DNA of 64,000 nucleotides from positions 248,001 through 312,000 of the forward strand of contig NZ_JQKJ01000001.1 of the NCBI RefSeq assembly GCF_000745975.1. The letters are read 5' to 3'. A program made the translations under genes and the position numbers. This DNA is from Desulfobacter vibrioformis DSM 8776. Its GTDB lineage: Bacteria > Desulfobacterota > Desulfobacteria > Desulfobacterales > Desulfobacteraceae. Below the pieces are notes generated by a model. The model made no database searches, was not told the origin of the DNA, and was given only the letters and a program-made list of their open reading frames with translations. The first letter of the stretch is position 1. Every line of letters begins with the position of its first letter. This document shows positions 1 through 64,000 of this stretch, one piece after another.

Positions 1-2
1 AC

Positions 3-2648
3 TGGCGGGTGAAAAATCTGGACAGGGTCCGGCTGATATCCAACTCAGACGCCCATTCCCCTGGATTTCTGGGCCGCAACGCTTCGGTGTTTGATACGGA
101 TCTGGCCTTTGGCGCGGTGCGGCGTGCCCTTGAAACCCATGATCTTACAGCCTACAAAGGCACCCTGGATATGTATCCCCACCAGGGAAAATACCACTAT
201 GACGGCCACCGCAAATGCGGGGTGTGTCTCAATCCCGATGAAACTGCGGCTTTGGGCGGAATTTGTCCCCAATGCGGGAAACCGTTGACCCTGGGCGTGC
301 TTTACCGGGTCCGGGAACTGGCTGACAGGCCGGACGGGTTTAAACCTGAAAACCGGCATCCCCATTCCTATGTGGTGCCCCTGGCAGATATTTTATCCCA
401 GATTTTTGGGGTGGGTCCCAATACCAAAAAGGTGAAAACCCAATATGATAAGGCGATTAATGCCCTGGGGCCGGAACTTGCCATACTCACACAGCTTTCA
501 CCGGAAATCATTGAAGGTGCCGGTGTGCCATTACTTGCCCGGGCCATACAAAAGATGAGAGACGGGGATATTCACATTGACCCCGGGTTTGACGGTGAGT
601 ATGGAAAGGTCAATATTTTTACCCCGGAGGAAAAAGCGCATATCCAGGGTGAAAAAAGCCTGTTCACCGGCCCTTTGCCCCGTAAAAAAGCAAAAACAAC
701 GGTCAATGCACCGCTTTGCCGTCAAACGCCCCAAAGCAAAGATGCGGCATTGCCGTCACCTGAAAAAAAAGAGACCGCGGCATCCGTTGCCCCCGGACAT
801 ATCCTGGACGGGCTGAACCCGGAGCAGGAGAGGGCGGTTAAATCCGAATCCCGGGCCGTGGTGATCCAGGCCGGGCCGGGCACGGGGAAAACCCGTACCC
901 TTACGGCCAGAATTGCCTGGCTGCTCCGGGAAAACCGGTCCGCCCCTGAAAACATCCTGGCCTTGACCTTTACAAATAAGGCGGCAGGCGAACTTGCCGG
1001 CCGGATTGAATCCTTTATTCCCCAGGGCGGGCAATTTGTGACAGCAGCCACCTTTCACGGATTCTGTCTTAAACTGCTTAAGCAGTATTCAGATTTCAAG
1101 CGAGGGCTGATGGAGGATGACCTGCGCTTTGAGATGCTGGGACTGGCCTTCAAAGCCGTGACGGGCGAAAAAAAGGTACCCCAAAAAACAGTGTCAAAAC
1201 TGGATGCCTGGATCAGCCGGCAAAAGCAGCAATTCAAGGAACCTTACGATGACACCTTGGGTGACGCCGCAAGCAGCAGTAAAGACGGCTTTGATCCGGT
1301 CTGGCCCGGGGTGTACCAAACCTATGACCAGATGCTTCAGGAACGCGGTCTGGCAGATTTTGAAGATTTGATTTTCATCTGTTTCAGGCTTTTTTCCAGG
1401 GATGCGGCCCTGCTTGAACAGGTGCGTCACCGGTATAAATTTATTTTTGTGGATGAGTACCAGGACCTGAACCTGGGCCAGTACAGGCTGGTGCGGCTTC
1501 TTGCACAAAACAGTCACATTTTCGTGATTGGTGACCCTGATCAGTCCATCTACGGATTCAGGGGATCGGACAGCCGGTTTTTCAGGCGGTTTGAACAGGA
1601 TTTCCCCGGGTGCGAACAGATCCGCCTGCGCCGGAATTACCGGTCCACCCAGACCATTCTGGACGCCTCTTTCCAGGTGATTTGCACCAGCGGAGACCCC
1701 GGAAATGAGGCACGTAAAATTTATGCAAGCCTTGACAGCACACAAAAGATTTCGATCAATGAAACGGCCAGCGAAAGTGCCGAGGCAGTTACCGTGGGAA
1801 AGATCATTGAAAAAGGCGTCGGGGGGCTCTCTTTTCTGTCCATGGACAAGGGCACGGGCCCGGACCTCGAAACAGACAGGGAATATGCCTTTTCCGACTT
1901 TGCCGTTCTCTACCGCACCCGGCAGCAGGCCCAGGCATTTGCCCGGGCCTTTGAGAAGGCCGGTATCCCTTTTCAGACGGCGGACCGGGAACACTGGGTG
2001 GACATGGCCGGCATAAAAGAGGTGTTGGCCCTGGTGCGGATTTTTCTTGGTCGCGGCAGTGACGCAGACCGGCAGCAGTTTGCACAATTTTTACCCGGGA
2101 TGGCAGCGCTTTCAGCACCCCTGGACACGTCAGCGCTTCTTGATACCCTGGGGGGCTGGCTGGACATCAAGGCCCTGGGCCAGACCGATGAAAAACTGGC
2201 ACCGGCATGGCAGCGGCTCAAGATACTGGCAGACCGGTATCCCTCTGCCTGTGATCTTCTGGACGCCCTGAGGCTGGACCAGGATCCTGATTTTCTGGAC
2301 AAAGGGGTTGAAAAGGTCTCTTTGATGACCATACATGCGGCCAAGGGCCTTGAATTCCCAGTGGTTTTTCTTACAGGATGCGAAAACGGCTCGATCCCCT
2401 TTGCCCGGGATGGGAAAACCGTGGAAGACCCGGATGAAGAACGTCGCCTTTTTTACGTGGCCATGACCCGGGCAAAGGAGATGCTCTATTTGACATATGC
2501 ACGAAAAAGACGCATATTCGGCCGGGGCCAGCAAAGAATCCGGTCCTTTTTTATTGATGATATAGAAAAGGAACTGGCCCGGTATGAAAAGGGAAAAAAG
2601 CAGGTTAAAAAACAAAAAGACAAGGATATTCAGCTGGAATTATTTTAA
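3..2648 (+). CDS. PHP-domain/UvrD-type helicase fusion (5' truncated)
   Basis: Superfamily 1 DNA helicase of the UvrD/Rep type fused behind a PHP-type phosphoesterase domain. The reading frame is open to the window edge and begins inside the PHP domain (SNSDAHSP), so the true start lies upstream; the GTG at position 9 is only the first in-window candidate. A zinc-knuckle pattern follows (CGVC about residue 70, CPQC about residue 86). Helicase motifs are complete: Walker A GPGTGKT (about 289-295), DEYQDLN, GDPDQSIYGFRGSD, RRNYRST, TIHAAKGLEFP and FYVAMTRAK near the C-terminus. The probable role is DNA repair or processing, coupling unwinding to hydrolysis of DNA ends; the PHP activity is inferred from family only. 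Confidence 0.88.
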   Translation, partial: WRVKNLDRVRLISNSDAHSPGFLGRNASVFDTDLAFGAVRRALETHDLTAYKGTLDMYPHQGKYHYDGHRKCGVCLNPDETAALGGICPQCGKPLTLGVLYRVRELADRPDGFKPENRHPHSYVVPLADILSQIFGVGPNTKKVKTQYDKAINALGPELAILTQLSPEIIEGAGVPLLARAIQKMRDGDIHIDPGFDGEYGKVNIFTPEEKAHIQGEKSLFTGPLPRKKAKTTVNAPLCRQTPQSKDAALPSPEKKETAASVAPGHILDGLNPEQERAVKSESRAVVIQAGPGTGKTRTLTARIAWLLRENRSAPENILALTFTNKAAGELAGRIESFIPQGGQFVTAATFHGFCLKLLKQYSDFKRGLMEDDLRFEMLGLAFKAVTGEKKVPQKTVSKLDAWISRQKQQFKEPYDDTLGDAASSSKDGFDPVWPGVYQTYDQMLQERGLADFEDLIFICFRLFSRDAALLEQVRHRYKFIFVDEYQDLNLGQYRLVRLLAQNSHIFVIGDPDQSIYGFRGSDSRFFRRFEQDFPGCEQIRLRRNYRSTQTILDASFQVICTSGDPGNEARKIYASLDSTQKISINETASESAEAVTVGKIIEKGVGGLSFLSMDKGTGPDLETDREYAFSDFAVLYRTRQQAQAFARAFEKAGIPFQTADREHWVDMAGIKEVLALVRIFLGRGSDADRQQFAQFLPGMAALSAPLDTSALLDTLGGWLDIKALGQTDEKLAPAWQRLKILADRYPSACDLLDALRLDQDPDFLDKGVEKVSLMTIHAAKGLEFPVVFLTGCENGSIPFARDGKTVEDPDEERRLFYVAMTRAKEMLYLTYARKRRIFGRGQQRIRSFFIDDIEKELARYEKGKKQVKKQKDKDIQLELF

Positions 2649-2695
2649 ATTCTGTCAAAAAATATAATAATAACAGGCTAATAAAAAATTAAAAA

Positions 2696-3082
2696 ATGGA
2701 ACGGACACCTTATAAAAAAATAGATTTTGACCATGGCCACTGCCTTGAAATTTTTGACGATTCGAGAAAAATCGGGGCAGATGCCTGGGTGGTGAGGATG
2801 ACCGCGACAATGAAGATTCCTGTGGAAACGTCATTGTTTGCATCTGAACCGCTGTCTGATACTGACTTTCACGATATTTTGGATACATTGGGATCGCCCG
2901 TTGAATATCGATACCGGCTGGAACGTAACATGATCATGGATCATGAAAAAGATGCTGTGCTGGAAAATCTGGTAAAAACCTTTCTTGAAAATACCGGGCG
3001 ATACGTGGCCAACCCTAAGTTTCCGGAAAAACTTGCATTAAAGGCGTACAGGGACCGGGTTGAGAAGCGCAAAAAAAAATAG
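2696..3082 (+). CDS. conserved hypothetical protein, 128 aa
   Basis: I do not recognise a family. The product is a small, soluble, charged protein with no signal peptide or membrane segment; it ends in a lysine/arginine-rich tail (RVEKRKKK). It lies 47 bp after the helicase gene on the same strand, and its 3' end overlaps the probable TTG start of the lytic transglycosylase by 23 bp, so the three may be co-transcribed. An alternative is that the downstream start is later and the overlap smaller. Confidence 0.6.
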   Translation: MERTPYKKIDFDHGHCLEIFDDSRKIGADAWVVRMTATMKIPVETSLFASEPLSDTDFHDILDTLGSPVEYRYRLERNMIMDHEKDAVLENLVKTFLENTGRYVANPKFPEKLALKAYRDRVEKRKKK

Positions 3083-3689
3083 AGCTGTAAAGATTCCGCA
3101 CCGTTGGGCGGCATTTTTGCTTTTCACAGGTCTGTGTCTGATATTCCCCTGCACAGCCCAGGGGGATATATACCGGTATATTGACGCGGATGGTGTGATG
3201 TATTTTACCAATACGCCCACCACCCAAGGCTATACCCTTTTTCTTAAGGAAAAAGGGAAGAACAGTGTACAGGCCCGGATAAGAAGATTCAAGGCCGGGC
3301 CTGATCTCTACGACAATATTATTCTCAAGGCCGCCGGTGCCTTTGGTGTGGACCACGCATTGATCAAGGCCGTGATCCATGCGGAGTCCAGTTTTAACCC
3401 CAATGCCGTGTCCGGCAAAGGGGCCCGTGGGCTCATGCAGATCATGCCCCGGAACGATGCCTCCCTGAATATCTCAAACCCCTTTGATCCGTTCCAGAAT
3501 ATCATGGGCGGCACCCGGTATCTCAAGCGGATGCTCATCCGGTATAATGAGAAACTTGCGCTCGCGCTTGCGGCCTATAACGCCGGCCCATCGACCGTGG
3601 ACAAGTACAAGGCAATTCCGCCCTATGAAGAGACCCAGACCTATATACAACGGGTGATGGCTTTGTATTCACGGTATAAAAACGGCTGA
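3060..3689 (+). CDS. lytic transglycosylase (SLT) with N-terminal DUF4124 domain
   Basis: Probable peptidoglycan lytic transglycosylase of the Slt family 1 type. The N-terminus has a basic stretch and a hydrophobic core (AAFLLFTGLCLIF) typical of a signal peptide, then a DUF4124-like segment (DIYRYIDADGVMYFTNTPTT). The catalytic SLT domain starts near residue 85, with the glutamate in HAESSFNP and the motifs GARGLMQIMP and ALAAYNAGP. At 209 aa it matches the usual DUF4124-SLT architecture. The start is TTG inside the end of the upstream gene; no later in-frame start keeps the signal peptide intact. It should act in the periplasm on murein. Confidence 0.85.
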   Translation: MRSAKKNRAVKIPHRWAAFLLFTGLCLIFPCTAQGDIYRYIDADGVMYFTNTPTTQGYTLFLKEKGKNSVQARIRRFKAGPDLYDNIILKAAGAFGVDHALIKAVIHAESSFNPNAVSGKGARGLMQIMPRNDASLNISNPFDPFQNIMGGTRYLKRMLIRYNEKLALALAAYNAGPSTVDKYKAIPPYEETQTYIQRVMALYSRYKNG

Positions 3690-3716
3690 AAATCCGGTCT
3701 TTTTTTCCTGGATCCC

Positions 3717-4592
3717 TTATGAATCAGTTTTGATGGTTTTTACGAAGTCGAGAAGTTTGCCGCGCATTTCCGGTCGTTCAAGGGCAAAGGAAAGATTGGC
3801 CATTTGAAACCCGACCTTGTCCCCGCAATCAAACCGGGTTCCTTTGAATTTATATCCAAAGATCGGCTGTTCGGTTAAAAGCCCTTTCATGGCATCTGTG
3901 AGCTGAATTTCACCGCCGGCACCGGCCTGTTTTTTTCCGAGGTATTCCCAGATTTTGGGCGTGAGGATGTACCGGCCCACAATGGCCAGGTTGGACGGGG
4001 CCTCTTCGGGTTTGGGTTTTTCCACCATGTCACTGATTCTTATCATATCCTCTTCCAGCGGGCTTGCATCCAGAATGCCGTATTTATCGGTCTGGTCCTT
4101 TTCCACTTCCATGACAGCGGCAATGGAGGCGCGGAACCGTTCAAATTTTTCCACCATTTTGGTGAGCACCGGCTTGCCCGGGGTCTGGATCATATCATCG
4201 GCCAGAACCACGGCAAAGGGTTCGTCCCCCACAATATCCCTGGCGCACCAGATGGCATGGCCAAGTCCCAGAGGATCATGCTGGCGGGTGTAGACAATGG
4301 TACCGGTTTTTGGAACCAGTTCATTGACCTGCCGCAGCAGGTCTGTTTTTCCCTTGGTTTTGAGCATGGTTTCTAATTCATAACTGCGGTCAAAGTGGTC
4401 TTCCAGAGCCTTTTTCCCCCGGCCCGTGACAAAGATAATCTGTTCAATGCCGGCGGCAAACGCCTCTTCAACAGCATACTGGATAATGGGTTTGTCCACC
4501 ACGGTCAGCATCTCCTTGGCCATGGCTTTGGTGGCCGGGATGAAACGGGTGCCAAGACCTGCTACCGGAAATACCGCTTTTTTCACTTTCAT
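3717..4592 (-). CDS. galU: UTP--glucose-1-phosphate uridylyltransferase
   Basis: Makes UDP-glucose from UTP and glucose-1-phosphate, feeding lipopolysaccharide and exopolysaccharide synthesis. The N-terminal nucleotidyltransferase signature is clear (FPVAGLGTRFIPATKAMAKEM), followed by the GalU-specific FVTGRGK, LADDMI and GEIQLTDA motifs. Length of 291 aa is normal for bacterial GalU. A good ribosome binding site (AAGGAG) precedes the ATG. It stands alone, convergent with the transglycosylase gene. Confidence 0.95.
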   Translation of the reverse strand: MKVKKAVFPVAGLGTRFIPATKAMAKEMLTVVDKPIIQYAVEEAFAAGIEQIIFVTGRGKKALEDHFDRSYELETMLKTKGKTDLLRQVNELVPKTGTIVYTRQHDPLGLGHAIWCARDIVGDEPFAVVLADDMIQTPGKPVLTKMVEKFERFRASIAAVMEVEKDQTDKYGILDASPLEEDMIRISDMVEKPKPEEAPSNLAIVGRYILTPKIWEYLGKKQAGAGGEIQLTDAMKGLLTEQPIFGYKFKGTRFDCGDKVGFQMANLSFALERPEMRGKLLDFVKTIKTDS

Positions 4593-4892
4593 AATGACTC
4601 CTTGAATGCTTGATACTGAAATTCTCCCTGGTGTTCGGGGCAGGGCCTGTCAGAACAGACCCGAATATGTTGTTCGTGTTTGAACGGTTATTTCAGTCGA
4701 AGTTTTTTATGTTCAAACTACGTTGTTTTTAGATTAAGAGGGGCTGCCGTGTCAAACCCAAAATCAACTATCCTGCAGGCTTGGGAATACGTTCGCCGGA
4801 GGTTCCAGGCTATCCGATTGACATTATTGCCTATTTCAAGTATGGTATTTGACCTTTACACTGCGTGTTATTAATTGACGAGGAAATAGTGA
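4593..4892. other. intergenic region between divergent galU and cysteine-cluster gene
   Basis: About 300 bases without a convincing gene. It should hold the promoters of both flanking genes. An 8-bp inverted repeat (GTTTGAAC at 4677-4684, GTTCAAAC at 4711-4718) is the only structure I see; its role is unknown. Confidence 0.4.
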
Positions 4893-5723
4893 ATGAACGC
4901 TGAAAATCAGACAGATGAAACACAGCCCCAAGCGGAAATTCCGCCGGAGCAGCTTAGTCTTAGAAGCCGGTTTAAATTCAAATGCCATAAAGGTGTCTCC
5001 TGTTTTACCGACTGCTGCAGGGGGATTGATATCATGCTCACCCCCTATGATATTTTAACCATGCGCAAAAAACTGGACGTGGATTCGGAAAAATTTCTGG
5101 CCATATTTACCACCCCCCAGCTTCTTGAAAAAGCAGACATGCCTGTGGTGACCCTCAAACTCCTTGATGATGAGCGCCGGTCCTGCCCGTTTGTCCAGGA
5201 CAAGGAAGGGTGTGTGATTTATGAAGACCGTCCCACCACCTGCCGGTACTACCCCCTTGGCGTGGGATCTTTGAGCTACTCCGGGGAGCAGGGTGAAAAG
5301 GATGAGTTCTTTTTCATGATCAAGGAAGCCCATTGCAAAGGCTTTGATGAAACAGACGAATGGACCGTAGGGGAATGGCGTGAAGACCAGGGGGTTGATC
5401 TGCGTGACGAGGTCAATGAAGGCTGGCTGGATCTCATGGTCCGTAAAAAATCTTTGCCGCCCAGCATGCAGCTGTCTGAACAGGCCAAACAGATGTTTTT
5501 CATGGTGTGCTATAATCTGGATAAGTTTAAGCGGTTCGTGTTTGAATCCTCTTTTCTGACCCGGTACAAGATCCCTGAAGAACGGGTGGCCCAGATTAAA
5601 GAGGATGATGTGAAACTGCTTCAGTTCGGATTTGAATGGCTGAAAACCACTTTTTTTCATACCGGAGAGGAGATGTTTAATCCGAAAGAAAAAAGCGGGG
5701 ATACTACTGCCGCTGAAGAATAA
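4893..5723 (+). CDS. YkgJ-family cysteine cluster protein
   Basis: Member of the zinc/iron-chelating CxxCxxCC family (YkgJ/PF03692 type). The amino-terminal cluster CHKGVSCFTDCC sits near residue 31, and a second cysteine group (SCPFVQDKEGCVIYEDRPTTCRYYPLG) follows at about residues 95-125, as in the family. The rest is helical and unassigned. These proteins are presumed to bind a metal and have been linked to metal handling or modification, but the function is not established. The ATG follows a GAGG ribosome binding site. The gene ends 28 bp before a strong terminator. Confidence 0.8.
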   Translation: MNAENQTDETQPQAEIPPEQLSLRSRFKFKCHKGVSCFTDCCRGIDIMLTPYDILTMRKKLDVDSEKFLAIFTTPQLLEKADMPVVTLKLLDDERRSCPFVQDKEGCVIYEDRPTTCRYYPLGVGSLSYSGEQGEKDEFFFMIKEAHCKGFDETDEWTVGEWREDQGVDLRDEVNEGWLDLMVRKKSLPPSMQLSEQAKQMFFMVCYNLDKFKRFVFESSFLTRYKIPEERVAQIKEDDVKLLQFGFEWLKTTFFHTGEEMFNPKEKSGDTTAAEE

Positions 5724-5751
5724 TGTGCCCTTACGGCAATCCGTAAAGCAG

Positions 5752-5798
5752 ACAGGCGCGCCGCAGAAATCCTTTTGCGGCGCGCCTGTTTATTTGAT
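5752..5798 (+). terminator. Rho-independent terminator after cysteine-cluster gene
   Basis: Perfect 14-bp GC-rich stem (5752-5765 with 5776-5789, core CAGGCGCGCCGCA), 10-nt loop, then a T-rich run. It is placed just after the stop codon at 5723. Confidence 0.85.
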
Positions 5799-5818
5799 TT
5801 TTTGGGGGGGTACTGTTT

Positions 5819-5971
5819 AGTCAATGCCATAAACTTAAGCATTCAGATTTTATTTTACCACGAAGAACACGAAGTTCACGAAGATAGAAGATATTAGAGA
5901 ACTAAACTTCGTGTTCTTCGTGAACTTCGTGGTTTTAATCTGAAAAGTTTCTTAACTTTATGACATTGACT
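5819..5971. repeat. long imperfect inverted repeat (intergenic, ~150 bp)
   Basis: The arms are 5819 onward (AGTCAATGCCATAAAC...) and its approximate reverse complement ending at 5971 (...TTTATGACATTGACT). Nested inside are ACCACGAAGAACACGAAG at 5857-5874 and CTTCGTGAACTTCGTGGT at 5916-5933, which match exactly when inverted. The element fills the gap between two convergent genes. It resembles the CCACGAAGAACACGAAG-type repeats seen between genes in many Desulfobacterota; a related copy lies at 32427-32495. Confidence 0.75.
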
Positions 5972-5973
5972 GT

Positions 5974-7008
5974 TTAGTAGTTATACCATAATGCTTCATG
6001 GGCTGCCGAATCATTAAGGCGGGCATCAATATCCAGATTAAAAAACGAGGCAATCGGCGCCAAAATTTCAGGATTGTCTGCCTGCACTTTTTTTAAAGCA
6101 GAAAGCGCCATATCAAATCCTTTTTGGGTCATTTTTCCCAGGGGGGGGCGGCAGGGGCCGGCCGGCATGCCAAGGATCTGCATCATGGTTTTCAGGGGCA
6201 AAGGATTTCTGGCCCGGCACTTGACAAGCCCGTATTTGCTGGCTTCTTCAGTGGTGATCACCACAATATCCAGCAACGGAGACAATGCGGTCTGAATGGC
6301 AATGGCCTCTTCTCTTTTGCCCTGGTTAAGCAGTTCAACCATTTGGGTCATGGATGCCGGTGCAATATTTGACATGACTGAAATGGCACCGCAGGCCCGG
6401 ATCTGTTCGTCTGCCATGATGCGGCAGACCAGGGCGTCGTCCCCGGAAAAGATATTGAAACTGTCCCCGCAAAGTTTTCTGGTCAGCTTCATGTTGTCTA
6501 TATCGCCGGTGGCTTCCTTGACACTGGTCACATTGGCATAGTTGTCCGCAAGTATGGCAAGATCCTGGGGCAGCATCTGTGCACCGGTACGGCCCGGTAT
6601 AATATAAGGAATGATATCCAGGCCCGGGGTTTCCCTTGCCACCACCTCGTAATATTCCCGCCTGATTTCAAGGGAGGACGGTCCATTGTAATAGGGATCC
6701 ACCAGAAGCACACTGTCCACGCCCTGTTCTGCAGCATGGGACGTGCCGTTTAAGGCTTCAGTCGTGTTGTTTGAGCCGGTGCCGGCGATGCATTTGCACT
6801 TGCCCCTGGTCTGTTTGGCAGTCAGATCAATCACCTGATTATGTTCTTCCCATTTGAATGTGGGGCTTTCACCGGTGGTGCCGGTGGCAAGAATTCCGGA
6901 AATCCGGTTTTCAATCTGGAAATCAATGAGTGCGGACAGGCCGTCCCGGTCCAGATCTCCTGCCGGGGTGAACGGGGTGATAAGTGCGGTATAGCATCCT
7001 TGTTCCAT
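5974..7008 (-). CDS. dapA: dihydrodipicolinate synthase family protein (DapA-like)
   Basis: Class I aldolase of the DapA/NAL superfamily, most simply 4-hydroxy-tetrahydrodipicolinate synthase of lysine and murein synthesis. The N-terminal ALITPF, the substrate-binding GTTGES and the Schiff-base lysine in SVKEATGD are present; the usual YNVPGRT is changed to YIIPGRT. At 344 aa it is some 50 residues longer than typical DapA, with an extra C-terminal tail. It could therefore be a paralogue with another keto-acid substrate. The ATG has a good AGGAG site. No lysine genes are adjacent. Confidence 0.75.
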   Translation of the reverse strand: MEQGCYTALITPFTPAGDLDRDGLSALIDFQIENRISGILATGTTGESPTFKWEEHNQVIDLTAKQTRGKCKCIAGTGSNNTTEALNGTSHAAEQGVDSVLLVDPYYNGPSSLEIRREYYEVVARETPGLDIIPYIIPGRTGAQMLPQDLAILADNYANVTSVKEATGDIDNMKLTRKLCGDSFNIFSGDDALVCRIMADEQIRACGAISVMSNIAPASMTQMVELLNQGKREEAIAIQTALSPLLDIVVITTEEASKYGLVKCRARNPLPLKTMMQILGMPAGPCRPPLGKMTQKGFDMALSALKKVQADNPEILAPIASFFNLDIDARLNDSAAHEALWYNY

Positions 7009-7125
7009 AACTTACAAACTCCTGATGGTTATTTGCGCGGTATGCGCGGATAAAACAATTTGCCAAAAAAGACGTTGTGTCAATTTTTTTACAGGGCAGG
7101 TGTTTTTAAGTTTCCCTGAAAGACC

Positions 7126-7153
7126 TTGACACCCGAACGAAAAAATTTATTAT
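7126..7153 (+). promoter_or_regulatory. sigma-70-type promoter for TPR gene
   Basis: TTGACA at 7126-7131, 16-nt spacer, TATTAT at 7148-7153. It lies 57 bp before the TPR start codon, which has its own GGAG site. Confidence 0.6.
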
Positions 7154-7210
7154 ATAAAATTTTTGTTTAAACACAATGATAAAGTCATAAAAGAGCCAAA
7201 GGAGACATAA

Positions 7211-7879
7211 ATGGCCGATTCCAAAAACCTGCCCCAAAATGCAGACGAGCAGATCGCGAGACTCAGACAAGCACTGCTCCAAAACGCCGAATGCGGCACA
7301 ACCCACTATAATCTGGCTGTTGCACTGATTGGCAAGCAGGAGTTTGCCGAAGCAGAAAACGTGCTTCATGACGCCATTGAGTGCAGCCCCAGCCTGGCCG
7401 AGGCCTATGTGCAACTTGGTGGCCTGTGTCTGCAGCGTGGTGACCTTGAGGGATGTTTCCGGTTCAACCAGCAGGCCACCAAGGCCCGGGCCGGCTTTGC
7501 CGAAGGCTATGGGAATATGGCCTTTGTTCTGCTGCAGCTGGTGAACGGCGAGGATGCCAAGGAAGATGAGGAAAAAGTGGACAAGGCAATTAAAAATTTA
7601 AAAAAAGCCATTATCCACAATAAGAATTTTATTCAGGCCTATACGACTCTGGGCACTGCCTATTTCATGAAAGGGTTGATTGAAGAGGGGATCAAGGCCA
7701 ACCTCCAGGCCCTGTCCGTGGAACCTAAATTCCCCGTTGCCCATAACAACCTGGCCGTGGCCTATCTTGAACTTGAAGATTATAAACGGGCCATTGAGCA
7801 TTGCGATATTGCCGTGGATTTAGGTTTTGAAGTCAACCCGGCACTGCTGGATGAGCTTGCCCCTCACCGGAACGCATAA
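7211..7879 (+). CDS. tetratricopeptide repeat (TPR) protein
   Basis: Cytoplasmic 222-aa protein built of TPR helical pairs. Repeats are visible as THYNLAVALIGKQEFAEAENVL, AEAYVQLGGLCLQRGDLEGCF, IQAYTTLGTAYFMKGLIEEGI and PVAHNNLAVAYLELEDYKRAI. It has no signal peptide, and its binding partner is unknown. It lies directly upstream of dsrA, 201 bp away and on the same strand. Homologous TPR genes next to dsr loci would suggest a link, but the dsr promoter appears separate. Start chosen from the AAAGGAGAC site before the ATG. Confidence 0.85.
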   Translation: MADSKNLPQNADEQIARLRQALLQNAECGTTHYNLAVALIGKQEFAEAENVLHDAIECSPSLAEAYVQLGGLCLQRGDLEGCFRFNQQATKARAGFAEGYGNMAFVLLQLVNGEDAKEDEEKVDKAIKNLKKAIIHNKNFIQAYTTLGTAYFMKGLIEEGIKANLQALSVEPKFPVAHNNLAVAYLELEDYKRAIEHCDIAVDLGFEVNPALLDELAPHRNA

Positions 7880-7904
7880 TCACACCTGCGATGACAGGTT
7901 TTTA

Positions 7905-7956
7905 TTGACATGCGGACGTATAAATTCTATATCAGCTATGTTATTTTGCTTATAAT
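7905..7956 (+). promoter_or_regulatory. candidate promoters of the dsr operon
   Basis: TTGACA at 7905-7910 with a 17-nt spacer to TATATC at 7928-7933. A second, consensus -10 hexamer TATAAT lies at 7951-7956 with a poor -35. Either could drive dsrA, giving a leader of roughly 115-140 nt. Confidence 0.5.
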
Positions 7957-7962
7957 GTATGA

Positions 7963-7995
7963 TTCAAAACGTTTATTTCTCACTAACGTTTTGAA
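7963..7995 (+). promoter_or_regulatory. perfect palindrome in the dsrA leader
   Basis: Inverted repeat TTCAAAACGTT (7963-7973) and AACGTTTTGAA (7985-7995) with an 11-nt spacer. It starts at about the transcription start expected from TATAAT at 7951. It could be a repressor or activator site, or a 5' mRNA hairpin that protects the message. Confidence 0.55.
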
Positions 7996-8080
7996 ATGAT
8001 AGGAAAAAAGAATATTGATGGAAAGTTGGAAAAATCTTTTCATTGTTGCATGTAAATCAACTTTTAACGGAGGTAAGTAA

Positions 8081-9406
8081 ATGGCGAAGCATGAAACTCC
8101 TTTACTGGACGAGCTGGAATCCGGCCCGTGGCCTAGCTTTGTTTCTGACCTGAAACAGCAGGCAGAAGTCAGAGCCAAAAACGAAAAAGGCGTTGAATTT
8201 CAGATCCCCCAGGATTGCGTAGACGATCTTCTTGGTGTTTTGGAACTTTCTTACAAACATGGACGTACCCACTGGAAACACGGCGGGATCGTTGGTGTAT
8301 TCGGTTACGGCGGCGGCGTTATCGGCCGTTACTGCGACCAGCCCAAACTGTTCCCCGGTGTTGAACATTTTCACACCATGCGCGTAAATCAGCCCTGCGG
8401 TAAGTACTACAGCACAGAATACTTGAGAAAACTGACGGATCTGTGGGACTTCAGAGGTTCCGGAGTTACCAATATGCATGGCGCCACCGGCGATATCATT
8501 CTTCTGGGTACCACCACTCCCCAGCTTGAAGAAGTGTTCTGGACACTGACACATGACTTCAACCAGGATCTGGGCGGTTCCGGTTCCAACTTAAGAACTC
8601 CGGCTGACTGCCTTGGCCAGTCCAGATGTGAATATGCCTGTTACGACACCAGCGCACTTTGCCATTTCCTGACCAACGAGTATCAGGATGAGCTGCATCG
8701 TCCGGCTTTCCCCTACAAGTTTAAATTTAAATTTGACGGCTGTCCCAACTGCTGTGTTGCCTCCATCGCACGTTCCGATATGTCCTTCATCGGTACCTGG
8801 AAAGACGACATCCGCATTGATCAGGACGCGGTTAACAAATATGTTGAAAATGATCCTGCTTATCCTGCCAATGCCGGTGCCCATAAAGGTAAAGACTGGG
8901 GCCCCTTTGACATTGAAAAGGAAGTTACCGGACTTTGCCCCACAGGCTGCATGAAGTTCGAAAACAAAAAACTGACCATTGACAATGCCAACTGCACCCG
9001 CTGCATGCACTGTATCAATGTTATGCCCAGAGCCCTTAAGGTGGGTAAAGAGACTGGCCTGTCCATTCTCTGTGGTGCCAAAGCGCCGATCCTTGATGGT
9101 GCCCAGATGGGTTCTCTGCTTGTTCCTTTTATTGAAGTTAATCCTGACAATGATTACGAAGAAATTACAGAAGTTATTGAAAATGTCTGGGATTGGTGGA
9201 TGGAAGAGGGCAAGAACCGTGAACGTCTTGGCGAGCTGATCATGCGTCAGGGCTTCCAGAAACTTCTGGAAGTGACCGGCATTGAAGCGATGCCCCAGCA
9301 TGTTGCCTATCCGAGAACCAACCCCTACATCTTCTGGAAAGAAGACGAAGTGACTGGTGGCTGGGAGCGTGACGTTGAAGAATACAGAAAACATCACTTA
9401 AGATAA
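8081..9406 (+). CDS. dsrA: dissimilatory sulfite reductase alpha subunit
   Basis: Alpha subunit of the siroheme sulfite reductase that reduces sulfite in the last steps of sulfate respiration, in the cytoplasm. The siroheme/[4Fe-4S] cysteines are C177-x5-C183 and C221-x3-C225 (DGCPNCCVA). An inserted ferredoxin domain carries CPTGC (286-290) and CTRCMHC (305-311). Length of 441 aa is standard. A strong GGAGG site precedes the ATG. It is followed after 16 bp by dsrB. In the alpha subunit the siroheme is usually structural or replaced by sirohydrochlorin, with catalysis at the beta site; this is from family knowledge. Confidence 0.98.
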
Positions 9407-9422
9407 AATAGGGAGAATCATA

Positions 9423-10571
9423 ATGGCATTTATTTCTACAGGGTATGATCCCGGGAAACCGATGGAAAACAGGATCACCGACATCGGTCCCAGAGACTAC
9501 AACGAATTTTATCCTCCTGTTATCGCAAACAATAAAGGCAAATGGTCTCATCATGAAATCCTTGAGCCCGGCGTACTGGTACACGTTGGCGAGTCCGGAG
9601 ATGAAGTATACACCGTAAGGGTTGGCGGATGCCGCCTGATGTCCACCTCGCACATCAATGAAATCTGCGATATTGCGGACAAACATTGCGACGGGTATGT
9701 TCGGTTCACCACCCGTAACAACATTGAGTTCATGGTTGATTCCAAGGATAAAGTAGAGCCTTTGAAGAACGATCTGGCTTCCAGAAAGTTCCCTGGTGGT
9801 TCCTTGAAGTTCCCCATCGGCGGTACAGGTGCCGGTATCACCAATATCGTTCACACCCAGGGCTGGATTCACTGCCACACCCCGGCAACAGATGCCTCCG
9901 GTACTGTAAAGGTCACCATGGACGCCCTGTTTGATGATTTTCAGCAGATGAAAATGCCGGCCCAGCTCCGTGTTTCCATGGCATGCTGCCTGAACATGTG
10001 TGGTGCGGTTCACTGCTCTGATATCGCCATCCTCGGGTATCACAGAAAACCGCCAATGCTTGATCATGAATACCTGGACAAGGTTTGCGAAATTCCCCTG
10101 GCCGTTTCTGCCTGCCCCACCGCAGCCATTAAACCTGCCAAGGTGACCCTGCCCAACGGTACTGAAGTAAAATCAGTTGAGGTTAAAAGCGAACGTTGTA
10201 TGTACTGCGGTAACTGTTACACCATGTGCCCCTCCATGCCCCTTGCCGACACCGAAGGTGACGGTATTGTTCTCATGGCTGGTGGTAAGGTGTCCAACCG
10301 TATTTCCGATCCCAAGTTCTCCAAGGTTGTTGTGGCCTTCCTGCCCAACGAAATGCCCCGCTGGCCGTCCATGACCGAGGCCATCAAAAAGATTGTTAAC
10401 GCCTATTCAAACGGTGCCAACAAATACGAACGTCTGGGCGACTGGGCAGAAAGAATTGGATGGGAAAAATTCTTTAGTGCTTGTGAACTTGACTTCACCC
10501 ACCACCTGATTGACGATTTCCGTCAGCAGGCATACATGAGCTGGCGTCAGTCCACTCAGTTCAAATTCTAG
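9423..10571 (+). CDS. dsrB: dissimilatory sulfite reductase beta subunit
   Basis: Beta subunit of DsrAB, carrying the catalytic siroheme. The cysteines expected to bind its coupled [4Fe-4S] cluster are present at residues 151, 188, 189 and 193 ([16 protein letters not shown]). A ferredoxin domain follows with C231 and the group [11 protein letters not shown] (259-269). Length of 382 aa is normal. It is separated from dsrA by 16 bp containing a GGGAG ribosome binding site. A hairpin lies in the 99-bp gap before dsrD. Confidence 0.98.
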
Positions 10572-10610
10572 TCAGGATACCTGACACGTATTTGAACATT
10601 ATTTAATATT

Positions 10611-10647
10611 GGATGGACCGGGGCACATTTTGTTCTCCGGTCTATCC
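10611..10647 (+). other. intercistronic hairpin between dsrB and dsrD
   Basis: GGATGGACCGG (10611-10621) can pair with CCGGTCTATCC (10637-10647), with one G-U pair and a 15-nt loop. It has no full T-run (CCCTTTAAAA follows), so it is more likely an mRNA-processing or stability element than a full terminator. It could set the dsrAB to dsrD ratio. Confidence 0.5.
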
Positions 10648-10670
10648 CTTTAAAACCAAAGGAGTCTAAC

Positions 10671-10931
10671 ATGAGCAGCGACCTTCTCAATGATAAAGAG
10701 GCAGCCCAGAAAGCCGTTGTTGACTGGCTTGAAAAAAAGGCAGGCAGCAAAACCAAATTCTACATTAAAGACTTTTACAAAATTTTCCCCGATGACAAAC
10801 CCCGGGAAATTAAAAAAGTTGTTAACAAAATGGTTGAAAACGAAATCCTTGAATTCTGGTCATCTGGATCCACAACCATGTATGGTCTTAAGGGTGCTGG
10901 AATCCAGCATTCCTCCGAAGGCGAAGAATAG
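10671..10931 (+). CDS. dsrD: dissimilatory sulfite reductase regulator DsrD
   Basis: Small (86 aa) winged-helix-like protein found beside dsrAB in sulfate reducers. Recognised by position and by the stretch KFYIKDFYKIFPDDKPREIKKV followed by ILEFWSSGSTTMYGL, typical of DsrD. Family work describes it as an activator of DsrAB activity rather than a classical transcription factor; I see nothing here that distinguishes these. A clear GGAG site precedes the ATG. The C-terminus is a little longer than usual. Confidence 0.93.
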   Translation: MSSDLLNDKEAAQKAVVDWLEKKAGSKTKFYIKDFYKIFPDDKPREIKKVVNKMVENEILEFWSSGSTTMYGLKGAGIQHSSEGEE

Positions 10932-10949
10932 AATTTAATTGCTTATTCC

Positions 10950-12413
10950 ATGATCGCCAGTAGGGAAAAAATCCCTGGAGTTGTGATTGCCGGACTCAGG
11001 GGTGGTTCAGGCAAGACAATAATATCCCTTGGGATAACTGCCGCATGGAGAGCCCGGAATATAACAGTGGCCCCGTTTAAGAAAGGCCCTGACTATATTG
11101 ACGCCGGCTGGCTATCACGGGCAGCCGGTCGCCCCTGCTATAATCTTGATACCTATCTGTGCGCCCAGTCGGTCGTACAAGCCTCTTATCTTGCCCATTC
11201 TCAATCCTGTGATATTGCCATGGTCGAGGGCAACCGCGGCCTTTACGACGGTATTGACATGAATGGGACCACCTCCACAAGCGAACTTGCCAAGCTGCTG
11301 GATCTGCCGGTGGTACTGGTGCTGGACTGCACCAAATCCACCCGAACCATGGCTGCTGTACTCATGGGCTGCATGCAGTTTGACCCGGATATCAATATTT
11401 GCGGGGTTATCCTTAACCGTCTGGCAGGAAAGCGTCACGAGGGAAAAGTTCGGGCAAATATTGAACGCTTTTGCAATATCCCGGTTCTCGGTGCATTGCC
11501 AAAGCTTAAGCAGGAAGATTTTCCTGAACGTCATATGGGACTTGTTACTTCCGAAGAACACGAAGAAAGCGATGCGTCCCTGGCCCGGGCAAGGCAGGTG
11601 GCCTTGGATAATATTGATACGGATGAACTGTTTCGGCGGGTCATTTCGTATAAGGGGCATGGCCTGCCGGTTGTTGACAACGCACGCCAGGACGCTATTC
11701 CGAGCGTTAATACGGAGAAAAAACCAAAGGCGGCAACGAATAACTTCAATGGACCCCCCAATGTTACCATTGGTGTTGTCCGGGATTCCGCATTTCAGTT
11801 CTATTATCCGGATAATCTTGAAGCCTTAAAAAATCTGGGGGCCCGGATTAAATTCATCAGCCCTTTATCCCAGTCCGACATCCCCGATGTTGACGCCATC
11901 TACATGGGCGGCGGCTTTCCTGAAACCCATGCAGCCCAGCTGTCTGCCAATCAGGCATTCAGGGATAATTTAAAAGCCCTGTCCCGTAAAGGCCTTCCCA
12001 TTTATGCCGAGTGCGGCGGCCTGATATTTCTTGGCGAGAGCATTTGTCTTGATGATGTAGTTTACACCATGGCCGGAATTCTGCCTTTACGGTTTGGGCT
12101 TTCCAAACAGCCCCAGGGTCATGGCTATACTGAAGTCGAGGTGGTGAATGAAAATCCCTTTTATGCCAGAGGCGAAGTGTTGCGCGGCCATGAATTCCGG
12201 TACTCCAAAGTGCTGTCCATTGATTATGGTGATACTGCCATGGCATTTAAAATGACCCGGGGCAAGGGGATTCTTGAAAAAAAGGACGGATTTTTCAAAG
12301 ACAATACCTTTGGCACCTACACCCACATCCATGCCCTTGGCACCACCTGCTGGGCACCCTCCCTGATTGCCCAGGCCAGACGATTTAAAGCATCAGGACC
12401 GCAAATTTTATAA
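10950..12413 (+). CDS. dsrN: CbiA-type cobyrinate a,c-diamide synthase homologue (DsrN, siroheme amidase)
   Basis: Glutamine-dependent, ATP-using amidotransferase of the CobB/CbiA family, 487 aa. The N-terminal dethiobiotin-synthetase-like domain has the P-loop GLRGGSGKT (about residues 13-21), and the C-terminal class I glutaminase domain has the nucleophile in YAECGGLIF. Its position 18 bp after dsrD matches dsrN, proposed to amidate siroheme for DsrAB. It may also, or instead, act in cobalamin synthesis: the cbi cluster at 56.8-62.2 kb contains cbiP but no cbiA in view. No ribosome binding site is obvious, so translation is probably coupled to dsrD. Confidence 0.88.
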   Translation: MIASREKIPGVVIAGLRGGSGKTIISLGITAAWRARNITVAPFKKGPDYIDAGWLSRAAGRPCYNLDTYLCAQSVVQASYLAHSQSCDIAMVEGNRGLYDGIDMNGTTSTSELAKLLDLPVVLVLDCTKSTRTMAAVLMGCMQFDPDINICGVILNRLAGKRHEGKVRANIERFCNIPVLGALPKLKQEDFPERHMGLVTSEEHEESDASLARARQVALDNIDTDELFRRVISYKGHGLPVVDNARQDAIPSVNTEKKPKAATNNFNGPPNVTIGVVRDSAFQFYYPDNLEALKNLGARIKFISPLSQSDIPDVDAIYMGGGFPETHAAQLSANQAFRDNLKALSRKGLPIYAECGGLIFLGESICLDDVVYTMAGILPLRFGLSKQPQGHGYTEVEVVNENPFYARGEVLRGHEFRYSKVLSIDYGDTAMAFKMTRGKGILEKKDGFFKDNTFGTYTHIHALGTTCWAPSLIAQARRFKASGPQIL

Positions 12414-12477
12414 TCAGCGGTCCTTACGCTGGTACCGGAATTTCAAATTTCCAAATCCCGCCGTCCCTTTCCTGCTA

Positions 12478-12500
12478 AATAAAGCCTGTGGCAGGCGTTT
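12478..12500 (-). terminator. probable terminator of the minus-strand cysteine-cluster gene
   Basis: On the minus strand, GCCTG-CCA-CAGGC followed by TTTATTT, immediately after the stop at 12508. The short stem makes it a modest prediction. Confidence 0.5.
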
Positions 12501-12507
12501 AACGATG

Positions 12508-13014
12508 TTATCCGTTTTCACAGGATAAGGGGGAGCCAACCGGATCGTTCTTGCCCCGGATCTCCTCATATAAAAGATCCCGCCATAAATTTGCTTTGGC
12601 TTCGGTCATGTCCATCCGGTCCAGCACCGTCTGCCAGTTCCGGTCTTTTGAAATGGGGCAGGATGCGTCTATCCCCAGGATGCAGGTTTCTTTAAAATCG
12701 TATGGAAAAAGTCTGCAGATCAATGGCCGCCGGTTCAGGGGAAGCAGGCATCCCCTGTCTGTGGCCAGGTAGCACTGTTTATCCGCCCCTCTTTTTAATA
12801 CCCGGACCTGATGGTCTTCTGACATGATCATGGGTAGCCACAACGGGTCATAATCCGGTTCTATATCCGTTAGTACCGGGGGCTCGACAGTATAAAAATC
12901 AGATGCTTTCAAATAATCGGAAATACGGGAAATATCTCCGGGTGTCAGGTAAATCTGGTATCCTTTGCAGCATGATTTGCCAAGGCTTGCGCAGATTGCA
13001 CAAGGCATAACCAT
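12508..13014 (-). CDS. YkgJ-family cysteine cluster protein
   Basis: Second cysteine-cluster protein of the window, 168 aa. The N-terminal group CAICASLGKSCC begins at residue 5 and further cysteines follow in QCYLATDRGCLLPLNRRPLICRLFPYDF, the family's usual arrangement. Compared with the gene at 4.9 kb it is shorter and starts directly with the cluster. Metal binding is likely; cellular role is unknown. It is convergent with dsrN and not part of that operon. Confidence 0.78.
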   Translation of the reverse strand: MVMPCAICASLGKSCCKGYQIYLTPGDISRISDYLKASDFYTVEPPVLTDIEPDYDPLWLPMIMSEDHQVRVLKRGADKQCYLATDRGCLLPLNRRPLICRLFPYDFKETCILGIDASCPISKDRNWQTVLDRMDMTEAKANLWRDLLYEEIRGKNDPVGSPLSCENG

Positions 13015-13356
13015 AAAAATACTCCAGAATCGGTTTCAAGATAAAAACCGGTTAAAAAACCGGTCTGGGTTCCATGGGCGTATAAGCAACTTAAGTGCCA
13101 TCTGTTTGATGTTGTGATAATAAGACGATGGAGCCATTCGGGGTTATTATTCAGGTCTCTGACTGTCCGTTTTTTTAAAAAACCGGACATGGATTGTCCT
13201 GATATTATCAGGTGCATACCCATAATAATTTTGGTTTTCCTGGGTGACAGGGTAGCGTTAATTGCTGTGTTGAAACGGCACTATTTTTGCTTTATTGCCT
13301 GAAGGCCCTGAGTCTTGCCAGGGCCATATGATTAAAATGTTAATTCAGGAGGATGT
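13015..13356. other. intergenic region with a near-perfect palindrome
   Basis: No gene found in about 340 bases. A 26-bp near-perfect palindrome lies at 13164-13189 (TGTCCG...CGGACA around a T/A run), which could be a bidirectional terminator or a protein site. The ribosome binding site AGGAGG of the next gene is at the 3' end. Confidence 0.45.
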
Positions 13357-13794
13357 ATGAAAAAATTTGCATTGTTGTTTTTCGGGGCGCTGCTGAGCCT
13401 GGTTCTGGTAACCTGTGCCTGGTCAGATATGGATATTCAGGAAGGATCCTGGGAAATATTAATTGAACCGGATTCAGCCGGAGACGGTTCTGAAAATAAA
13501 CCCAATGTGTTTTCCTGCTGCCTGTCCCAGTCCCAGCCGGTTCCGGTTGATCCTTCAAAGGGAAACCGGTGCGAGTATTCCGATACCGAATATGACGGGC
13601 AACAGGTGGTGGTTACCCGGACCTGCAAAGATGAAAACGGCAAACTTCTTGAAACCCGGATTGAAATGATTTTTAACGGGAACACCATGGAAGGCTATCT
13701 GCATACCATTATTGAAGATCCAGATGGTGGCGTGTCGGATTTGACTGAATATATGACCGGCGAATTGAAAGGCCCCTGCCCGGCATCCAATTAA
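13357..13794 (+). CDS. DUF3617-family exported protein
   Basis: Small exported protein of 145 aa. It opens with a signal peptide (MKKFALLFFGALLSLVLVTCAWS); the cysteine in it could also make it a lipoprotein, though the lipobox is poor. The mature part fits DUF3617: an opening QEGSWEILIE, paired cysteines (CC, C, C) and closing GYLHTIIEDPDGG. Function of the family is unknown. An AGGAGG site precedes the ATG. It is a single gene, with a reductase pseudogene fragment directly downstream on the other strand. Confidence 0.72.
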   Translation: MKKFALLFFGALLSLVLVTCAWSDMDIQEGSWEILIEPDSAGDGSENKPNVFSCCLSQSQPVPVDPSKGNRCEYSDTEYDGQQVVVTRTCKDENGKLLETRIEMIFNGNTMEGYLHTIIEDPDGGVSDLTEYMTGELKGPCPASN

Positions 13795-13795
13795 T

Positions 13796-13935
13796 CTGGT
13801 GCCACAACGTTGATACGAATGCCAAGGCGGGCCATTTCGGTTGCAATACTGCGGCTGAGACCAATACGCCCGCTTTGGTCCCACGCGAATTGGCCTGCAC
13901 CCGGTTGTCTGTCAGACCGGCCAAAGGGGTGATGA
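13796..13935 (-). pseudogene. fragment of a short-chain dehydrogenase/reductase (FabG-like)
   Basis: Read on the minus strand, this stretch encodes VVFITPLAGLTDNRVQAN in one frame, then, after a frame change near 13865, IGLSRSIATEMARLGIRINVVAP in another. Those are the central and C-terminal SDR/FabG blocks (AG, then xxA.E.A..GIR.N.V.P), but the catalytic YxxxK tyrosine block is altered (NSRGTKAG). The frame ends at a stop straight after VVAP, against the DUF3617 stop codon. It is a decayed remnant, not an active gene. Confidence 0.7.
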
Positions 13936-14421
13936 AAACAACATCGTCCTGTTTTCCGACGACCCATTCTTTTCAGGGTTTTGCGATATTATAAAATTCG
14001 TCAAAGCCTTATCCAACGAACTTCTTTAATCGCTTCCTGCCTGCGAATCAACGGATTTGCCGGTATGATTGTTATTTGTTTTTTTTCTGAATGCTGCTTT
14101 CCTTCTTCTTTGCTTCTTCTCGACTGTCCTCGATGATTTTGTTTTGCTTTTTCTGAAGACGACACCTCCTTATTAAAATAGGGATATTGAGTGTTTTTCA
14201 CAGAATCATATTTTGACGTGAGAAAAGCAACTTAAACTTTAACCGGAAAAATAATTTGTACTGTTTTTACAACAGGCAGCATTTATTGTACATTTTTTGA
14301 TGCTCTGAATTCCTGCTATTTTTTAAAAAAAGCTTTTATAAAAAAATACACACGCACGTAAAAAATCACTTGAGGATATTTACACATAGATGTAAATTAA
14401 ATTCAAGCAAAGGGGGAATGA
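13936..14421. other. AT-rich intergenic region upstream of hicAB
   Basis: Nearly 490 bases with no gene I would defend. A consensus Shine-Dalgarno run on the minus strand (near 14165) is not followed by a suitable start. The 3' end contains the hicAB promoter and candidate operator. Confidence 0.4.
14370..14398 (+). promoter_or_regulatory. hicAB promoter with candidate operator palindrome
   Basis: TTGAGG (14370-14375), 17-nt spacer, TAAATT (14393-14398). Between them, and overlapping the -10, is the perfect inverted repeat ATTTACA (14378-14384) / TGTAAAT (14391-14397). The placement is what is expected for autorepression by HicB's DNA-binding domain. Confidence 0.6.
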
Positions 14422-14595
14422 ATGAAGAAAGAAAAACTGCTGAAAGCCATCAAAGAAAAAGGAGCCATCATGATTCGCCAGGGCGGCTCCCATGAAGTAT
14501 GGGAAAGCAAAAACGGTTACAGATTCACAGTTCCCCGGCATGCCGAGATAAAAGAAGGCACGGCAAAAGGCATTATAAAACAAGCAGACAAGTAA
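14422..14595 (+). CDS. hicA: HicA-type toxin (mRNA interferase)
   Basis: 57-aa double-stranded-RNA-binding-like toxin. The sequence shows the HicA pattern: LLKAIKEKGA, then RQGGSHEVW with the catalytic histidine in GGSHEVW, then VPRHAEIKEGTAKGIIKQ. It would cleave mRNAs when free of its antitoxin. The ATG at 14422 follows AGGGGG; a second ATG at 14418 is out of frame. hicB begins 11 bp after its stop, with a GGAGG site, so the two are one operon. Confidence 0.88.
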   Translation: MKKEKLLKAIKEKGAIMIRQGGSHEVWESKNGYRFTVPRHAEIKEGTAKGIIKQADK

Positions 14596-14606
14596 AGGAG
14601 GTGCCA

Positions 14607-15002
14607 ATGGATATTTATTACGCAATTTTTTCACCGGATGACGACGGCTGGTCCGTCCGGTTCCCCGATGCCCCTTCCGTGAACACCTGCGGAGATACTG
14701 TTGAGGAGTCTCTTGTAATGGCTGTGGACGCATTAAGTGCCATGATGGTTCTGGGCCGCAAGGGTCGGGAATATGAAGCCCCAAGGGGTTATGCTGAAAT
14801 TAAAAAAGAGGCGAAGCAGGGAGAGCTTGTTTTCCCTGTGGTGCCGTCAGAAAAAGCCATGGACGAATATCGTCCTAAAAAACGAATTAACGTCATGGTG
14901 CCAGTAGATCTGCTGGACCGGGTGAATGAGTATGTAAAAAAACAGGACGGGCTTGATAGATCCCGGTTTATTTGTGGGGCGGTTGAACGGGTTTTAGAAT
15001 GA
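14607..15002 (+). CDS. hicB: HicB-type antitoxin
   Basis: 131-aa antitoxin partner of the preceding toxin. The N-terminal partially degraded RNase-H-like fold is recognisable from YYAIFSPDDDGWSVRFPDAPSV and the GDTVEESLVMAVDAL helix. The C-terminus (about residues 90-131, RINVMVPVDLLDRVNEYVKKQ...RSRFI) looks like a ribbon-helix-helix DNA-binding domain. It should bind the toxin and repress the operon through the palindrome at 14378-14397. The start at 14607 is supported by GGAGG and by the end of hicA just upstream. Confidence 0.88.
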   Translation: MDIYYAIFSPDDDGWSVRFPDAPSVNTCGDTVEESLVMAVDALSAMMVLGRKGREYEAPRGYAEIKKEAKQGELVFPVVPSEKAMDEYRPKKRINVMVPVDLLDRVNEYVKKQDGLDRSRFICGAVERVLE

Positions 15003-15042
15003 ACCGGATTTTCTTTCTCCAAATTTGGAGATCATGGTCTTT

Positions 15043-15090
15043 CCAGGGACATGATATTTGATTTTACTGAATTCGGTATCATGTCTCTGG
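15043..15090 (+). terminator. hairpin after hicAB
   Basis: CCAGGGACATGATA (15043-15056) pairs with TATCATGTCTCTGG (15077-15090), 20-nt loop. There is no clear U-tract. A second palindrome TCTCCAAATTTGGAGA lies at 15016-15031. Together they separate hicAB from the convergent lipase gene. Confidence 0.5.
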
Positions 15091-15130
15091 AATTCGTGCA
15101 AAGTTTTCTGAGGCCGGTATGGAAACGATT

Positions 15131-16024
15131 TTATTTATACTGAGCGCCGTAATACCCGCCTTTTCCTTTGTCTAAGGAGTGCTGATCGCTAATTTGGGTC
15201 ACATCCGTGATATCGTGCCACGCCATTTCGACGACATCAATGACCTCCTCGAAAATATTGTTTCCAGAAATTTCGTGGATTTGCTCATTCTCTTTGATGA
15301 GCTGAATGGTTTGATAAGCACCGTATTCATAATCCTTCTGGAGTTTTGCAATAAGGGACTCCTTGTCCATGTCACATAAGCGTTCAACCAGATCAATAAT
15401 GTCATTGGTTATAGGACCAAAGGGCGGCAGATAAGGCACGACGTCATAAATGTATTGGAATGGAACAATCGTATACGGGAACTTGGCAATAAACTCCTTG
15501 TCGCCACTGCGCGGGGCTGCAAATACATTTAGCCCTTTAGGGGCTGGACGGTTGTCTGCATGCCAAAGGGCTGCGAAGACAACGGCCATGGCAGCACCTT
15601 TACTGTGGCCCGTAATATAAACGGGTTTATCTGAGCCAAGCTTTTCTATCTCGTTAATGATGCCATCATAAATCGTTTGCACCGCATTAAGGAAGCCCTG
15701 GTGTACTTTGCCATCAACACCATGATGTGGAACCAATTGAATATTAAAATCTTCAAGCCAGTCCGCGATTGAGCAAAATATGTCTTCTAAGGTTCCGAAG
15801 GAACTTAAGGTTCCCCTGAAGGCTACAATGATGTTTCCATTAGTCTCACCAACAAGGGCTGCATTGGTGCCCTGAACGATGGCCGCGGGGGTCTCCAACC
15901 AGTCCACCGGTTCATAGTAGTTGAAATAATACTCTCCAGTTGGCGCTTCGAATTCGATTTGCGTGGATTCGAGCATTTCGGCGCATCTGCTTGCGCACAG
16001 CATCTTCTTCAGCATACAGGTCAT
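15131..16024 (-). CDS. class 3 lipase-like alpha/beta hydrolase
   Basis: Probable triacylglycerol lipase of the lipase_3 family, 297 aa from the chosen start. The oxyanion-side strand IIVAFRGTLS, the nucleophile elbow ITGHSKGAAMA (GxSxG), an aspartate in YIYDVVPYLPP and a late histidine in SDQHSL provide a catalytic triad. No signal peptide is evident, so it may be cytoplasmic. I chose the ATG at 16024 because AAAGGA precedes it; the frame stays open to 16066. A second reading frame starts at 16100 with AGGAAG and overlaps this start, but looks unlikely to be a gene. Confidence 0.8.
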   Translation of the reverse strand: MTCMLKKMLCASRCAEMLESTQIEFEAPTGEYYFNYYEPVDWLETPAAIVQGTNAALVGETNGNIIVAFRGTLSSFGTLEDIFCSIADWLEDFNIQLVPHHGVDGKVHQGFLNAVQTIYDGIINEIEKLGSDKPVYITGHSKGAAMAVVFAALWHADNRPAPKGLNVFAAPRSGDKEFIAKFPYTIVPFQYIYDVVPYLPPFGPITNDIIDLVERLCDMDKESLIAKLQKDYEYGAYQTIQLIKENEQIHEISGNNIFEEVIDVVEMAWHDITDVTQISDQHSLDKGKGGYYGAQYK

Positions 16025-16416
16025 TTTTGTATCCTTTTTCGTGTTTGGTGATAAGTATTGCCACAATTTTTTTTACCGTGGATGCGTCTCTTTGTTCCAT
16101 ATTTCTTCCTGAGACGTTTATATAACTTCAAAATTAGCTGCAATGCCTTTTTCTGAAGCAGTGGATGTAACATGCCTAAAAGAAAGCAATTGAATACAGC
16201 GGGCTTAGACACCCAGATTATGCGGGATGGGATATTAACGCCCGTCAACATAGGGCATTAATATCCCATTACATCATTCTACCCTACTGGTTGTATTATA
16301 CGGTTATTCATAGTGACATTGTCGTTCGAGATCTCAATAGTGCTGTCGGCTTTAGCCTTACTCCATGTCAGGAAATCGTCAAATCAAATATGGTTCTGGA
16401 CAACCCCAGTTTTCTA
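16025..16416. other. intergenic region with inverted repeat upstream of lipase gene
   Basis: About 390 bases without a confident gene. ATGGGATATTAACGCCC (16227-16243) and GGGCATTAATATCCCAT (16253-16269) form a 17-bp inverted repeat with one mismatch pair, lying downstream of the 104-aa gene and upstream of the lipase on the minus strand. No T-run follows, so a protein-binding site is as likely as a terminator. Confidence 0.5.
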
Positions 16417-16731
16417 TTATGTTATTATGAATTTGACGGTTTGCCCTCCAGAGCACTTTGGTATGACTTGTGGTTCTGTGGTGTGCGCATCGCTCCAATG
16501 CATTCCACCAGTATTATATTTCCATTCAATCTTTATTTTTACCTCTTGATTTTTAACATACTCGAGATTTTCAGTTGATGAATCCGTAGTTTTTGAAGCT
16601 ATCTTCCAAGGCCCAAAGTCCTCGGTTCGCCATTTTTCTCTTTCTGTGTCATAATATTGAGCTTTAAGAATTTTGATCTCTTGGGCTCTATCGTTGGTGA
16701 TTACAAATTTTACATCTTTACAAGCAGCCAT
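16417..16731 (-). CDS. hypothetical protein, 104 aa
   Basis: I do not recognise a family. The protein opens MAACKDVKFVITNDRAQEIKI and continues with alternating hydrophobic and polar stretches, suggesting a small beta-rich fold. There is no signal peptide or membrane segment. A strong AAAGGAGGAG ribosome binding site directly before the ATG is the best argument that it is real. Base composition is more AT-rich than the housekeeping part of the window. Confidence 0.65.
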   Translation of the reverse strand: MAACKDVKFVITNDRAQEIKILKAQYYDTEREKWRTEDFGPWKIASKTTDSSTENLEYVKNQEVKIKIEWKYNTGGMHWSDAHTTEPQVIPKCSGGQTVKFIIT

Positions 16732-17232
16732 AACTCCTCCTTTGTAGAAAAAATGTTATGTTTAGTTAATCAAACAGAATAGGCTAATTATGGTTACAGG
16801 CAGATTATGCCTATTCGTTTTAGATAGAACAGCTTGAAATAAAAATATAACTTAGCTCTGACTCACTTGCCTTGTATCATTTAGCTGAATAGATGTATAT
16901 CGGGTAAACCCTTAGTTTTTTATTGTTTTTTCGTATGGATAGGGATAGATTTTATTGGAGATCATTCCGGGTGAACCCCGACGTTTTGGCAACTGTGACA
17001 TGGAAATAGAAGATCTAAAAGCAGAGCCCCGGCCAGTGACAGCTTGATTCATTTTTTTGGGGATTGTGTGCTGATTACTTTTTGATCCGGTTGTTTTTTT
17101 AAACTTGATTTTGTAAGATGGCAATGATTTATAACGCTCTACGCTCCAAAAATAATTCAAGAGAATTTCATGTTCTGATGTTTTTTTTATACCGATGAAA
17201 ATTCTCTTAAGAATGAAAAATAAGGCAAATCT
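16732..17232. other. AT-rich intergenic region
   Basis: About 500 bases. A more GC-rich segment at about 16960-17050 contrasts with its surroundings and can be read on either strand for 25-80 codons, but neither reading matches a family I know. It may be a remnant of an older gene. Confidence 0.35.
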
Positions 17233-18018
17233 GTGTTGATTATGAAAAAATACGATATGTTACATGTCACGATTGTTTTTATTTTTATATTCTTGATGAC
17301 AGATCCTTCCTTTGCCGGGAATAAAACAGATACCTATATTGTCGGCGTTGAAAATATTGAATATCTTCCGCATTACACGATAGAGAACTCTGAATATGGT
17401 GGTTTTGCACGTGAACTGTTTAACCTTTTTGCCCAGTATGCAGGTATTCGTTTCACATATCGTGCATTGCCGGTTAATCGATTATTTACGGAGTTGGTTG
17501 AGAAAAAAATAGATTTCAAATATCCTGATAACCCGCGCTGGCATACGGACATTAAAAAGGGAAAGTCTGTTGTTTACAGTAACGCGGTTGAACAATACCT
17601 GGCTGGTGCTGTGGTGCTCCCTGAACGAAAGGGGCTTGGCGTTGAAAACGTACAAGCTTTAGGAGCAATTTTAGGCTTTACGCCTCTGCCTTTCATGGAT
17701 TTCATAAAAGCTGGGAAAATGACGATCCATCCAAATCAACATTTTGACAGCTTGTTGGCGCAAGCCCTTCTCGGGCGTATTGATGCGGTTTATCTTGATA
17801 TAAATGTAGCTTCATACCAATTGCGTGAAATTTTCAAACAACCTGATGCCCTTGTATTTGACCCCAGTCTGCCCTATTCAAAGTCCTTTTTCGCCCTCTC
17901 TACAACCAAGCACCCTGAGCTGATCAACGTGTTCAATCAATTTTTGATCAAAAAAAATAGAGAGATTAACGTTTTAAAAATGAAGTATTTTGATATAATT
18001 GATTGGTCTGAATATTAA
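17233..18018 (+). CDS. periplasmic solute-binding-like protein (SBP_bac_3 type)
   Basis: 261-aa exported protein resembling the ligand-binding domain of amino-acid-type ABC transporters. A signal peptide (hydrophobic run VTIVFIFIFLMTDPSFA) precedes the mature part. Typical features are YLPHYTIENSEYGGFARELFNLFAQYAGIRF, ELVEKKIDFKYP and AQALLGRIDAVYLD. No permease or ATPase gene is near; instead a membrane histidine kinase follows after 83 bp on the same strand, suggesting a sensing role. The start is GTG with AAGG 7 nt upstream; an in-frame ATG lies at 17242. Confidence 0.72.
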   Translation: MLIMKKYDMLHVTIVFIFIFLMTDPSFAGNKTDTYIVGVENIEYLPHYTIENSEYGGFARELFNLFAQYAGIRFTYRALPVNRLFTELVEKKIDFKYPDNPRWHTDIKKGKSVVYSNAVEQYLAGAVVLPERKGLGVENVQALGAILGFTPLPFMDFIKAGKMTIHPNQHFDSLLAQALLGRIDAVYLDINVASYQLREIFKQPDALVFDPSLPYSKSFFALSTTKHPELINVFNQFLIKKNREINVLKMKYFDIIDWSEY

Positions 18019-18101
18019 ACAACATATCAAATTCGTTTGCAAATTATGTCTTGAGGAGAAGTGCCGTGCCGTAATTTAATTTTTTATAAAAAGATTGAAT
18101 A

Positions 18102-20363
18102 ATGTTCCCATACAATAAAAATATAGTCAGATTTAAGCATAGTGTCGGTCGCAGATTTATTGTTTTTATTCTCCTTTTTAGTTCAGCCGTCACCTTTCTG
18201 GGGACTTTGCTACAACTTTATGTTGAATATTCCAGCGATATAAAATCCATACAAAAAACATTTAAACAAATTGAGTCGAGCTACCTGCAGAGTCTGAGTA
18301 CCAGTCTGTGGGTCATAGACAGACAACAGGCAGATATATTGCTCAATGGGATTCTGCAGCTGCCCGATATTCAGCATCTTGAAATATGGCAGGACAAACA
18401 ACTTTTCAGCTCGGCCGGGAAACCTGAGCCGGATAGCATAATTCAACATGAATTTAAGCTTGTTCACACCTATAAGGGACAGGATAACGATTTAGGTATT
18501 CTAATCGTCACTGCAAGTTTAAAGGGCGTATACATACGGTTATTGAACAGGCTTGCTATAATTTTTGTTACACAGGCCATAACAATTTTTCTTGTATCAG
18601 CGTTTATATTTTTCCTTTTTTATATGCTTGTTGGCAGACATCTGGTCTTCATGGCCAGCTATGCAAAGAATTTAAATTTTGAAGAACGATATATCCCTTT
18701 AAAATTAGAGCGGAAACATCAAAAATATCAGGATGAATTGGAACACCTTGTTCAATCCATTAACGCCATGAATGAAAATCATATCAATCATATAAAAGCT
18801 GTCAAGTTAGCTGAAAAAGAAGCTGAAAAAGCTGAAAAACGGTTAAAGAGATTGATTGAAAAATCGCCTTTGCCAATGCTCATTACCCATAAGAATCAGG
18901 ACATCTTATTCATGAATGACAAATTCACTGAATTGTTCGGTTATACGATAAATGATGTCTCAACGGCCGACGAATGGTGGAAGATTGCCTATCCAAACGA
19001 AATCTATCGGGAAAAAGTCAAACAGTCTTGGATCAATGCCGTTGAGCGTGCCCAAAAAGAAAAAAAAGAAATTAAAATGCAAATATGGGAGTTGACGACA
19101 AAAGAAAGATCAAGGAAGACCTGTGAATTTTATATGGTACCGCTTGATGAGATCGGCCTGATAATCATAAATGACATCTCCCACCGGGAAACGGCGCAAT
19201 TAGAAAAAGAAAACCTTGAAAAACAACTTCAACAGGCCCAGAAATTGGAATCAATTGGAAGGCTTGCGGGTGGTATTGCTCATGATTTTAACAATATGCT
19301 TAGCATCATTTTAGGTAATTCGGAGATGCTTATGGAAGATCTCGGGGCGAATAATCAATTTCTTTGTAATGTTAAAGAGATCCAAAAGGCAGCAGAGCGA
19401 TCTGCAGCGCTCACACGACAATTGCTGGCTTTTGCGCGAAAGCAGACGATTTCTCCCAAAACCATTAATTTGAATACGGCAATTGAAGGAATGCTAAAAA
19501 TGTTAAAGCGGTTAATCGGAGAAGATATTGATTTGTCGTGGTCCCCTAAAAAAGATTTATGGTCTGTTCAGGCAGATCCTTCTCAAATTGATCAGATGTT
19601 AGCCAATTTATGTGTAAATGCCAGGGACGCAATAAAGGATGTGGGTAAGGTCACCATAGAAACGGATAACGTTTATTTTGATGAAGAGTATTGCATGGCC
19701 CACCAGGGATTTAAGCCCGGGAATTATGTTTTAATAGGAATCAGCGACAATGGCTGCGGGATGGATGAGGAGATCCTTGACAATTTGTTCGAACCTTTCT
19801 TCACTACAAAAAAAATCGGAGAGGGAACAGGTCTTGGTTTGGCGACCGTTTATGGCATTATAAAACAAAATAAAGGGTTTATACATGTATATAGTGAACC
19901 TGGAGAAGGCACTACGTTTAAATTGTACATCCCCCAGCATGAGGATCCAAGAGTAGAAGATGCCGTAATCAGTAGTGAAACAGTTCAACAGGGGTCCGAA
20001 ACAATACTTCTTGTAGAAGATGAAGCGTCAATTTTAAAAATGACAAAAATTATGTTGGAGCGACTGGGATATCATGTATTGGCAGCCAATACGCCGGATG
20101 AAGCAATACGCATTTGCAGCCGGCCAGGGATAGCGATCCATCTATTGATGACCGATGTTGTTATGCCTTCCATGAATGGGCGGGAGCTGTTCAAAATTGT
20201 TATAAAATTATTTCCTGATATAAAGCACCTGTTTACGTCTGGATATACCGCCAATGTCATTGCACACAGGGGAGTACTGGATGAGGGGTTTAATTTCATA
20301 AACAAACCGTTTTCAAAACAAGACCTTTCCATCAAAATAAGATCGATACTGGATGAAAAATAA
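18102..20363 (+). CDS. membrane hybrid histidine kinase (PAS, HisKA, HATPase, receiver)
   Basis: 753-aa sensor kinase. Two membrane segments (about residues 15-40 and 150-175) bracket a periplasmic sensor of about 110 residues. A PAS domain follows ([23 protein letters not shown]), then a coiled linker, the HisKA phosphoacceptor in [11 protein letters not shown], and the ATPase boxes [17 protein letters not shown], and [13 protein letters not shown]. The C-terminal receiver has EDEAS and the phosphoacceptor aspartate in [13 protein letters not shown]. No separate response regulator is adjacent. It may sense through the binding protein encoded just upstream. No ribosome binding site is obvious. 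Confidence 0.9.
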
Positions 20364-20403
20364 TAAAAATAACCCGGGCTTTTGACATTAAACTGCCGGA
20401 GGG

Positions 20404-21513
20404 TCACATCCCATGTCTTTTTTTCAGGCCCCGGAACTGGTCATAGGATATCCCAAGGTTTGCTGCGGCCTGTTTCTGGTTGAACCGGGTTGCGGTCAGG
20501 GCCTGGGATAAGCGGAAACGCTCAAGGGCAAGCACTGCCTTTTTCAGCGGCAGACCAGCCAGTTGTGCCAGCGGCAGAACTGCATCTTCACTGGGGGCAG
20601 ATGACTTTTCTGTGCACTGGACCGCCTTTGTATCAGCAGACAGAGAAGTTGTCCGGTTTTCAGCCAGTTCGGTTGAGGATGTCCCAGGTCCGGGCAGGGG
20701 GCCGAAGGGCGATGCAAACGGTGAAAAATCAATCCGGGTAATGACCGGGCCGTTTGTCCGATACACAGCGCGTTCCACCACATTTTTTAATTCCCGGACA
20801 TTACCGGGCCATGCATAGGTTTCAAGGTCCCGGACCGCTTTTTTTCCAAATTGCGGCACCTGATCAAACCCCAGTTCAAAGGCCATGCGTCCGGCAAAAT
20901 GATCGGCAAGCAGCATGACATCTCCTGTGCGCACCCGCAACGGGGGGACATAAATCACCTCAAAGGAGAGACGGTCCAGAAGATCCTGCTTAAAAAGGCC
21001 GAGCCGGACCATTTGGGCCAGATCCACATTGGCAGCCCCCACGATGCGAACATCGGTATGGACAGGATTAACTGCCCCCACCCGTTCAAACCGGCCGTAT
21101 TCAACCACCCGAAGAATTTTTTCCTGGACTTCCATGGGAATATTTCCGATTTCATCCAGGAACAGGGTGCCGCCGTCAGCCTGTTCAAACCGTCCGATCC
21201 GGCGGGTACCGGCTCCGGTAAACGCACCTTTCTCATATCCGAAAAGCTCGGATTCGATCAGGGTGGCGGTTAAGGCCGCGCAATTCAGCGTAACAAAAGG
21301 CTTTTGCCAGCGCCGGGATAAAAAATGAAGCCGTGCGGAAGCCAGTTCCTTGCCTGTGCCCCGCTCTCCTAAAATCAGTACAGGCCGATCAATGGGCGCG
21401 ACCCGGGAAATCTGCTCCTGGAAACTTAAAAACGCTTCGGACTGGCCCAGGGCCTCGGACATGCTCACAGGCCCGGTGCTGTTATCCATGGAATCGGTAT
21501 ATGCCACCACCAC
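20404..21513 (-). CDS. pspF: sigma-54-dependent activator PspF
   Basis: 369-aa enhancer-binding protein of the PspF type: an AAA+ domain at the N-terminus without a receiver, then a C-terminal helix-turn-helix (NQKQAAANLGISYDQFRGLKKRHG). Walker A GERGTGKE, the sigma-54 contact loop GAFTGA, Walker B GGTLFLDEIGN and PGNVRELKNVVERAVY are all present. It is divergent from pspABC and should activate their sigma-54 promoter, being held inactive by PspA. A linker of about 60 residues between AAA+ and HTH is longer than in E. coli PspF. The start is GTG after GGAGG. Confidence 0.92.
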   Translation of the reverse strand: MVVAYTDSMDNSTGPVSMSEALGQSEAFLSFQEQISRVAPIDRPVLILGERGTGKELASARLHFLSRRWQKPFVTLNCAALTATLIESELFGYEKGAFTGAGTRRIGRFEQADGGTLFLDEIGNIPMEVQEKILRVVEYGRFERVGAVNPVHTDVRIVGAANVDLAQMVRLGLFKQDLLDRLSFEVIYVPPLRVRTGDVMLLADHFAGRMAFELGFDQVPQFGKKAVRDLETYAWPGNVRELKNVVERAVYRTNGPVITRIDFSPFASPFGPLPGPGTSSTELAENRTTSLSADTKAVQCTEKSSAPSEDAVLPLAQLAGLPLKKAVLALERFRLSQALTATRFNQKQAAANLGISYDQFRGLKKRHGM

Positions 21514-21643
21514 CTCCGGCTATGGTCAATTAAACTAAATCTTAGCATTCCATACCATATTGCAGGTTATTTCACCACCCAAAATGCACCATCAAAAGAG
21601 ATAACCATTTGAGATGCAAAGAGAATATAAATCTCATACCTTG

Positions 21644-21659
21644 TGGCACATTTTCTGCT
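21644..21659 (+). promoter_or_regulatory. sigma-54 promoter of pspABC
   Basis: TGGCAC-ATTTTC-TGCT: GG and GC are exactly 10 nt apart, as required for -24/-12 elements. Transcription would start near 21670, upstream of the pspA start at 21731 and downstream of the earlier in-frame start at 21614, which is thereby excluded. Confidence 0.8.
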
Positions 21660-21730
21660 CTTCTGCTCTGATAAAGCTTGAAAACAACAGGCGCAAAAGA
21701 ATTCAAAAAATCTACAAAAGGAGAATACAA

Positions 21731-22417
21731 ATGGGTATTTTTACACGCTTCAGAGACATTGTCTCTTCAAACATCAACGCCATGCTGGACAAGGCCGAAG
21801 ATCCTGAAAAGATGATCAAGCTCATGATCCGGGAAATGGAAGACACCCTGATTGAGCTTAAATCATCCTGTGCCGGCACCATTGCCAATCATAAGAAAGT
21901 GGAACGTTTAGGGCAGGAGACCCGGGAAAAAGAGGTGTTCTGGAACGAAAAAGCAGAACTGGCAGTGACCAAAGGCCGGGATGACCTGGCCCGCCAGGCC
22001 CTGATGGAAAGACGCAGATTCAGCCAGCGTTTGGAAGTGGTGGACGCAGAACTCGTGGATCTTGCGGTCCTGGTGGATCAGTACAAAGACGACATTACAG
22101 AACTTGAAAACAAGCTGAAATCCGCCCGGGAAAAACAGCGCATGCTGGTACAGCGGCATATCCGGGCCCAGCATAAGAAACGGGCCAGGCAGGAAATCCG
22201 CAGGGCAGACTCTTCCGAAGTGATCAAGAAATTTGACGAGATGGAAAATCATATTGAGCGTATGGAAGCTGAAGCTGATTTAGTTGATTTCAGCAGACGA
22301 TCCAGTCTTGAAACCGCCTTTGATGACCTGGCAGCTGACGAGGAGATCGAAAAGGAACTGAATGCATTGAAATCCTCCCAATCCGGAACAATTAATGATA
22401 CAAAATCCCAGAACTAA
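21731..22417 (+). CDS. pspA: phage shock protein A
   Basis: 228-aa ESCRT-III-like coiled-coil protein that binds stressed inner membrane and restrains PspF. It starts MGIFTRFRDIVSSNINAMLDKAEDP, the amphipathic N-terminal helix and invariant NxxLDKAEDP of the family, followed by long charged helices. The ATG at 21731 has a GGAG site and lies after the sigma-54 promoter. pspB follows after 24 bp. Confidence 0.95.
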   Translation: MGIFTRFRDIVSSNINAMLDKAEDPEKMIKLMIREMEDTLIELKSSCAGTIANHKKVERLGQETREKEVFWNEKAELAVTKGRDDLARQALMERRRFSQRLEVVDAELVDLAVLVDQYKDDITELENKLKSAREKQRMLVQRHIRAQHKKRARQEIRRADSSEVIKKFDEMENHIERMEAEADLVDFSRRSSLETAFDDLAADEEIEKELNALKSSQSGTINDTKSQN

Positions 22418-22441
22418 CCCTGACAATGTCAAAGGAGGGAT

Positions 22442-22687
22442 ATGAGCGGCGTATTCATTGCAATGATCTGTGTCGGCGGGTCAATACTGGCCCTGATTAC
22501 CCTGGGAATCATCATTATCGGTATTATCCGGACAGCCAGAACCGGAGGACTTTCAAATCATGATAAAGATACCCGGGCCGAAGAGACAAGAATGATTCAG
22601 GACATATACAATGCCCTGCCAAAACTGGAGGAACGGGTTGAGGCCCTTGAAACCATACTCATCGAACGTGGGCACCAGAACCGTTAA
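22442..22687 (+). CDS. pspB: phage shock protein B
   Basis: 81-aa inner-membrane protein with one N-terminal membrane helix (FIAMICVGGSILALITLGIIIIGII) and a cytoplasmic coiled region ending NALPKLEERVEALETILIER, the PspB layout. With PspC it relays membrane stress to PspA-PspF. GGAGG site upstream; part of pspABC. Confidence 0.88.
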   Translation: MSGVFIAMICVGGSILALITLGIIIIGIIRTARTGGLSNHDKDTRAEETRMIQDIYNALPKLEERVEALETILIERGHQNR

Positions 22688-22720
22688 CAGCGGTTGGCAA
22701 CATGCCTGAAAGGATAAAAA

Positions 22721-23164
22721 ATGAGATACCATAAAAACCGTTATCAACGTGCAGGCAAAGGCATGTGGGGGCGGGCAAAACATGGCGGATTCCGCCAGAA
22801 AATGGACCGCCTGACCGCAGCCGAGGGCTTTTACCGTTCCAGGCGGGGCATCATCTTCGGTGTTTGCCGGGGCCTGGCAGAGCATTTCAACATGTCGGTA
22901 TTCTGGACCCGGGTTGTTGTATTGGTTTTATTTTTATTCACTGGATTTTGGCCTATCGGCGTCCTTTATCTTGTTGCAGGCGTTTTGCTTAACCTTGAGC
23001 CTGTCATTCCACTGGAAAATGAAAGTGACGAAGAATTTTATCACGCCTATGCCCGGTCAAGGTCCTCGGCTATCCAGCGGATTAAAAAAAAATTTGACAA
23101 TATTGATCGCCGGATTCAGCGCATGGAACATACGGTCACGTCAAAAGAATTTGATTTTAAATAA
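22721..23164 (+). CDS. pspC: phage shock protein C
   Basis: 147-aa PspC-domain membrane protein. The PspC domain begins at about residue 32 (FYRSRRGIIFGVCRGLAEHFNMSVFWTRV) and includes a membrane helix (VVLVLFLFTGFWPIGVLYLVAGVLL). The positively charged N-terminus is longer than in E. coli. Last gene of pspABC; a terminator follows at 23219. Confidence 0.92.
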   Translation: MRYHKNRYQRAGKGMWGRAKHGGFRQKMDRLTAAEGFYRSRRGIIFGVCRGLAEHFNMSVFWTRVVVLVLFLFTGFWPIGVLYLVAGVLLNLEPVIPLENESDEEFYHAYARSRSSAIQRIKKKFDNIDRRIQRMEHTVTSKEFDFK

Positions 23165-23218
23165 AAATAGTGTTAGGTCAAGCCAAGAGCAATAAACTGC
23201 GTTGTTCTTTTCCTTTTT

Positions 23219-23250
23219 TCGCCTGCCCGGTAACGGGCGGGCGTTTTTTA
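23219..23250 (+). terminator. Rho-independent terminator after pspC
   Basis: Stem CGCCTGCCCG / CGGGCGGGCG (one G-U pair) with a TAA loop, then TTTTTTATT. Confidence 0.8.
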
Positions 23251-23419
23251 TTCATCAAAAAATTTCATCTGCGCACATGGGAAAAAGTACCTTCTTGTAT
23301 TTGCAGTTTTAAAGAATTATACATAGCAATTACGTGATTCAAGGGGCACGCAGATGCCAATCATGTGTATCCCGTGATAGTGGGTGGCCTGACCGGTTTG
23401 AAATATTTAGGGGAATATC

Positions 23420-24307
23420 ATGACAGACAGTGTTGGACAAAATGTACTTAAGGAACTTTTGGGGCTGCTCAGCCTGGAAAAAATTGAAGAGGACATTTTT
23501 CGGGGCCAGAGCCAGGACTTAGGCTATGGCAATGTATTCGGCGGACAGGTCCTGGGCCAGGCATTATCTGCGGCATCCCGCACAGTGCCGGACCATCTTT
23601 GTGCCCACAGCCTGCACGGATATTTTCTTCGGGCCGGGGATGCTGCCTGCCCCATTGTGTATATGGTGGAACGCACCCGGGACGGCCACTCGTTTACCAC
23701 CCGGCGGGTCAAGGCCGTACAAAAGGGCCGGACCATCTTTTCCATGTCAGCCTCATTTCATAAATTCGAAGAGGGGTTTCACCACCAGGACCCCATGCCT
23801 GATGTTAAAGGCCCCGACGGCGTGGAAAGTGATTACAATATGATCGTACGCTATGCCAGGAATATTCCTGAAGATATTGTAAAAAAACTGTTGTATCCCA
23901 ATCCCATTGAACTGCGGGTCGTCAATCCGGTAAATCCCTTTCATCCTGTTCCCATGCCACCGGACAAATATGTCTGGTTCAGGGCCACCGGCCCTTTGCC
24001 TGACGATGCCGCAACCCACAGGTACATGCTGGCCTATGCATCGGATTTTCACCTGGTCCCCACAGCCCTTTATCCCCATGCCAAAACCTTCTGGTCCCCG
24101 GACATGCAGGTGGCAAGCCTGGATCATGCGATCTGGTTCCACAGGGATTTTCGGATGGACGACTGGCTGCTCCATGTGATCCACAGTCCCAATGCGGCCA
24201 TGGGCCGGGGACTTAACCACGGTTCCATCTACACCCGGGACGGCAAGCTTGTGGCCAGCGTGGCCCAGGAAGGACTGATCAGAAGGGTGGAGAAAGACAA
24301 AGTATGA
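23420..24307 (+). CDS. tesB: acyl-CoA thioesterase II
   Basis: 295-aa double hot-dog thioesterase hydrolysing acyl-CoA to free fatty acid and CoA. Family features include GQSQDLGYGNVFGGQVLGQAL near the N-terminus, the active-site aspartate region YASDFHLVPTALYPH, and SLDHAIWFH...WLLHVIHSPNAAMGRGLNHG near the C-terminus. Length is normal for TesB. It is a single gene convergent with the PSD/Lgt-like operon. Confidence 0.93.
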   Translation: MTDSVGQNVLKELLGLLSLEKIEEDIFRGQSQDLGYGNVFGGQVLGQALSAASRTVPDHLCAHSLHGYFLRAGDAACPIVYMVERTRDGHSFTTRRVKAVQKGRTIFSMSASFHKFEEGFHHQDPMPDVKGPDGVESDYNMIVRYARNIPEDIVKKLLYPNPIELRVVNPVNPFHPVPMPPDKYVWFRATGPLPDDAATHRYMLAYASDFHLVPTALYPHAKTFWSPDMQVASLDHAIWFHRDFRMDDWLLHVIHSPNAAMGRGLNHGSIYTRDGKLVASVAQEGLIRRVEKDKV

Positions 24308-24325
24308 GGTGAATCCTGGGCCGTG

Positions 24326-24724
24326 TCACTGCTTTTGTGCAATCAAACCGGCTCTAATCGTGCGTATCAGATTTGCAAGCATCAGCAAAATCAGGGCCCA
24401 GAACACCACCCAGGCCACGGTGTCAAATTGCGGCCCGCCTGCAATCGCTGCATACACATAGGGCAGCAGGGTATTGATCAGAACAATAATCCCCCAGACC
24501 AGCACCTTGGGCCATGCCATGACCTGGCCGGTCAGGGCGTTAATCAGGCGGGAACAGCCCACAATAAATCCGGGTACGGTGATCATGTCAAAAAATAGAA
24601 ATACCAGGGGATCAATCCCCCGGCTTTCCAGAAGGCCTTTGAATACGACATACTTTACGATGTCGTAGCACCACAGAAAACACATGCCTCCAAATTCATG
24701 GGATTTTCTGATGTGTATGATCAA
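24326..24724 (-). CDS. hypothetical integral membrane protein, 132 aa
   Basis: Unrecognised protein with about three or four membrane helices (PLVFLFFDMITVPGFIVG, VLVWGIIVLINTLLPYVYAAI, VVFWALILLMLANLI). It begins directly after the stop of the Lgt-like gene (stop TAA then TTG start), so it belongs to that operon. A later ATG at 24685 would give a shorter product. Function unknown; it may be an accessory subunit of the Lgt-like protein. Confidence 0.65.
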   Translation of the reverse strand: MIIHIRKSHEFGGMCFLWCYDIVKYVVFKGLLESRGIDPLVFLFFDMITVPGFIVGCSRLINALTGQVMAWPKVLVWGIIVLINTLLPYVYAAIAGGPQFDTVAWVVFWALILLMLANLIRTIRAGLIAQKQ

Positions 24725-25774
24725 TTAAATATTTTCCTTGACCACATGAAAAGAAATTTTGGATGCAGTGACAGAGCTTCGGCCCGAATGAAGAAAAGAG
24801 ACAATCCAGATGCCCTGGAAAAAAAGAATCATACCCGGATGCCACAGGGCTTTAAATCCGTTATCCAGGGAAACGGACATTTCAGGATCAGGGAAAAAGG
24901 CCAGCAGCGCGATGGTATAAGCAATGGCTGCCAGGGCCATGATCTGATATATGGAAAATTTGCGTTGGCCCCTGAAATCCGCCCGGAAAAATTCAGACAC
25001 CACCCGCCAGATCTGGGTCACTGCCAGGGTTTCCACAAGGGCTGTTCCGGCAAAACCCCGGAGAAACAGAAAGGTTCCGACAAGGCCGGATATCGCATAA
25101 ATAACGGCGGTGATCATCTGGATGGGAATCATTTTTTCACCGGCCATACCCGAGGCATAGGCTACTTTTTTGGTATCCCCGGTAAAGACCACATTAAAAT
25201 GTTTAAACAATTTGCGGATATGCCTGGAACACTGGCCCAGGGGCTTGCCATAGCAGCAGCCAAAGCTTAGGCAGGCAAGACGCCCCAAAGACTCTCCAAA
25301 CGTATAACCAATGCTTAAACAGGCCATCATCACGGCAACGGGGATATGAAATTTGAAAGCTGTTCCCAGCGTGGCATTCACCAGCATAATGATCCAGGGT
25401 GCGGTTACCACACCGGTAAACACGGCCCCGCCAATGGTCAGGGTGGCTTTTTTCTTTTCAACAACCCGGGCAACAATTTTAGACGCCGGAATGGTCACGG
25501 CCAGCAGCAGAATCGTCAACAGCACCAGCACAGAAATGGGCATCCCGGCCGATGCAGCCAGAACCACGGCCATCATCACGCCAAAGGTGTAAGCATTGGC
25601 GGACAAAAGTCCGTACCAGGTCAGATTCATTCCCCGCCACTGGCTTTGGTCCAGCTTTTCCAGCGGGAAAGCCGCCACCATCTGCCACCTTTCTTTGGGC
25701 AGGGTTTTAAATCCCCATCCCAGAACAATACCAATGAACAGACCCAGCCCAATAACAAAAAAAGAGGGTGTCAT
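24725..25774 (-). CDS. prolipoprotein diacylglyceryl transferase (Lgt)-like membrane protein
   Basis: 349-aa polytopic membrane protein. The segment YTFGESLGRLACLSFGCCYGKPL resembles the Lgt signature (GRxxNFxNxExYG) only loosely, with cysteines in place of the asparagines. RVVSEFFRADFRGQRKFSIYQIM matches the conserved EFFR...GQ region near the Lgt C-terminus. It is longer than typical Lgt and is probably a divergent paralogue acting on a lipid or lipid-linked substrate. Its ATG overlaps the stop of the decarboxylase gene by one base (TAATG). Substrate unknown. Confidence 0.6.
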   Translation of the reverse strand: MTPSFFVIGLGLFIGIVLGWGFKTLPKERWQMVAAFPLEKLDQSQWRGMNLTWYGLLSANAYTFGVMMAVVLAASAGMPISVLVLLTILLLAVTIPASKIVARVVEKKKATLTIGGAVFTGVVTAPWIIMLVNATLGTAFKFHIPVAVMMACLSIGYTFGESLGRLACLSFGCCYGKPLGQCSRHIRKLFKHFNVVFTGDTKKVAYASGMAGEKMIPIQMITAVIYAISGLVGTFLFLRGFAGTALVETLAVTQIWRVVSEFFRADFRGQRKFSIYQIMALAAIAYTIALLAFFPDPEMSVSLDNGFKALWHPGMILFFQGIWIVSFLHSGRSSVTASKISFHVVKENI

Positions 25775-26805
25775 TACAGATCTCCAAATGTTGCGGTTTC
25801 ATCACAAGGGCAAGCATGGCCGATACCTGACCGCACGGCCACGTCCGTTTCCGCAAGGGGTCTGCCAAACCCGTCACTGAAACGGCTGCTCACGTCGGCG
25901 CGAACCTGATTTTCCAGCAAGTCTTTGGAAAAACAGATACGCTGTTTTTGAAATATAACAATGGTTGTGGAGGACCCCGGGCGGTACAGGCTTTTGGGGC
26001 ACCCCTTTTCCATGAAAAGTCCGGGCACCACAGGCTGGGGATTTTCATATCCCTTTTTACTGTAGCACTGGACAATTTTTCCGATCATCATGGCCACCAC
26101 TTCCACCATGCACACAAGCCCGCATCCGGTGCCTCCGGGCACATCCGTATCAATGATGGTGACCACCCGGCGGTTTTTAGAGTAGGGCGTCACCTCACGT
26201 ACCACAGCCCCGGGATTGCAGGAGTGAAAATGCCCGTCTATTTCGTAAACATCCAATACCGTTCCTGCCACGGGCGTATGGTTATAATGATATTTATCCG
26301 GGGTAAGCCGGGTCAGGGCAAAACTGCCCTGGTCAAAGGCGTTAAGCCACTGGGGCTTATCCCGGCCGATAAGCTCATAGAAATCAAAGAACTTGCCTTT
26401 AATAAAAAGGGCTGAGTTTTTTGAAAAGGCCCCCACCAGAAGACGCGAGTCTGACGGTGAGACCACCGCATCAGTCCGTTCAGGCATGGGGCGAAGCTGT
26501 TCATAGCGAATTTTACGTTCAAAAACTTTTCGAAGGGTATCAAGGGTTGCAGGATCCCCGATCACCTCACTTAAATCAATGCCTTGGGCAGCCAGGAAAC
26601 GTTTCGCATCGGACGGGGGCTTGAAAAAAGGCAGATCATAGGAAACAGCCCCGATCAGGCTGGACATCCGGGCTGAAATCATCAGATGAAACAAAACGGA
26701 GGCATTTTCCCGAATTGGCGAGTAAATGGCATTGATAACAGGATCTGCCTTAAGGGTTTCGGTTCGGACCTGCCTGGTTTTACGGTCTATATATTGATGT
26801 TTCAT
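25774..26805 (-). CDS. phosphatidylserine decarboxylase-like protein
   Basis: 343-aa member of the PSD family, which makes phosphatidylethanolamine by a pyruvoyl-dependent decarboxylation. The C-terminal self-cleavage site is recognisable as YRPGSSTTIVIF (canonical LGST is replaced by PGSST; serine still available). HYNHTPVAGTVLD and GTGCGLVCMVEVVAMMIGKI match conserved PSD blocks. The start at 26805 has CAGGAG upstream; the longer frame to 26850 would overlap the preceding gene. No pssA is adjacent. It sits between the 801-aa unknown and the Lgt-like gene, so its substrate may be special. Confidence 0.8.
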   Translation of the reverse strand: MKHQYIDRKTRQVRTETLKADPVINAIYSPIRENASVLFHLMISARMSSLIGAVSYDLPFFKPPSDAKRFLAAQGIDLSEVIGDPATLDTLRKVFERKIRYEQLRPMPERTDAVVSPSDSRLLVGAFSKNSALFIKGKFFDFYELIGRDKPQWLNAFDQGSFALTRLTPDKYHYNHTPVAGTVLDVYEIDGHFHSCNPGAVVREVTPYSKNRRVVTIIDTDVPGGTGCGLVCMVEVVAMMIGKIVQCYSKKGYENPQPVVPGLFMEKGCPKSLYRPGSSTTIVIFQKQRICFSKDLLENQVRADVSSRFSDGFGRPLAETDVAVRSGIGHACPCDETATFGDL

Positions 26806-26809
26806 CGTG

Positions 26810-29215
26810 CTAATTCTCCTGCCAGGCCTGCATCTCCCGGCTGACCACAAGGACGATCAGGTAAATAAACTTCTTAAGCGTTTCAGGCGCACAGGTGTCG
26901 TCCATGAAATCCTGGCGCATGGATTTTAAAAACTTGAGGATATCCCGGCTTCCCAGAATCTGCCCAAGGGCCTGCCCGTAGGAGGCATCCCGGTATCTTG
27001 CCCACAGGTCGATCTGCTCAAAGGCCTTGCTGAGCAGGTCAAATCCCTGGCTGATATGGGCCGCTCTCAGGGTCTGGGCGTAATAGCTTTCCGCTTTTGT
27101 ATTAAATAGCGAGCCATTCATGGACATGGGCTTATGCTTTCCGGAGCTGTCAAGAATACCCTGGGTGATCCGGCCCCATGCCGCATAGGTCTGCGGCATA
27201 TTGACCCGGTTGTCAAGATCGTCCAGAACGGGTGAGCAGTTTAATGCCGCCACAAGGTCGGCCCCTTCGGTCTGAACCAGGGTGATCAGGGCCCGCTGGT
27301 ATTCCCGGACCAGCACCCGGGTGTAACCGGGATACCTGTGGCTTTGCCGGGTTTTAGCGGTATTTTTCAAAATTTTGGCCAAAAACTGATTCCGTGTTCG
27401 GGTTTTGACAAAAAAAGTGGGGATGCCAATGGCTGTACAAAAAAATATCTGGCGGCGTTCACTTTCAACGGTTGGGGAATCCGGTATCATGGTATGATCG
27501 ACCTGCCGGGAATAGATATACTTCTGGGCCAGGGCCGTGATCAGAATCTGCAGATCAGCAGCCTTGCCCATATCCCTGACAACATTTTCAAACACGCTGA
27601 AGTAACGGTGTTCAAACCCGGAATACCCCATCTGGTGGTATTTCCTCAAACGAACCAGCTGGTACAGGGCCATGCGCTCGTCAAATACGCCCATGTCGGT
27701 CAGATCTTTTTTAAGGCCTGCCTCGCTTTCCAGACTGCCGTTCAAGGCCGGGCTTTGGAAGGTGCTCATCACCGAGGTAAAATAGTCAATGAGCCGGCCA
27801 TCCGGAACAAAATCCCCTTTCAGCCTGAATATATTCGCAATCAGACGGTCCAGCCACACCGGGCCAAAGGGGGTCAGGGCCTGGCCCATGACCTTGAGAT
27901 GGGCCTTTTTCTTCCACCGCCGCCAGATCATGCGCAGATGGGTATGGGTCAGTTCGTGGGGCATAAAGCCTAAAACCCGTTCCGGGTGAAACTCCTGGAA
28001 ATCAATCCTGTGGGGGGCAGCCGAATAGGTGGTGGCAAACAGGGGCAAAAAATGCTCCCAGATTTTTATGGCCAGATCTCCGGTATATTTTTCATCCAGG
28101 GCCGTAAACCCTGAACCCGGATCAGACATGCACCGGGACAGTTTGACACTGCCAAGACTGATATGGGTGCCGTTATTGGCCAGACTGACATTAGAGGTGT
28201 TGGGGAGCACCACAAGGTTGGAGTTGATGATGCCTGCCTCCTTGAGCTGGGCCACGGCATTGAGCTGACTGCGGGACAACACCTTGTGGCAGACACTCAT
28301 GTACTCTTTTTTATCTTCCCCCCGGTCCCATCCGGACAGGCACGGGCTCATGAATAATTCGCGGTAAAACGCATCTGAAATAACATCGTTAAGCCGTTTC
28401 TGGTCCCCGGGCGGGGTGGCGGAGAAAAAAATCTTTACCTTCTGGCCGTTTTCATTAATCTCAAACTTATGCCCGGCATAGGCTACCAGGGCCTGGGTAA
28501 GAAGAAAACGAAGCAGGGTTTCGGCAGCAAGCTTCTCTCCCAAATTCCCTGAACCATCTGACTTTACCGGATAAAAGGAAAAAAGCTCAGGCGAACTGTT
28601 GTCATTGGAAAAATGGGCCAGCATTTTTTCGCCCCAGGTTTTGACCGGTTCCGGCACACCATTGTCATCGCCAACCGCATCGGCCAGGGCCAGCTTGAGC
28701 AGATAGGAGACAGGCACCCGGACCTGATTTTCTCCGTTTTTTTCAAACACGAAACAGGCGGCATCCCTGCGGTATTCTGATGCGGGAATGGATTTATCCG
28801 CCTTAAGATCTTTGTTAAACACCTGATTGGCAAACCGGTTCAGCACCCGGCGGGGAAACCACACCCAGGAATTTTCCCAATCCTGGCCATCCTTATCTTT
28901 GAGCAGACGTTCCAATGCCATGACCCGCCGCTGGGGCGTTTCTCCGGTTCTGGCCTGTTCCACAAGATTCCGGTAATAATTGGATGTTTCAATGACCCGG
29001 GCCAGGTCGATATTTTCCCGTTTCCCGGCAACCACTGCCTGAAATTCATTTTCAGCACCTGCCGTGGCATCCCCGGCCATGAACGGCAGGGTCCGGACAA
29101 AACTGTCCAAGGTCTGGTCATCCAGGCCCACAGCCGCGCTGATCCGATCCAGACGCCGGGCCATGTCAAACGGCGTGGACACTTTGTTTTCGTTACGTTT
29201 TATGGCTGCAATCAT
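26810..29215 (-). CDS. unknown 801-aa protein with HELTH motif
   Basis: I do not recognise a family. It is a large soluble protein without signal peptide or membrane segments. HELTH at residues 420-424 (FMPHELTHTHLRMIW) matches the HExxH zinc-binding pattern of metallopeptidases, but no clear third ligand is visible. The region around 340-365 (SNVSLANNGTHISLGSVKL) is glycine/asparagine-rich. It is the first gene of a four-gene operon with a PSD-like enzyme four bases downstream, an Lgt-like protein and a small membrane protein, which suggests a part in membrane lipid modification. Confidence 0.65.
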   Translation of the reverse strand: MIAAIKRNENKVSTPFDMARRLDRISAAVGLDDQTLDSFVRTLPFMAGDATAGAENEFQAVVAGKRENIDLARVIETSNYYRNLVEQARTGETPQRRVMALERLLKDKDGQDWENSWVWFPRRVLNRFANQVFNKDLKADKSIPASEYRRDAACFVFEKNGENQVRVPVSYLLKLALADAVGDDNGVPEPVKTWGEKMLAHFSNDNSSPELFSFYPVKSDGSGNLGEKLAAETLLRFLLTQALVAYAGHKFEINENGQKVKIFFSATPPGDQKRLNDVISDAFYRELFMSPCLSGWDRGEDKKEYMSVCHKVLSRSQLNAVAQLKEAGIINSNLVVLPNTSNVSLANNGTHISLGSVKLSRCMSDPGSGFTALDEKYTGDLAIKIWEHFLPLFATTYSAAPHRIDFQEFHPERVLGFMPHELTHTHLRMIWRRWKKKAHLKVMGQALTPFGPVWLDRLIANIFRLKGDFVPDGRLIDYFTSVMSTFQSPALNGSLESEAGLKKDLTDMGVFDERMALYQLVRLRKYHQMGYSGFEHRYFSVFENVVRDMGKAADLQILITALAQKYIYSRQVDHTMIPDSPTVESERRQIFFCTAIGIPTFFVKTRTRNQFLAKILKNTAKTRQSHRYPGYTRVLVREYQRALITLVQTEGADLVAALNCSPVLDDLDNRVNMPQTYAAWGRITQGILDSSGKHKPMSMNGSLFNTKAESYYAQTLRAAHISQGFDLLSKAFEQIDLWARYRDASYGQALGQILGSRDILKFLKSMRQDFMDDTCAPETLKKFIYLIVLVVSREMQAWQEN

Positions 29216-29449
29216 GCTGGGGAGTCATCCTGTCAGGAATGTTTGTGGCTATTCAACGTTAAAGAAAATAGTATTTTATTATTACATTAGTGTTACAAGG
29301 GTGCTAAGATTTTATGAAATAATTGTATGTATGAAATAAGGATGGTTTTTTTATAATCTGGCACGCTATAATCAGGCAGGATAACGACAATGGTTGTCTT
29401 ATACCTTGTGGGGTGCCCTAAATTTGCGTTGTGGCACAAAGGAGGGAAA

Positions 29450-29761
29450 ATGGCTCAAGGAGATGGATTTATAATGAATGAGGCGAAAACGGGTGGATCA
29501 GCCCCTGAAAACGCACTGCCCAGGGTCGAGTTTTCAAGTTTTATTTTATCTTTGTATTCATCCGGTCTTGTACAGCTCGGAACCGTGGAGGATCCCTCCA
29601 CCGGGAAAAAAACAAAAAATCTGGAAATCGCCAAACACACCATTGATATGATTGCAATGCTCCAGAATAAAACCTCAGGAAATCTGACCAGGGATGAAGA
29701 AAATCTGCTTGCCGCCCTGCTCAGTGAACTGCGCATGGCCTATGTGGCGGCCAAGGCCTGA
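29450..29761 (+). CDS. DUF1844 domain protein
   Basis: 103-aa protein. The DUF1844 signature is clear: FSSFILSLYSSGLVQLGTVEDP, then KNLEIAKHTIDMIAMLQNKTSGNLTRDEENLL. Function unknown; in deltaproteobacteria the gene often precedes ispE as here. Start chosen at 29450 because of the AGGAGGG site; the frame extends back to 29390 but without one. The TGA stop overlaps the ATG of ispE (TGATG). Confidence 0.85.
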   Translation: MAQGDGFIMNEAKTGGSAPENALPRVEFSSFILSLYSSGLVQLGTVEDPSTGKKTKNLEIAKHTIDMIAMLQNKTSGNLTRDEENLLAALLSELRMAYVAAKA

Positions 29762-30762
29762 TGCAAGTGTACCTTTCTCCTGCTAAAATCAATTTATTTC
29801 TTTATATCACGGGCAGGCGCCCTGATGGCTACCATGAGCTGTTTTCCCTTATGGTCCCTTTGACACTTGCGGATCGCCTGGAGATTGTCCGGTCAGGCAA
29901 CGGCATCAGGGCTGTGTGCAGCCATCCGGATGTACCGGAAGATGATAGAAACCTGGCATGCAGGGCCGCAGCCCTTTTCAGGTCTGAAATGATTGACAGG
30001 AATGCCGATTGTGTTTTTCATGATCTGACAATTCACATTGAAAAAAAAATCCCCGTATGCGGCGGACTTGGCGGGGGCAGTTCCAATGCAGCCTGTGTAC
30101 TCCTGGCTTTGAATGAACTCTGCGAAACGCCTTTGTCCACAGATGAACTGATGCGTTTGGGCCTGACCCTGGGTGCAGATGTTCCTTTTTTTATTTCCGG
30201 AGCCCCGGCATTCGCCTCCGGCGTTGGGGAAAAACTTGTGCCCTGCAGATTCATGCCAAACCTGTCGGTGATTATTGTCAATCCGGGTGTGCCTGCCTCA
30301 ACAGTAAATGTTTTCAGAAAGTTAGAATTTGGATTGACATTTACCCCCTCCTATACTATAAAACCGAGTTCGAATGCGTTGCCATTCGGAAAAAAGCTTG
30401 ATGGCAGGGAAATTTTGCATAACGATCTTGAAGGTCCGGCGTGCAATTTATACCCTGAGATCGGTACTGCAAAAAAAGAGATGGCGTTGTTGCTGGAAAG
30501 AAATATATATATGTCTGGAAGCGGCTCGTCTCTTTTTGCTCTTTACTCGGACCACAAAGTGGCCGAAAGGGACTATGAACGGCTTTCGCAGGTCCGGTCG
30601 GAAAATATGAAATTTATTTTTCTTTCCAGGATCGGGCTTTGGAATGGCTGCTGTAAACAAAAGAGTTTTGGGGCGTCGTCAAGCGGTAAGACACAGGGTT
30701 TTGATCCCTGCATTCAGAGGTTCGAATCCTCTCGCCCCAGCCAAAATTTTAAAGGGCTATAA
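29761..30762 (+). CDS. ispE: 4-diphosphocytidyl-2-C-methyl-D-erythritol kinase (reading frame runs through a tRNA gene)
   Basis: GHMP kinase of the non-mevalonate isoprenoid pathway. [22 protein letters not shown] and the ATP-binding [21 protein letters not shown] are canonical, with a GHMP C-terminal [13 protein letters not shown]. The enzyme normally ends at about 285 residues, soon after the FIFLSRIG part here (about residue 290). The frame has no stop there: it continues through the complete tRNA-Gln gene at 30669-30743 and stops at 30760-30762, giving 333 aa. The terminal 40 residues are therefore translated tRNA sequence. A lost stop codon or a sequence error near 30640-30655 are both possible (a shift of frame would give a TAA at about 30654). 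Confidence 0.9.
30669..30743 (+). tRNA. tRNA-Gln (anticodon UUG)
   Basis: Full cloverleaf: acceptor TGGGGCG / CGCCCCA, D-arm GTC...GAC, anticodon stem CAGGG / CCCTG around loop TTTTGAT (anticodon TTG), T-arm AGAGG-TTCGAAT-CCTCT, discriminator G, and encoded CCA. It closely resembles E. coli tRNA-Gln. It lies inside the open reading frame of ispE, same strand, and 45 bp before prs. Confidence 0.97.
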
Positions 30763-30788
30763 ATGCTTGGAAAACAAAGAGGTCTAAT

Positions 30789-31727
30789 ATGAATGGCCTG
30801 TCAATTTTTGCCGGAAATTCAAATGCCCCCCTTGCAGAAAGAATATCGGAATATCTGGCCAAGCCTCTGGGGCGATTGAAAGTCAACCGGTTCAGCGACG
30901 GGGAAACCCAGGTCGAAATTCATGAAAATGTACGTCGGCGGGAAGTTTACGTGATTCAGTCTACGTGCAAGCCTGTGAACGACAATCTGGTGGAGCTTTT
31001 GCTGCTTGTTGATGCCTTCAGGCGATCCTCTGCTGCCCGGGTGACCGCTGTAATTCCCTATTTCGGGTATGCCCGCCAGGACAAGAAGGTCTCTCCCCGG
31101 GTGCCCATCAGTGCCAAGGTGGTTGCAGAACTGCTTGAAAGAACCGGTGTTGACAGGGTCATCACCATGGATCTTCATGCCGGACAGATCCAGGGGTTTT
31201 TCAATGTGCCTGTGGATAATCTTTACGCAGCCCCCATTATTATTGACGATATAAAAACCCGTTTCAGTGATGACATCATTGTCGTGTCTCCGGACGCAGG
31301 CGGTGTGGAGCGGGCCAGGGCCTATGCCAAGCGCTTAAATGCCGGGCTTGCCATCGTGGATAAACGCCGTAGCGCACCCAATCAGGCCAAGGCCATGGCC
31401 ATTATCGGAGATGTGGAAGGCAAAATTGCCCTGGTTATTGACGATATGGTGGACACGGCCGGGACCCTGACCGAGGCTGCCGGCGTTATCAGGGAAAAGG
31501 GTGCCAAGGAAGTGCATGCCTATTGTACCCATCCGGTATTATCAGGTCCGGCCATTGACAGAATAACACAATCATCTTTGAACTCCCTTGTTGCAACGGA
31601 TACCGTCCCCTTGTCTGAAGAGGCCCGTTCCTGTAGCAAAATAAAGACGCTTTCCATTGCAAAACTTGTCGGGGAGGCCATTATGCGCAGCTACAGGGGA
31701 GATTCTGTAAATTCTTTATTTGTATAA
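30789..31727 (+). CDS. prs: ribose-phosphate pyrophosphokinase
   Basis: 312-aa PRPP synthetase supplying 5-phosphoribosyl-1-pyrophosphate to nucleotide, histidine and tryptophan synthesis. Hallmarks are [30 protein letters not shown], the catalytic histidine in [11 protein letters not shown], and the PRPP-binding loop [15 protein letters not shown]. Length is standard. Part of the housekeeping string ispE-tRNA-prs-rplY-pth. Confidence 0.97.
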
Positions 31728-31785
31728 AAAGATATATTTGATCAACCTGTCTTTTTTGTGAAAGGGCGGGTACGAAAGGGTTAAA

Positions 31786-32406
31786 ATGGAACTTATAGAA
31801 TTAAGTGTCGCAAAAAGAGAGAGCACCGGAAAGGGTGCTGCCAGAAGATTACGGGCCGACAAAGCTATCCCGGGCATTGTTTATGGCGCAAAAATTGAGC
31901 CTGTAAAAGTATCGATTGATGTTAACACCTTTGATAAGGTGATCAGGGATAACGGCACCACGGGTCTTTTTTTTGATTTGAAAATCCAAGGCGAGACCAG
32001 CAGAATGGTTATGCTCAAGGATATCCAGATGGATCCCTTTGGCCTGCGTTACCTGCATATTGATTTTCATGAAATTGATATGGATGCAAAAGTCTCCATT
32101 GTCGTTCCGGTTGAAACCGAAGGTGTCTGCGCCGGCGTCAAAGAAGGCGGTATGCTCCAGATCATCCGTCGTGAGCTTGAAGTGCTTTGCAAACCCAAAG
32201 ATACCCCCGAAAGTGTTAAACTCGATATTTCAAAACTGGAAATCGGGGATTCCATTCATGTGGCAGATATTGATTTGGGAACCGAAATTGAGATTCCTTT
32301 TGACAACAATTTTACCGTAGTCACCATTGTTCCGCCTGCGGGTAGCTCGGATGATAACGAAGGTGAAGCTGAAGAAGCTGGTGTTGCTGAAGCCGCTGCT
32401 GAATAG
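31786..32406 (+). CDS. rplY: 50S ribosomal protein L25 (Ctc/TL5 family)
   Basis: 206-aa two-domain L25 of the Ctc type that binds 5S rRNA. N-terminal domain: ELSVAKRESTGKGAARRLRADKAIPGIVYG; a beta C-terminal domain follows (SIVVPVETEGVCAGVKEGGML), ending in an acidic alanine-rich tail. Located directly between prs and pth, a widespread order. Confidence 0.95.
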   Translation: MELIELSVAKRESTGKGAARRLRADKAIPGIVYGAKIEPVKVSIDVNTFDKVIRDNGTTGLFFDLKIQGETSRMVMLKDIQMDPFGLRYLHIDFHEIDMDAKVSIVVPVETEGVCAGVKEGGMLQIIRRELEVLCKPKDTPESVKLDISKLEIGDSIHVADIDLGTEIEIPFDNNFTVVTIVPPAGSSDDNEGEAEEAGVAEAAAE

Positions 32407-32426
32407 ATCCAACACCTTTTTGACGT

Positions 32427-32495
32427 TTTAACCACAGAACACACGGAAATCATAGAATTTTATCTTCAGTGCCTTCTGTGATTCCGTGGTTAAAC
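32427..32495. repeat. inverted repeat of the ACCACAGAACACA type
   Basis: TTTAACCACAGAACACACGGAAATCATAGAA pairs imperfectly with TTCTGTGATTCCGTGGTTAAA downstream. It fills the rplY-pth gap. It is related in design to the element nested in 5857-5933 and may form a hairpin in the polycistronic mRNA. Confidence 0.6.
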
Positions 32496-32519
32496 TTTTT
32501 CATATAAAAAGTATAAGTC

Positions 32520-33098
32520 ATGGCTGACTCAAAACGACTATTAGCGGGTTTGGGAAATCCTGGAGATCAGTATTCCCAAACCCGTCATAATATTGGCTTT
32601 GATGTAGTTGATGCTTTGGCGGATCGGACCGGGTGCTGTGTGAACAAGGAAAAGTTCAATGCCGCTTACACCGGCACACGCATGGGGCTTCAGGATGTTC
32701 TCCTGGTCAAGCCCCTTTTGTATATGAACAGAAGCGGCATCCCCATCCAGAAGCTGGCAGCCTATTTCAAAATCGATATAGCGGATATCATTGTGGTCCA
32801 TGATGACATTGATCTTGCCTTTGGAAAGATAAAGATTGTGCAGGGCAGGGGACATGGGGGACATAACGGCATCCGTTCAATCATTGATGCCTTTGGCCAG
32901 AAGGCATGTGTCCGGGTTCGGGTGGGTATTGGCCGGCCTGGCAATGAAGGATCCGTCACCGGACATGTCCTGGGCCGGTATGCCCCTGACGAGCAGGCCT
33001 GTCTGAATCAGGTTATTGATGACGCCTGTGACGCCTGCGTCTCTATCCTGGAAAAAGGGATCGTCAAGGCCATGAATCTCGTTAATTCCTCCCGATAA
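32520..33098 (+). CDS. pth: peptidyl-tRNA hydrolase
   Basis: 192-aa enzyme that frees tRNA from dropped-off peptidyl-tRNA. Signature motifs: AGLGNPGDQYSQTRHNIGFDVVD with the catalytic histidine, PLLYMNRSG, VVHDDIDLAFGKIKI and GHGGHNGIRSI. Length is normal. Confidence 0.97.
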   Translation: MADSKRLLAGLGNPGDQYSQTRHNIGFDVVDALADRTGCCVNKEKFNAAYTGTRMGLQDVLLVKPLLYMNRSGIPIQKLAAYFKIDIADIIVVHDDIDLAFGKIKIVQGRGHGGHNGIRSIIDAFGQKACVRVRVGIGRPGNEGSVTGHVLGRYAPDEQACLNQVIDDACDACVSILEKGIVKAMNLVNSSR

Positions 33099-33138
33099 CA
33101 CGCTTTTTTACTTTGCCTGGGAACCGTGTTTACAAAAG

Positions 33139-33164
33139 TTGTCAATAAATTAATAAGTTGACAA
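33139..33164 (+). promoter_or_regulatory. inverted repeat upstream of carD
   Basis: TTGTCAA (33139-33145) and TTGACAA (33158-33164), a perfect 7-bp inverted repeat with 12-nt spacer, in the AT-rich leader of carD. It may be an operator or include a -35 element. Confidence 0.4.
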
Positions 33165-33231
33165 TATTGTTTAAATATGGTTCTCTGCCTGAGAATGGAT
33201 AACCTGTATCAAAATAATAAGGTGGGCATAA

Positions 33232-33798
33232 ATGGCAAAACAATCTGGAGCAATCCAATCTGGGGCAATCAGGTCTGGGGCAATCAGGACTGAAGTAACT
33301 GGCAAGTCAACCAAAAAAGCGTTTTCAAAGGGCGACATGGCGGTCTATCCTGCACACGGTGTCGGCTGCATTGAATCCATCGAAAGCCAGGAAATAAACG
33401 GGGATACCATGAATTTCTACATGATGAAAATCGTGGAAAACGGTATGACAATCATGATTCCTACATCCAATGTCGAATCCGTAGGTTTGCGGGAAGTTAT
33501 TCCTGAGACCGAGGTGCCCCAGGTTTACGAGGTGATGCAGAAAAAGGCCCAGGCCAGTGACAACCAGACCTGGAACCGTCGTTACAGAGAATACATGGAT
33601 AAGATCAAAACCGGTTCCATATATGATGTGGCCGAGGTGTTCAGGGATCTTTTCCAGCTTAAGCTTGCAAAAGACCTGAGTTTCGGCGAAAGAAAACTTC
33701 TTGATACTGCCCAGAATCTTCTGGTCCAGGAACTTTCCATGGCCAAGGATGTTGATGAAGCGCTCATGATAAAAGAAATTGAAAATTTGTTCAGCTAA
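33232..33798 (+). CDS. CarD-family transcriptional regulator
   Basis: 188-aa CarD/CdnL protein, which binds RNA polymerase beta and stabilises open complexes. The RNAP-interacting domain starts at about residue 33 (FSKGDMAVYPAHGVGCIESIESQE) and the helical DNA-contacting region follows. The N-terminus is unusual: three direct repeats of a 5-residue unit (QSGAI, QSGAI, RSGAI) coded by 15-bp tandem repeats at 33241-33285, ahead of the conserved domain. The ATG is preceded by AAGGTGG. Confidence 0.92.
   Translation: MAKQSGAIQSGAIRSGAIRTEVTGKSTKKAFSKGDMAVYPAHGVGCIESIESQEINGDTMNFYMMKIVENGMTIMIPTSNVESVGLREVIPETEVPQVYEVMQKKAQASDNQTWNRRYREYMDKIKTGSIYDVAEVFRDLFQLKLAKDLSFGERKLLDTAQNLLVQELSMAKDVDEALMIKEIENLFS
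33241..33285 (+). repeat. 15-bp tandem repeat in the 5' end of carD
   Basis: Three copies: CAATCTGGAGCAATC, CAATCTGGGGCAATC, AGGTCTGGGGCAATC. The unit is a multiple of three, so copy-number change would keep the frame. Confidence 0.85.
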
Positions 33799-33817
33799 AC
33801 ACCTTGATCCTGATAAC

Positions 33818-33863
33818 ACAAACAACCCGGCAGGTGTCAATCCATGCTGGGTTTGTCTTTTTT
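33818..33863 (+). terminator. Rho-independent terminator after carD
   Basis: ACAAAC-AA-CCCGGCA pairs with TGCTGGG-TTTGT, then CTTTTTTC. The in-frame ATG at 33844 lies at the loop/3'-arm border of this hairpin, arguing against it as the start of the next gene. Confidence 0.65.
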
Positions 33864-33864
33864 C

Positions 33865-34800
33865 ATGCACCTGAAGATAGAAATTTCGCCGGATCAGGCG
33901 GGTGCCAGGCTTGACCAGGCCGTAGCTGATTCCCAGTCCCGGATATCCCGCTCCAGGGCTGCACACCTGATCTCCCAGGGGGTGATTACGGTGAACCACG
34001 GATGTAAACGCCCCGGTTATAAAGTTAAGCTGAAAGACCTGGTTGAAGGGGAGATCCCTTCAACAGATCATCAGGATAGAAAACCCCTTCTCCCGGAATC
34101 CATTCCTTTGAATATCCTCTATGAGGATGACTATATTCTCATGATTGATAAGCCTGCAGGCCTTGTGGTGCATCCCGGGGCAGGGAATGATTCCGGTACC
34201 CTGGTCAATGCCTTGATTGCCCACCATCCGGGCTTCAGCGAACAAGGCTGGGACAGGGACCGGCCAGGTATTGTTCATCGCCTGGACAAAGATACCTCCG
34301 GACTGATGGTCATTGCCAAAACCCTGAAATCCCTTGAATTTCTCCAAAAGGAATTTAAGCAAAGGCGGGTGGAAAAGCATTACCTGGCCCTGGCCCGGGG
34401 AGAAAATATTCCGGATGCGGGGGTGATTGAGCGCCCCATTGGCCGTCACCCTTTTCATCGCAAACGCATGACTGTTCTGGATGAGAACGGCAGATACGCA
34501 AAAACCCGGTTCAGTGTCATTAAACGTTTTCGTTCGGGGTGTCTTATGGATATCCGGCTCTATACCGGCAGAACCCATCAGATTCGCGTCCATTTTTATG
34601 ATCAGGGCATGCCCCTTTTCGGCGATTGCATTTACCAGCCGCGATCATCTATGAAAAAAGTCCCCGGGGTGCCGCGTCAGATGCTTCATTCCTGGACCTT
34701 GTCCTTTCGTCACCCTTATTCAGGTGTGCGCCTCTATTTTGACGCGCCCATGCCCGAAGATTTCAAAACCGCTTTGCTGCATCTGTCCGATGCCCCCTGA
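33865..34800 (+). CDS. RluA/RluD-family 23S rRNA pseudouridine synthase
   Basis: 311-aa enzyme with an N-terminal S4 RNA-binding domain (ARLDQAVADS...SRSRAAHLISQGVITVN) and a catalytic domain with the aspartate in GIVHRLDKDTSGLMV. The C-terminal TGRTHQIRVHF is also typical. RluD-like by length and domain order; the uridine targeted cannot be told from sequence alone. Start placed at 33865 because 33844 sits in the carD terminator; neither has a good ribosome binding site. Confidence 0.9.
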   Translation: MHLKIEISPDQAGARLDQAVADSQSRISRSRAAHLISQGVITVNHGCKRPGYKVKLKDLVEGEIPSTDHQDRKPLLPESIPLNILYEDDYILMIDKPAGLVVHPGAGNDSGTLVNALIAHHPGFSEQGWDRDRPGIVHRLDKDTSGLMVIAKTLKSLEFLQKEFKQRRVEKHYLALARGENIPDAGVIERPIGRHPFHRKRMTVLDENGRYAKTRFSVIKRFRSGCLMDIRLYTGRTHQIRVHFYDQGMPLFGDCIYQPRSSMKKVPGVPRQMLHSWTLSFRHPYSGVRLYFDAPMPEDFKTALLHLSDAP

Positions 34801-34812
34801 TTTTTTTTCGGC

Positions 34813-35574
34813 TTACGTTGCTTGATTTAACCGGCGCTGGGATTCGGTCCAGTCAATGCGGCTTAAAAGCCCCCGGATAATTCTGATATCCCTGGATGAC
34901 AGACCCGCGTTGGAGAAAATTTTGCGATAGGTCCGCAGCAGATGATCCGGGTTCTGGGGGTCCAGGTAATCAATGTCTAAAAGCGTTTTTCTCATGTGGG
35001 CAAACATGGATTCCAGTTCTTCTCCCCGGGCAGGGGCTTTAACCCCGGGGTCCTGGAAATTTTTTGCAGCCCCGGATTTAAGGGATGCTTCGTAGAGCAG
35101 CACAGCCAGGGCGTGGCTCAGATTCATGGACGGGTAGCTGTCATGGGTGGGGATGGTGATAAAATACCGGCACAGGGCCAGATCCTTTGTCTCAAGGCCG
35201 GTATCCTCCGGTCCCATAACCAGGGCGCTGTGATGTTCCTGTTTCTGGGCTTGTATCCTGGCCCCTGCCGTGGCAGGTGTTAAAAAATCTTTTCTGTACT
35301 TGCCGAACCTGCGGGTGGTGCCATAGGCGGAATGGACGTCGGAAAGCGCCTGTTCCAGGGTGTCAAATATTTGCGCCTGTTCAAGAATATGAAAGGCGGA
35401 CAGGGCCATTTTTTTGGCTTCAAGGGATTTATAGGCACTGCAGGGGCTGACAAGACGCAGCCGGGTGCAGCCGAAGTTCATCATGGCCCGGCATACCCCG
35501 CCAATATTGATGGGGCCCTGGGGACGGACCAGGATAACAGTGAGATGGTCCATGGTGTTTTTATCACTGGGCAT
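34813..35574 (-). CDS. trmJ: TrmJ-type RNA 2'-O-methyltransferase (SpoU family)
   Basis: 253-aa SPOUT methyltransferase resembling tRNA Cm32/Um32 methyltransferase TrmJ. HLTVILVRPQGPINIGGVCRAMMNFG is the N-terminal motif 1; LVMGPEDTGL and IPTHDSYPSMNLSHALAVLLYE are the knot motifs. A C-terminal helical extension fits TrmJ. It overlaps the end of dtd by 11 bp. A later ATG at 35553 is also possible. Confidence 0.88.
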   Translation of the reverse strand: MPSDKNTMDHLTVILVRPQGPINIGGVCRAMMNFGCTRLRLVSPCSAYKSLEAKKMALSAFHILEQAQIFDTLEQALSDVHSAYGTTRRFGKYRKDFLTPATAGARIQAQKQEHHSALVMGPEDTGLETKDLALCRYFITIPTHDSYPSMNLSHALAVLLYEASLKSGAAKNFQDPGVKAPARGEELESMFAHMRKTLLDIDYLDPQNPDHLLRTYRKIFSNAGLSSRDIRIIRGLLSRIDWTESQRRLNQAT

Positions 35575-36028
35575 TGGGTTTTAAGTTTCCGGGGGATTCC
35601 AGAATCAGGGTGACAGGCCCCTGGTTGATTAATGACACGTCCATATTGGCCTGGAATTTTCCTTTCTTGACTGCAACGCCCAGTGAGGCTGCCCTTGAGG
35701 CAAAAAATCGGTAAAGCCGGCATGCAGGCTCAAGGGGTGCTGCATCCGTGAACGAGGGGCGCCGTCCCCTGCGGCAGTCTCCCATAATCGTAAACTGGGA
35801 GACCACCAGAAGCTCGCCCTTGACATCAACAAGAGACCGGTTCATTTTTTCCTTGTCATCTTCAAAAATTCTTAAGTTGATAATTTTATCCACCAGATAT
35901 TCGGCATCTTTTTCTTCGTCGCCACGGGCCACGCCCAAAAGTACCACAAGTCCTGTGCCAATGCTGGATATGATCGTGTTGTCTACGGTAACGCGGGCTT
36001 TTTTAACCCGTTGGACAATGGCTTTCAT
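35564..36028 (-). CDS. dtd: D-aminoacyl-tRNA deacylase
   Basis: 154-aa enzyme that hydrolyses D-amino acids from mischarged tRNA. MKAIVQRVKKARVTVD opens the protein; the active-site motif is VSQFTIMGDCRRGRRPSF (SQF), and the terminal NxGP is seen as NQGPVTLILES. Start at 36028 is fixed by AAGGAGACCC just upstream; the frame extends further 5' without a site. Confidence 0.95.
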   Translation of the reverse strand: MKAIVQRVKKARVTVDNTIISSIGTGLVVLLGVARGDEEKDAEYLVDKIINLRIFEDDKEKMNRSLVDVKGELLVVSQFTIMGDCRRGRRPSFTDAAPLEPACRLYRFFASRAASLGVAVKKGKFQANMDVSLINQGPVTLILESPGNLKPNAQ

Positions 36029-36075
36029 GGGTCTCCTTGAAGATTTCTCCGTTTTAAATCCGGGGGATAAAAAAT

Positions 36076-36930
36076 TCAGGCGGGCGTCATGCACCGGGGC
36101 CTGGGCCAGGTTGTGGAAAAGCCCATATTTTTTAAGGATTGAACAGCCCTGTCCACAAACATGCCTGCCTGTTCTTTGCTGTGTGCGTCATCTCCGGGAA
36201 CCACAGGGATGCCCAGGGCCTTTGCCCTGGCCAGAATTGTCGAGGCCAGATAAGGTGTTTTTTCCCCTTTGGCAAGGGGGCGCAGGTTGTAATCCAGCAC
36301 CAGCCCAAGATCCTTGATCATAGAAAGATTGCGCTGGATACGCTCACCAATTTCGGGTTTGCCAAGCCGTGCTTCAAAGTCCGGATCGTAAATGCGTATC
36401 AGATCAAAATGGCCCACAACAAAAGGATGCAGGTCCAGGATCATTTCATACTGGGTGTCAAAATAGGCCATATACATGGCATCAAAGCCGTTGAAATCAT
36501 TGGCAATGGCCTCATAGTCCTGCCTGGAATAGTCAAAACATCTGTCATTGAGATGATGGACCGATCCCACAATATAGTCGGGATTAAATTCCCGGATCAA
36601 TGACCGCACCTGGGCAGGGCTTCCGGTAACGGTTTCGGTCTCAAATCCCTTAAATATCCGGATATCTGACTTATATTTTTGCCTGAGCCGTTCCAGCTCA
36701 AGGAAATACCTTGAAAACCGGTCCCCAAGCGCCTTGACCGAAAGGCCTTGCTCAAGCTCATCCGGGTAGAGGAAGCGGTGTTCGGGCGGGGGCATGTGCT
36801 CACTGATGCCCACGGCTTTGAAGCCTTTGCTGATATAGGCTTTTATCAGGTCTTCAAGGCTGTCCTGGGCATGGCAGCAGAACTGGCCTGAATGGCCGCC
36901 ATGAAGGGATATGAGTTTGGAATCAATCAT
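36076..36930 (-). CDS. histidinol-phosphatase-like PHP hydrolase
   Basis: PHP-superfamily metal phosphoesterase most like the HisJ/HisK histidinol-phosphatase family. Metal-binding motifs: LHGGHSGQFC.H at the N-terminus, GISEHMP, GFETE, VGSVHHL, GHFDLIR and a final GDDAHS. No other histidine gene is adjacent, so the substrate is uncertain. The start is either ATG 36930 (used) or GTG 36951; neither has a clear ribosome binding site. Confidence 0.8.
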   Translation of the reverse strand: MIDSKLISLHGGHSGQFCCHAQDSLEDLIKAYISKGFKAVGISEHMPPPEHRFLYPDELEQGLSVKALGDRFSRYFLELERLRQKYKSDIRIFKGFETETVTGSPAQVRSLIREFNPDYIVGSVHHLNDRCFDYSRQDYEAIANDFNGFDAMYMAYFDTQYEMILDLHPFVVGHFDLIRIYDPDFEARLGKPEIGERIQRNLSMIKDLGLVLDYNLRPLAKGEKTPYLASTILARAKALGIPVVPGDDAHSKEQAGMFVDRAVQSLKNMGFSTTWPRPRCMTPA

Positions 36931-37025
36931 TTCAGCGGACTTTAACACCAAGCCGGGGTTAAATCAAGGTTCGGATTATCCGGGTTGTTGGTGTAGCATA
37001 GGTTGCCCGGTCCATTGTTTTTACA

Positions 37026-39203
37026 TCAAGGTTTTTTTGCCTTTTTTCCGGCTTTGTGGAACCGTTTTTGCCGGGTTTTCAGTAATTCCGGACGCAGGGC
37101 CGACCCCCTGCCTGACAGGCTGGGATTGGTCATGAAGAAGTTATGGGCATTAAATGCCTCTTTGCCCGGGACGGTTCGGGTGTAGGTGCCGTCATTATTC
37201 AGGATCCAGCTTTGTTCATTATCCCTTAAATTGGCCACCATAATCTGGTCCAGGATCTGGCGGTGGACCGTGGGGGTGAGGATGGGCACCAGGGTTTCAA
37301 TGCGCCGGTCAAGGTTCCTGGGCATCCAGTCTGCTGAGGATATATACACCTTGGCATGGGGAGAAGGCAGTTCATGACCATTGCCAAAGCAGGCAATCCT
37401 GGAATGTTCCAGAAACCGTCCCACAATGGATTTTACCCGTATGTTTTCGCTGACGCCGGGGATGCCCGGCCGCAGGCAGCAGATGCCCCGGATGACAAGG
37501 TCCACCCCAACTCCTGCCTGGGATGCCTGGTAAAGGGTATCAATGATCTCGGGATCCACAAGGGAATTCATTTTTGCCCAGATATGGGCAGGCTTCCCCT
37601 GTTCGGCAAACTCGATTTCTTTTTTTATATTTTCAACGATGCGTTTGCGCAGGGTCAGGGGCGCAATGTCCAGGATTTCAAGGCTGGCCGGCTTTGCATA
37701 TCCGGTCATGTAGTTGAAGATCTGCATCACTTCGGAGCAGATTTTCGGATCATGGGTGAAAAAGGAGAGATCGGTGTAAATTTTGGCCGTGATGGGATGG
37801 TAGTTGCCTGTGCCAAGGTGGGCATAGGATGTAAACTTTCCGTCTTCCCTGCGCACGACCAGGGAGAGCTTGGCATGGGTCTTCAGGTCAATGATGCCGT
37901 AAACCACCTGGGCCCCGGCAAGTTCCAGCTTTCTTGCCAGTTCAATGTTGGCCTCTTCATCAAATCGCGCCTTGAGTTCAACCATGGCGGTAACATTTAT
38001 TCCCGCCTCTGCCGCTTCCACCAGGGCCTGGACAATGGGAGAATCCTTGCTGGTGCGGTAGAGCGTCTGCTTGATGGAGACCACGTTGCTGTCCTGGCTG
38101 GCCTGGCGGATGAACTGGACCACCACATCAAAGCTTTCATAGGGGTGGTGAACAACAATATCCTTTTTTAAGATGGCCTCAAAGCAGTCCCCGCCGAAAT
38201 CCCGGATTCGCTCCGGGAACCTGGCATGGTATTTTTTAAACATCAGATCAGGGCGGTCATCGCAGATCAGTTCCTTGATGGCGGACAGCTCCACATGATC
38301 TGATTTGAACACATCCTCGGGATTCATTTCAAACTGATTCGTGATAAACGTGATTAAATTGTCCGGCGTGCCGGTATCCACCCGCAGGCGGATTACATTG
38401 CCCCGGCGGCGACGGTTCAAAGCGGACTGGAAGGTACGTACAAGGTCTTCAGCGGCCTCATCGATTTCAAGTTCTGAATCGCGGATGACCTGAAAAACCC
38501 CTGATCCCGTCAACCGGTATCCGGGGAACAGGTGATCATAGAACATGCTGATTACCGATACCAGACGGATAAAGCGAATGGCCTTGCCGGGTATCCGTAT
38601 GTAGCGTTTGAGCTGGGACGGAAGGATTACAAGGGCGAACATGGCATCCCCGCTCTCCTCATCTATAAGATCCATGATCATGCCATGGCCCAGGTTGGGA
38701 ATAAAGGGAAATGGATGGGCAGGGTCCACAGCAAGGGGGCTGAGTACGGGGAACAGTTTTGTCTGAAATTCCAGGAGCAGGTTTTCCCGGTCTTCCATGG
38801 TAAGCTGTTCGGGCCTGACAACAAAAACATTGGCTGCCTCCAGATCTCTGGTCAGACCCCTGATGCAGTCCCGGGTGATGTCGTTGAGCTTGATGACGGC
38901 TTCTTCTATGGCTTTAAGTTGTTCCAATGGGGTCATATTGTCCGGGCTTGCACTTGCTGCGCCTTTGTTAACCTGGGCTTTGAGACCCGCTACCCGGACC
39001 ATGAAAAATTCGTCCAGATTGGAGGCGGAAATGGACAGAAAACGAACACGTTCCATCAGGGGGTGGTTGGGATTCAGGGCTTCTTCAAGCACCCTGCGGT
39101 TGAACTGGAGCCAGGAAAGCTCCCTGTTGATATAGCGATTGGTCGTGGTCACATCAATGATTTCTTCTAAATTGGTTTCCTCTACATCCGTATCCGTTTG
39201 CAT
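37026..39203 (-). CDS. ppk1: polyphosphate kinase 1
   Basis: 725-aa PPK1, reversibly making inorganic polyphosphate from ATP. N-terminal [19 protein letters not shown], the middle [28 protein letters not shown], and the autophosphorylated histidine in [13 protein letters not shown] are all canonical. C-terminal region contains the expected [18 protein letters not shown] precedes the ATG. It is the first gene of a minus-strand group with the PHP hydrolase, dtd and trmJ. Confidence 0.97.
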
Positions 39204-39648
39204 GCGTATTCCACCGCTCCTTTAACAATCATATATCATTATAAAAAACTAGAGACAAGATACAGGAAACAAGAGGGCGAAGCGCCTGGGGCGCCCATTT
39301 TAGCCCCGCATTGTTGGCGTCTTTAGTTTCATTGTTCGTTGTGGTCTTGCGGCCCATGGGGGTTGTCTCATATCAGTTATGTTTTGAGTCAAAACAATGT
39401 TGTATGTATATCAGTGAATTACTAAAATTGTGTTAGCGTTGAACGAAAATCAATCTTTATATTATCAAGTCAAAAGCCTTATTGATAACGCCTTAAGAGA
39501 ACCATCAATAATAACAGGAAAAAGGTTTAAAAAGGAGACGTCATGACAGATAAAAATTATCCGGTTTCAGCAAAAACAAAACCGGCCTGCAGCAAAAAAA
39601 ACGCGCTGCAGGCCGGTTTTGTTTTTTTGTTTAAACGTCGCTTGGTTT
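39204..39648. other. intergenic region with orphan translation start and terminator
   Basis: About 445 bases between ppk1 and uraA, both on the minus strand. It holds the perfect palindrome GTTTTGAGTCAAAAC (39381-39395). It also holds AAAGGAG followed by ATG at 39543, which opens a 38-codon frame running straight through the terminator at 39576-39622. No recognisable protein is encoded. Confidence 0.5.
39576..39629. terminator. very strong bidirectional terminator
   Basis: Perfect 18-bp stem: ACAAAACCGGCCTGCAGC (39576-39593) with its complement at 39605-39622, 11-nt loop, T-run after it and A-run before it. It would end uraA transcription on the minus strand and any plus-strand transcript. 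Confidence 0.9.
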
Positions 39649-40881
39649 CTAATCTTTAAGTCTTGGCAGCACCATATTGAGCAGAACGCCAAGCACACCG
39701 GCAAGACCGATGCCGGACAATTCAAAATTGCCGAATTTGATGGCCATCCCCCCGATGCCGGAAACCAGAATCAGGGCAATGATGCTCAAGTTCCGCGGTG
39801 CCACAAGATCTTCCTGGGCCTGGACAAGGGTGTTCAGTCCTACCACGGCAATGGCCCCGAACAGCAGCAGCATGATACCGCCCATGACAGGGGAGGGGAT
39901 GGTCTGCAGCAATGCCCCCAGTTTACCGATAAAGGCCAGCAGGATGGCGGTGATGGCGGCCCAGGTCATGATGGCCGGGTTAAACGCCCGGGTCAGGGTC
40001 AGCGCACCTGTGACCTCGGAGTAGGTGGTGTTGGGTGGGCCGCCCAGCAAGGCTGCCAGAGACGTGGCAACACCGTCTCCCAGCATGGTGTTCTGGATGC
40101 CGGGATCTTTTAAGTAATCCTTGCCTGTGACCCGGCCGATGGCCACGATATCACCAAAATGTTCAATGGCCGGGGCAATGGCCACGGGAATAATATAGAA
40201 GATGGCATGAAGGTTCCACTGGGGTAGAACAAAGGCGGGCATGGCAAACCAGGGCGCCGAGACCACGGCATCAAAACTGACCATGCCCATGACAAGGGCC
40301 ACAATGTATCCCACGGCAATGCCCACCAGAATCGGGATCAGCTTTATTATGCCCTTTGCAAATAAGGAGACCAGAATTGTGGCTGCAAGCGCAATAAAGG
40401 CCACAGTCATGGCTGCGGCCTTGGAATAATACTCACTTCCGCTTGTGGCCATCCCCACTGCCACCGGCGCCAGTTTCAAGCCGATGACCATGATGACCGG
40501 ACCGGTTACCACCGCCGGCAGTACCCTCTGGATAACTTCGCTGCCGCGTATCCTCACCAGGGTGCTCAGTATGATATAAACCACGCCGGCAGCAGCCAGA
40601 CCGCACATGGTGCCGGGAATACCCCAGGTTTTGGCACCGTACTGGATGGGGGCGATAAAGGCAAAGGACGAGGCCAGAAATATCGGCACTTTGCCCCGGG
40701 TAATGGCCTGGAACACCAGGGTGCCTAAACCCGCAGTGAACAATGCCACATTGGGGTTCAATCCTGTAAGCAACGGAACCAGCACCAGGGCGCCAAAGGC
40801 TACAAAGAGCATCTGGGCACCCAGGAAACAGTCTTTAACCTGGAAGTTGTAATCTGTGGATGACGGCAGATTGTCGGGCAT
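39649..40881 (-). CDS. uraA: uracil permease (UraA, NCS2 family)
   Basis: 410-aa nucleobase:proton symporter with about 14 membrane segments. Family motifs: the N-terminal LGAQMLFVAFGALVLVPLLTGLNP, the central VAIAPAIEHFGDIVAIGRVTG (substrate glutamate) and GPPNTTYSEVTGAL. It follows upp on the same strand, so the two form a uracil salvage unit. The 172-bp gap to upp is almost filled by a palindromic repeat. Confidence 0.93.
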   Translation of the reverse strand: MPDNLPSSTDYNFQVKDCFLGAQMLFVAFGALVLVPLLTGLNPNVALFTAGLGTLVFQAITRGKVPIFLASSFAFIAPIQYGAKTWGIPGTMCGLAAAGVVYIILSTLVRIRGSEVIQRVLPAVVTGPVIMVIGLKLAPVAVGMATSGSEYYSKAAAMTVAFIALAATILVSLFAKGIIKLIPILVGIAVGYIVALVMGMVSFDAVVSAPWFAMPAFVLPQWNLHAIFYIIPVAIAPAIEHFGDIVAIGRVTGKDYLKDPGIQNTMLGDGVATSLAALLGGPPNTTYSEVTGALTLTRAFNPAIMTWAAITAILLAFIGKLGALLQTIPSPVMGGIMLLLFGAIAVVGLNTLVQAQEDLVAPRNLSIIALILVSGIGGMAIKFGNFELSGIGLAGVLGVLLNMVLPRLKD

Positions 40882-40930
40882 TTACCTATTTTCCTTTTCG
40901 AAGATTAATTTGTTATCAGACCATGGACAT

Positions 40931-41054
40931 ATGTTTGGATGAAAAATTGCCCATATGCAAGGCGCAAGAAAATTTGAACCGGAGCATACTAATGTATGTG
41001 AGGATTCAAATTTTTGCAGCAACGCCGCAGATGGGTGATTTTCCATTCAAACAT
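40931..41054. repeat. long intergenic palindromic element between upp and uraA
   Basis: ATGTTTGGATGAAAAATTGC... from 40931 and the inverted ...GATTTTCCATTCAAACAT ending 41054 form an imperfect hairpin of about 55-60 bp per arm. The centre is GCATACTAATGTATGTGAG. It abuts the upp stop codon. The form is that of a non-coding dispersed repeat (MITE/REP-like), placed between two co-directional genes. Confidence 0.75.
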
Positions 41055-41680
41055 TATTTTGTGCCAAATATTTTATCCCCGGCATCCCCTAACCCGGGAA
41101 GAATATAGCCCAGGTCATTCAGGCGTGCATCAATGCTGGCGGTATAGATGTCAACATCAGGATGCTTTTTTTCCAGTGCTGCAATGCCCTCGGGGGCAGC
41201 CACAAGGAAAAGTCCCTTGATTCTTTTGCATCCGGCTTCTTTGAGCAGGTCAATGGTGGCGATCAGAGTGCCGCCGGTGGCCAGCATGGGATCCAGAATC
41301 AGGGCGGTGCGCTCTGCCATGGCCGACGCTGTTTTAAAATAATACTGTACGGGTTTCAACGTCTCTTCGTTTCTGTAAAACCCCACCACAGACACCTTGG
41401 CAGAAGGGATCAGGTCGAGCACCCCGTCCATCATGCCTAAGCCCGCCCTTAAGATGGGAACAATCGTAATTTTTTTGCCTTTTATTTTTTCGACCTCAAC
41501 TTCTCCTGCCCAGCCCTGTATAACTCTTTGTTCGGTCCCAAGATCCTGGGTTGCTTCGTAGGTAAGCAGGCGGGCCACTTCCGAGGCAAGTTCCCTGAAA
41601 TCCTTGGTGCTGATGTCCTTTTGGCGCATCAATCCAAGCTTATGTTTTATTAGAGGATGGTCCTCCACATATACGGGCAT
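41054..41680 (-). CDS. upp: uracil phosphoribosyltransferase
   Basis: 208-aa salvage enzyme converting uracil and PRPP to UMP. It starts [23 protein letters not shown], and has [13 protein letters not shown] and the PRPP loop [14 protein letters not shown]. The C-terminal ends [26 protein letters not shown] as usual. GGGAGG precedes the ATG. The substrate can come from UraA and the PRPP from Prs. Confidence 0.97.
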
Positions 41681-41807
41681 ATCGCCTCCCTTTGTTTTGA
41701 AAAATTAATATCCAGAAAAATCCCGCAAAGATTAGTGGACACGGAATTTTTAGTCAAGCCCATTTATACAGGGGCCCAGGGCAATCCGCATTGGTTTTTT
41801 CCGGGGG

Positions 41808-43010
41808 CTAAATCCATAAGTGCAAAACATTGGCCAAAACGCACCACAGCACCACAATGATTGGAGAGACCCGCCATACGCCAAGCAGGCCAAATGCGAC
41901 GATCGCGATGGCTAAATCCTTTGGGCCAGTTATTCCGGACGTAAAGATCGGGTCATACAGTGCAGCCCCTAATATACCTACCACTGCCGCATTTACGCCC
42001 GCAATCGCTCGATTTGCAGCGGGATTGCGGGAAACGGCGCCCCAGAAAGGAAGAACTCCGGCAACCAGGAGGAACCCTGGGAGAAACATGAAGACCAATG
42101 CTGTAGCCGCCATGAAATATGCATCACCCCCGGGAGACAACGCCGCACCGAGGTAGGCTGAAAATGCAAACATGGGTCCGGGAATCGCTTGGGACGCGCC
42201 ATATCCGGCCAGAAACTGACCGGGTGACACCCAGGCAGAGGAAACAACGGAATCCCGGAGCAAGGGCAGGACAACATGTCCCCCGCCAAAAACCAGGGCA
42301 CCTGCGCGGTAGAACGCCTCTGCAACCGAAGAAAAATCAGGTTTTCCAGTTGCAAGCAGCGGCAGGCCTGCCAGAAGGCCTGCGAAAATGAGAAGGAGGA
42401 TGCTGCCGACGCGTGGACCAAATGAAACTTGAATTGGGTTCGTGTCGCCGGAGGTACATATACCACGAAGAAAGAACGCGCCGGCAACAGCGCCCAACGC
42501 AACGACGAGCACCTGTGTCCACGCGGATGAACCGACAAGTAACACTGCAGACGCCAGAACGGCGATCACTCGCCTGGGGGTATCGGGACATAACTTTTGG
42601 GACATGCCAAGTAAGGCATCAGCAACCACAGCGCAAGCCACAAGCTTCAAACCATGAATCGCAGCCTGCCCGGCCGGGCCTGCCAGCAGTGTCAACGCTG
42701 CCGCGAAGGCAACTAACAGCAGTACTGACGGCAAGGTAAAGGCCAAAAAGGCCGCAACCGCACCTGGCAGACCCGAACGCAGCAGTCCGAGGCTGAACCC
42801 CAATTGGCTGCTGGCAGGGCCTGGCAAAAATTGACAGATCGCAAGAAGTTGACCGAACTGGTCCTCACTGATCCAGCCACGGCGTTCGACAATTTCAGCC
42901 CTGAAGTAACCTATATGTGCGATGGGTCCGCCAAAAGATGTCAGGCCAAGCTTCAAGAACGCCAAGAAGACCTCGCTCGTGCTGCCGGAGTTCATTCTTT
43001 TCTTATTCAC
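41808..43010 (-). CDS. chrA: chromate transporter ChrA
   Basis: 400-aa two-domain CHR-family chromate efflux protein with about 10-12 membrane helices. Both half-repeats are visible: FLKLGLTSFGGPIAHIGYFRAEIVERRGWISEDQFGQLLAICQFLPGPASSQLG in the first half, and GALVFGGGHVVLPLLRDSVV...FLAGYGASQAIPGPMF in the second. It confers chromate resistance in studied bacteria. It starts with GTG 11 bp after the old yellow enzyme gene on the same strand, so both may respond together to oxidants. This is inference. Confidence 0.93.
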   Translation of the reverse strand: MNKKRMNSGSTSEVFLAFLKLGLTSFGGPIAHIGYFRAEIVERRGWISEDQFGQLLAICQFLPGPASSQLGFSLGLLRSGLPGAVAAFLAFTLPSVLLLVAFAAALTLLAGPAGQAAIHGLKLVACAVVADALLGMSQKLCPDTPRRVIAVLASAVLLVGSSAWTQVLVVALGAVAGAFFLRGICTSGDTNPIQVSFGPRVGSILLLIFAGLLAGLPLLATGKPDFSSVAEAFYRAGALVFGGGHVVLPLLRDSVVSSAWVSPGQFLAGYGASQAIPGPMFAFSAYLGAALSPGGDAYFMAATALVFMFLPGFLLVAGVLPFWGAVSRNPAANRAIAGVNAAVVGILGAALYDPIFTSGITGPKDLAIAIVAFGLLGVWRVSPIIVVLWCVLANVLHLWI

Positions 43011-43021
43011 TTCAGGAAAAC

Positions 43022-44110
43022 TTATAAGGACGATTTATAAGGCTGATAATCCGTGTACCCGTCAGGTCCCGGGGTGTACCATAAGGAGGTATCTTCCCAA
43101 GGATTCAGCGGCCAGCCATTCTTTAACCGTTCCGGCAAGTCCGGATTGGTAATATAGGGTCTGCCAAAAGCTGCCAGGTCCGCATCTCCACTTGCGATTC
43201 GTTCTTCTGCCAATTCTTTTGTGTATCCGCAATTTCCTATAATAAGACCTTTGTATATCTTCCGGAACTCGGATAATGTCATGGGGTCTCCCTTTTCATG
43301 GAAGCCAAAGGCAAGGCCATCCATGATGTGCAGATAACCCAGGTTCAGTTTATTCAGTTCTTCTGCGACATACAGGAAGGTCTGTCTGAAATCACTGCTG
43401 CCCATATCGTTAAAATTACCATTGGGGGATATCCGGACACCCACCTGTTCCGGAGACCAGATTTCTAAAGTCGTATCCAGTATTTCTTTTAAAAAGCGGA
43501 ATTTATTTTCAAGGCTGCCCCCGTAAGCATCGTTTCTGAGATTTGTTTTTGAATCAAGAAATTGATTGATCAGGTACCCGTTGGCCGCATGCACTTCTAT
43601 GCCTGAAAAACCAGCTTCTTTTGCATTCATGGCTGCTTTCCGGTAATCATCCACGGTGGCTTTAATTTCACCAATGGTCAGGGGACGGGGCATTTCATAC
43701 TCTTTTTTTCCCAGAGGCGTGTGGATGCCGTCACCTTCCAGTCGGACAGCCGAAGCCGAAACCGGAGCATCTCCATTGTGGAAATCGCTGTGAGAAGCTC
43801 TGCCGCAGTGCCAGAGTTGTAAAAAAATCGGGGTACCTGTGGGTTTTAATTTCCGGGTGACTTTTTGCCATCCCTCTACCATTTCCCTGGTGTATATTCC
43901 CGGGGAATCAACCCACCCGATGCCTTGCTTTGAAACCACAGTTGCTTCCGTAATGCATAACCCGGCCGATGAACGCTGAAAATAATAGTCCGCCATCAAG
44001 TCATTGGGTATGCGCTCGGATCCGGCACGGCCCCGGGTCATGGGCGCCAATACAATTCTATTTTTTAAGTTATAGCTTCCTATTGAAACAGGATCGAATA
44101 AACGTTTCAT
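43022..44110 (-). CDS. old yellow enzyme / alkene reductase (NemA-like)
   Basis: 362-aa FMN-dependent ene-reductase. VLAPMTRGRAGSERIPNDLMADYY, QLWHCGRASHS, the substrate-binding HAANGYLINQFLDSKTNLRNDAYGGSLENKFRF and the terminal GRPYITNPDLPERLKNGWPLN are typical. Such enzymes reduce activated alkenes, nitro compounds and, in some cases, chromate. It is the first gene of a pair with chrA. AAGGAGA precedes the ATG. Confidence 0.93.
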   Translation of the reverse strand: MKRLFDPVSIGSYNLKNRIVLAPMTRGRAGSERIPNDLMADYYFQRSSAGLCITEATVVSKQGIGWVDSPGIYTREMVEGWQKVTRKLKPTGTPIFLQLWHCGRASHSDFHNGDAPVSASAVRLEGDGIHTPLGKKEYEMPRPLTIGEIKATVDDYRKAAMNAKEAGFSGIEVHAANGYLINQFLDSKTNLRNDAYGGSLENKFRFLKEILDTTLEIWSPEQVGVRISPNGNFNDMGSSDFRQTFLYVAEELNKLNLGYLHIMDGLAFGFHEKGDPMTLSEFRKIYKGLIIGNCGYTKELAEERIASGDADLAAFGRPYITNPDLPERLKNGWPLNPWEDTSLWYTPGPDGYTDYQPYKSSL

Positions 44111-44492
44111 GTTAAAGTTCTCCTTGATTAAGGCGGTTGATTCATTTTAACCGCAATTTTAAAATTATGATGAACACGTAAAAAGTTCAACTCTGCTTTG
44201 GATTTATTAGGTTGACGAACCGAAAAACGCTTACTACAATTACCGCCGATTATTGATAACCGAGCAAGACTTCCATAAAAATGATATGGTCCGGCAAAAG
44301 ATGGATAATGATGCACTCAAAAAGGGTGTGTGCCAAAAATCGATTCAAGCCTGCTCTTACCGGTATTTAAATCGACCGTAAAACAAATCACCACATTATC
44401 TCTCCCGCCCGACACCTTAAATTGCATCATTTTTTGATTGCCGTCACACCAGGCAACTACAAACGGACAGTTCTAACCCAACGAGGAGCATC
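44111..44492. other. intergenic region and leader of the hydrogenase-chemoreceptor operon
   Basis: About 380 bases between divergent genes. Apart from the promoter at 44212-44240 no gene or strong hairpin is seen; a 31-codon frame at about 44285 is not convincing. The leader of about 245 nt before the hydrogenase start is unusually long and may be regulatory. Confidence 0.45.
44212..44240 (+). promoter_or_regulatory. sigma-70-type promoter of the hydrogenase-chemoreceptor operon
   Basis: TTGACG (44212-44217), 17-nt spacer, TACAAT (44235-44240): each hexamer matches 5 of 6 consensus bases. Oriented toward the hydrogenase large subunit gene. Confidence 0.6.
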
Positions 44493-46004
44493 ATGAAAAT
44501 CGATATAGGGCCTGTCACCCGGCTTGAAGGCCACCTCAATATTAACACAACCGTGGAAAACAATATCATCATTGATGCAAAAAGCATGGGGGAAATGTTC
44601 AGAGGGTTTGAAGTTTTTCTTCTGGGACGTGACCCGCTTGACGCCCAGCAGATTACCCAGAGGATTTGCGGTGTATGCCCGTATGCCCATGCCATTGCCT
44701 CTTCTTATGCCCAGGAAGCCGCCTACCGGCTCAAGACACCGCCAAACGGCAGAATTCTTCACAACCTTATCCAGGGCGCCAACCATTTATACGATTATCT
44801 TTTGCACTTTTATCAGCTTTCGGCCCTTGATTTTATCGATGTGACCGCTGTCACGGGCTATACCGGCAAAGACCCTGACTTGTCCCACTTGAGAGACTGG
44901 GTCAACCACGCGCTGGGCAGCAAGGAATCCTATCCGGCAGCGCCATTTCTGCCCCGGCTGTCCGGAACCTATGTAACGGATACGGACATCAATATCACGG
45001 CTTTAAAGCATTATGTGGAATCCCTTGAAATCCAGAAAAAAGCCAACCGGGCCTCGGCCATTTTCGGCGGCAGGTTTCCCCATGCCACGGGGATTTTTCC
45101 CGGCGGATGCACCCGGCCGCCTGACATTGACGCCATCGCGTCTTACCAGGCACTGATCCGTGACGTTAAGCATTTTATCCATCACAAGTATTTGCCCGAT
45201 CTTCTGGCGGTTGCCGGCGCATTCCCGGAATACTGGCATATCGGCCAGAGCAAGGGTGGTTTCATGTCCTACGGTCTGCTTCCCTTTGGGCCGGAACCGG
45301 ACAGTTCCAGGCTCCTGTCGCCTGGTGTGCTTCTTGACGGAAAAGTTGAAACGATAAAATCAGATGCCATTACCGAAGATGTTAAATTTGCCAAATACAG
45401 CTCCCCGTCCGGCCTGAAGGTCGCCCAGGGCAGCCTGACACCGGCCCCGCATAAAAAAGGCGCCTACTCCTGGGTAAAGGCACCCCGGTATGACGGGCAT
45501 ATGCTGGAAGTCGGACCAACGGCAAGGATACTGGTGGATTATTTACAGGGCGGTAATAAAACCGTGAAGCAGCTGGTGGACCGGTTCGCCGGAATTGCGG
45601 ACATTCGGCCGGAACAACTCAATTCGGTCCTGGGCCGGCACCTGTGCCGGGCCGTATCTGCCGTGGTCATTGCGGATTTCCTTCTGGACCAGACCGAACA
45701 AATCAATCCGTTGGAGCCATTTATACCTGAGATAAAAATACCGGAAGCCGGAGAAGGGTTCGGCCTTACCGAAGCGTCAAGGGGGGCCTTGCTCCATTAT
45801 ATCCGGATCAAAAAGCACAAGATTGATCATTATGAGTGTGTGGTGCCGACCACATGGAACTGTTCTCCCAGGGATGACAAGGGCACACCCGGTGCTTTGG
45901 AGTCCGCCCTCATCGGCACCTGGGTTGAAGATCCTGGGCAACAAATCGAGGCCAACCGGATTGTGCATTCTTTCGATCCTTGCCTGGCCTGTGCAGTTCA
46001 CTGA
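44493..46004 (+). CDS. [NiFe] hydrogenase large subunit without C-terminal extension
   Basis: 503-aa catalytic subunit of a [NiFe] hydrogenase. The proximal nickel-ligand motif RICGVCPYAH is at residues 57-66 and the distal motif DPCLACAVH at 495-503. The protein ends exactly at that histidine, so no C-terminal peptide is available for the usual maturation protease. That feature is known mainly from H2-sensing and CO-linked hydrogenases. It is about 50-70 residues shorter than typical group 1 respiratory enzymes. GAGGAG precedes the ATG. It lies before the small subunit, the reverse of the usual order. No hyp or protease genes are nearby. Confidence 0.93.
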   Translation: MKIDIGPVTRLEGHLNINTTVENNIIIDAKSMGEMFRGFEVFLLGRDPLDAQQITQRICGVCPYAHAIASSYAQEAAYRLKTPPNGRILHNLIQGANHLYDYLLHFYQLSALDFIDVTAVTGYTGKDPDLSHLRDWVNHALGSKESYPAAPFLPRLSGTYVTDTDINITALKHYVESLEIQKKANRASAIFGGRFPHATGIFPGGCTRPPDIDAIASYQALIRDVKHFIHHKYLPDLLAVAGAFPEYWHIGQSKGGFMSYGLLPFGPEPDSSRLLSPGVLLDGKVETIKSDAITEDVKFAKYSSPSGLKVAQGSLTPAPHKKGAYSWVKAPRYDGHMLEVGPTARILVDYLQGGNKTVKQLVDRFAGIADIRPEQLNSVLGRHLCRAVSAVVIADFLLDQTEQINPLEPFIPEIKIPEAGEGFGLTEASRGALLHYIRIKKHKIDHYECVVPTTWNCSPRDDKGTPGALESALIGTWVEDPGQQIEANRIVHSFDPCLACAVH

Positions 46005-46060
46005 TATTACACAAATCCCACAGGCTCATGTTATACGCATAGCTTCGGAGGAAAAACCCC

Positions 46061-46993
46061 ATGATAAACAGACGAGACTTCTTAAAACTGGCTGCCTGCC
46101 TCGGTGCCTCCCTTCCCATTGCCGGGCTCCCGTCAGCGGTCAGCGCGGCCCTGAAAATCCTTGATCCCGAATCCGTGCCCAAACTGATCTATCTCCAGGC
46201 CCAATCTTGTACCGGGTGCTCCGTATCCCTGCTCCAGGCCGAGGCGCCTGACGCGGTCACCATGATCACCCGTCATTCCAAGCTGGTCTTTCATCAGGAT
46301 TTGTCGGCTGCATCCGGAAAACAGGTGCTGGATCTGCTGGACGCTTATATCAGCGGGAACGCCGGGGATTATTTTCTGGCTGTCGAAGGGGCCATTCCCC
46401 TGGGGATGCCTGAAGCCTGCGTCATTGGCACAAAACCCATTGCCGACTACCTGGGTGCTGCTGCCGAAACCATGAGCGGTGCCGTTGCCATCGGCACCTG
46501 CAGTTCTTACGGAGGTATCCCGGCGGCTGAAGGCAACCTGACCGGTGCTGTCAGCCTGAATGATTTTTACAAGACAATAAATAAAAAACCGCTCCTGATT
46601 TCCATTCCAGGATGCCCGGTGCATCCGGACTGGGTCTGGAAAACCATTGTCCACCTGGTTAAAATCGGTCTCCCGGAACTCAAGAATACCCGGCCGGCTG
46701 CTTTTTTCAGCCGGAAAGTCCATGAATTGTGCCCCCGGTACCATGACTTTCAGCAGGAAATTTTTGCTGAAAAACTGGGAGATAAAGGCTGCCTTTTTAA
46801 ACTCGGCTGCCTGGGGCCGGACACTTTTGCAGACTGCCCCACCCGGTGGTGGAATTGTGGACAGACCTGGTGCATCGACGCCAATGCACCCTGTATCGGC
46901 TGTGCATCCCCCATGTTTGCAGCAAAAAGAGATTTCCCGTTTTACCGGAACGCCGAAACCGCCATGTCCGGAACCCCAGGAGAAAAGTCATGA
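46061..46993 (+). CDS. [NiFe] hydrogenase small subunit with Tat signal
   Basis: 310-aa electron-transfer subunit. A twin-arginine signal opens the protein (RRDFLK at 4-9, then a hydrophobic stretch to about residue 29), so the assembled dimer would be exported folded to the periplasm. Cluster ligands: CTGC at 50-53, [18 protein letters not shown], and the C-terminal group with [24 protein letters not shown] and CIGCASPMF. No C-terminal membrane anchor is seen. The stop overlaps the start of the chemoreceptor gene (ATGA), implying coupled translation. A cytochrome b subunit is absent; the downstream receptor heme is the only obvious partner. Confidence 0.93.
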
Positions 46994-48636
46994 AATCCCA
47001 TCTGTTTGCCCGGCTCTCCATTACCTATAAAATTATTCTCACTGTGGTTATTGTCTTGTTGATCTGTCTTGCGGCTTTTGTAGTCCTTTTAAACCGGTTT
47101 GTGGAAAACCAGATGCGGCTGACCTACACCCAGTCCGTCCACACCCTGTTCAACGCGTTTGAAGACGGGGTGAAAGGATCGCTTGAACGCGGCCAGATGA
47201 AAAATTTTCAAAAACTGCTCCTTCACCAGAAGCAAATCAACGGGGTCATGGCGGTCAATCTGTATGATCGGAAAGGCGCGGTCAATCTGTCATCCAATAC
47301 CCTGGACAAGGCAGAACCCCTTCCGGACGGATTATTGTCCCGCATCCGGGAAGAAAAGACGCAAGTCATGCAAAAATCTGACACCCGGCTTGTCATTTTC
47401 GGTCCCCAGCCCGTTGTTGCAGACTGTATCCGGTGTCATCCGACCTGGAAACAAGGAGAAATCGGAGGCATCCTCTCCCTTACATACGATCTTAGCGCCC
47501 TGAATACGGTCATCTCCAAACTCAAGTATTTTACCACTGCCGGATCAATCATTCTTCTTTTTATTATGAGTTTCATGGTTTTTATTGCCATCCAGAAAAT
47601 GGTCAAAAATCCAATCTTCAGCGTTCTCAGCGGACTGAAGGATGCGGCTGAAGGCGACGGAGACCTGACCAAAAGGTTACGCATCACGTCTGCAGATGAA
47701 CTGGGCAGTCTTTCCAGGTGGTTCAATACCTTTGTTGAAAAACTCCAGGGAATTATCCGGGATATTGCAAATAATTCTGAAAAGCAGAATAGGTCATCTG
47801 CCGAACTTCTTGATATTTCAAAAAAAATGTCAGATGCCGCCGGTATAATGACCGAAAGGTCCAATACCGTGGCAGCAGCGGCTGTGGATGTGAGCGACAA
47901 CATGACGTCAACGGCCGCAGCAGCCGAACAATCCTCCAATAATATTGAAATGGTATCTTCTGCGGCTGAAGAGATGAGTGCCATGATTGGAAAAATTGCC
48001 AAAAACACCGAAGAAACCCGCAAAAACAGCCAGTACGCCGTCTCCAGAACCCAGAAAGCCGCCGACAGCATTAAAAATCTTGAACATAGTGCCCAGGAGA
48101 TCGGAGATGTGGTTGAAACCATTAACGATATTTCCGAACAAACCAATTTGCTCTCCTTGAACGCGACCATTGAAGCAGCGCGTGCCGGGGAAAGCGGCAG
48201 AGGCTTTGCCGTGGTGGCCAGTGAAATCAAACTCCTGGCAAAACAAACAGCAGACGCCACGTATGAAATTCAGGGAAAAGTCATCCGCATTCAGGATTCG
48301 ACCCGCCAGGCCATTTCGGAAATTTCAGAAATCAGCAATGCCATAGACAGTGTCAATGCCATGATCGACACCATCACCACCAGTGTGGAAAAACAGTCCG
48401 GCACTACGCGTGAAATTGCCGGCAATGTCAGCCAGGCAGCCCTGGGAATCCAGGAAGTTACCCTCAATGTAACGGAAAGTTCAAAAAAAGTTAAAAAAAT
48501 TGCAAGTGATATTGACGACGTTCACCAGGCAGCCCTTGGCATATCGGACAGGAGTTCGGAAATAAACGCCAGTGCAGACCGGCTCAGCCAGATATCCAAA
48601 ACCCTGAAAACATCAGTGGATCAATTTAAGATTTAA
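46990..48636 (+). CDS. methyl-accepting chemotaxis protein with periplasmic heme-c motif
   Basis: 548-aa chemoreceptor. Membrane helices at about 13-35 and 182-202 enclose a periplasmic sensor of about 145 residues containing a single CIRCH (146-150), a c-type heme attachment motif. The sensor may be Tll0287-like. A HAMP domain follows (about 203-255), then the cytoplasmic signalling domain with the hairpin tip [35 protein letters not shown]. There is no C-terminal pentapeptide tether. The start at 46990 gives a 4-bp overlap with the hydrogenase small subunit. It may sense redox state or H2 through the hydrogenase, comparable to but distinct from the heme receptor DcrA of Desulfovibrio. Confidence 0.93.
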
Positions 48637-48849
48637 TTTTTGGGCCCGGGCCGCATGCTTAAACGCGTTAACCTGGTGTGGGTGGAACGTCTGACTCGTC
48701 CCTTTTCCCGGGAAAAGATTTTTGAGCGTATCGGTGCTGTATATGATGATGCCGTACAAAAAAAGCGTTGACTTTGATTTGAAATTGAATTACCAAAGTC
48801 AGACGCATTAACCTTTAAGATTAAAAAAAAGAATAAAAAAAATCAGCTT
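48637..48849. other. intergenic region before the ilvBN leader
   Basis: A 38-codon frame at 48655-48771 matches nothing I recognise. TTGACT at 48768-48773 could be a -35 element for the ilv transcript, with a poor -10. The stretch ends in an A-rich run before the leader peptide. Confidence 0.35.
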
Positions 48850-48975
48850 ATGAACGCTTCCATCACAGACATTCTGAAAAACACCGACATTGTTGAATTA
48901 GTCGTCGTATCTGTCGTGGCAGTGGTATCCGTCGGCCTGGAGGGCCGATACCGCCGTCGGAGGAAGCGTATATAA
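48850..48975 (+). CDS. ilvBN leader peptide (branched-chain amino acid attenuator)
   Basis: 41-codon frame. Its middle reads IVELVVVSVVAVVSVGLEG, with nine valines in a stretch of 15 residues, comparable to the valine/leucine-rich leaders of enterobacterial ilvB and ilvG. The tail is basic (RYRRRRKRI). It is followed 22 nt later by a strong terminator and then by ilvB at 49093. Ribosome stalling at valine codons when charged tRNA-Val is scarce would favour an alternative fold. There is no clear ribosome binding site, the main weak point. Confidence 0.7.
   Translation: MNASITDILKNTDIVELVVVSVVAVVSVGLEGRYRRRRKRI
48924..48952 (+). promoter_or_regulatory. candidate attenuator stem (segment 1:2)
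   Basis: GGTATCCGTCGGCC and GGCCGATACC can pair within the end of the leader frame. The downstream part, including GCCGTCGG, is partly complementary to CCGCCGGC in the terminator, giving a possible antiterminator. The pairing is by eye only. Confidence 0.4.
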
Positions 48976-48996
48976 GCTTTAAGATCTTATAAAGAC

Positions 48997-49037
48997 AAAA
49001 AAAACCCCCGCCGGCAAGAGCCTGCGGGGGTTTTTTT
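48997..49037 (+). terminator. attenuator terminator before ilvB
   Basis: CCCCCGC / GCGGGGG stem with A-run before and a seven-T run after; inner part GGC-AAGA-GCC extends it. It lies 56 bp upstream of ilvB with no intervening promoter seen. Confidence 0.8.
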
Positions 49038-49092
49038 GTTTTGGGAAACAGACCAGAACATAAAATGAATATTTAAATATCGGGAAACGAAC

Positions 49093-50754
49093 ATGGAAAT
49101 GAACGGCGCACAACTGATTGTAAAACTCTTGGAACGGCAGGGGATAAAAATCATCTGGGGCATTCCCGGCGGGGCCACCCTTCCGCTCTACGATGCCCTT
49201 TACCAAAGTCCTATCCGGCATATCCTCACCCGGCACGAGCAGGGGGCGGGGTTCATGGCCCAGGGCATGGCCCGGACCACCGGGAAGGCCGCGGTCTGTA
49301 CGGCAACCTCCGGCCCCGGGGCCACCAACCTCATCACGGCCCTGGCAGACGCCCACCTGGATTCCGTGCCCATGGTCGCCATCACAGGCCAGGTCCCCAC
49401 GGCCCTGATGGGAACCGATGCCTTTCAAGAGGTGGACACCTACGGGTTGACGCTGCCCGTCACCAAACACAATTTTCTGGTCAAGGCGGCTGCGGACCTT
49501 TTAACCGTCATCCCGGAGGCGTTTCGGATTGCCGAATCCGGCCGGCCCGGGCCTGTGGTCGTTGATGTGCCCAAGGACGTGCAGACCCAAAAGGTGAGGT
49601 TTGGGCAATGGCCCGAACCGGGCGTCCCCGGACCGGTCCGGTGGAGGGATAACGGGGTCTTGGAGCGGATGGCGCAAATGATCCGGCAGTCCAAAAGGCC
49701 GATGTTTTACGTGGGCGGCGGCGTGGTGGCATCTGGCGGGGCAGACCTTTTGCGCAGCGCATCCCAAAAGAACGGTATTCCGGTAGTCTCCACCCTCATG
49801 GGGCTTGGGGCCATGGCCTATGACGATCCGCTTTTCTTAGGCATGCTGGGCATGCACGGCACCCCTGTCGCGAACCTGGCCATGGCCCGGGCCGATCTGA
49901 TCATCGCTCTGGGAATCCGTTTCGATGACCGCGTCACCGGCAAGATGGAAGCCTTCTGCGCTGATGCCGCCGTGATTCATGTGGATGTGGATGAAAGTGA
50001 AATCGGCAAAATCCGGAACGCTTCCCTGGGTGTTTGCGGGGATGCCGCCACCGTGCTGACCAAGATACTGCCGCGAATGGATACCTTCACCCGGGAGGGC
50101 TGGCACGGAGAGATTGCGTCCTTGAAGAGCCCGACGCCAGCTGCGGCCGAGATCAAAAATCCGTTCCATCCGTCCGGCATTATCCGCTATATCGGGAACC
50201 GGGCCCCGGAAGACGCCATCGTGGCAACTGACGTCGGCCAGCACCAGATGTGGACAGCCCAGGCTTATCCTGTGCGCCATCCAAGATCCCTTTTAATGTC
50301 CGGGGGACTGGGCACCATGGGCTTTGGCGTGCCCGTCGCCATGGGAGCCGCCTTTGCAAACCCCCATAAAAAGATCGTCTGCATCACCGGGGACGGGTCC
50401 TTTCTGATGAATCTTCAGGAACTTGCCACCCTTGCGGAACATGAACTCAACATCACGATTGTTCTGATGGACAACGGGCACCTGGGTCTGGTCCGCCAGC
50501 AGCAGGAGATGTTTTACAGCAATCATGTATTTGCTTCGAAGTTCACACGGTCACCGGATTTTTCGGCCATTGCCCAAGGGTTTGGAATCCGGGCCTGGGA
50601 TGCCGGGATCAACGGATCGAACCGTTCCGCCATAGATGAGGCACTGGCATTTCAGGGTCCGTCGCTGGTGGTTGTTCCCATTGACGGGACCACCAACGTT
50701 TACCCCATGGTCCCTCCGGGGGCGTCCAATCTCGAAATGATTCAGGAGGCATAA
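49093..50754 (+). CDS. ilvB: acetolactate synthase large subunit
   Basis: 553-aa thiamine-diphosphate enzyme for the first common step of valine, leucine and isoleucine synthesis. MNGAQLIVKLLERQGIKIIWGIPGG, the catalytic glutamate in HEQGAGFMAQG, FDDRVTG, and the ThDP motif GDGSFLMNLQELATLAEHELNITIVLMDNGHLG are canonical. It is cotranscribed with ilvN (gap of 2 bp) and preceded by an apparent attenuator. Confidence 0.96.
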   Translation: MEMNGAQLIVKLLERQGIKIIWGIPGGATLPLYDALYQSPIRHILTRHEQGAGFMAQGMARTTGKAAVCTATSGPGATNLITALADAHLDSVPMVAITGQVPTALMGTDAFQEVDTYGLTLPVTKHNFLVKAAADLLTVIPEAFRIAESGRPGPVVVDVPKDVQTQKVRFGQWPEPGVPGPVRWRDNGVLERMAQMIRQSKRPMFYVGGGVVASGGADLLRSASQKNGIPVVSTLMGLGAMAYDDPLFLGMLGMHGTPVANLAMARADLIIALGIRFDDRVTGKMEAFCADAAVIHVDVDESEIGKIRNASLGVCGDAATVLTKILPRMDTFTREGWHGEIASLKSPTPAAAEIKNPFHPSGIIRYIGNRAPEDAIVATDVGQHQMWTAQAYPVRHPRSLLMSGGLGTMGFGVPVAMGAAFANPHKKIVCITGDGSFLMNLQELATLAEHELNITIVLMDNGHLGLVRQQQEMFYSNHVFASKFTRSPDFSAIAQGFGIRAWDAGINGSNRSAIDEALAFQGPSLVVVPIDGTTNVYPMVPPGASNLEMIQEA

Positions 50755-50756
50755 AT

Positions 50757-51038
50757 ATGTACGATACGATTGTCGAGCTGACGGTCCGGAACCACCCGGG
50801 CGTCATGTCACAGATTACAGGGCTTTTTGCCCGGAGAAATTTCAACCTGGAAGGGATTCTCTGCCGTCCGGAAGGCGACGGGGGCTTAAGCCGGATGCGC
50901 CTGATGATCTATACAGATGAGCGCACGGAGCAGCTGGTCAAGCAGCTTTCAAAACTTTACGACGTGATTTCCGTTTCAATCCGTCAGGACAGGGGGCCGT
51001 CAAGGTACCGGCAGCTTTTCGAGGAATGCTGGGATTAG
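50757..51038 (+). CDS. ilvN: acetolactate synthase small (regulatory) subunit
   Basis: 93-aa ACT-domain subunit giving valine feedback control to IlvB. It shows VELTVRNHPGVMSQITGLFARRNFNLEGILC, the ACT ligand-binding loop. Short form lacking the C-terminal half of long IlvH proteins, like E. coli IlvN. Begins 2 bp after the ilvB stop, AGGAGG upstream. Confidence 0.94.
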   Translation: MYDTIVELTVRNHPGVMSQITGLFARRNFNLEGILCRPEGDGGLSRMRLMIYTDERTEQLVKQLSKLYDVISVSIRQDRGPSRYRQLFEECWD

Positions 51039-51060
51039 GCGAACAGCAACCGCTATTTCA

Positions 51061-54039
51061 TTAAACAGCAGCGGGATATGAAATACGGTTGCGCCCGTCC
51101 TTTTTGGATTTGTATAGCATCTCATCGGTCTCTTTCAGCATTTCGCCAAAGGATTCAATGCCGTCTGAGTAATGGGCCACACCCAGGCTCAAGGTCAGTT
51201 TCAGATTGGCGGCGCCCTTGACCGCAAAGGTTCTTTTTTCGAAAACGGCGCGTATTTTGTCAGCAACAGGAATGGCGCCCTTAATGCCGGTTCCGGGAAG
51301 GATGATCATGAATTCGTCCCCGCCATACCGCCCCGGGATATCGGTTGCCCGAAGATTTTCCCGGATGATGGATGACACCTGTTTTAACACCCTGTCTCCG
51401 ATATCGTGGCCATACCTGTCATTGACTTTTTTAAAATGGTCAATGTCTATCATAATAACGGACAGACTGCCTTTTTTACGCTTTGCCGTTTCAAATTCCC
51501 GGTTTCCGAAATTCATGAAATATCTTCGGTTGTAGAGCCCTGTTAAGGGATCGATATTGGCCAGCCGGGCGTTTTCAATGGCTTTGGACGCAGCGTATTT
51601 CAAGGAAAGGTGGGTATCAATTCTGGCCAGCAGTTCGGTTTTGTCCACCGGTTTTACGATATAATCATTGGCCCCCACCTCAAAGGCTGTGACAATATCA
51701 CCGGGTTGATTTTTTGCCGTCAGAAATATGATGGGCAGCTCAAACGTGGAATATTGTTCTCTCAACTTCCGGCAGACCTCATACCCGGACATCCTGGGCA
51801 TCATGATATCAAGAAGTACAAGATCAAACCGGCTGGTTTTGATTCTTTCCAGGGCCAGACACCCGCTTGGTACGAATTCGGCCCCCAGTTTTTTTATCCC
51901 CAGGTAGTTGAGCAGAACCTGGCCGTTTACCGCTTCGTCATCCACGATGAGCACTTTTTTCGAACAATTGCCGGTGCGGGTATTGGGTAAGGGACAGCTG
52001 ACTTCGGGAAAAGGCAGAATGCCGCTTAAGGGCGCTGGATCAAAGCGAATCCCTTTTGCCTTTTTTCCATTGGCGGCAACCTGCGGGAGCGTAAATATAA
52101 AACAGGACCCCTTGCCTGGCTCTGATTCAACCCGGATGTTGCCGCCGTGCAATTCCACCAGCTTTTTAGTGATGGGAAGCCCCAGTCCGGTTCCTTTGTA
52201 TTCCCGTTCAATGGAACCGTCGCCCTGCTCAAAGGAGTTGAAAATACGTTCTGTGAATGAAGGATCGATACCAATCCCCGAATCCTCAACCCGGACCTCC
52301 ATGGTATCTGCCCCAGGGATGGCCCGGACCCTGACATAGCCTTTTTCCGTATATTTTACACCGTTCCCGATGAGATTATACAGGATCTGCTGAAGCCTGT
52401 TTTCATCTCCATAGACAAAGGGCGCATCCTTAGGAATGTCATTAATTAATTGAATGGCTTTGTTTGGCGTCGTGGATTTTATAACGGTCATGACAACACA
52501 GACCATCTGCCCTAAATCCTGGGGCTTTTTAGAAATCAGGATATCGTTGTGTTTCAGCTTTGAAAAGTCCAGGACATCATTAATGAGCGTTGAAAGTCTT
52601 TTCCCGCTTGAGACAATAAGGCCCAGATTCTGCCGGGCCTCCCCGGAAAGCGGACCTGCAGCGCCATGAATCAAGGATTCGGCCACGCCGATGATGCCGT
52701 TGATAGGGGTTCTCAATTCATGGGAGGTATTGGCAAGAAATTCATCTTTGAGACGGTCAACAACCTTGAGTTTTTCAGACAGCATGGCAACCGTCCTGTG
52801 CTCCTGTGAGAATTTGATGGCCAGCATGAGGGACTGGATCAGAATAAATCCAAGAAAAAACAGGGCCAGGTAATACCCTGTATTGATCACCTGCAGGTAG
52901 TGCAGCATGTCATTGGCAACCCCTGCCGCCAGAACCAGACTTCCGGATAAAAAGAGCATGGCAAAAGCTGTTTTGTTCACAATCGCCTTCAGGTTAATAT
53001 AAAGGATAAACAGAACGCTGGCCCCCACCGCCACCAGATAATATTTGAATATCACGGAGTAAGCCATTGTGGATACAAAAGGGATACAGCCGGCATAGAG
53101 AAAATGGACAGCCGTCATCAGCCAGAAAAAAAAACGGGGCAGCTCTTTTTTGAAAAAAAAGTAGCTGAAAAACTGAAACAGGATCACGCAACAGGGAATG
53201 GTGACGGTTGAGAGTCTTGATGCGATTTCAAAGGTCAGGTCGGGAATGATCCAGGAAATCAGGGTATTGCCCGTGAACAGGGTTCTGAGGGCAACCATGA
53301 AACAGAACAAACCGAAATAAAACAGTTCTTTTTCTTTTTGCCGGAATAAAAAGATGATGGTGTGGTAAAATCCGGCAAACAGGCAAGTGGAAATGAGCAT
53401 GATCTCCATGGATGTGCTGATCATGAACTTTCGATGCATCTGTTTTTCCGTACCGAGAATAAAACTTTGGGCAATGCCCGCGTTTCCATGGCGGCGGTTT
53501 TTCATCTGCAGGACAATTTCCACATCGTCCGTATCAGGGGAAAAGGCCAGAATGTCCGGTTTGAGGAACCCGACCGGTTCGCCCGGCAACATTCCGTTTT
53601 GCCGGATTAACCGGCCATTGATCCACAGACCGTATTCCGTAAACAGTTCCGGGGTCTGTAATACCAGGCTCTTATTTTTTCCGGATATTTTTACAATAAG
53701 CCGGTACGTGGCACATCCCGCGGCTGGAAAGTTGCGGCCCGGATAGGCTGTCCAGAACCGGGGAACCGGATAAAAACCGGTCAGGCCAGGATCTGACCAT
53801 TCCCGTGAATCAGGATCAAGAAGCCTGTTCCAGCAGAATTGCCACTCTCCGTCAAGTTTCACCGGCCCGGTTTTTTGCAAATCCAGGTCTCTTAAATCCA
53901 AAACCCCTTTGCCGGCTTCAGGCCCTGCCCAGACCCGGGGGCCGGACAAGTTCATTGTGATAAGAAATGCAGCGGCCAGAACCATTGTCTTTTGCAATTT
54001 CAGGATATGTTTAACATCTGGCCGCATAATTTGTGGCAT
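51061..54039 (-). CDS. 7TM-DISM hybrid histidine kinase / receiver / diguanylate cyclase fusion
   Basis: 992-aa signalling protein. Domains in order: signal sequence; extracellular carbohydrate-binding-like DISM sensor (about 40-195); seven membrane helices (about 205-420); HisKA with phosphoacceptor in SHELRTPINGIIG; HATPase (NLIGNGVKYT, DSGIGIDPSF, KGTGLGLPI); receiver with aspartate in LVLLDIMMPRMSG and lysine in IVKPVD; and a GGDEF cyclase (GRYGGDEFMIILP), with a product-inhibition I-site RATD exactly five residues before GGDEF. All active motifs look intact. One polypeptide can thus carry phosphorelay and c-di-GMP synthesis. Convergent with ilvBN. Confidence 0.93.
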   Translation of the reverse strand: MPQIMRPDVKHILKLQKTMVLAAAFLITMNLSGPRVWAGPEAGKGVLDLRDLDLQKTGPVKLDGEWQFCWNRLLDPDSREWSDPGLTGFYPVPRFWTAYPGRNFPAAGCATYRLIVKISGKNKSLVLQTPELFTEYGLWINGRLIRQNGMLPGEPVGFLKPDILAFSPDTDDVEIVLQMKNRRHGNAGIAQSFILGTEKQMHRKFMISTSMEIMLISTCLFAGFYHTIIFLFRQKEKELFYFGLFCFMVALRTLFTGNTLISWIIPDLTFEIASRLSTVTIPCCVILFQFFSYFFFKKELPRFFFWLMTAVHFLYAGCIPFVSTMAYSVIFKYYLVAVGASVLFILYINLKAIVNKTAFAMLFLSGSLVLAAGVANDMLHYLQVINTGYYLALFFLGFILIQSLMLAIKFSQEHRTVAMLSEKLKVVDRLKDEFLANTSHELRTPINGIIGVAESLIHGAAGPLSGEARQNLGLIVSSGKRLSTLINDVLDFSKLKHNDILISKKPQDLGQMVCVVMTVIKSTTPNKAIQLINDIPKDAPFVYGDENRLQQILYNLIGNGVKYTEKGYVRVRAIPGADTMEVRVEDSGIGIDPSFTERIFNSFEQGDGSIEREYKGTGLGLPITKKLVELHGGNIRVESEPGKGSCFIFTLPQVAANGKKAKGIRFDPAPLSGILPFPEVSCPLPNTRTGNCSKKVLIVDDEAVNGQVLLNYLGIKKLGAEFVPSGCLALERIKTSRFDLVLLDIMMPRMSGYEVCRKLREQYSTFELPIIFLTAKNQPGDIVTAFEVGANDYIVKPVDKTELLARIDTHLSLKYAASKAIENARLANIDPLTGLYNRRYFMNFGNREFETAKRKKGSLSVIMIDIDHFKKVNDRYGHDIGDRVLKQVSSIIRENLRATDIPGRYGGDEFMIILPGTGIKGAIPVADKIRAVFEKRTFAVKGAANLKLTLSLGVAHYSDGIESFGEMLKETDEMLYKSKKDGRNRISYPAAV

Positions 54040-54432
54040 TTATTTTTTTCGAGTTCCTAACGGAGGCACATCTGCCCGGGGGTTGAAGTGTTTAATTATG
54101 AGTGAATGAAACGGTCCAGTCAATCCTTTTTGAATATTGCCGAAGGTCGCGGGAAAGAATCGGTTGATCTATACAGTTCAGGTGGAAAATGATAATAAAA
54201 AAAGGAAGCTGGCCTGAATCGGGTGGTTTCAGAATCAATCCCATTTAAGGCCTGTGGTCAAAATAAAATAGCCAGTCACCCAGGAACTTGGTATACAGAG
54301 CGTGTTAAAAGGACCGAATTTAAAAAGGTCTATTATAAGAGGTTTCCGGATTAACGACTAACGACTAACGATAAGGGGGCTGTCAATGGCAGTCCCCATT
54401 TTTTAACAGTAAAATTACGCGGAGTTTTTTTC
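54040..54432. other. intergenic region with heptamer repeats and a terminator
   Basis: About 390 bases with no gene. TAACGAC occurs in tandem at 54352-54371. A terminator-like hairpin (GGGGGCTGTC / GGCAGTCCCC, then ATTTTTT) lies at 54375-54405, just ahead of the DUF554 gene, so an upstream short RNA or a leader control element is possible. Confidence 0.45.
54375..54405 (+). terminator. terminator-like hairpin ahead of DUF554 gene
   Basis: GGGGGCTGTC-AAT-GGCAGTCCCC with two G-U/G-A irregularities, followed by ATTTTTTAA. No upstream plus-strand gene is seen. Confidence 0.6.
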
Positions 54433-55152
54433 ATGATTGGTCCTTTTGTTAACAGTGCGGCGGTGATTGTCGGGGGTATCAGTGGTGCGGTTCTGGGTGA
54501 ACGTGTATCGAAAAATCTACGTCATAAAATGCCCATGATTTTTGGCTGCGCATCCATGGGGCTTGGTATTGCCATGGTGGTAAAAGTAAAATTTCTGCCT
54601 GTCGCGATACTTGCCTTGCTGCTGGGCTCAATCCTAGGTGAGCTGATTCATCTGGAAGCCGGTATTGAAAAAGTGGCCGGTGTTGTCCGCCGGATGATCG
54701 ATAAGGTGGTTACGCCGCCGGAAAATGGTTTGTCACAAGAAGAGTACATGGAAAAATTTGTCGCGATCCTGGTACTGTTCTGTGCCAGTGGGACCGGTGT
54801 CTTCGGGGCCATGAAAGAGGGCATGACCGGAGATGCTTCTCTGCTTATTGTTAAAGCGTTTCTTGATCTGTTTACCGCAGGCATTTTTGCCATCGCCTTA
54901 GGTTTCCCCGTGGTCACGCTTGCGATTCCCCAGTTTATAATCCAGGCGGGGTTGTTCTTTGGTGCAGCAACGATTATTCCTTTGACAAGTCCGGCCATGA
55001 TTGCTGATTTTTCCGCCGTAGGAGGCCTGATTATGTTTGCCACCGGATTTCAGATTTGCGGTATTGTCTCTTTTCCCATCGCCAACATGCTTCCGGCCCT
55101 TTTGATTGCCATGCCCATTTCTGCCCTGTGGGTGCAGTATTTTGTCAATTAA
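54433..55152 (+). CDS. DUF554 family membrane protein
   Basis: 239-aa integral membrane protein of the DUF554 (YdfK/YqgA) family. It begins IGPFVNSAAVIVGGISGAVLGERVSKNL and has MPMIFGCASMGLGIAMV, then ALLLGSILGELIHLEAGIEKV, the family's conserved start, with about six or seven helices. Transport function is suspected but unknown. GGAG precedes the ATG. Confidence 0.88.
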   Translation: MIGPFVNSAAVIVGGISGAVLGERVSKNLRHKMPMIFGCASMGLGIAMVVKVKFLPVAILALLLGSILGELIHLEAGIEKVAGVVRRMIDKVVTPPENGLSQEEYMEKFVAILVLFCASGTGVFGAMKEGMTGDASLLIVKAFLDLFTAGIFAIALGFPVVTLAIPQFIIQAGLFFGAATIIPLTSPAMIADFSAVGGLIMFATGFQICGIVSFPIANMLPALLIAMPISALWVQYFVN

Positions 55153-55261
55153 CTTGAATGAATCATGAAGTGATTTTTCAGATTTATAGGTTCGGGGGGC
55201 ATCAAGACAAAATTACAAAAACTTTAGTCGCGATTTCTTCGAAATGTCAGGAGATTGTGCC

Positions 55262-56824
55262 ATGAAGAAACTGCCCATCGGGATTCAAACCTTTAGCGAA
55301 ATCAGAGCAGGCAATTATGCTTATGTGGATAAAACCGGCATTGCCGTTGATTTGATTACCCGCTACAAATATTGCTTTTTATCCAGACCAAGACGCTTTG
55401 GAAAAAGCCTGTTTGTAGATACCCTGCATAATTTATTTGAAGGGAAAAAAGAATTATTTGAAGGGCTTGCCGCAGATACAGCGCATAACTGGTCAAAAAA
55501 ACATCCGGTGATCAAGATTTCCTTTGGCGGCGGGAATTTTCGCAGTATGGAAATGGTGCAGATCAGTATCCGGGAAACCCTTTGGGATAATGAGCGGCGT
55601 TTAGGGGTAAGCTGTGGCATTTCTGCTGTCTCAGCCGGATTTGGCCGTCTGATCAAAGCGGTAAAAGAACAATACGGCCAGCCTGTGGTCATCCTGATTG
55701 ACGAATACGACAAACCCATTCTGGACAATATTGATCAGCCCCAGATCGCCCTTGAGGTCAGGGAAGAACTCAAGGCGTTTTACTCCGTCATCAAGGACAA
55801 CGATGCCCATATCCGCTTTGCTTTTCTGACCGGCGTAAGTAAATTTCCCAAAGTGTCCATTTTTTCCGGAATCAACAATATTGAGGATATTTCCCTTACC
55901 CCGGAATTTTCTGCCATTTGCGGCTATACCCAGAAAGACCTTGAGACCGTATTTTCCCAACATTTGCAAGGTGCGGATATGGCGCAGGTGCGTCTGTGGT
56001 ATGACGGCTATCACTTCCTGGGTGAAAATGTGTACAACCCTTTTGATATTCTGCTTTTTTTACGAGGACGCAAGCAGTTTAAAAATTACTGGTTTGAAAC
56101 CGGCACCCCCTCATTTCTCATAAAGCTCCTTCAAAAACAGCGATTTTTTCTGCCGCAATTAAGCAACATAAAGGCCGGAGACGAACTGCTTTCTTCCTTT
56201 GATGTTGATAATATCACGCCTGTCCCTCTGCTGTTTCAGACCGGTTATCTGGCTATTAAAGAGGTGCGGCAGCGGGATACCTTTATTTCCTATACCCTGG
56301 GATTTCCTAATCTGGAAGTTTCTGCGGCTTTTAACAGCTCCCTGGTTGATCTGTTTTCCGAAAACGCCCAACGTAATGAAATGCAGATGAATATGTATTT
56401 TGCCCTGGCAGATCAAGACCTGGATCAATTCAAAACAGCCATCCACGCCCTGTTTGCCGCGATTCCCTACCACAACTACACGAATAACGAAATTGCCCGG
56501 TACGAAGGATTTTATGCCAGCGTGATCTATGCCTGGCTTGCGTCATCAAGGCTTTGTCTTACGGTGGAAGACTGCACCAACAAGGGACGGATTGATATGA
56601 GTGTGGAGATGGATGAGATTATTTACCTTATTGAATTTAAGGTGGATATGCCACAGAACGCTGCACTGGAGCAAATCAAATTAAAAAACTACCATGAAAA
56701 ATACCAAAGCAAGGGCAAAAAAATTATCCTGATTGGTATTGGCTTTTCCAGTGAGGAGAGAAATGTAACGGAATTTCTCTGGGAGCAGGTCCTGGCCCAC
56801 CACCACACACAAGATACCAGATAA
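55262..56824 (+). CDS. AAA-ATPase-like / PD-(D/E)XK nuclease superfamily protein
   Basis: 520-aa protein with the AAA-ATPase_like domain (LPIGIQTFSEIRAGNYAYVDKT, P-loop SRPRRFGKS, Walker B VVILIDEYDKPI) followed by a C-terminal PD-(D/E)XK nuclease domain (KGRIDMSVEMDEIIYLIEFKVD, the D...ExK core). These proteins are often multicopy in anaerobes; the biological role is not established. Start at 55262 follows AGGAG; the frame opens earlier at 55244. Confidence 0.88.
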   Translation: MKKLPIGIQTFSEIRAGNYAYVDKTGIAVDLITRYKYCFLSRPRRFGKSLFVDTLHNLFEGKKELFEGLAADTAHNWSKKHPVIKISFGGGNFRSMEMVQISIRETLWDNERRLGVSCGISAVSAGFGRLIKAVKEQYGQPVVILIDEYDKPILDNIDQPQIALEVREELKAFYSVIKDNDAHIRFAFLTGVSKFPKVSIFSGINNIEDISLTPEFSAICGYTQKDLETVFSQHLQGADMAQVRLWYDGYHFLGENVYNPFDILLFLRGRKQFKNYWFETGTPSFLIKLLQKQRFFLPQLSNIKAGDELLSSFDVDNITPVPLLFQTGYLAIKEVRQRDTFISYTLGFPNLEVSAAFNSSLVDLFSENAQRNEMQMNMYFALADQDLDQFKTAIHALFAAIPYHNYTNNEIARYEGFYASVIYAWLASSRLCLTVEDCTNKGRIDMSVEMDEIIYLIEFKVDMPQNAALEQIKLKNYHEKYQSKGKKIILIGIGFSSEERNVTEFLWEQVLAHHHTQDTR

Positions 56825-56851
56825 ACAACATCGCAGGGAAAAGAGTTTTTC

Positions 56852-58390
56852 CTAATTTCTTATCCGGTTCATGGCGTTTACAATAGCAGCCACATCCACA
56901 TGGGTTTCAAAATGGCGGGCCAGCATGTCGTACTGTTTGTTCCTGCCCTGGAGGCCCCAGGATTCCGGGGGCTCAAGTTCGTTTAAGCCCAGTAGCGAAA
57001 GCCATTTTTTTAGAATGGGTGCAGAATCAAAAAAACCGTGCATGTAGGTACCCATGATCCGCCCCGAGTCTGCCATGGCCCCGTCAAAATCGGTGCAGAG
57101 CTGCCGGTTTCTCTCTTTCACGCGTAACAGGCCGTTGTTTGCCGCTTGGGTTGGTGCGATCCGGTCGGCCCAAGCGGTCCGGCCCATGTGGATTTCATAG
57201 CCCAGGCCCGGGGTGCCGTCCCATTCAAACCGGGAGATGGTGGTGGTTTTGGGGGCTTTGAGCACGGTTTCCAGGGGCAGAAGACCCAACCCATGGGTGA
57301 CACCCGGGGGGCCTTCAAGGCCATTGGGGTCATGGACTTTTGTGCCCAGCATCTGGTAGCCGCCGCAGACACCGAACACATGGCCGCCGTTTTTAGCATA
57401 CGCCTGAATTTTTGGGGTCCAGCCAGTTTTAGAAAGCCAGCCCAGGTCACTGCGGGTGCTCTTGGAACCGGGCAGGATTACGGCTTTGTAGGCGGACAGG
57501 CCCCTTGGATGCTCAACTGGGTGCTCAACAAAATCCACGCCCAGACCCTCCACCTGGCACAGGGCGTCAAAATCGGTAAAATTGGAGATATGGGGGGTAC
57601 GCACCACCAGCACCGTGGGGGTTTTAGCCGGATCGGTTCCGGCCACGGCGTGTTCGATCACCACGGAGTCTTCGCTGGGAATATGGTGGCTGACCCAGGG
57701 CAGCACGCCAAACACAGGTTTTCCGGTCTTTTTCTCGATCCAGTCCACACCCTCTTTGAACAACGCAATATCTCCCCTGAACCGGTTGATGATAAAGCCT
57801 GCGATCATATCCTGTTCAGCCTTTCCCAGGCAGGCCAGGGTCCCCACAATCTGGGCAAACACCCCGCCCCGGTCAATGTCTGCGATGAGAATCACCGGTG
57901 CCCCGGCATAGGCCGCCATTTTTAAATTGACAATATCCCGTGCCATGAGATTGACTTCAGCGCAGGAGCCGGCCCCTTCCAGCACCACCACATCATTGGC
58001 GGCGCGCAGGCGGTCCAGGGCGTTGCAGGCCGTATCCCAGAGTTTTGCCTTTTCCCGGTGGTATTGCGCCGCGGACAGATCTTTATGCACCTTTCCCAGC
58101 AGCACCACCTGGGAGCCGATCTGGGTCACGGGTTTGAGCAGCACCGGGTTCATGTCCACATGGGGGGGAATGCGGGCCGCTTCGGCCTGGACAATCTGGG
58201 CCCGGCCCATTTCAAGGCCTTCCGGGGTGACCCCGGAATTGTTGGACATATTCTGGGCCTTGTAAGGGGCCACTTGAAGCCCGCGGTCGGAAAAAATCCG
58301 GCAAAGGGCTGTGGCAACCACGCTTTTTCCCACATCAGAGCCTGTACCCAGGGCGGCAATACATTTTGCCTGTTTCGTTTCAGCGCTCAT
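56852..58390 (-). CDS. cbiP: cobyric acid synthase
   Basis: 512-aa glutamine amidotransferase (CbiP/CobQ) amidating four side chains of adenosyl-cobyrinate a,c-diamide. Walker A-like ALGTGSDVGKSVV, then YKAQNMSNNSGVTPEG, and the class I glutaminase nucleophile in HVFGVCGGYQMLG. Length is normal. Its ATG overlaps the stop of the preceding methyltransferase gene by 4 bp. Last gene of the minus-strand cobalamin cluster. Confidence 0.95.
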   Translation of the reverse strand: MSAETKQAKCIAALGTGSDVGKSVVATALCRIFSDRGLQVAPYKAQNMSNNSGVTPEGLEMGRAQIVQAEAARIPPHVDMNPVLLKPVTQIGSQVVLLGKVHKDLSAAQYHREKAKLWDTACNALDRLRAANDVVVLEGAGSCAEVNLMARDIVNLKMAAYAGAPVILIADIDRGGVFAQIVGTLACLGKAEQDMIAGFIINRFRGDIALFKEGVDWIEKKTGKPVFGVLPWVSHHIPSEDSVVIEHAVAGTDPAKTPTVLVVRTPHISNFTDFDALCQVEGLGVDFVEHPVEHPRGLSAYKAVILPGSKSTRSDLGWLSKTGWTPKIQAYAKNGGHVFGVCGGYQMLGTKVHDPNGLEGPPGVTHGLGLLPLETVLKAPKTTTISRFEWDGTPGLGYEIHMGRTAWADRIAPTQAANNGLLRVKERNRQLCTDFDGAMADSGRIMGTYMHGFFDSAPILKKWLSLLGLNELEPPESWGLQGRNKQYDMLARHFETHVDVAAIVNAMNRIRN

Positions 58391-59241
58391 ATCTCATACT
58401 TTTTGCTGTACCCCCGGGGGGTGATCATCAGATCATTGTAAATAAAGGTGGAACTGTTTCCCACAATCACGATGCTCTGCATGCCCACCTCGGCCTTGTC
58501 CAGATCTTTCAGGGCACACAAAGCCACCTTCTGGTTGTCCCGCATGGCACCGGTGACAATGCCCACAGGGGTGGTGCCGGCCCGGTGCTGAAGCATGATC
58601 TCCATGGCCCGGCCCAGCTGCCAGTCGCGTTTTTTGCTTTTGGGGTTGTAAATAGTGATCACAAAATCGGCAGAGGCTGCTGCATCCAGGCGTTTTTCAA
58701 TCATCTGCCAGGGGGTGAGCAGATCGCTTAGGCTGACAGCTGCAAAATCGTGGGTCAACGGCGCGCCCAGAAGCGCGGCCCCGGCAGCAAGCGCGGGGAT
58801 GCCCGGCACCACCTCAACGCACAGGCTGCCTTTTTCGCCGGTATTGCAGGCAATTTTCTTTACTGTCAGCATTTCCAAAACCAGGCCTGCCATGGCGTAG
58901 ATGCCCGCATCACCGCCGGAAACCAGGGCGCAACAATGGCCGTCAAGGGCTGCATCAATGGCGGCCTGAACCCGGTCCACCTCCCTGGTCATGCCTGTGG
59001 CAAGGGTCTTCTTGTCCTTGATCACCTCCTGGATCAGTTCAAGATAGGTCTTGTATCCCACCACGATATCGCAGGCCCCCAGCACCTGGCGTGCCCGGCC
59101 GGACATGTGGTCTGCCTTTCCGGGTCCTGTGCCGACTATGTAAAGGGTATTGCCGCGATGGCAAGGGTTATAGTCCGGGTGGCAGTTTTCGGTGTTAATA
59201 GACGCGTCTGGCCCGTTGCCAGTATGGCTGCTGCTTCGCAT
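58387..59241 (-). CDS. cbiH: precorrin-3B C17-methyltransferase (CbiH/CobJ)
   Basis: 284-aa SAM-dependent ring-contraction methyltransferase. The core starts at residue 32 with NTLYIVGTGPGKADHMSGRA and continues with VVGYKTYLELI, VSGGDAGIYAMAGLV, EVVPGIPALAAGAALLGAPLTHDFAAVSLSDLLTPW, family hallmarks. The first 31 residues are non-conserved and are coded within the end of cbiG: the overlap is 106 bp, and no later ATG, GTG or TTG preserves the core. With CbiG upstream this belongs to the anaerobic pathway. Confidence 0.92.
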   Translation of the reverse strand: MRSSSHTGNGPDASINTENCHPDYNPCHRGNTLYIVGTGPGKADHMSGRARQVLGACDIVVGYKTYLELIQEVIKDKKTLATGMTREVDRVQAAIDAALDGHCCALVSGGDAGIYAMAGLVLEMLTVKKIACNTGEKGSLCVEVVPGIPALAAGAALLGAPLTHDFAAVSLSDLLTPWQMIEKRLDAAASADFVITIYNPKSKKRDWQLGRAMEIMLQHRAGTTPVGIVTGAMRDNQKVALCALKDLDKAEVGMQSIVIVGNSSTFIYNDLMITPRGYSKKYEI

Positions 59242-60191
59242 ACGCTTTGTATTCCTATATGTTTGTTCACCAGGGAAGAGGGATTGGGCACGCGCTTCAC
59301 CTGGTCCAGTTCACCTCTTGTATAAAATTCAATGGGCAGGTTTAAGGTCCGGGCAAGTTCCAGAAGCCCGGGTTCATCCGCTTTAAGATCCACGGACACG
59401 ATTTGGGACAGGCTGTTCACGCTGAACCCCTGGGTATGAAAGACCTGTTGTAAATGATCTTCAAGTTCCTGCCGGGTCACGCCCCTTCGGCAGCCCATAC
59501 CGGCCACCAGCATTTTAGGCCGCAGCACCAGCACTTTTTCCGGAAGGGTGTGTATCCTGTAATCCACCCATATTCCGGATTTTTCAGGCGTAAATAAGGA
59601 AGAATCTGCCATGGGACCTGATTTTTCAGTGGGCCGCAGGTGCGGTGACACCAGACCAAAAGGGTCATGAATTGGCAGGGGTTCCCCCTTGATAAAGGCC
59701 ATGCTCACATGTTTAATGGCCCTTTTATTTTCAATATAAAGCCCCTGGTTCCTGGCAATCACATCAATGGCCGGCACCTGGTTGACATCCGTGGCCGTCG
59801 TGATCACAGGCCGGGCTCCCAGTATAGCCGAAAGTTTGACAGCCAGTTCATTGGCACCGCCGATATGGCCTGAGATCAGGCTGATCACAAAATGCCCGGC
59901 CTCATCCCCGCACACCACGGCAGGATCCCGGGTCTTATCCCGGATCAGGGGAGCAATGGTCCGCACCACAATACCCGTGGCCATAATAAAGTAATGGGCA
60001 TCATAATGGTCCCAGACCCGTGCCAGGGCCTTGGCCAAAGCGGAGAACCGGGCATGGGACTCACCTGGCCCAAGTTTTTGTGATGCAAACAGGTCTGCAT
60101 GGGGCAGGGCTTGTTTCACCCGGTTTGCCAGGGCCATTCCATGGGGTGTCAGCACCCACACCCCAAGCTTTTTTTCAGCCCAGTCGATCAC
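59136..60191 (-). CDS. cbiG: cobalt-precorrin-5A hydrolase
   Basis: 351-aa CbiG that opens the lactone ring and releases acetaldehyde in anaerobic corrin synthesis. N-terminal domain with GHIGGANELA, C-terminal domain with GMGCRRGVT and SVCEAAAL-like SVCEAAAILATG. Presence of CbiG marks the anaerobic, early cobalt insertion route, consistent with a strict anaerobe. The start overlaps the cbiF stop by 4 bp. Confidence 0.92.
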   Translation of the reverse strand: MIDWAEKKLGVWVLTPHGMALANRVKQALPHADLFASQKLGPGESHARFSALAKALARVWDHYDAHYFIMATGIVVRTIAPLIRDKTRDPAVVCGDEAGHFVISLISGHIGGANELAVKLSAILGARPVITTATDVNQVPAIDVIARNQGLYIENKRAIKHVSMAFIKGEPLPIHDPFGLVSPHLRPTEKSGPMADSSLFTPEKSGIWVDYRIHTLPEKVLVLRPKMLVAGMGCRRGVTRQELEDHLQQVFHTQGFSVNSLSQIVSVDLKADEPGLLELARTLNLPIEFYTRGELDQVKRVPNPSSLVNKHIGIQSVCEAAAILATGQTRLLTPKTATRTITLAIAAIPFT

Positions 60192-60964
60192 GCCTTGTCC
60201 CGGTATCCGTGGGCAAAGGCCCGGTCGTACAACAGTGATTTGGCACTCTTTTCCGTCTCCAGAAAAGGCCCTACAATGATGAGCGCCAGGCGGTTGATCT
60301 CGTTTTCCGCCATGGTTTCAGCCAGACGGTCCACAATCGTAACAATGATGCGTTCTTCGGGATGGCTCACCCGATAGGCCACGGCCACCGGCGCCTCGGG
60401 CCCATAGGTTGCGGCCAGGATTTTTTCCACCTGTTCGGCCATACCGGCGCTTAAATAAATCGCCATTGACGCTTTATGGGCAGCCAGGCTTTCCAGGGAT
60501 TCTTTTTCCGGCACCGGGGTCCGGCCTGAAATCCGGGTGAAGATCAGGGTCTGGGCGTGTTCCGGTACAGTGTATTCAACCTTGAGCGCGGCAGCCGCGG
60601 CAAAGGCCGCGGTAACGCCCGGGATCACCTCGTAGGGGATCTGACGTTGGTCCAGCAGCATCATCTGTTCGGCAATGGCCCCGTAAAGGGATGGATCACC
60701 GGTGTGCAGCCGCACGACTTTCAGCCCCCTGTCCCAGGCATCAGCCATGGCATCCACCATCTCGTCCAGGTGCATACCGGCGCTGGACTCTTTTTTTACA
60801 GCGTCATTGGCCCAGGTCAGCACGGCCCCGGGTACCAGAGACCCTGCGTAGAGGATATAATCGGCGTCTTCCAGGGCTTTCATGCCCCTGACCGTGATCA
60901 GGTCCGGTGCCCCCGGCCCTGCGCCGGTAAATATAATCGGGAATTTTTTCGTCATGTTCATCAT
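60188..60964 (-). CDS. cbiF: cobalt-precorrin-4 C11-methyltransferase
   Basis: 258-aa SAM-dependent methyltransferase (CbiF/CobM). IIFTGAGPGAPDLITVRGMKALEDADYILYAGSLVP and RLHTGDPSLYGAIAEQM are diagnostic. I placed the start at 60964, whose ATG overlaps the cbiET stop (ATGA) and follows AAAGG. The frame extends to 60994 inside cbiET without a site. Confidence 0.94.
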   Translation of the reverse strand: MMNMTKKFPIIFTGAGPGAPDLITVRGMKALEDADYILYAGSLVPGAVLTWANDAVKKESSAGMHLDEMVDAMADAWDRGLKVVRLHTGDPSLYGAIAEQMMLLDQRQIPYEVIPGVTAAFAAAAALKVEYTVPEHAQTLIFTRISGRTPVPEKESLESLAAHKASMAIYLSAGMAEQVEKILAATYGPEAPVAVAYRVSHPEERIIVTIVDRLAETMAENEINRLALIIVGPFLETEKSAKSLLYDRAFAHGYRDKA

Positions 60965-62181
60965 ACCTTTCCTTTTTCTGCTGCGATGATCCACACGGGA
61001 TTCAACGCTTCCATACGCCGCCCCCAGGGCATGTTCCGGGACTGGCTGATCTGGGCCTGGGTCAGGCTCACGTCAAAGCCCTTTTTTTCCAGCACCGATA
61101 CCGCCAGGTGCAAGGTCTCTATTAAAACGGTATTTACAACGATTCTGCCTTCAGGATTTAAAACCGTTGCCACAGCATCCAGCACCTGGTCCAGATGTTT
61201 GCCGGAGCCGCCGATGAAGACCCGGTCAGGCGCGGGCAGCTTCCCCAGCCCATCGGGAAGTTCGGCCTGGGTGACAGACAAATTTTTAACCTTGAACCGC
61301 TCAACATTGACTTTGATCTGTTCCACACGGCCCTGATTTTTTTCCACGGCGTACACAAACCCGTCCGGCAAAAACAAGGTGGCTTCAATTCCCACAGATC
61401 CTGACCCAGCCCCCAGATCCCACAAGGTATTGTCAGGTGAAAGTGCCAGGGCGGCTAAAGACAGTACGCGAACCGGGGCCTTGGTAATCAGACCCTTTTC
61501 ATGGACAAACCAGTTATCCGGTGTCCCCGGACGCAAAGGGCCGGACGGGGCTGCCAATTCTCCTTTTTGAAGCACCACCACATTGGGCTGGGAAAAGCCC
61601 CGTTCCAAGTCGGTGTGTTCATCCATGGAAAAAATTTTTTCTTCCGGGGCGCCCAGGTTTTCCAGCACCCACATCTGCCAGGCATAATTATGGGCATCCA
61701 CCTGTTTTTTCACGGCCAACGGATCGTTTTCAGGATCGGTGAGCACACACAGCAGGTCCTTGTCATCCATGGCCCTGGCCAGGGCCGGCATATTGTCCCG
61801 GCCGTGCAGGCTTACCCAGGCCGCATCCTGCCAGGGCAGTTTAAGCCGGGCAAAGGCGGCAGCCATACTGGTGACATTGGGATGAATAATGACCTTGTCC
61901 GGCCCCAGGCGTGTGATCAACGTTTTGCCGATGCCGAAAAAAAGCGGATCACCCGAGGCCAGCACCACCACAAGCCCTTCAGCCATATACTGCTCAACGA
62001 AATCCAGCACCCCGGACACAGGGCTTGAGATCTCTTTTTTTAACGCCTTTGCATCCTTGAAATATGACAGATGCCGTTTCCCGCCCACCAGAACAGCGGC
62101 CCTTTCAATAAGCGCCAGGTGGGATGCGGTAAGATCCGCCGGGCCAAGGCCCATGCCGATCACATGAACCGGTTCATTCAT
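60961..62181 (-). CDS. cbiET: bifunctional cobalt-precorrin C5/C15-methyltransferase and decarboxylase (CbiET)
   Basis: 406-aa fusion of CbiE (HVIGMGLGPADLTASHLALIERAAVLVGG at the N-terminus, LASGDPLFFGIG) and CbiT (SAM motif LWDLGAGSGSVGIEA at about residue 260). It methylates C-5 and C-15 and decarboxylates the ring C acetate. First recognised gene of the cob cluster, 40 bp after the ATPase gene. No cobalamin riboswitch fits that gap. Confidence 0.95.
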   Translation of the reverse strand: MNEPVHVIGMGLGPADLTASHLALIERAAVLVGGKRHLSYFKDAKALKKEISSPVSGVLDFVEQYMAEGLVVVLASGDPLFFGIGKTLITRLGPDKVIIHPNVTSMAAAFARLKLPWQDAAWVSLHGRDNMPALARAMDDKDLLCVLTDPENDPLAVKKQVDAHNYAWQMWVLENLGAPEEKIFSMDEHTDLERGFSQPNVVVLQKGELAAPSGPLRPGTPDNWFVHEKGLITKAPVRVLSLAALALSPDNTLWDLGAGSGSVGIEATLFLPDGFVYAVEKNQGRVEQIKVNVERFKVKNLSVTQAELPDGLGKLPAPDRVFIGGSGKHLDQVLDAVATVLNPEGRIVVNTVLIETLHLAVSVLEKKGFDVSLTQAQISQSRNMPWGRRMEALNPVWIIAAEKGKV

Positions 62182-62221
62182 GGCTGTATTTCCCTAAGAC
62201 AAGAGTCTATGCAGGCCACAT

Positions 62222-63256
62222 TCAGCTACCCAAATCCCCCATGGATTTCTCAATTTCACGATCCACAAAACTGCCGAAGGTCTCATCAATTACATTGGGA
62301 GAGATATCCAGGTAACGAGGTGTGGTGGCGGCTTTTATTTCACCGGACTCAGTATCCCTGAACAGGCTGTGAAAGGCTATCTGGTCCTGGGTTTGATACT
62401 GGAGGTCAAACTCCTTAAGAACCGCATAGTCATGGGTGCTTATAAATATCTGTACGCCGGTTCGCTGCAGTTCCAACAGGATGCCGACAACAGACTTCAT
62501 GAGTCTGGGATTCAGATTGGTTTCCGGCTCGTCCCAGAACAGTGCCGAGCCGTTAAGCAATGTACCGTTCTGAATCAAAATCCATAACAACCCTAGTTTT
62601 CTGAATCCTTCTGCCAGAAGTGTAAACCCAAGCTCCCCATGCTTGCTGCGCAAAAAGAATTCTTCATTTTTGGCAATCACTTTTCCGTCCATGGCCTCCT
62701 GCAGGCTTTCCAGGAGATGTTTCCGCTGCTTTTCTGTGGGGCCTTTCAGAACAGGTAAAAACGCCTTGCGGATAATATCCACATAAACTTCTTCAAAGTG
62801 AATTTCCCGTTCTTCATAAAGAGATCGGAAATCCGGTGCGTTGGCCATCATGTCCTTTACCGGAATATATGCCGCATCGAAATGCGTCTCCCTCCAGGCC
62901 TTTGTGGCACCGGATACCGTTGCCTTTTCCGGTCTGGTTGTGTGGTTGGAAAATGACAATCTTATATTGATAGATTTTTCCTCCAGCTTTCGAGTCACCT
63001 CTATCAATCCCTTGCTGCTGGCGGAGGAGCGTTTAACCAGGCGGCCAATCTGCTTGCCTGACGGATAAAAGACGTTATTTATTTTTTCAGCAAAGCTGTC
63101 CTTGCTTTTGGAAATATCGCAGGCAGCATAGACCGCTTTCATGATATGTGTCTTCCCGGTACCGTTCTCTCCGATAAAAATATTGATTCCAGGAGAAAAC
63201 TTAAGTTCCAGCGTTTCAAAAGCAGTGAACTTTTCAAATCTTATTTTCTCTATCAT
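62222..63256 (-). CDS. AAA/ABC-type ATPase (SMC/RecF-like, AAA_21)
   Basis: 344-aa single-polypeptide ATPase of the ABC/SMC-head kind. Walker A GENGTGKT at about residues 29-36 after FEKFTAFETLELKF, a signature-like region LLAEGFRKLG, Walker B ALFWDEPETNLNP and the H-loop ISTHDY. There is no TOPRIM nuclease domain, so it is not a complete OLD protein. Its start overlaps the end of the SPFH gene by 4 bp, so the two are cotranslated. Function unknown; nuclease- or defence-linked systems contain similar ATPases, but nothing else here supports that. Confidence 0.85.
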   Translation of the reverse strand: MIEKIRFEKFTAFETLELKFSPGINIFIGENGTGKTHIMKAVYAACDISKSKDSFAEKINNVFYPSGKQIGRLVKRSSASSKGLIEVTRKLEEKSINIRLSFSNHTTRPEKATVSGATKAWRETHFDAAYIPVKDMMANAPDFRSLYEEREIHFEEVYVDIIRKAFLPVLKGPTEKQRKHLLESLQEAMDGKVIAKNEEFFLRSKHGELGFTLLAEGFRKLGLLWILIQNGTLLNGSALFWDEPETNLNPRLMKSVVGILLELQRTGVQIFISTHDYAVLKEFDLQYQTQDQIAFHSLFRDTESGEIKAATTPRYLDISPNVIDETFGSFVDREIEKSMGDLGS

Positions 63257-64000
63257 GGCTGTTTCCCAAGCCCCTTAACCCCCATTGTTTCGATAAGTTC
63301 ATTTATATTGGTTGTTTTCAAGTTCATTCCGCCTTCGGATACCGGTAAAAGAATTAATTTTTTACCCTGGAGGGCTTCGGCGATTTTCAGCTTGACCAGG
63401 GCTTCGCCCCCGGCACTGGCCATGGCGTTGTTCATCTCCTGAATGCCCTTGGCTGCGGCCTCCCCTTCGGCCTTAATGGCCTGGGCAAGGAGCTGCTGTT
63501 TTTCATAATAGACATCTGCCTCAATTTTGGATTTCATGAACTCTCCGTCCACATCGGCGATCATCCGGTTGACGTCGCCCCTGGCCTCTTCGAGTTTCCG
63601 GTTGTACTCTTCCTGGGCCGCATGCTGGGCCGACTTGTTCTTTTCGACCAGCTGGTCAGCCACTTTTTTATCCTCAATGGCTTTCTGGTATTTGGGATTA
63701 AACCGGTAGTCCTTGGTCAGCACTTTTTCAATGATGATGCCCATGGGTTTGAACATCGTTTGCAGGTATTCTTTTGTTTTATGGGCCTGGGCACCCCTGC
63801 TTGCGGCAACGTAAAATTGTTCTGTGGTCAGTTCACCGAACAGGTCCCGGGGTTTGCTCCGGACAATGGTGCGCACGATTTTCTGTCGAAGATCCATGTC
63901 GTCCTTTGCCACATTCTGAAGGATATAGGGGGCCTTTGCGGGATCAATTTTATATACGATAATCACATCAAGACTGATGTCGTTGCCGTCTATGGTTTTA
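63253..64000 (-). CDS. SPFH/band-7 (prohibitin-like) protein, 5' truncated
   Basis: At least 248 aa of an SPFH-domain protein cut by the window end; the reading frame is open to 64000 (IDGNDISLDVIIVYKID precedes the first in-window start). The band-7 core (DLRQKIVRTIVRSKPRDLFGELTTEQFYVAA, then PMGIIIEKVLTKDYRFNPKY) is followed by a long charged coiled coil rich in alanine and glutamate (about 115-195) and an apolar tail. SPFH proteins form oligomers at membranes. The overlap with the ATPase gene implies a functional pair. Confidence 0.85.
   Translation of the reverse strand, partial: KTIDGNDISLDVIIVYKIDPAKAPYILQNVAKDDMDLRQKIVRTIVRSKPRDLFGELTTEQFYVAASRGAQAHKTKEYLQTMFKPMGIIIEKVLTKDYRFNPKYQKAIEDKKVADQLVEKNKSAQHAAQEEYNRKLEEARGDVNRMIADVDGEFMKSKIEADVYYEKQQLLAQAIKAEGEAAAKGIQEMNNAMASAGGEALVKLKIAEALQGKKLILLPVSEGGMNLKTTNINELIETMGVKGLGKQP

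Follow-up and report, generated by a model that had tools for sequence, protein, structure and literature searches.

A periplasmic [NiFe] hydrogenase genetically linked to a heme chemoreceptor, probably a previously undescribed H2 sensor of sulfate-reducing bacteria

The operon and its genes

Three genes lie in a row within the 64,000-nucleotide stretch of Desulfobacter vibrioformis DNA analyzed here (the window), all of them, like every feature located below, on the plus strand. The first (44493..46004) codes for the large subunit of a [NiFe] hydrogenase of the sensory type described below (503 aa; PF00374, E=1.4e-146), the second (46061..46993) for the hydrogenase small subunit (310 aa; PF14720, PF01058 and, for the Tat signal, TIGR01409) and the third (46990..48636) for a heme-type methyl-accepting chemotaxis protein or MCP (548 aa; PF00015, E=2.7e-33; PF00672, E=2.1e-8). 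An earlier inspection of the letters without database searches (the sequence-only reading) had taken them as a single operon of large subunit, Tat-signal small subunit and MCP. The three intact frames, their Pfam and TIGR matches and the conserved gene order bear this out, and the ATGA in which, as it saw, the small-subunit gene stops and the MCP gene starts can be read at 46990..46993.

Hydropathy predicts two transmembrane helices in the MCP, residues 15-33 (47032..47088) and 183-201 (47536..47592). They enclose a periplasmic sensor domain (residues 34-182, 47089..47535) that AlphaFold and Foldseek assign to the single-Cache/PAS-like type. The single CIRCH heme-c attachment motif (residues 146-150, 47425..47439), which had been placed in the periplasmic part, does sit between both predicted helices. 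A HAMP domain (residues 215-253, 47632..47748) and the MCP signaling domain (residues 337-496, 47998..48477) follow, both recognized by Pfam. The absence of cytochrome c3 and hyp genes nearby also held: the only other CxxCH in the 64-kb window is found in an implausible 87-aa minus-strand frame, leaving no other plausible c-heme protein there, and the HypD gene of the same genome is on a different contig. Cytochrome c assembly genes are present elsewhere in the genome.

The small subunit carries, together with its Tat signal, the ligand sets for three FeS clusters; in an alignment to the Desulfomicrobium NiFeSe small subunit the medial cluster has a Cys, as in the NiFeSe enzymes. Hydropathy indicated no transmembrane segment in this protein, which accordingly has no C-terminal membrane anchor. 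The twin Arg of the signal is kept in 51/51 of the loci with this layout (see below).

The missing maturation tail of the large subunit

Both active-site motifs, RICGVC and DPCLACAVH, are present in the large subunit of the window. Among proteins of solved structure, those closest to it are periplasmic [NiFeSe] and [NiFe] hydrogenases, and the window proteins matched [NiFe] families only, with no match to the [FeFe] H-cluster families. Ordinary [NiFe] hydrogenases have a short C-terminal tail that is removed by cleavage during maturation, and regulatory H2-sensing hydrogenases are not known to have it. Here the protein stops right at DPCLACAVH (45975..46004, with the stop codon directly after the motif) and has no cleavable tail; the second hydrogenase of the same genome (L047) has one of 15 residues. 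The Val of CGVC is retained, at what we take to be one of the positions where the narrow gas channel of group 2b has Ile/Phe instead of Val/Leu. The sequence-only reading was silent on the missing extension and on the gene order, which is Large-Small here and mostly Small-Large in the extension-bearing enzymes sampled.

We compared the C terminus and the gene neighborhood of 89 large subunits, 53 without and 36 with a tail. In 53/53 of the tail-less proteins not one residue follows the His of DPCxxCxxH, and all 53 genes adjoin one for a heme chemosensory protein (51 MCPs and 2 CheA-like kinases), versus 1/36 of the tail-bearing ones next to a heme MCP. This exception (L167) has a 6-residue tail, a different sensor and a place on another branch of the tree. 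The association of tail absence with the heme partner is very strong (Fisher 5e-24), although this value is not readable in terms of independent events since the family is essentially one clade. The 53 tail-less proteins form a single group with modest support (SH-aLRT 82), so that a single origin with long retention afterwards is probable.

Conservation of the gene linkage

A scan for the sensor half of the receptor alone, over about 85,000 species genomes and with narrow peptide patterns that distant members escape, gave 39 loci. In 38 of them the hydrogenase pair lies directly upstream, as far as the contigs extend, and the 39th starts at a contig end. The neighborhood of large-subunit, small-subunit and CxxCH-MCP genes, whose co-occurrence the sequence-only reading had offered as a check, and whose lack in relatives would have spoken against its idea, is thus seen in 38/39 sensor loci and in 51 loci overall. 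Orthologs with 71-94% identity occur in four genera, all in the order Large-Small-heme receptor, and in two genera a heme-free second MCP separates the small subunit from the heme receptor. An internal deletion, spanning from the large subunit to the receptor's end, disrupts one operon (L045, in genome G023). In a phylum-wide sample of 395 genomes, where the genes of GC-rich relatives were read by tblastn anchoring, further members were found with identities as low as 45-51% for the large subunit and about 25% for the sensor.

The genes that flank the operon vary between loci, which indicates that it behaves as a unit. Chance adjacency is excluded by the occurrence of the layout in 51 loci together with the scarcity of CxxCH among the MCPs of the source genome (2/27, window MCP included; 2 of the 27 were not read). 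The heme motif is conserved throughout, and so are the predicted axial Met, the periplasmic topology and the chemosensory output; no partner that would suit the hydrogenase or the receptor better was apparent. Hydrogenase and heme chemoreceptor are kept genetically linked in sulfate-reducing bacteria and their relatives. Two candidate members were set aside: the contig of an apparent Bacteroidetes carrier (L073) probably belongs to Desulfobacterales and was mis-binned, its small subunit being 80% identical to that of the window, and another locus (L046) has 42-44% identity, Small-Large order, a 15-aa tail and no MCP.

The heme sensor domain

The motifs S[LI]x[RK]G[EQ]M and DC[ILV]RCH are present in 67/67 sensor frames (some of these loci being duplicates of one contig), and the spacing from Met to heme His is 80-81 residues in all but one of the 67. 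In the window this Met is Met70 (47197..47199, within SLERGQM), the predicted distal heme ligand according to motif conservation and to the Met60/His144 pair of GSU0935. The AlphaFold model (pLDDT 86) has a single-Cache/PAS-like fold for which Foldseek returned the Cache domain of WalK, GSU0935 (3b42), GSU0582 (3b47) and Tll0287 (5b82). With the heme proteins the TM-scores are low (0.28-0.51; for 3b42, E 4.1e-5 and 0.31-0.49), so that the hits speak for the class of fold but not for close similarity. In Pfam, PF21563 stays below threshold in the window sensor (12.4 bits vs 27), with weak matches in 19/32 relatives (best E 0.0013), and PF11845 had no match in the window and matched 8/32 relatives at E 0.03 or worse. 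A profile sequence search of the sensor against solved structures gave no useful match.

The potential of H2 is -414 mV. The hemes of the Geobacter receptors have been measured at -251 mV (GSU0935) and -156 mV (GSU0582), so H2 would be able to reduce a heme of similar potential. In GSU0935 the low-spin heme is ligated by His144 and Met60, and binding of the Met upon reduction is the signal proposed for the Geobacter sensors. By analogy, we predict from the conserved residues a His/Met-ligated, redox-switched heme in the receptors described here.

Proposed mechanism and signaling output

At the level of the sequences, the gene linkage, the motifs, the topology, the missing tail and the conserved chemosensory output are established, and a sensory coupling of hydrogenase and receptor is strongly supported. 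That the heme is covalently bound, that Met acts as a switch, that electrons pass directly and that the cells show H2 taxis are our inferences. The operon likely encodes a dedicated H2 chemosensor, in which hydrogenase electrons reduce the receptor heme and the resulting signal sets CheA activity and swimming. The Tat system would export small and large subunits together and so supply the periplasm with a sensor that oxidizes H2. The electrons released would travel along the three FeS clusters and arrive at the c-type heme of the receptor, in its periplasmic Cache/PAS-like domain. There, reduction would favor ligation of the iron by Met70, as it does by Met in the Geobacter receptors. The conformational change would then cross the membrane to the MCP signaling domain and modify CheA activity and swimming, and in some lineages the signal may pass through CheA, CheW, CheB and CheR proteins of the same gene row. 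We also lean towards the more specific idea that a periplasmic redox enzyme hands the electrons of its substrate straight to the heme of a chemoreceptor, whose ligand would in effect be an electron.

The cytoplasmic half of the receptor has been swapped among at least three types (HAMP plus MCP, as in the window; a short MCP that has no HAMP domain, in some other members; and a third type, in two genera) while the sensor half is constant, which makes the pair of hydrogenase and heme sensor the constant element. In six loci of two genera a second MCP, CheA, CheW, CheB and CheR are encoded in the same gene row, with no separate CheY in it, and in a two-member offshoot the MCP is replaced by a heme CheA-like kinase, accompanied by CheX and a receiver protein. 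The row lacking CheY and the CheX and receiver protein of the offshoot are what might be expected if H2 were sensed in just the way proposed above but the output were attachment, pili or gene expression. A carrier with a 96% complete genome and no flagellin match (G069) points in the same direction, and the output is perhaps not swimming everywhere. Still, most members use an ordinary MCP and have no private pathway, and flagellin is enriched among carriers: it was found in 25/27 of them and, within the phylum sample, in 16/16 versus 243/395 overall (hypergeometric 3.5e-4, uncorrected for kinship). The source genome itself has flagellins, 27 MCPs and five CheA-type kinases. We regard an output other than taxis as unlikely, albeit worth keeping in mind.

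The electron partner of the hydrogenase and the ligand of the heme

Cytochrome c3 is the normal partner of periplasmic hydrogenases in sulfate reducers. The hydrogenase might therefore feed soluble cytochromes c, and the heme of the receptor would then indicate how reduced that pool is, rather than the presence of H2, a form of redox or energy taxis that would agree with the view of DcrA and the Geobacter heme receptors as redox sensors. The small subunits speak against it, because those of the receptor-linked type are devoid of the acidic tail of other hydrogenases: past the last cluster motif their mean charge is +2.8, versus about -3.5 in extension-bearing hydrogenases (one truncated sensory locus, L063, was counted in the wrong group in this comparison). 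Such a basic tail suggests a redox partner other than the lysine-rich cytochromes c3, its location at the electron exit being putative. We rejected the notion that it complements the receptor; the sensor domain of the window is basic as well, and the tail indicates just a changed surface. Two other observations weigh against a shared cytochrome pool: the ordinary hydrogenases of the same genomes have no receptor, and a linkage so strictly one-to-one suggests that the partner is a private one. On balance we give this explanation a rather small chance.

The receptor could also be a gas sensor for NO, CO or O2 whose hydrogenase merely keeps the heme reduced. Heme Cache proteins bind NO, as has been reported for a relative within that family, and the reduced hemes of GSU0582 and GSU0935 bind both CO and NO. 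This is improbable all the same, as the predicted His/Met ligation would fill both axial sites, and a complete hydrogenase would be a costly reductant to maintain through such deep divergence. Finally, that a plain uptake hydrogenase has an MCP as neighbor by accident can practically be discarded despite its catalytic-looking active-site motifs, given a linkage kept in 51 loci with differing flanks and a maturation tail missing in this group only.

The preferred reading, a sensor for H2 that lets the cell swim along H2 gradients, is probably the correct one. H2 is a central currency in anoxic sediments, syntrophy, corrosion and underground gas storage, and to our knowledge no bacterial receptor for finding gradients of it has been identified so far. 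Hydrogenotaxis has been shown in a methanogen and is suspected in a sulfate reducer. The operon provides a concrete and testable candidate for such a receptor. If the direct hand-over of electrons is true, it would represent a new [NiFe] hydrogenase class and the first bacterial receptor for H2 taxis to be identified at the molecular level. It also gives hydrogenase classification one more sensory class, periplasmic and extension-less, and surveys may be miscounting these genes as uptake hydrogenases.

Comparison with known systems

The sequence-only reading knew of no described system with this layout and neither do we, after a look at HydDB and a search of literature that was for the most part openly accessible. 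This database includes the [NiFe] group 2b (regulatory, with a histidine kinase), group 2c (diguanylate cyclase, putative) and the [FeFe] group C2 (chemotactic, putative), and no [NiFe] group linked to MCPs or receptors.

In the regulatory group 2b (HoxBC/HupUV with the HoxJ kinase) an H2-sensing hydrogenase is tied to a signaling protein, as here, and the maturation tail, which is not known from group 2b, is missing here too. The regulatory hydrogenase likewise has three [4Fe-4S] clusters, interpreted as a streamlined electron transfer. However, group 2b enzymes are cytoplasmic and have no Tat signal, whereas here the enzyme is periplasmic with a conserved Tat signal; they have group 2 sequences and a PAS histidine kinase as partner, in contrast to the group-1-like sequence and heme chemoreceptor of this system, where the partner is an MCP in 51 loci and a CheA-like kinase only in the two-member offshoot. 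The [FeFe] group C2 shares the proposed sensing of H2 through methyl-accepting proteins, but its enzymes are of an unrelated class, HydDB gives the chemotactic role as putative, and the group comprises neither a periplasmic [NiFe] enzyme nor a heme receptor.

The closest sequences are those of the periplasmic [NiFeSe] and [NiFe] group 1 hydrogenases (HysAB, HynAB), which have the same Tat export and FeS chain. These enzymes differ in that a tail of 15-16 aa is cleaved off, the gene order is Small-Large, the small subunit ends in an acidic tail and a chemoreceptor partner is lacking. On the side of the receptor, GSU0582, GSU0935 and DcrA of Desulfovibrio likewise have one c-heme in a periplasmic PAS/Cache-like MCP domain, and the Met...CxxCH arrangement matches the two Geobacter proteins; yet no hydrogenase partner has been described for any of the three, and the window sensor falls below the PF21563 threshold. 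The heme Cache family (DUF3365/Tll0287) has the Cache fold and CxxCH in common with the sensor, but is reported to bind NO, and its PF11845 profile is unmatched at threshold here. Judged by its sequences, the system would work like a regulatory hydrogenase joined to a Geobacter-type heme receptor while departing from both families in their defining features, which brings it close to being a class of its own.

Variant loci and genomic neighbourhood

Extension-less hydrogenases, whose large subunit ends at DPCxxCxxH, are also found before a different kind of protein. At two loci (L149:2143-7587 and L142:1-6095) the next gene after the hydrogenase encodes a membrane protein that carries two CxxCH motifs and, in the same chain, Hpt and HATPase domains; CheX and a separate receiver protein come after it. 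This arrangement is a heme CheA-like kinase variant. At another locus (L051:107-6022) a single hydrogenase pair is flanked on both sides by heme MCPs, the two being transcribed in opposite directions. An operon relic is present in genome G023 (L045:7776-8672), where a cut large subunit is fused in frame to an MCP tail, indicating that a single internal deletion removed most of the operon.

Near the operon itself, the minus strand of the window (51061-54039) encodes a large hybrid sensor protein, in which a 7TM-type sensor, a histidine kinase, a receiver and a GGDEF domain were recognised by eye.

A hydrogenase of genome G072 (L046:5019-9214; 42-44% identity) has the Small-Large order and no recognisable Tat signal, and precedes two proteins that by eye resemble MetV and a methylene-tetrahydrofolate reductase, respectively. 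A hydrogenase of genome G025 (L167:5965-9150), also Small-Large and distinct from the window's type, has a C-terminal maturation peptide shortened to 6 residues. Behind it lies an MCP that has a single CxxCH and weakly matches the Geobacter heme-sensor model PF21563, possibly a second, independent pairing of hydrogenase with receptor.
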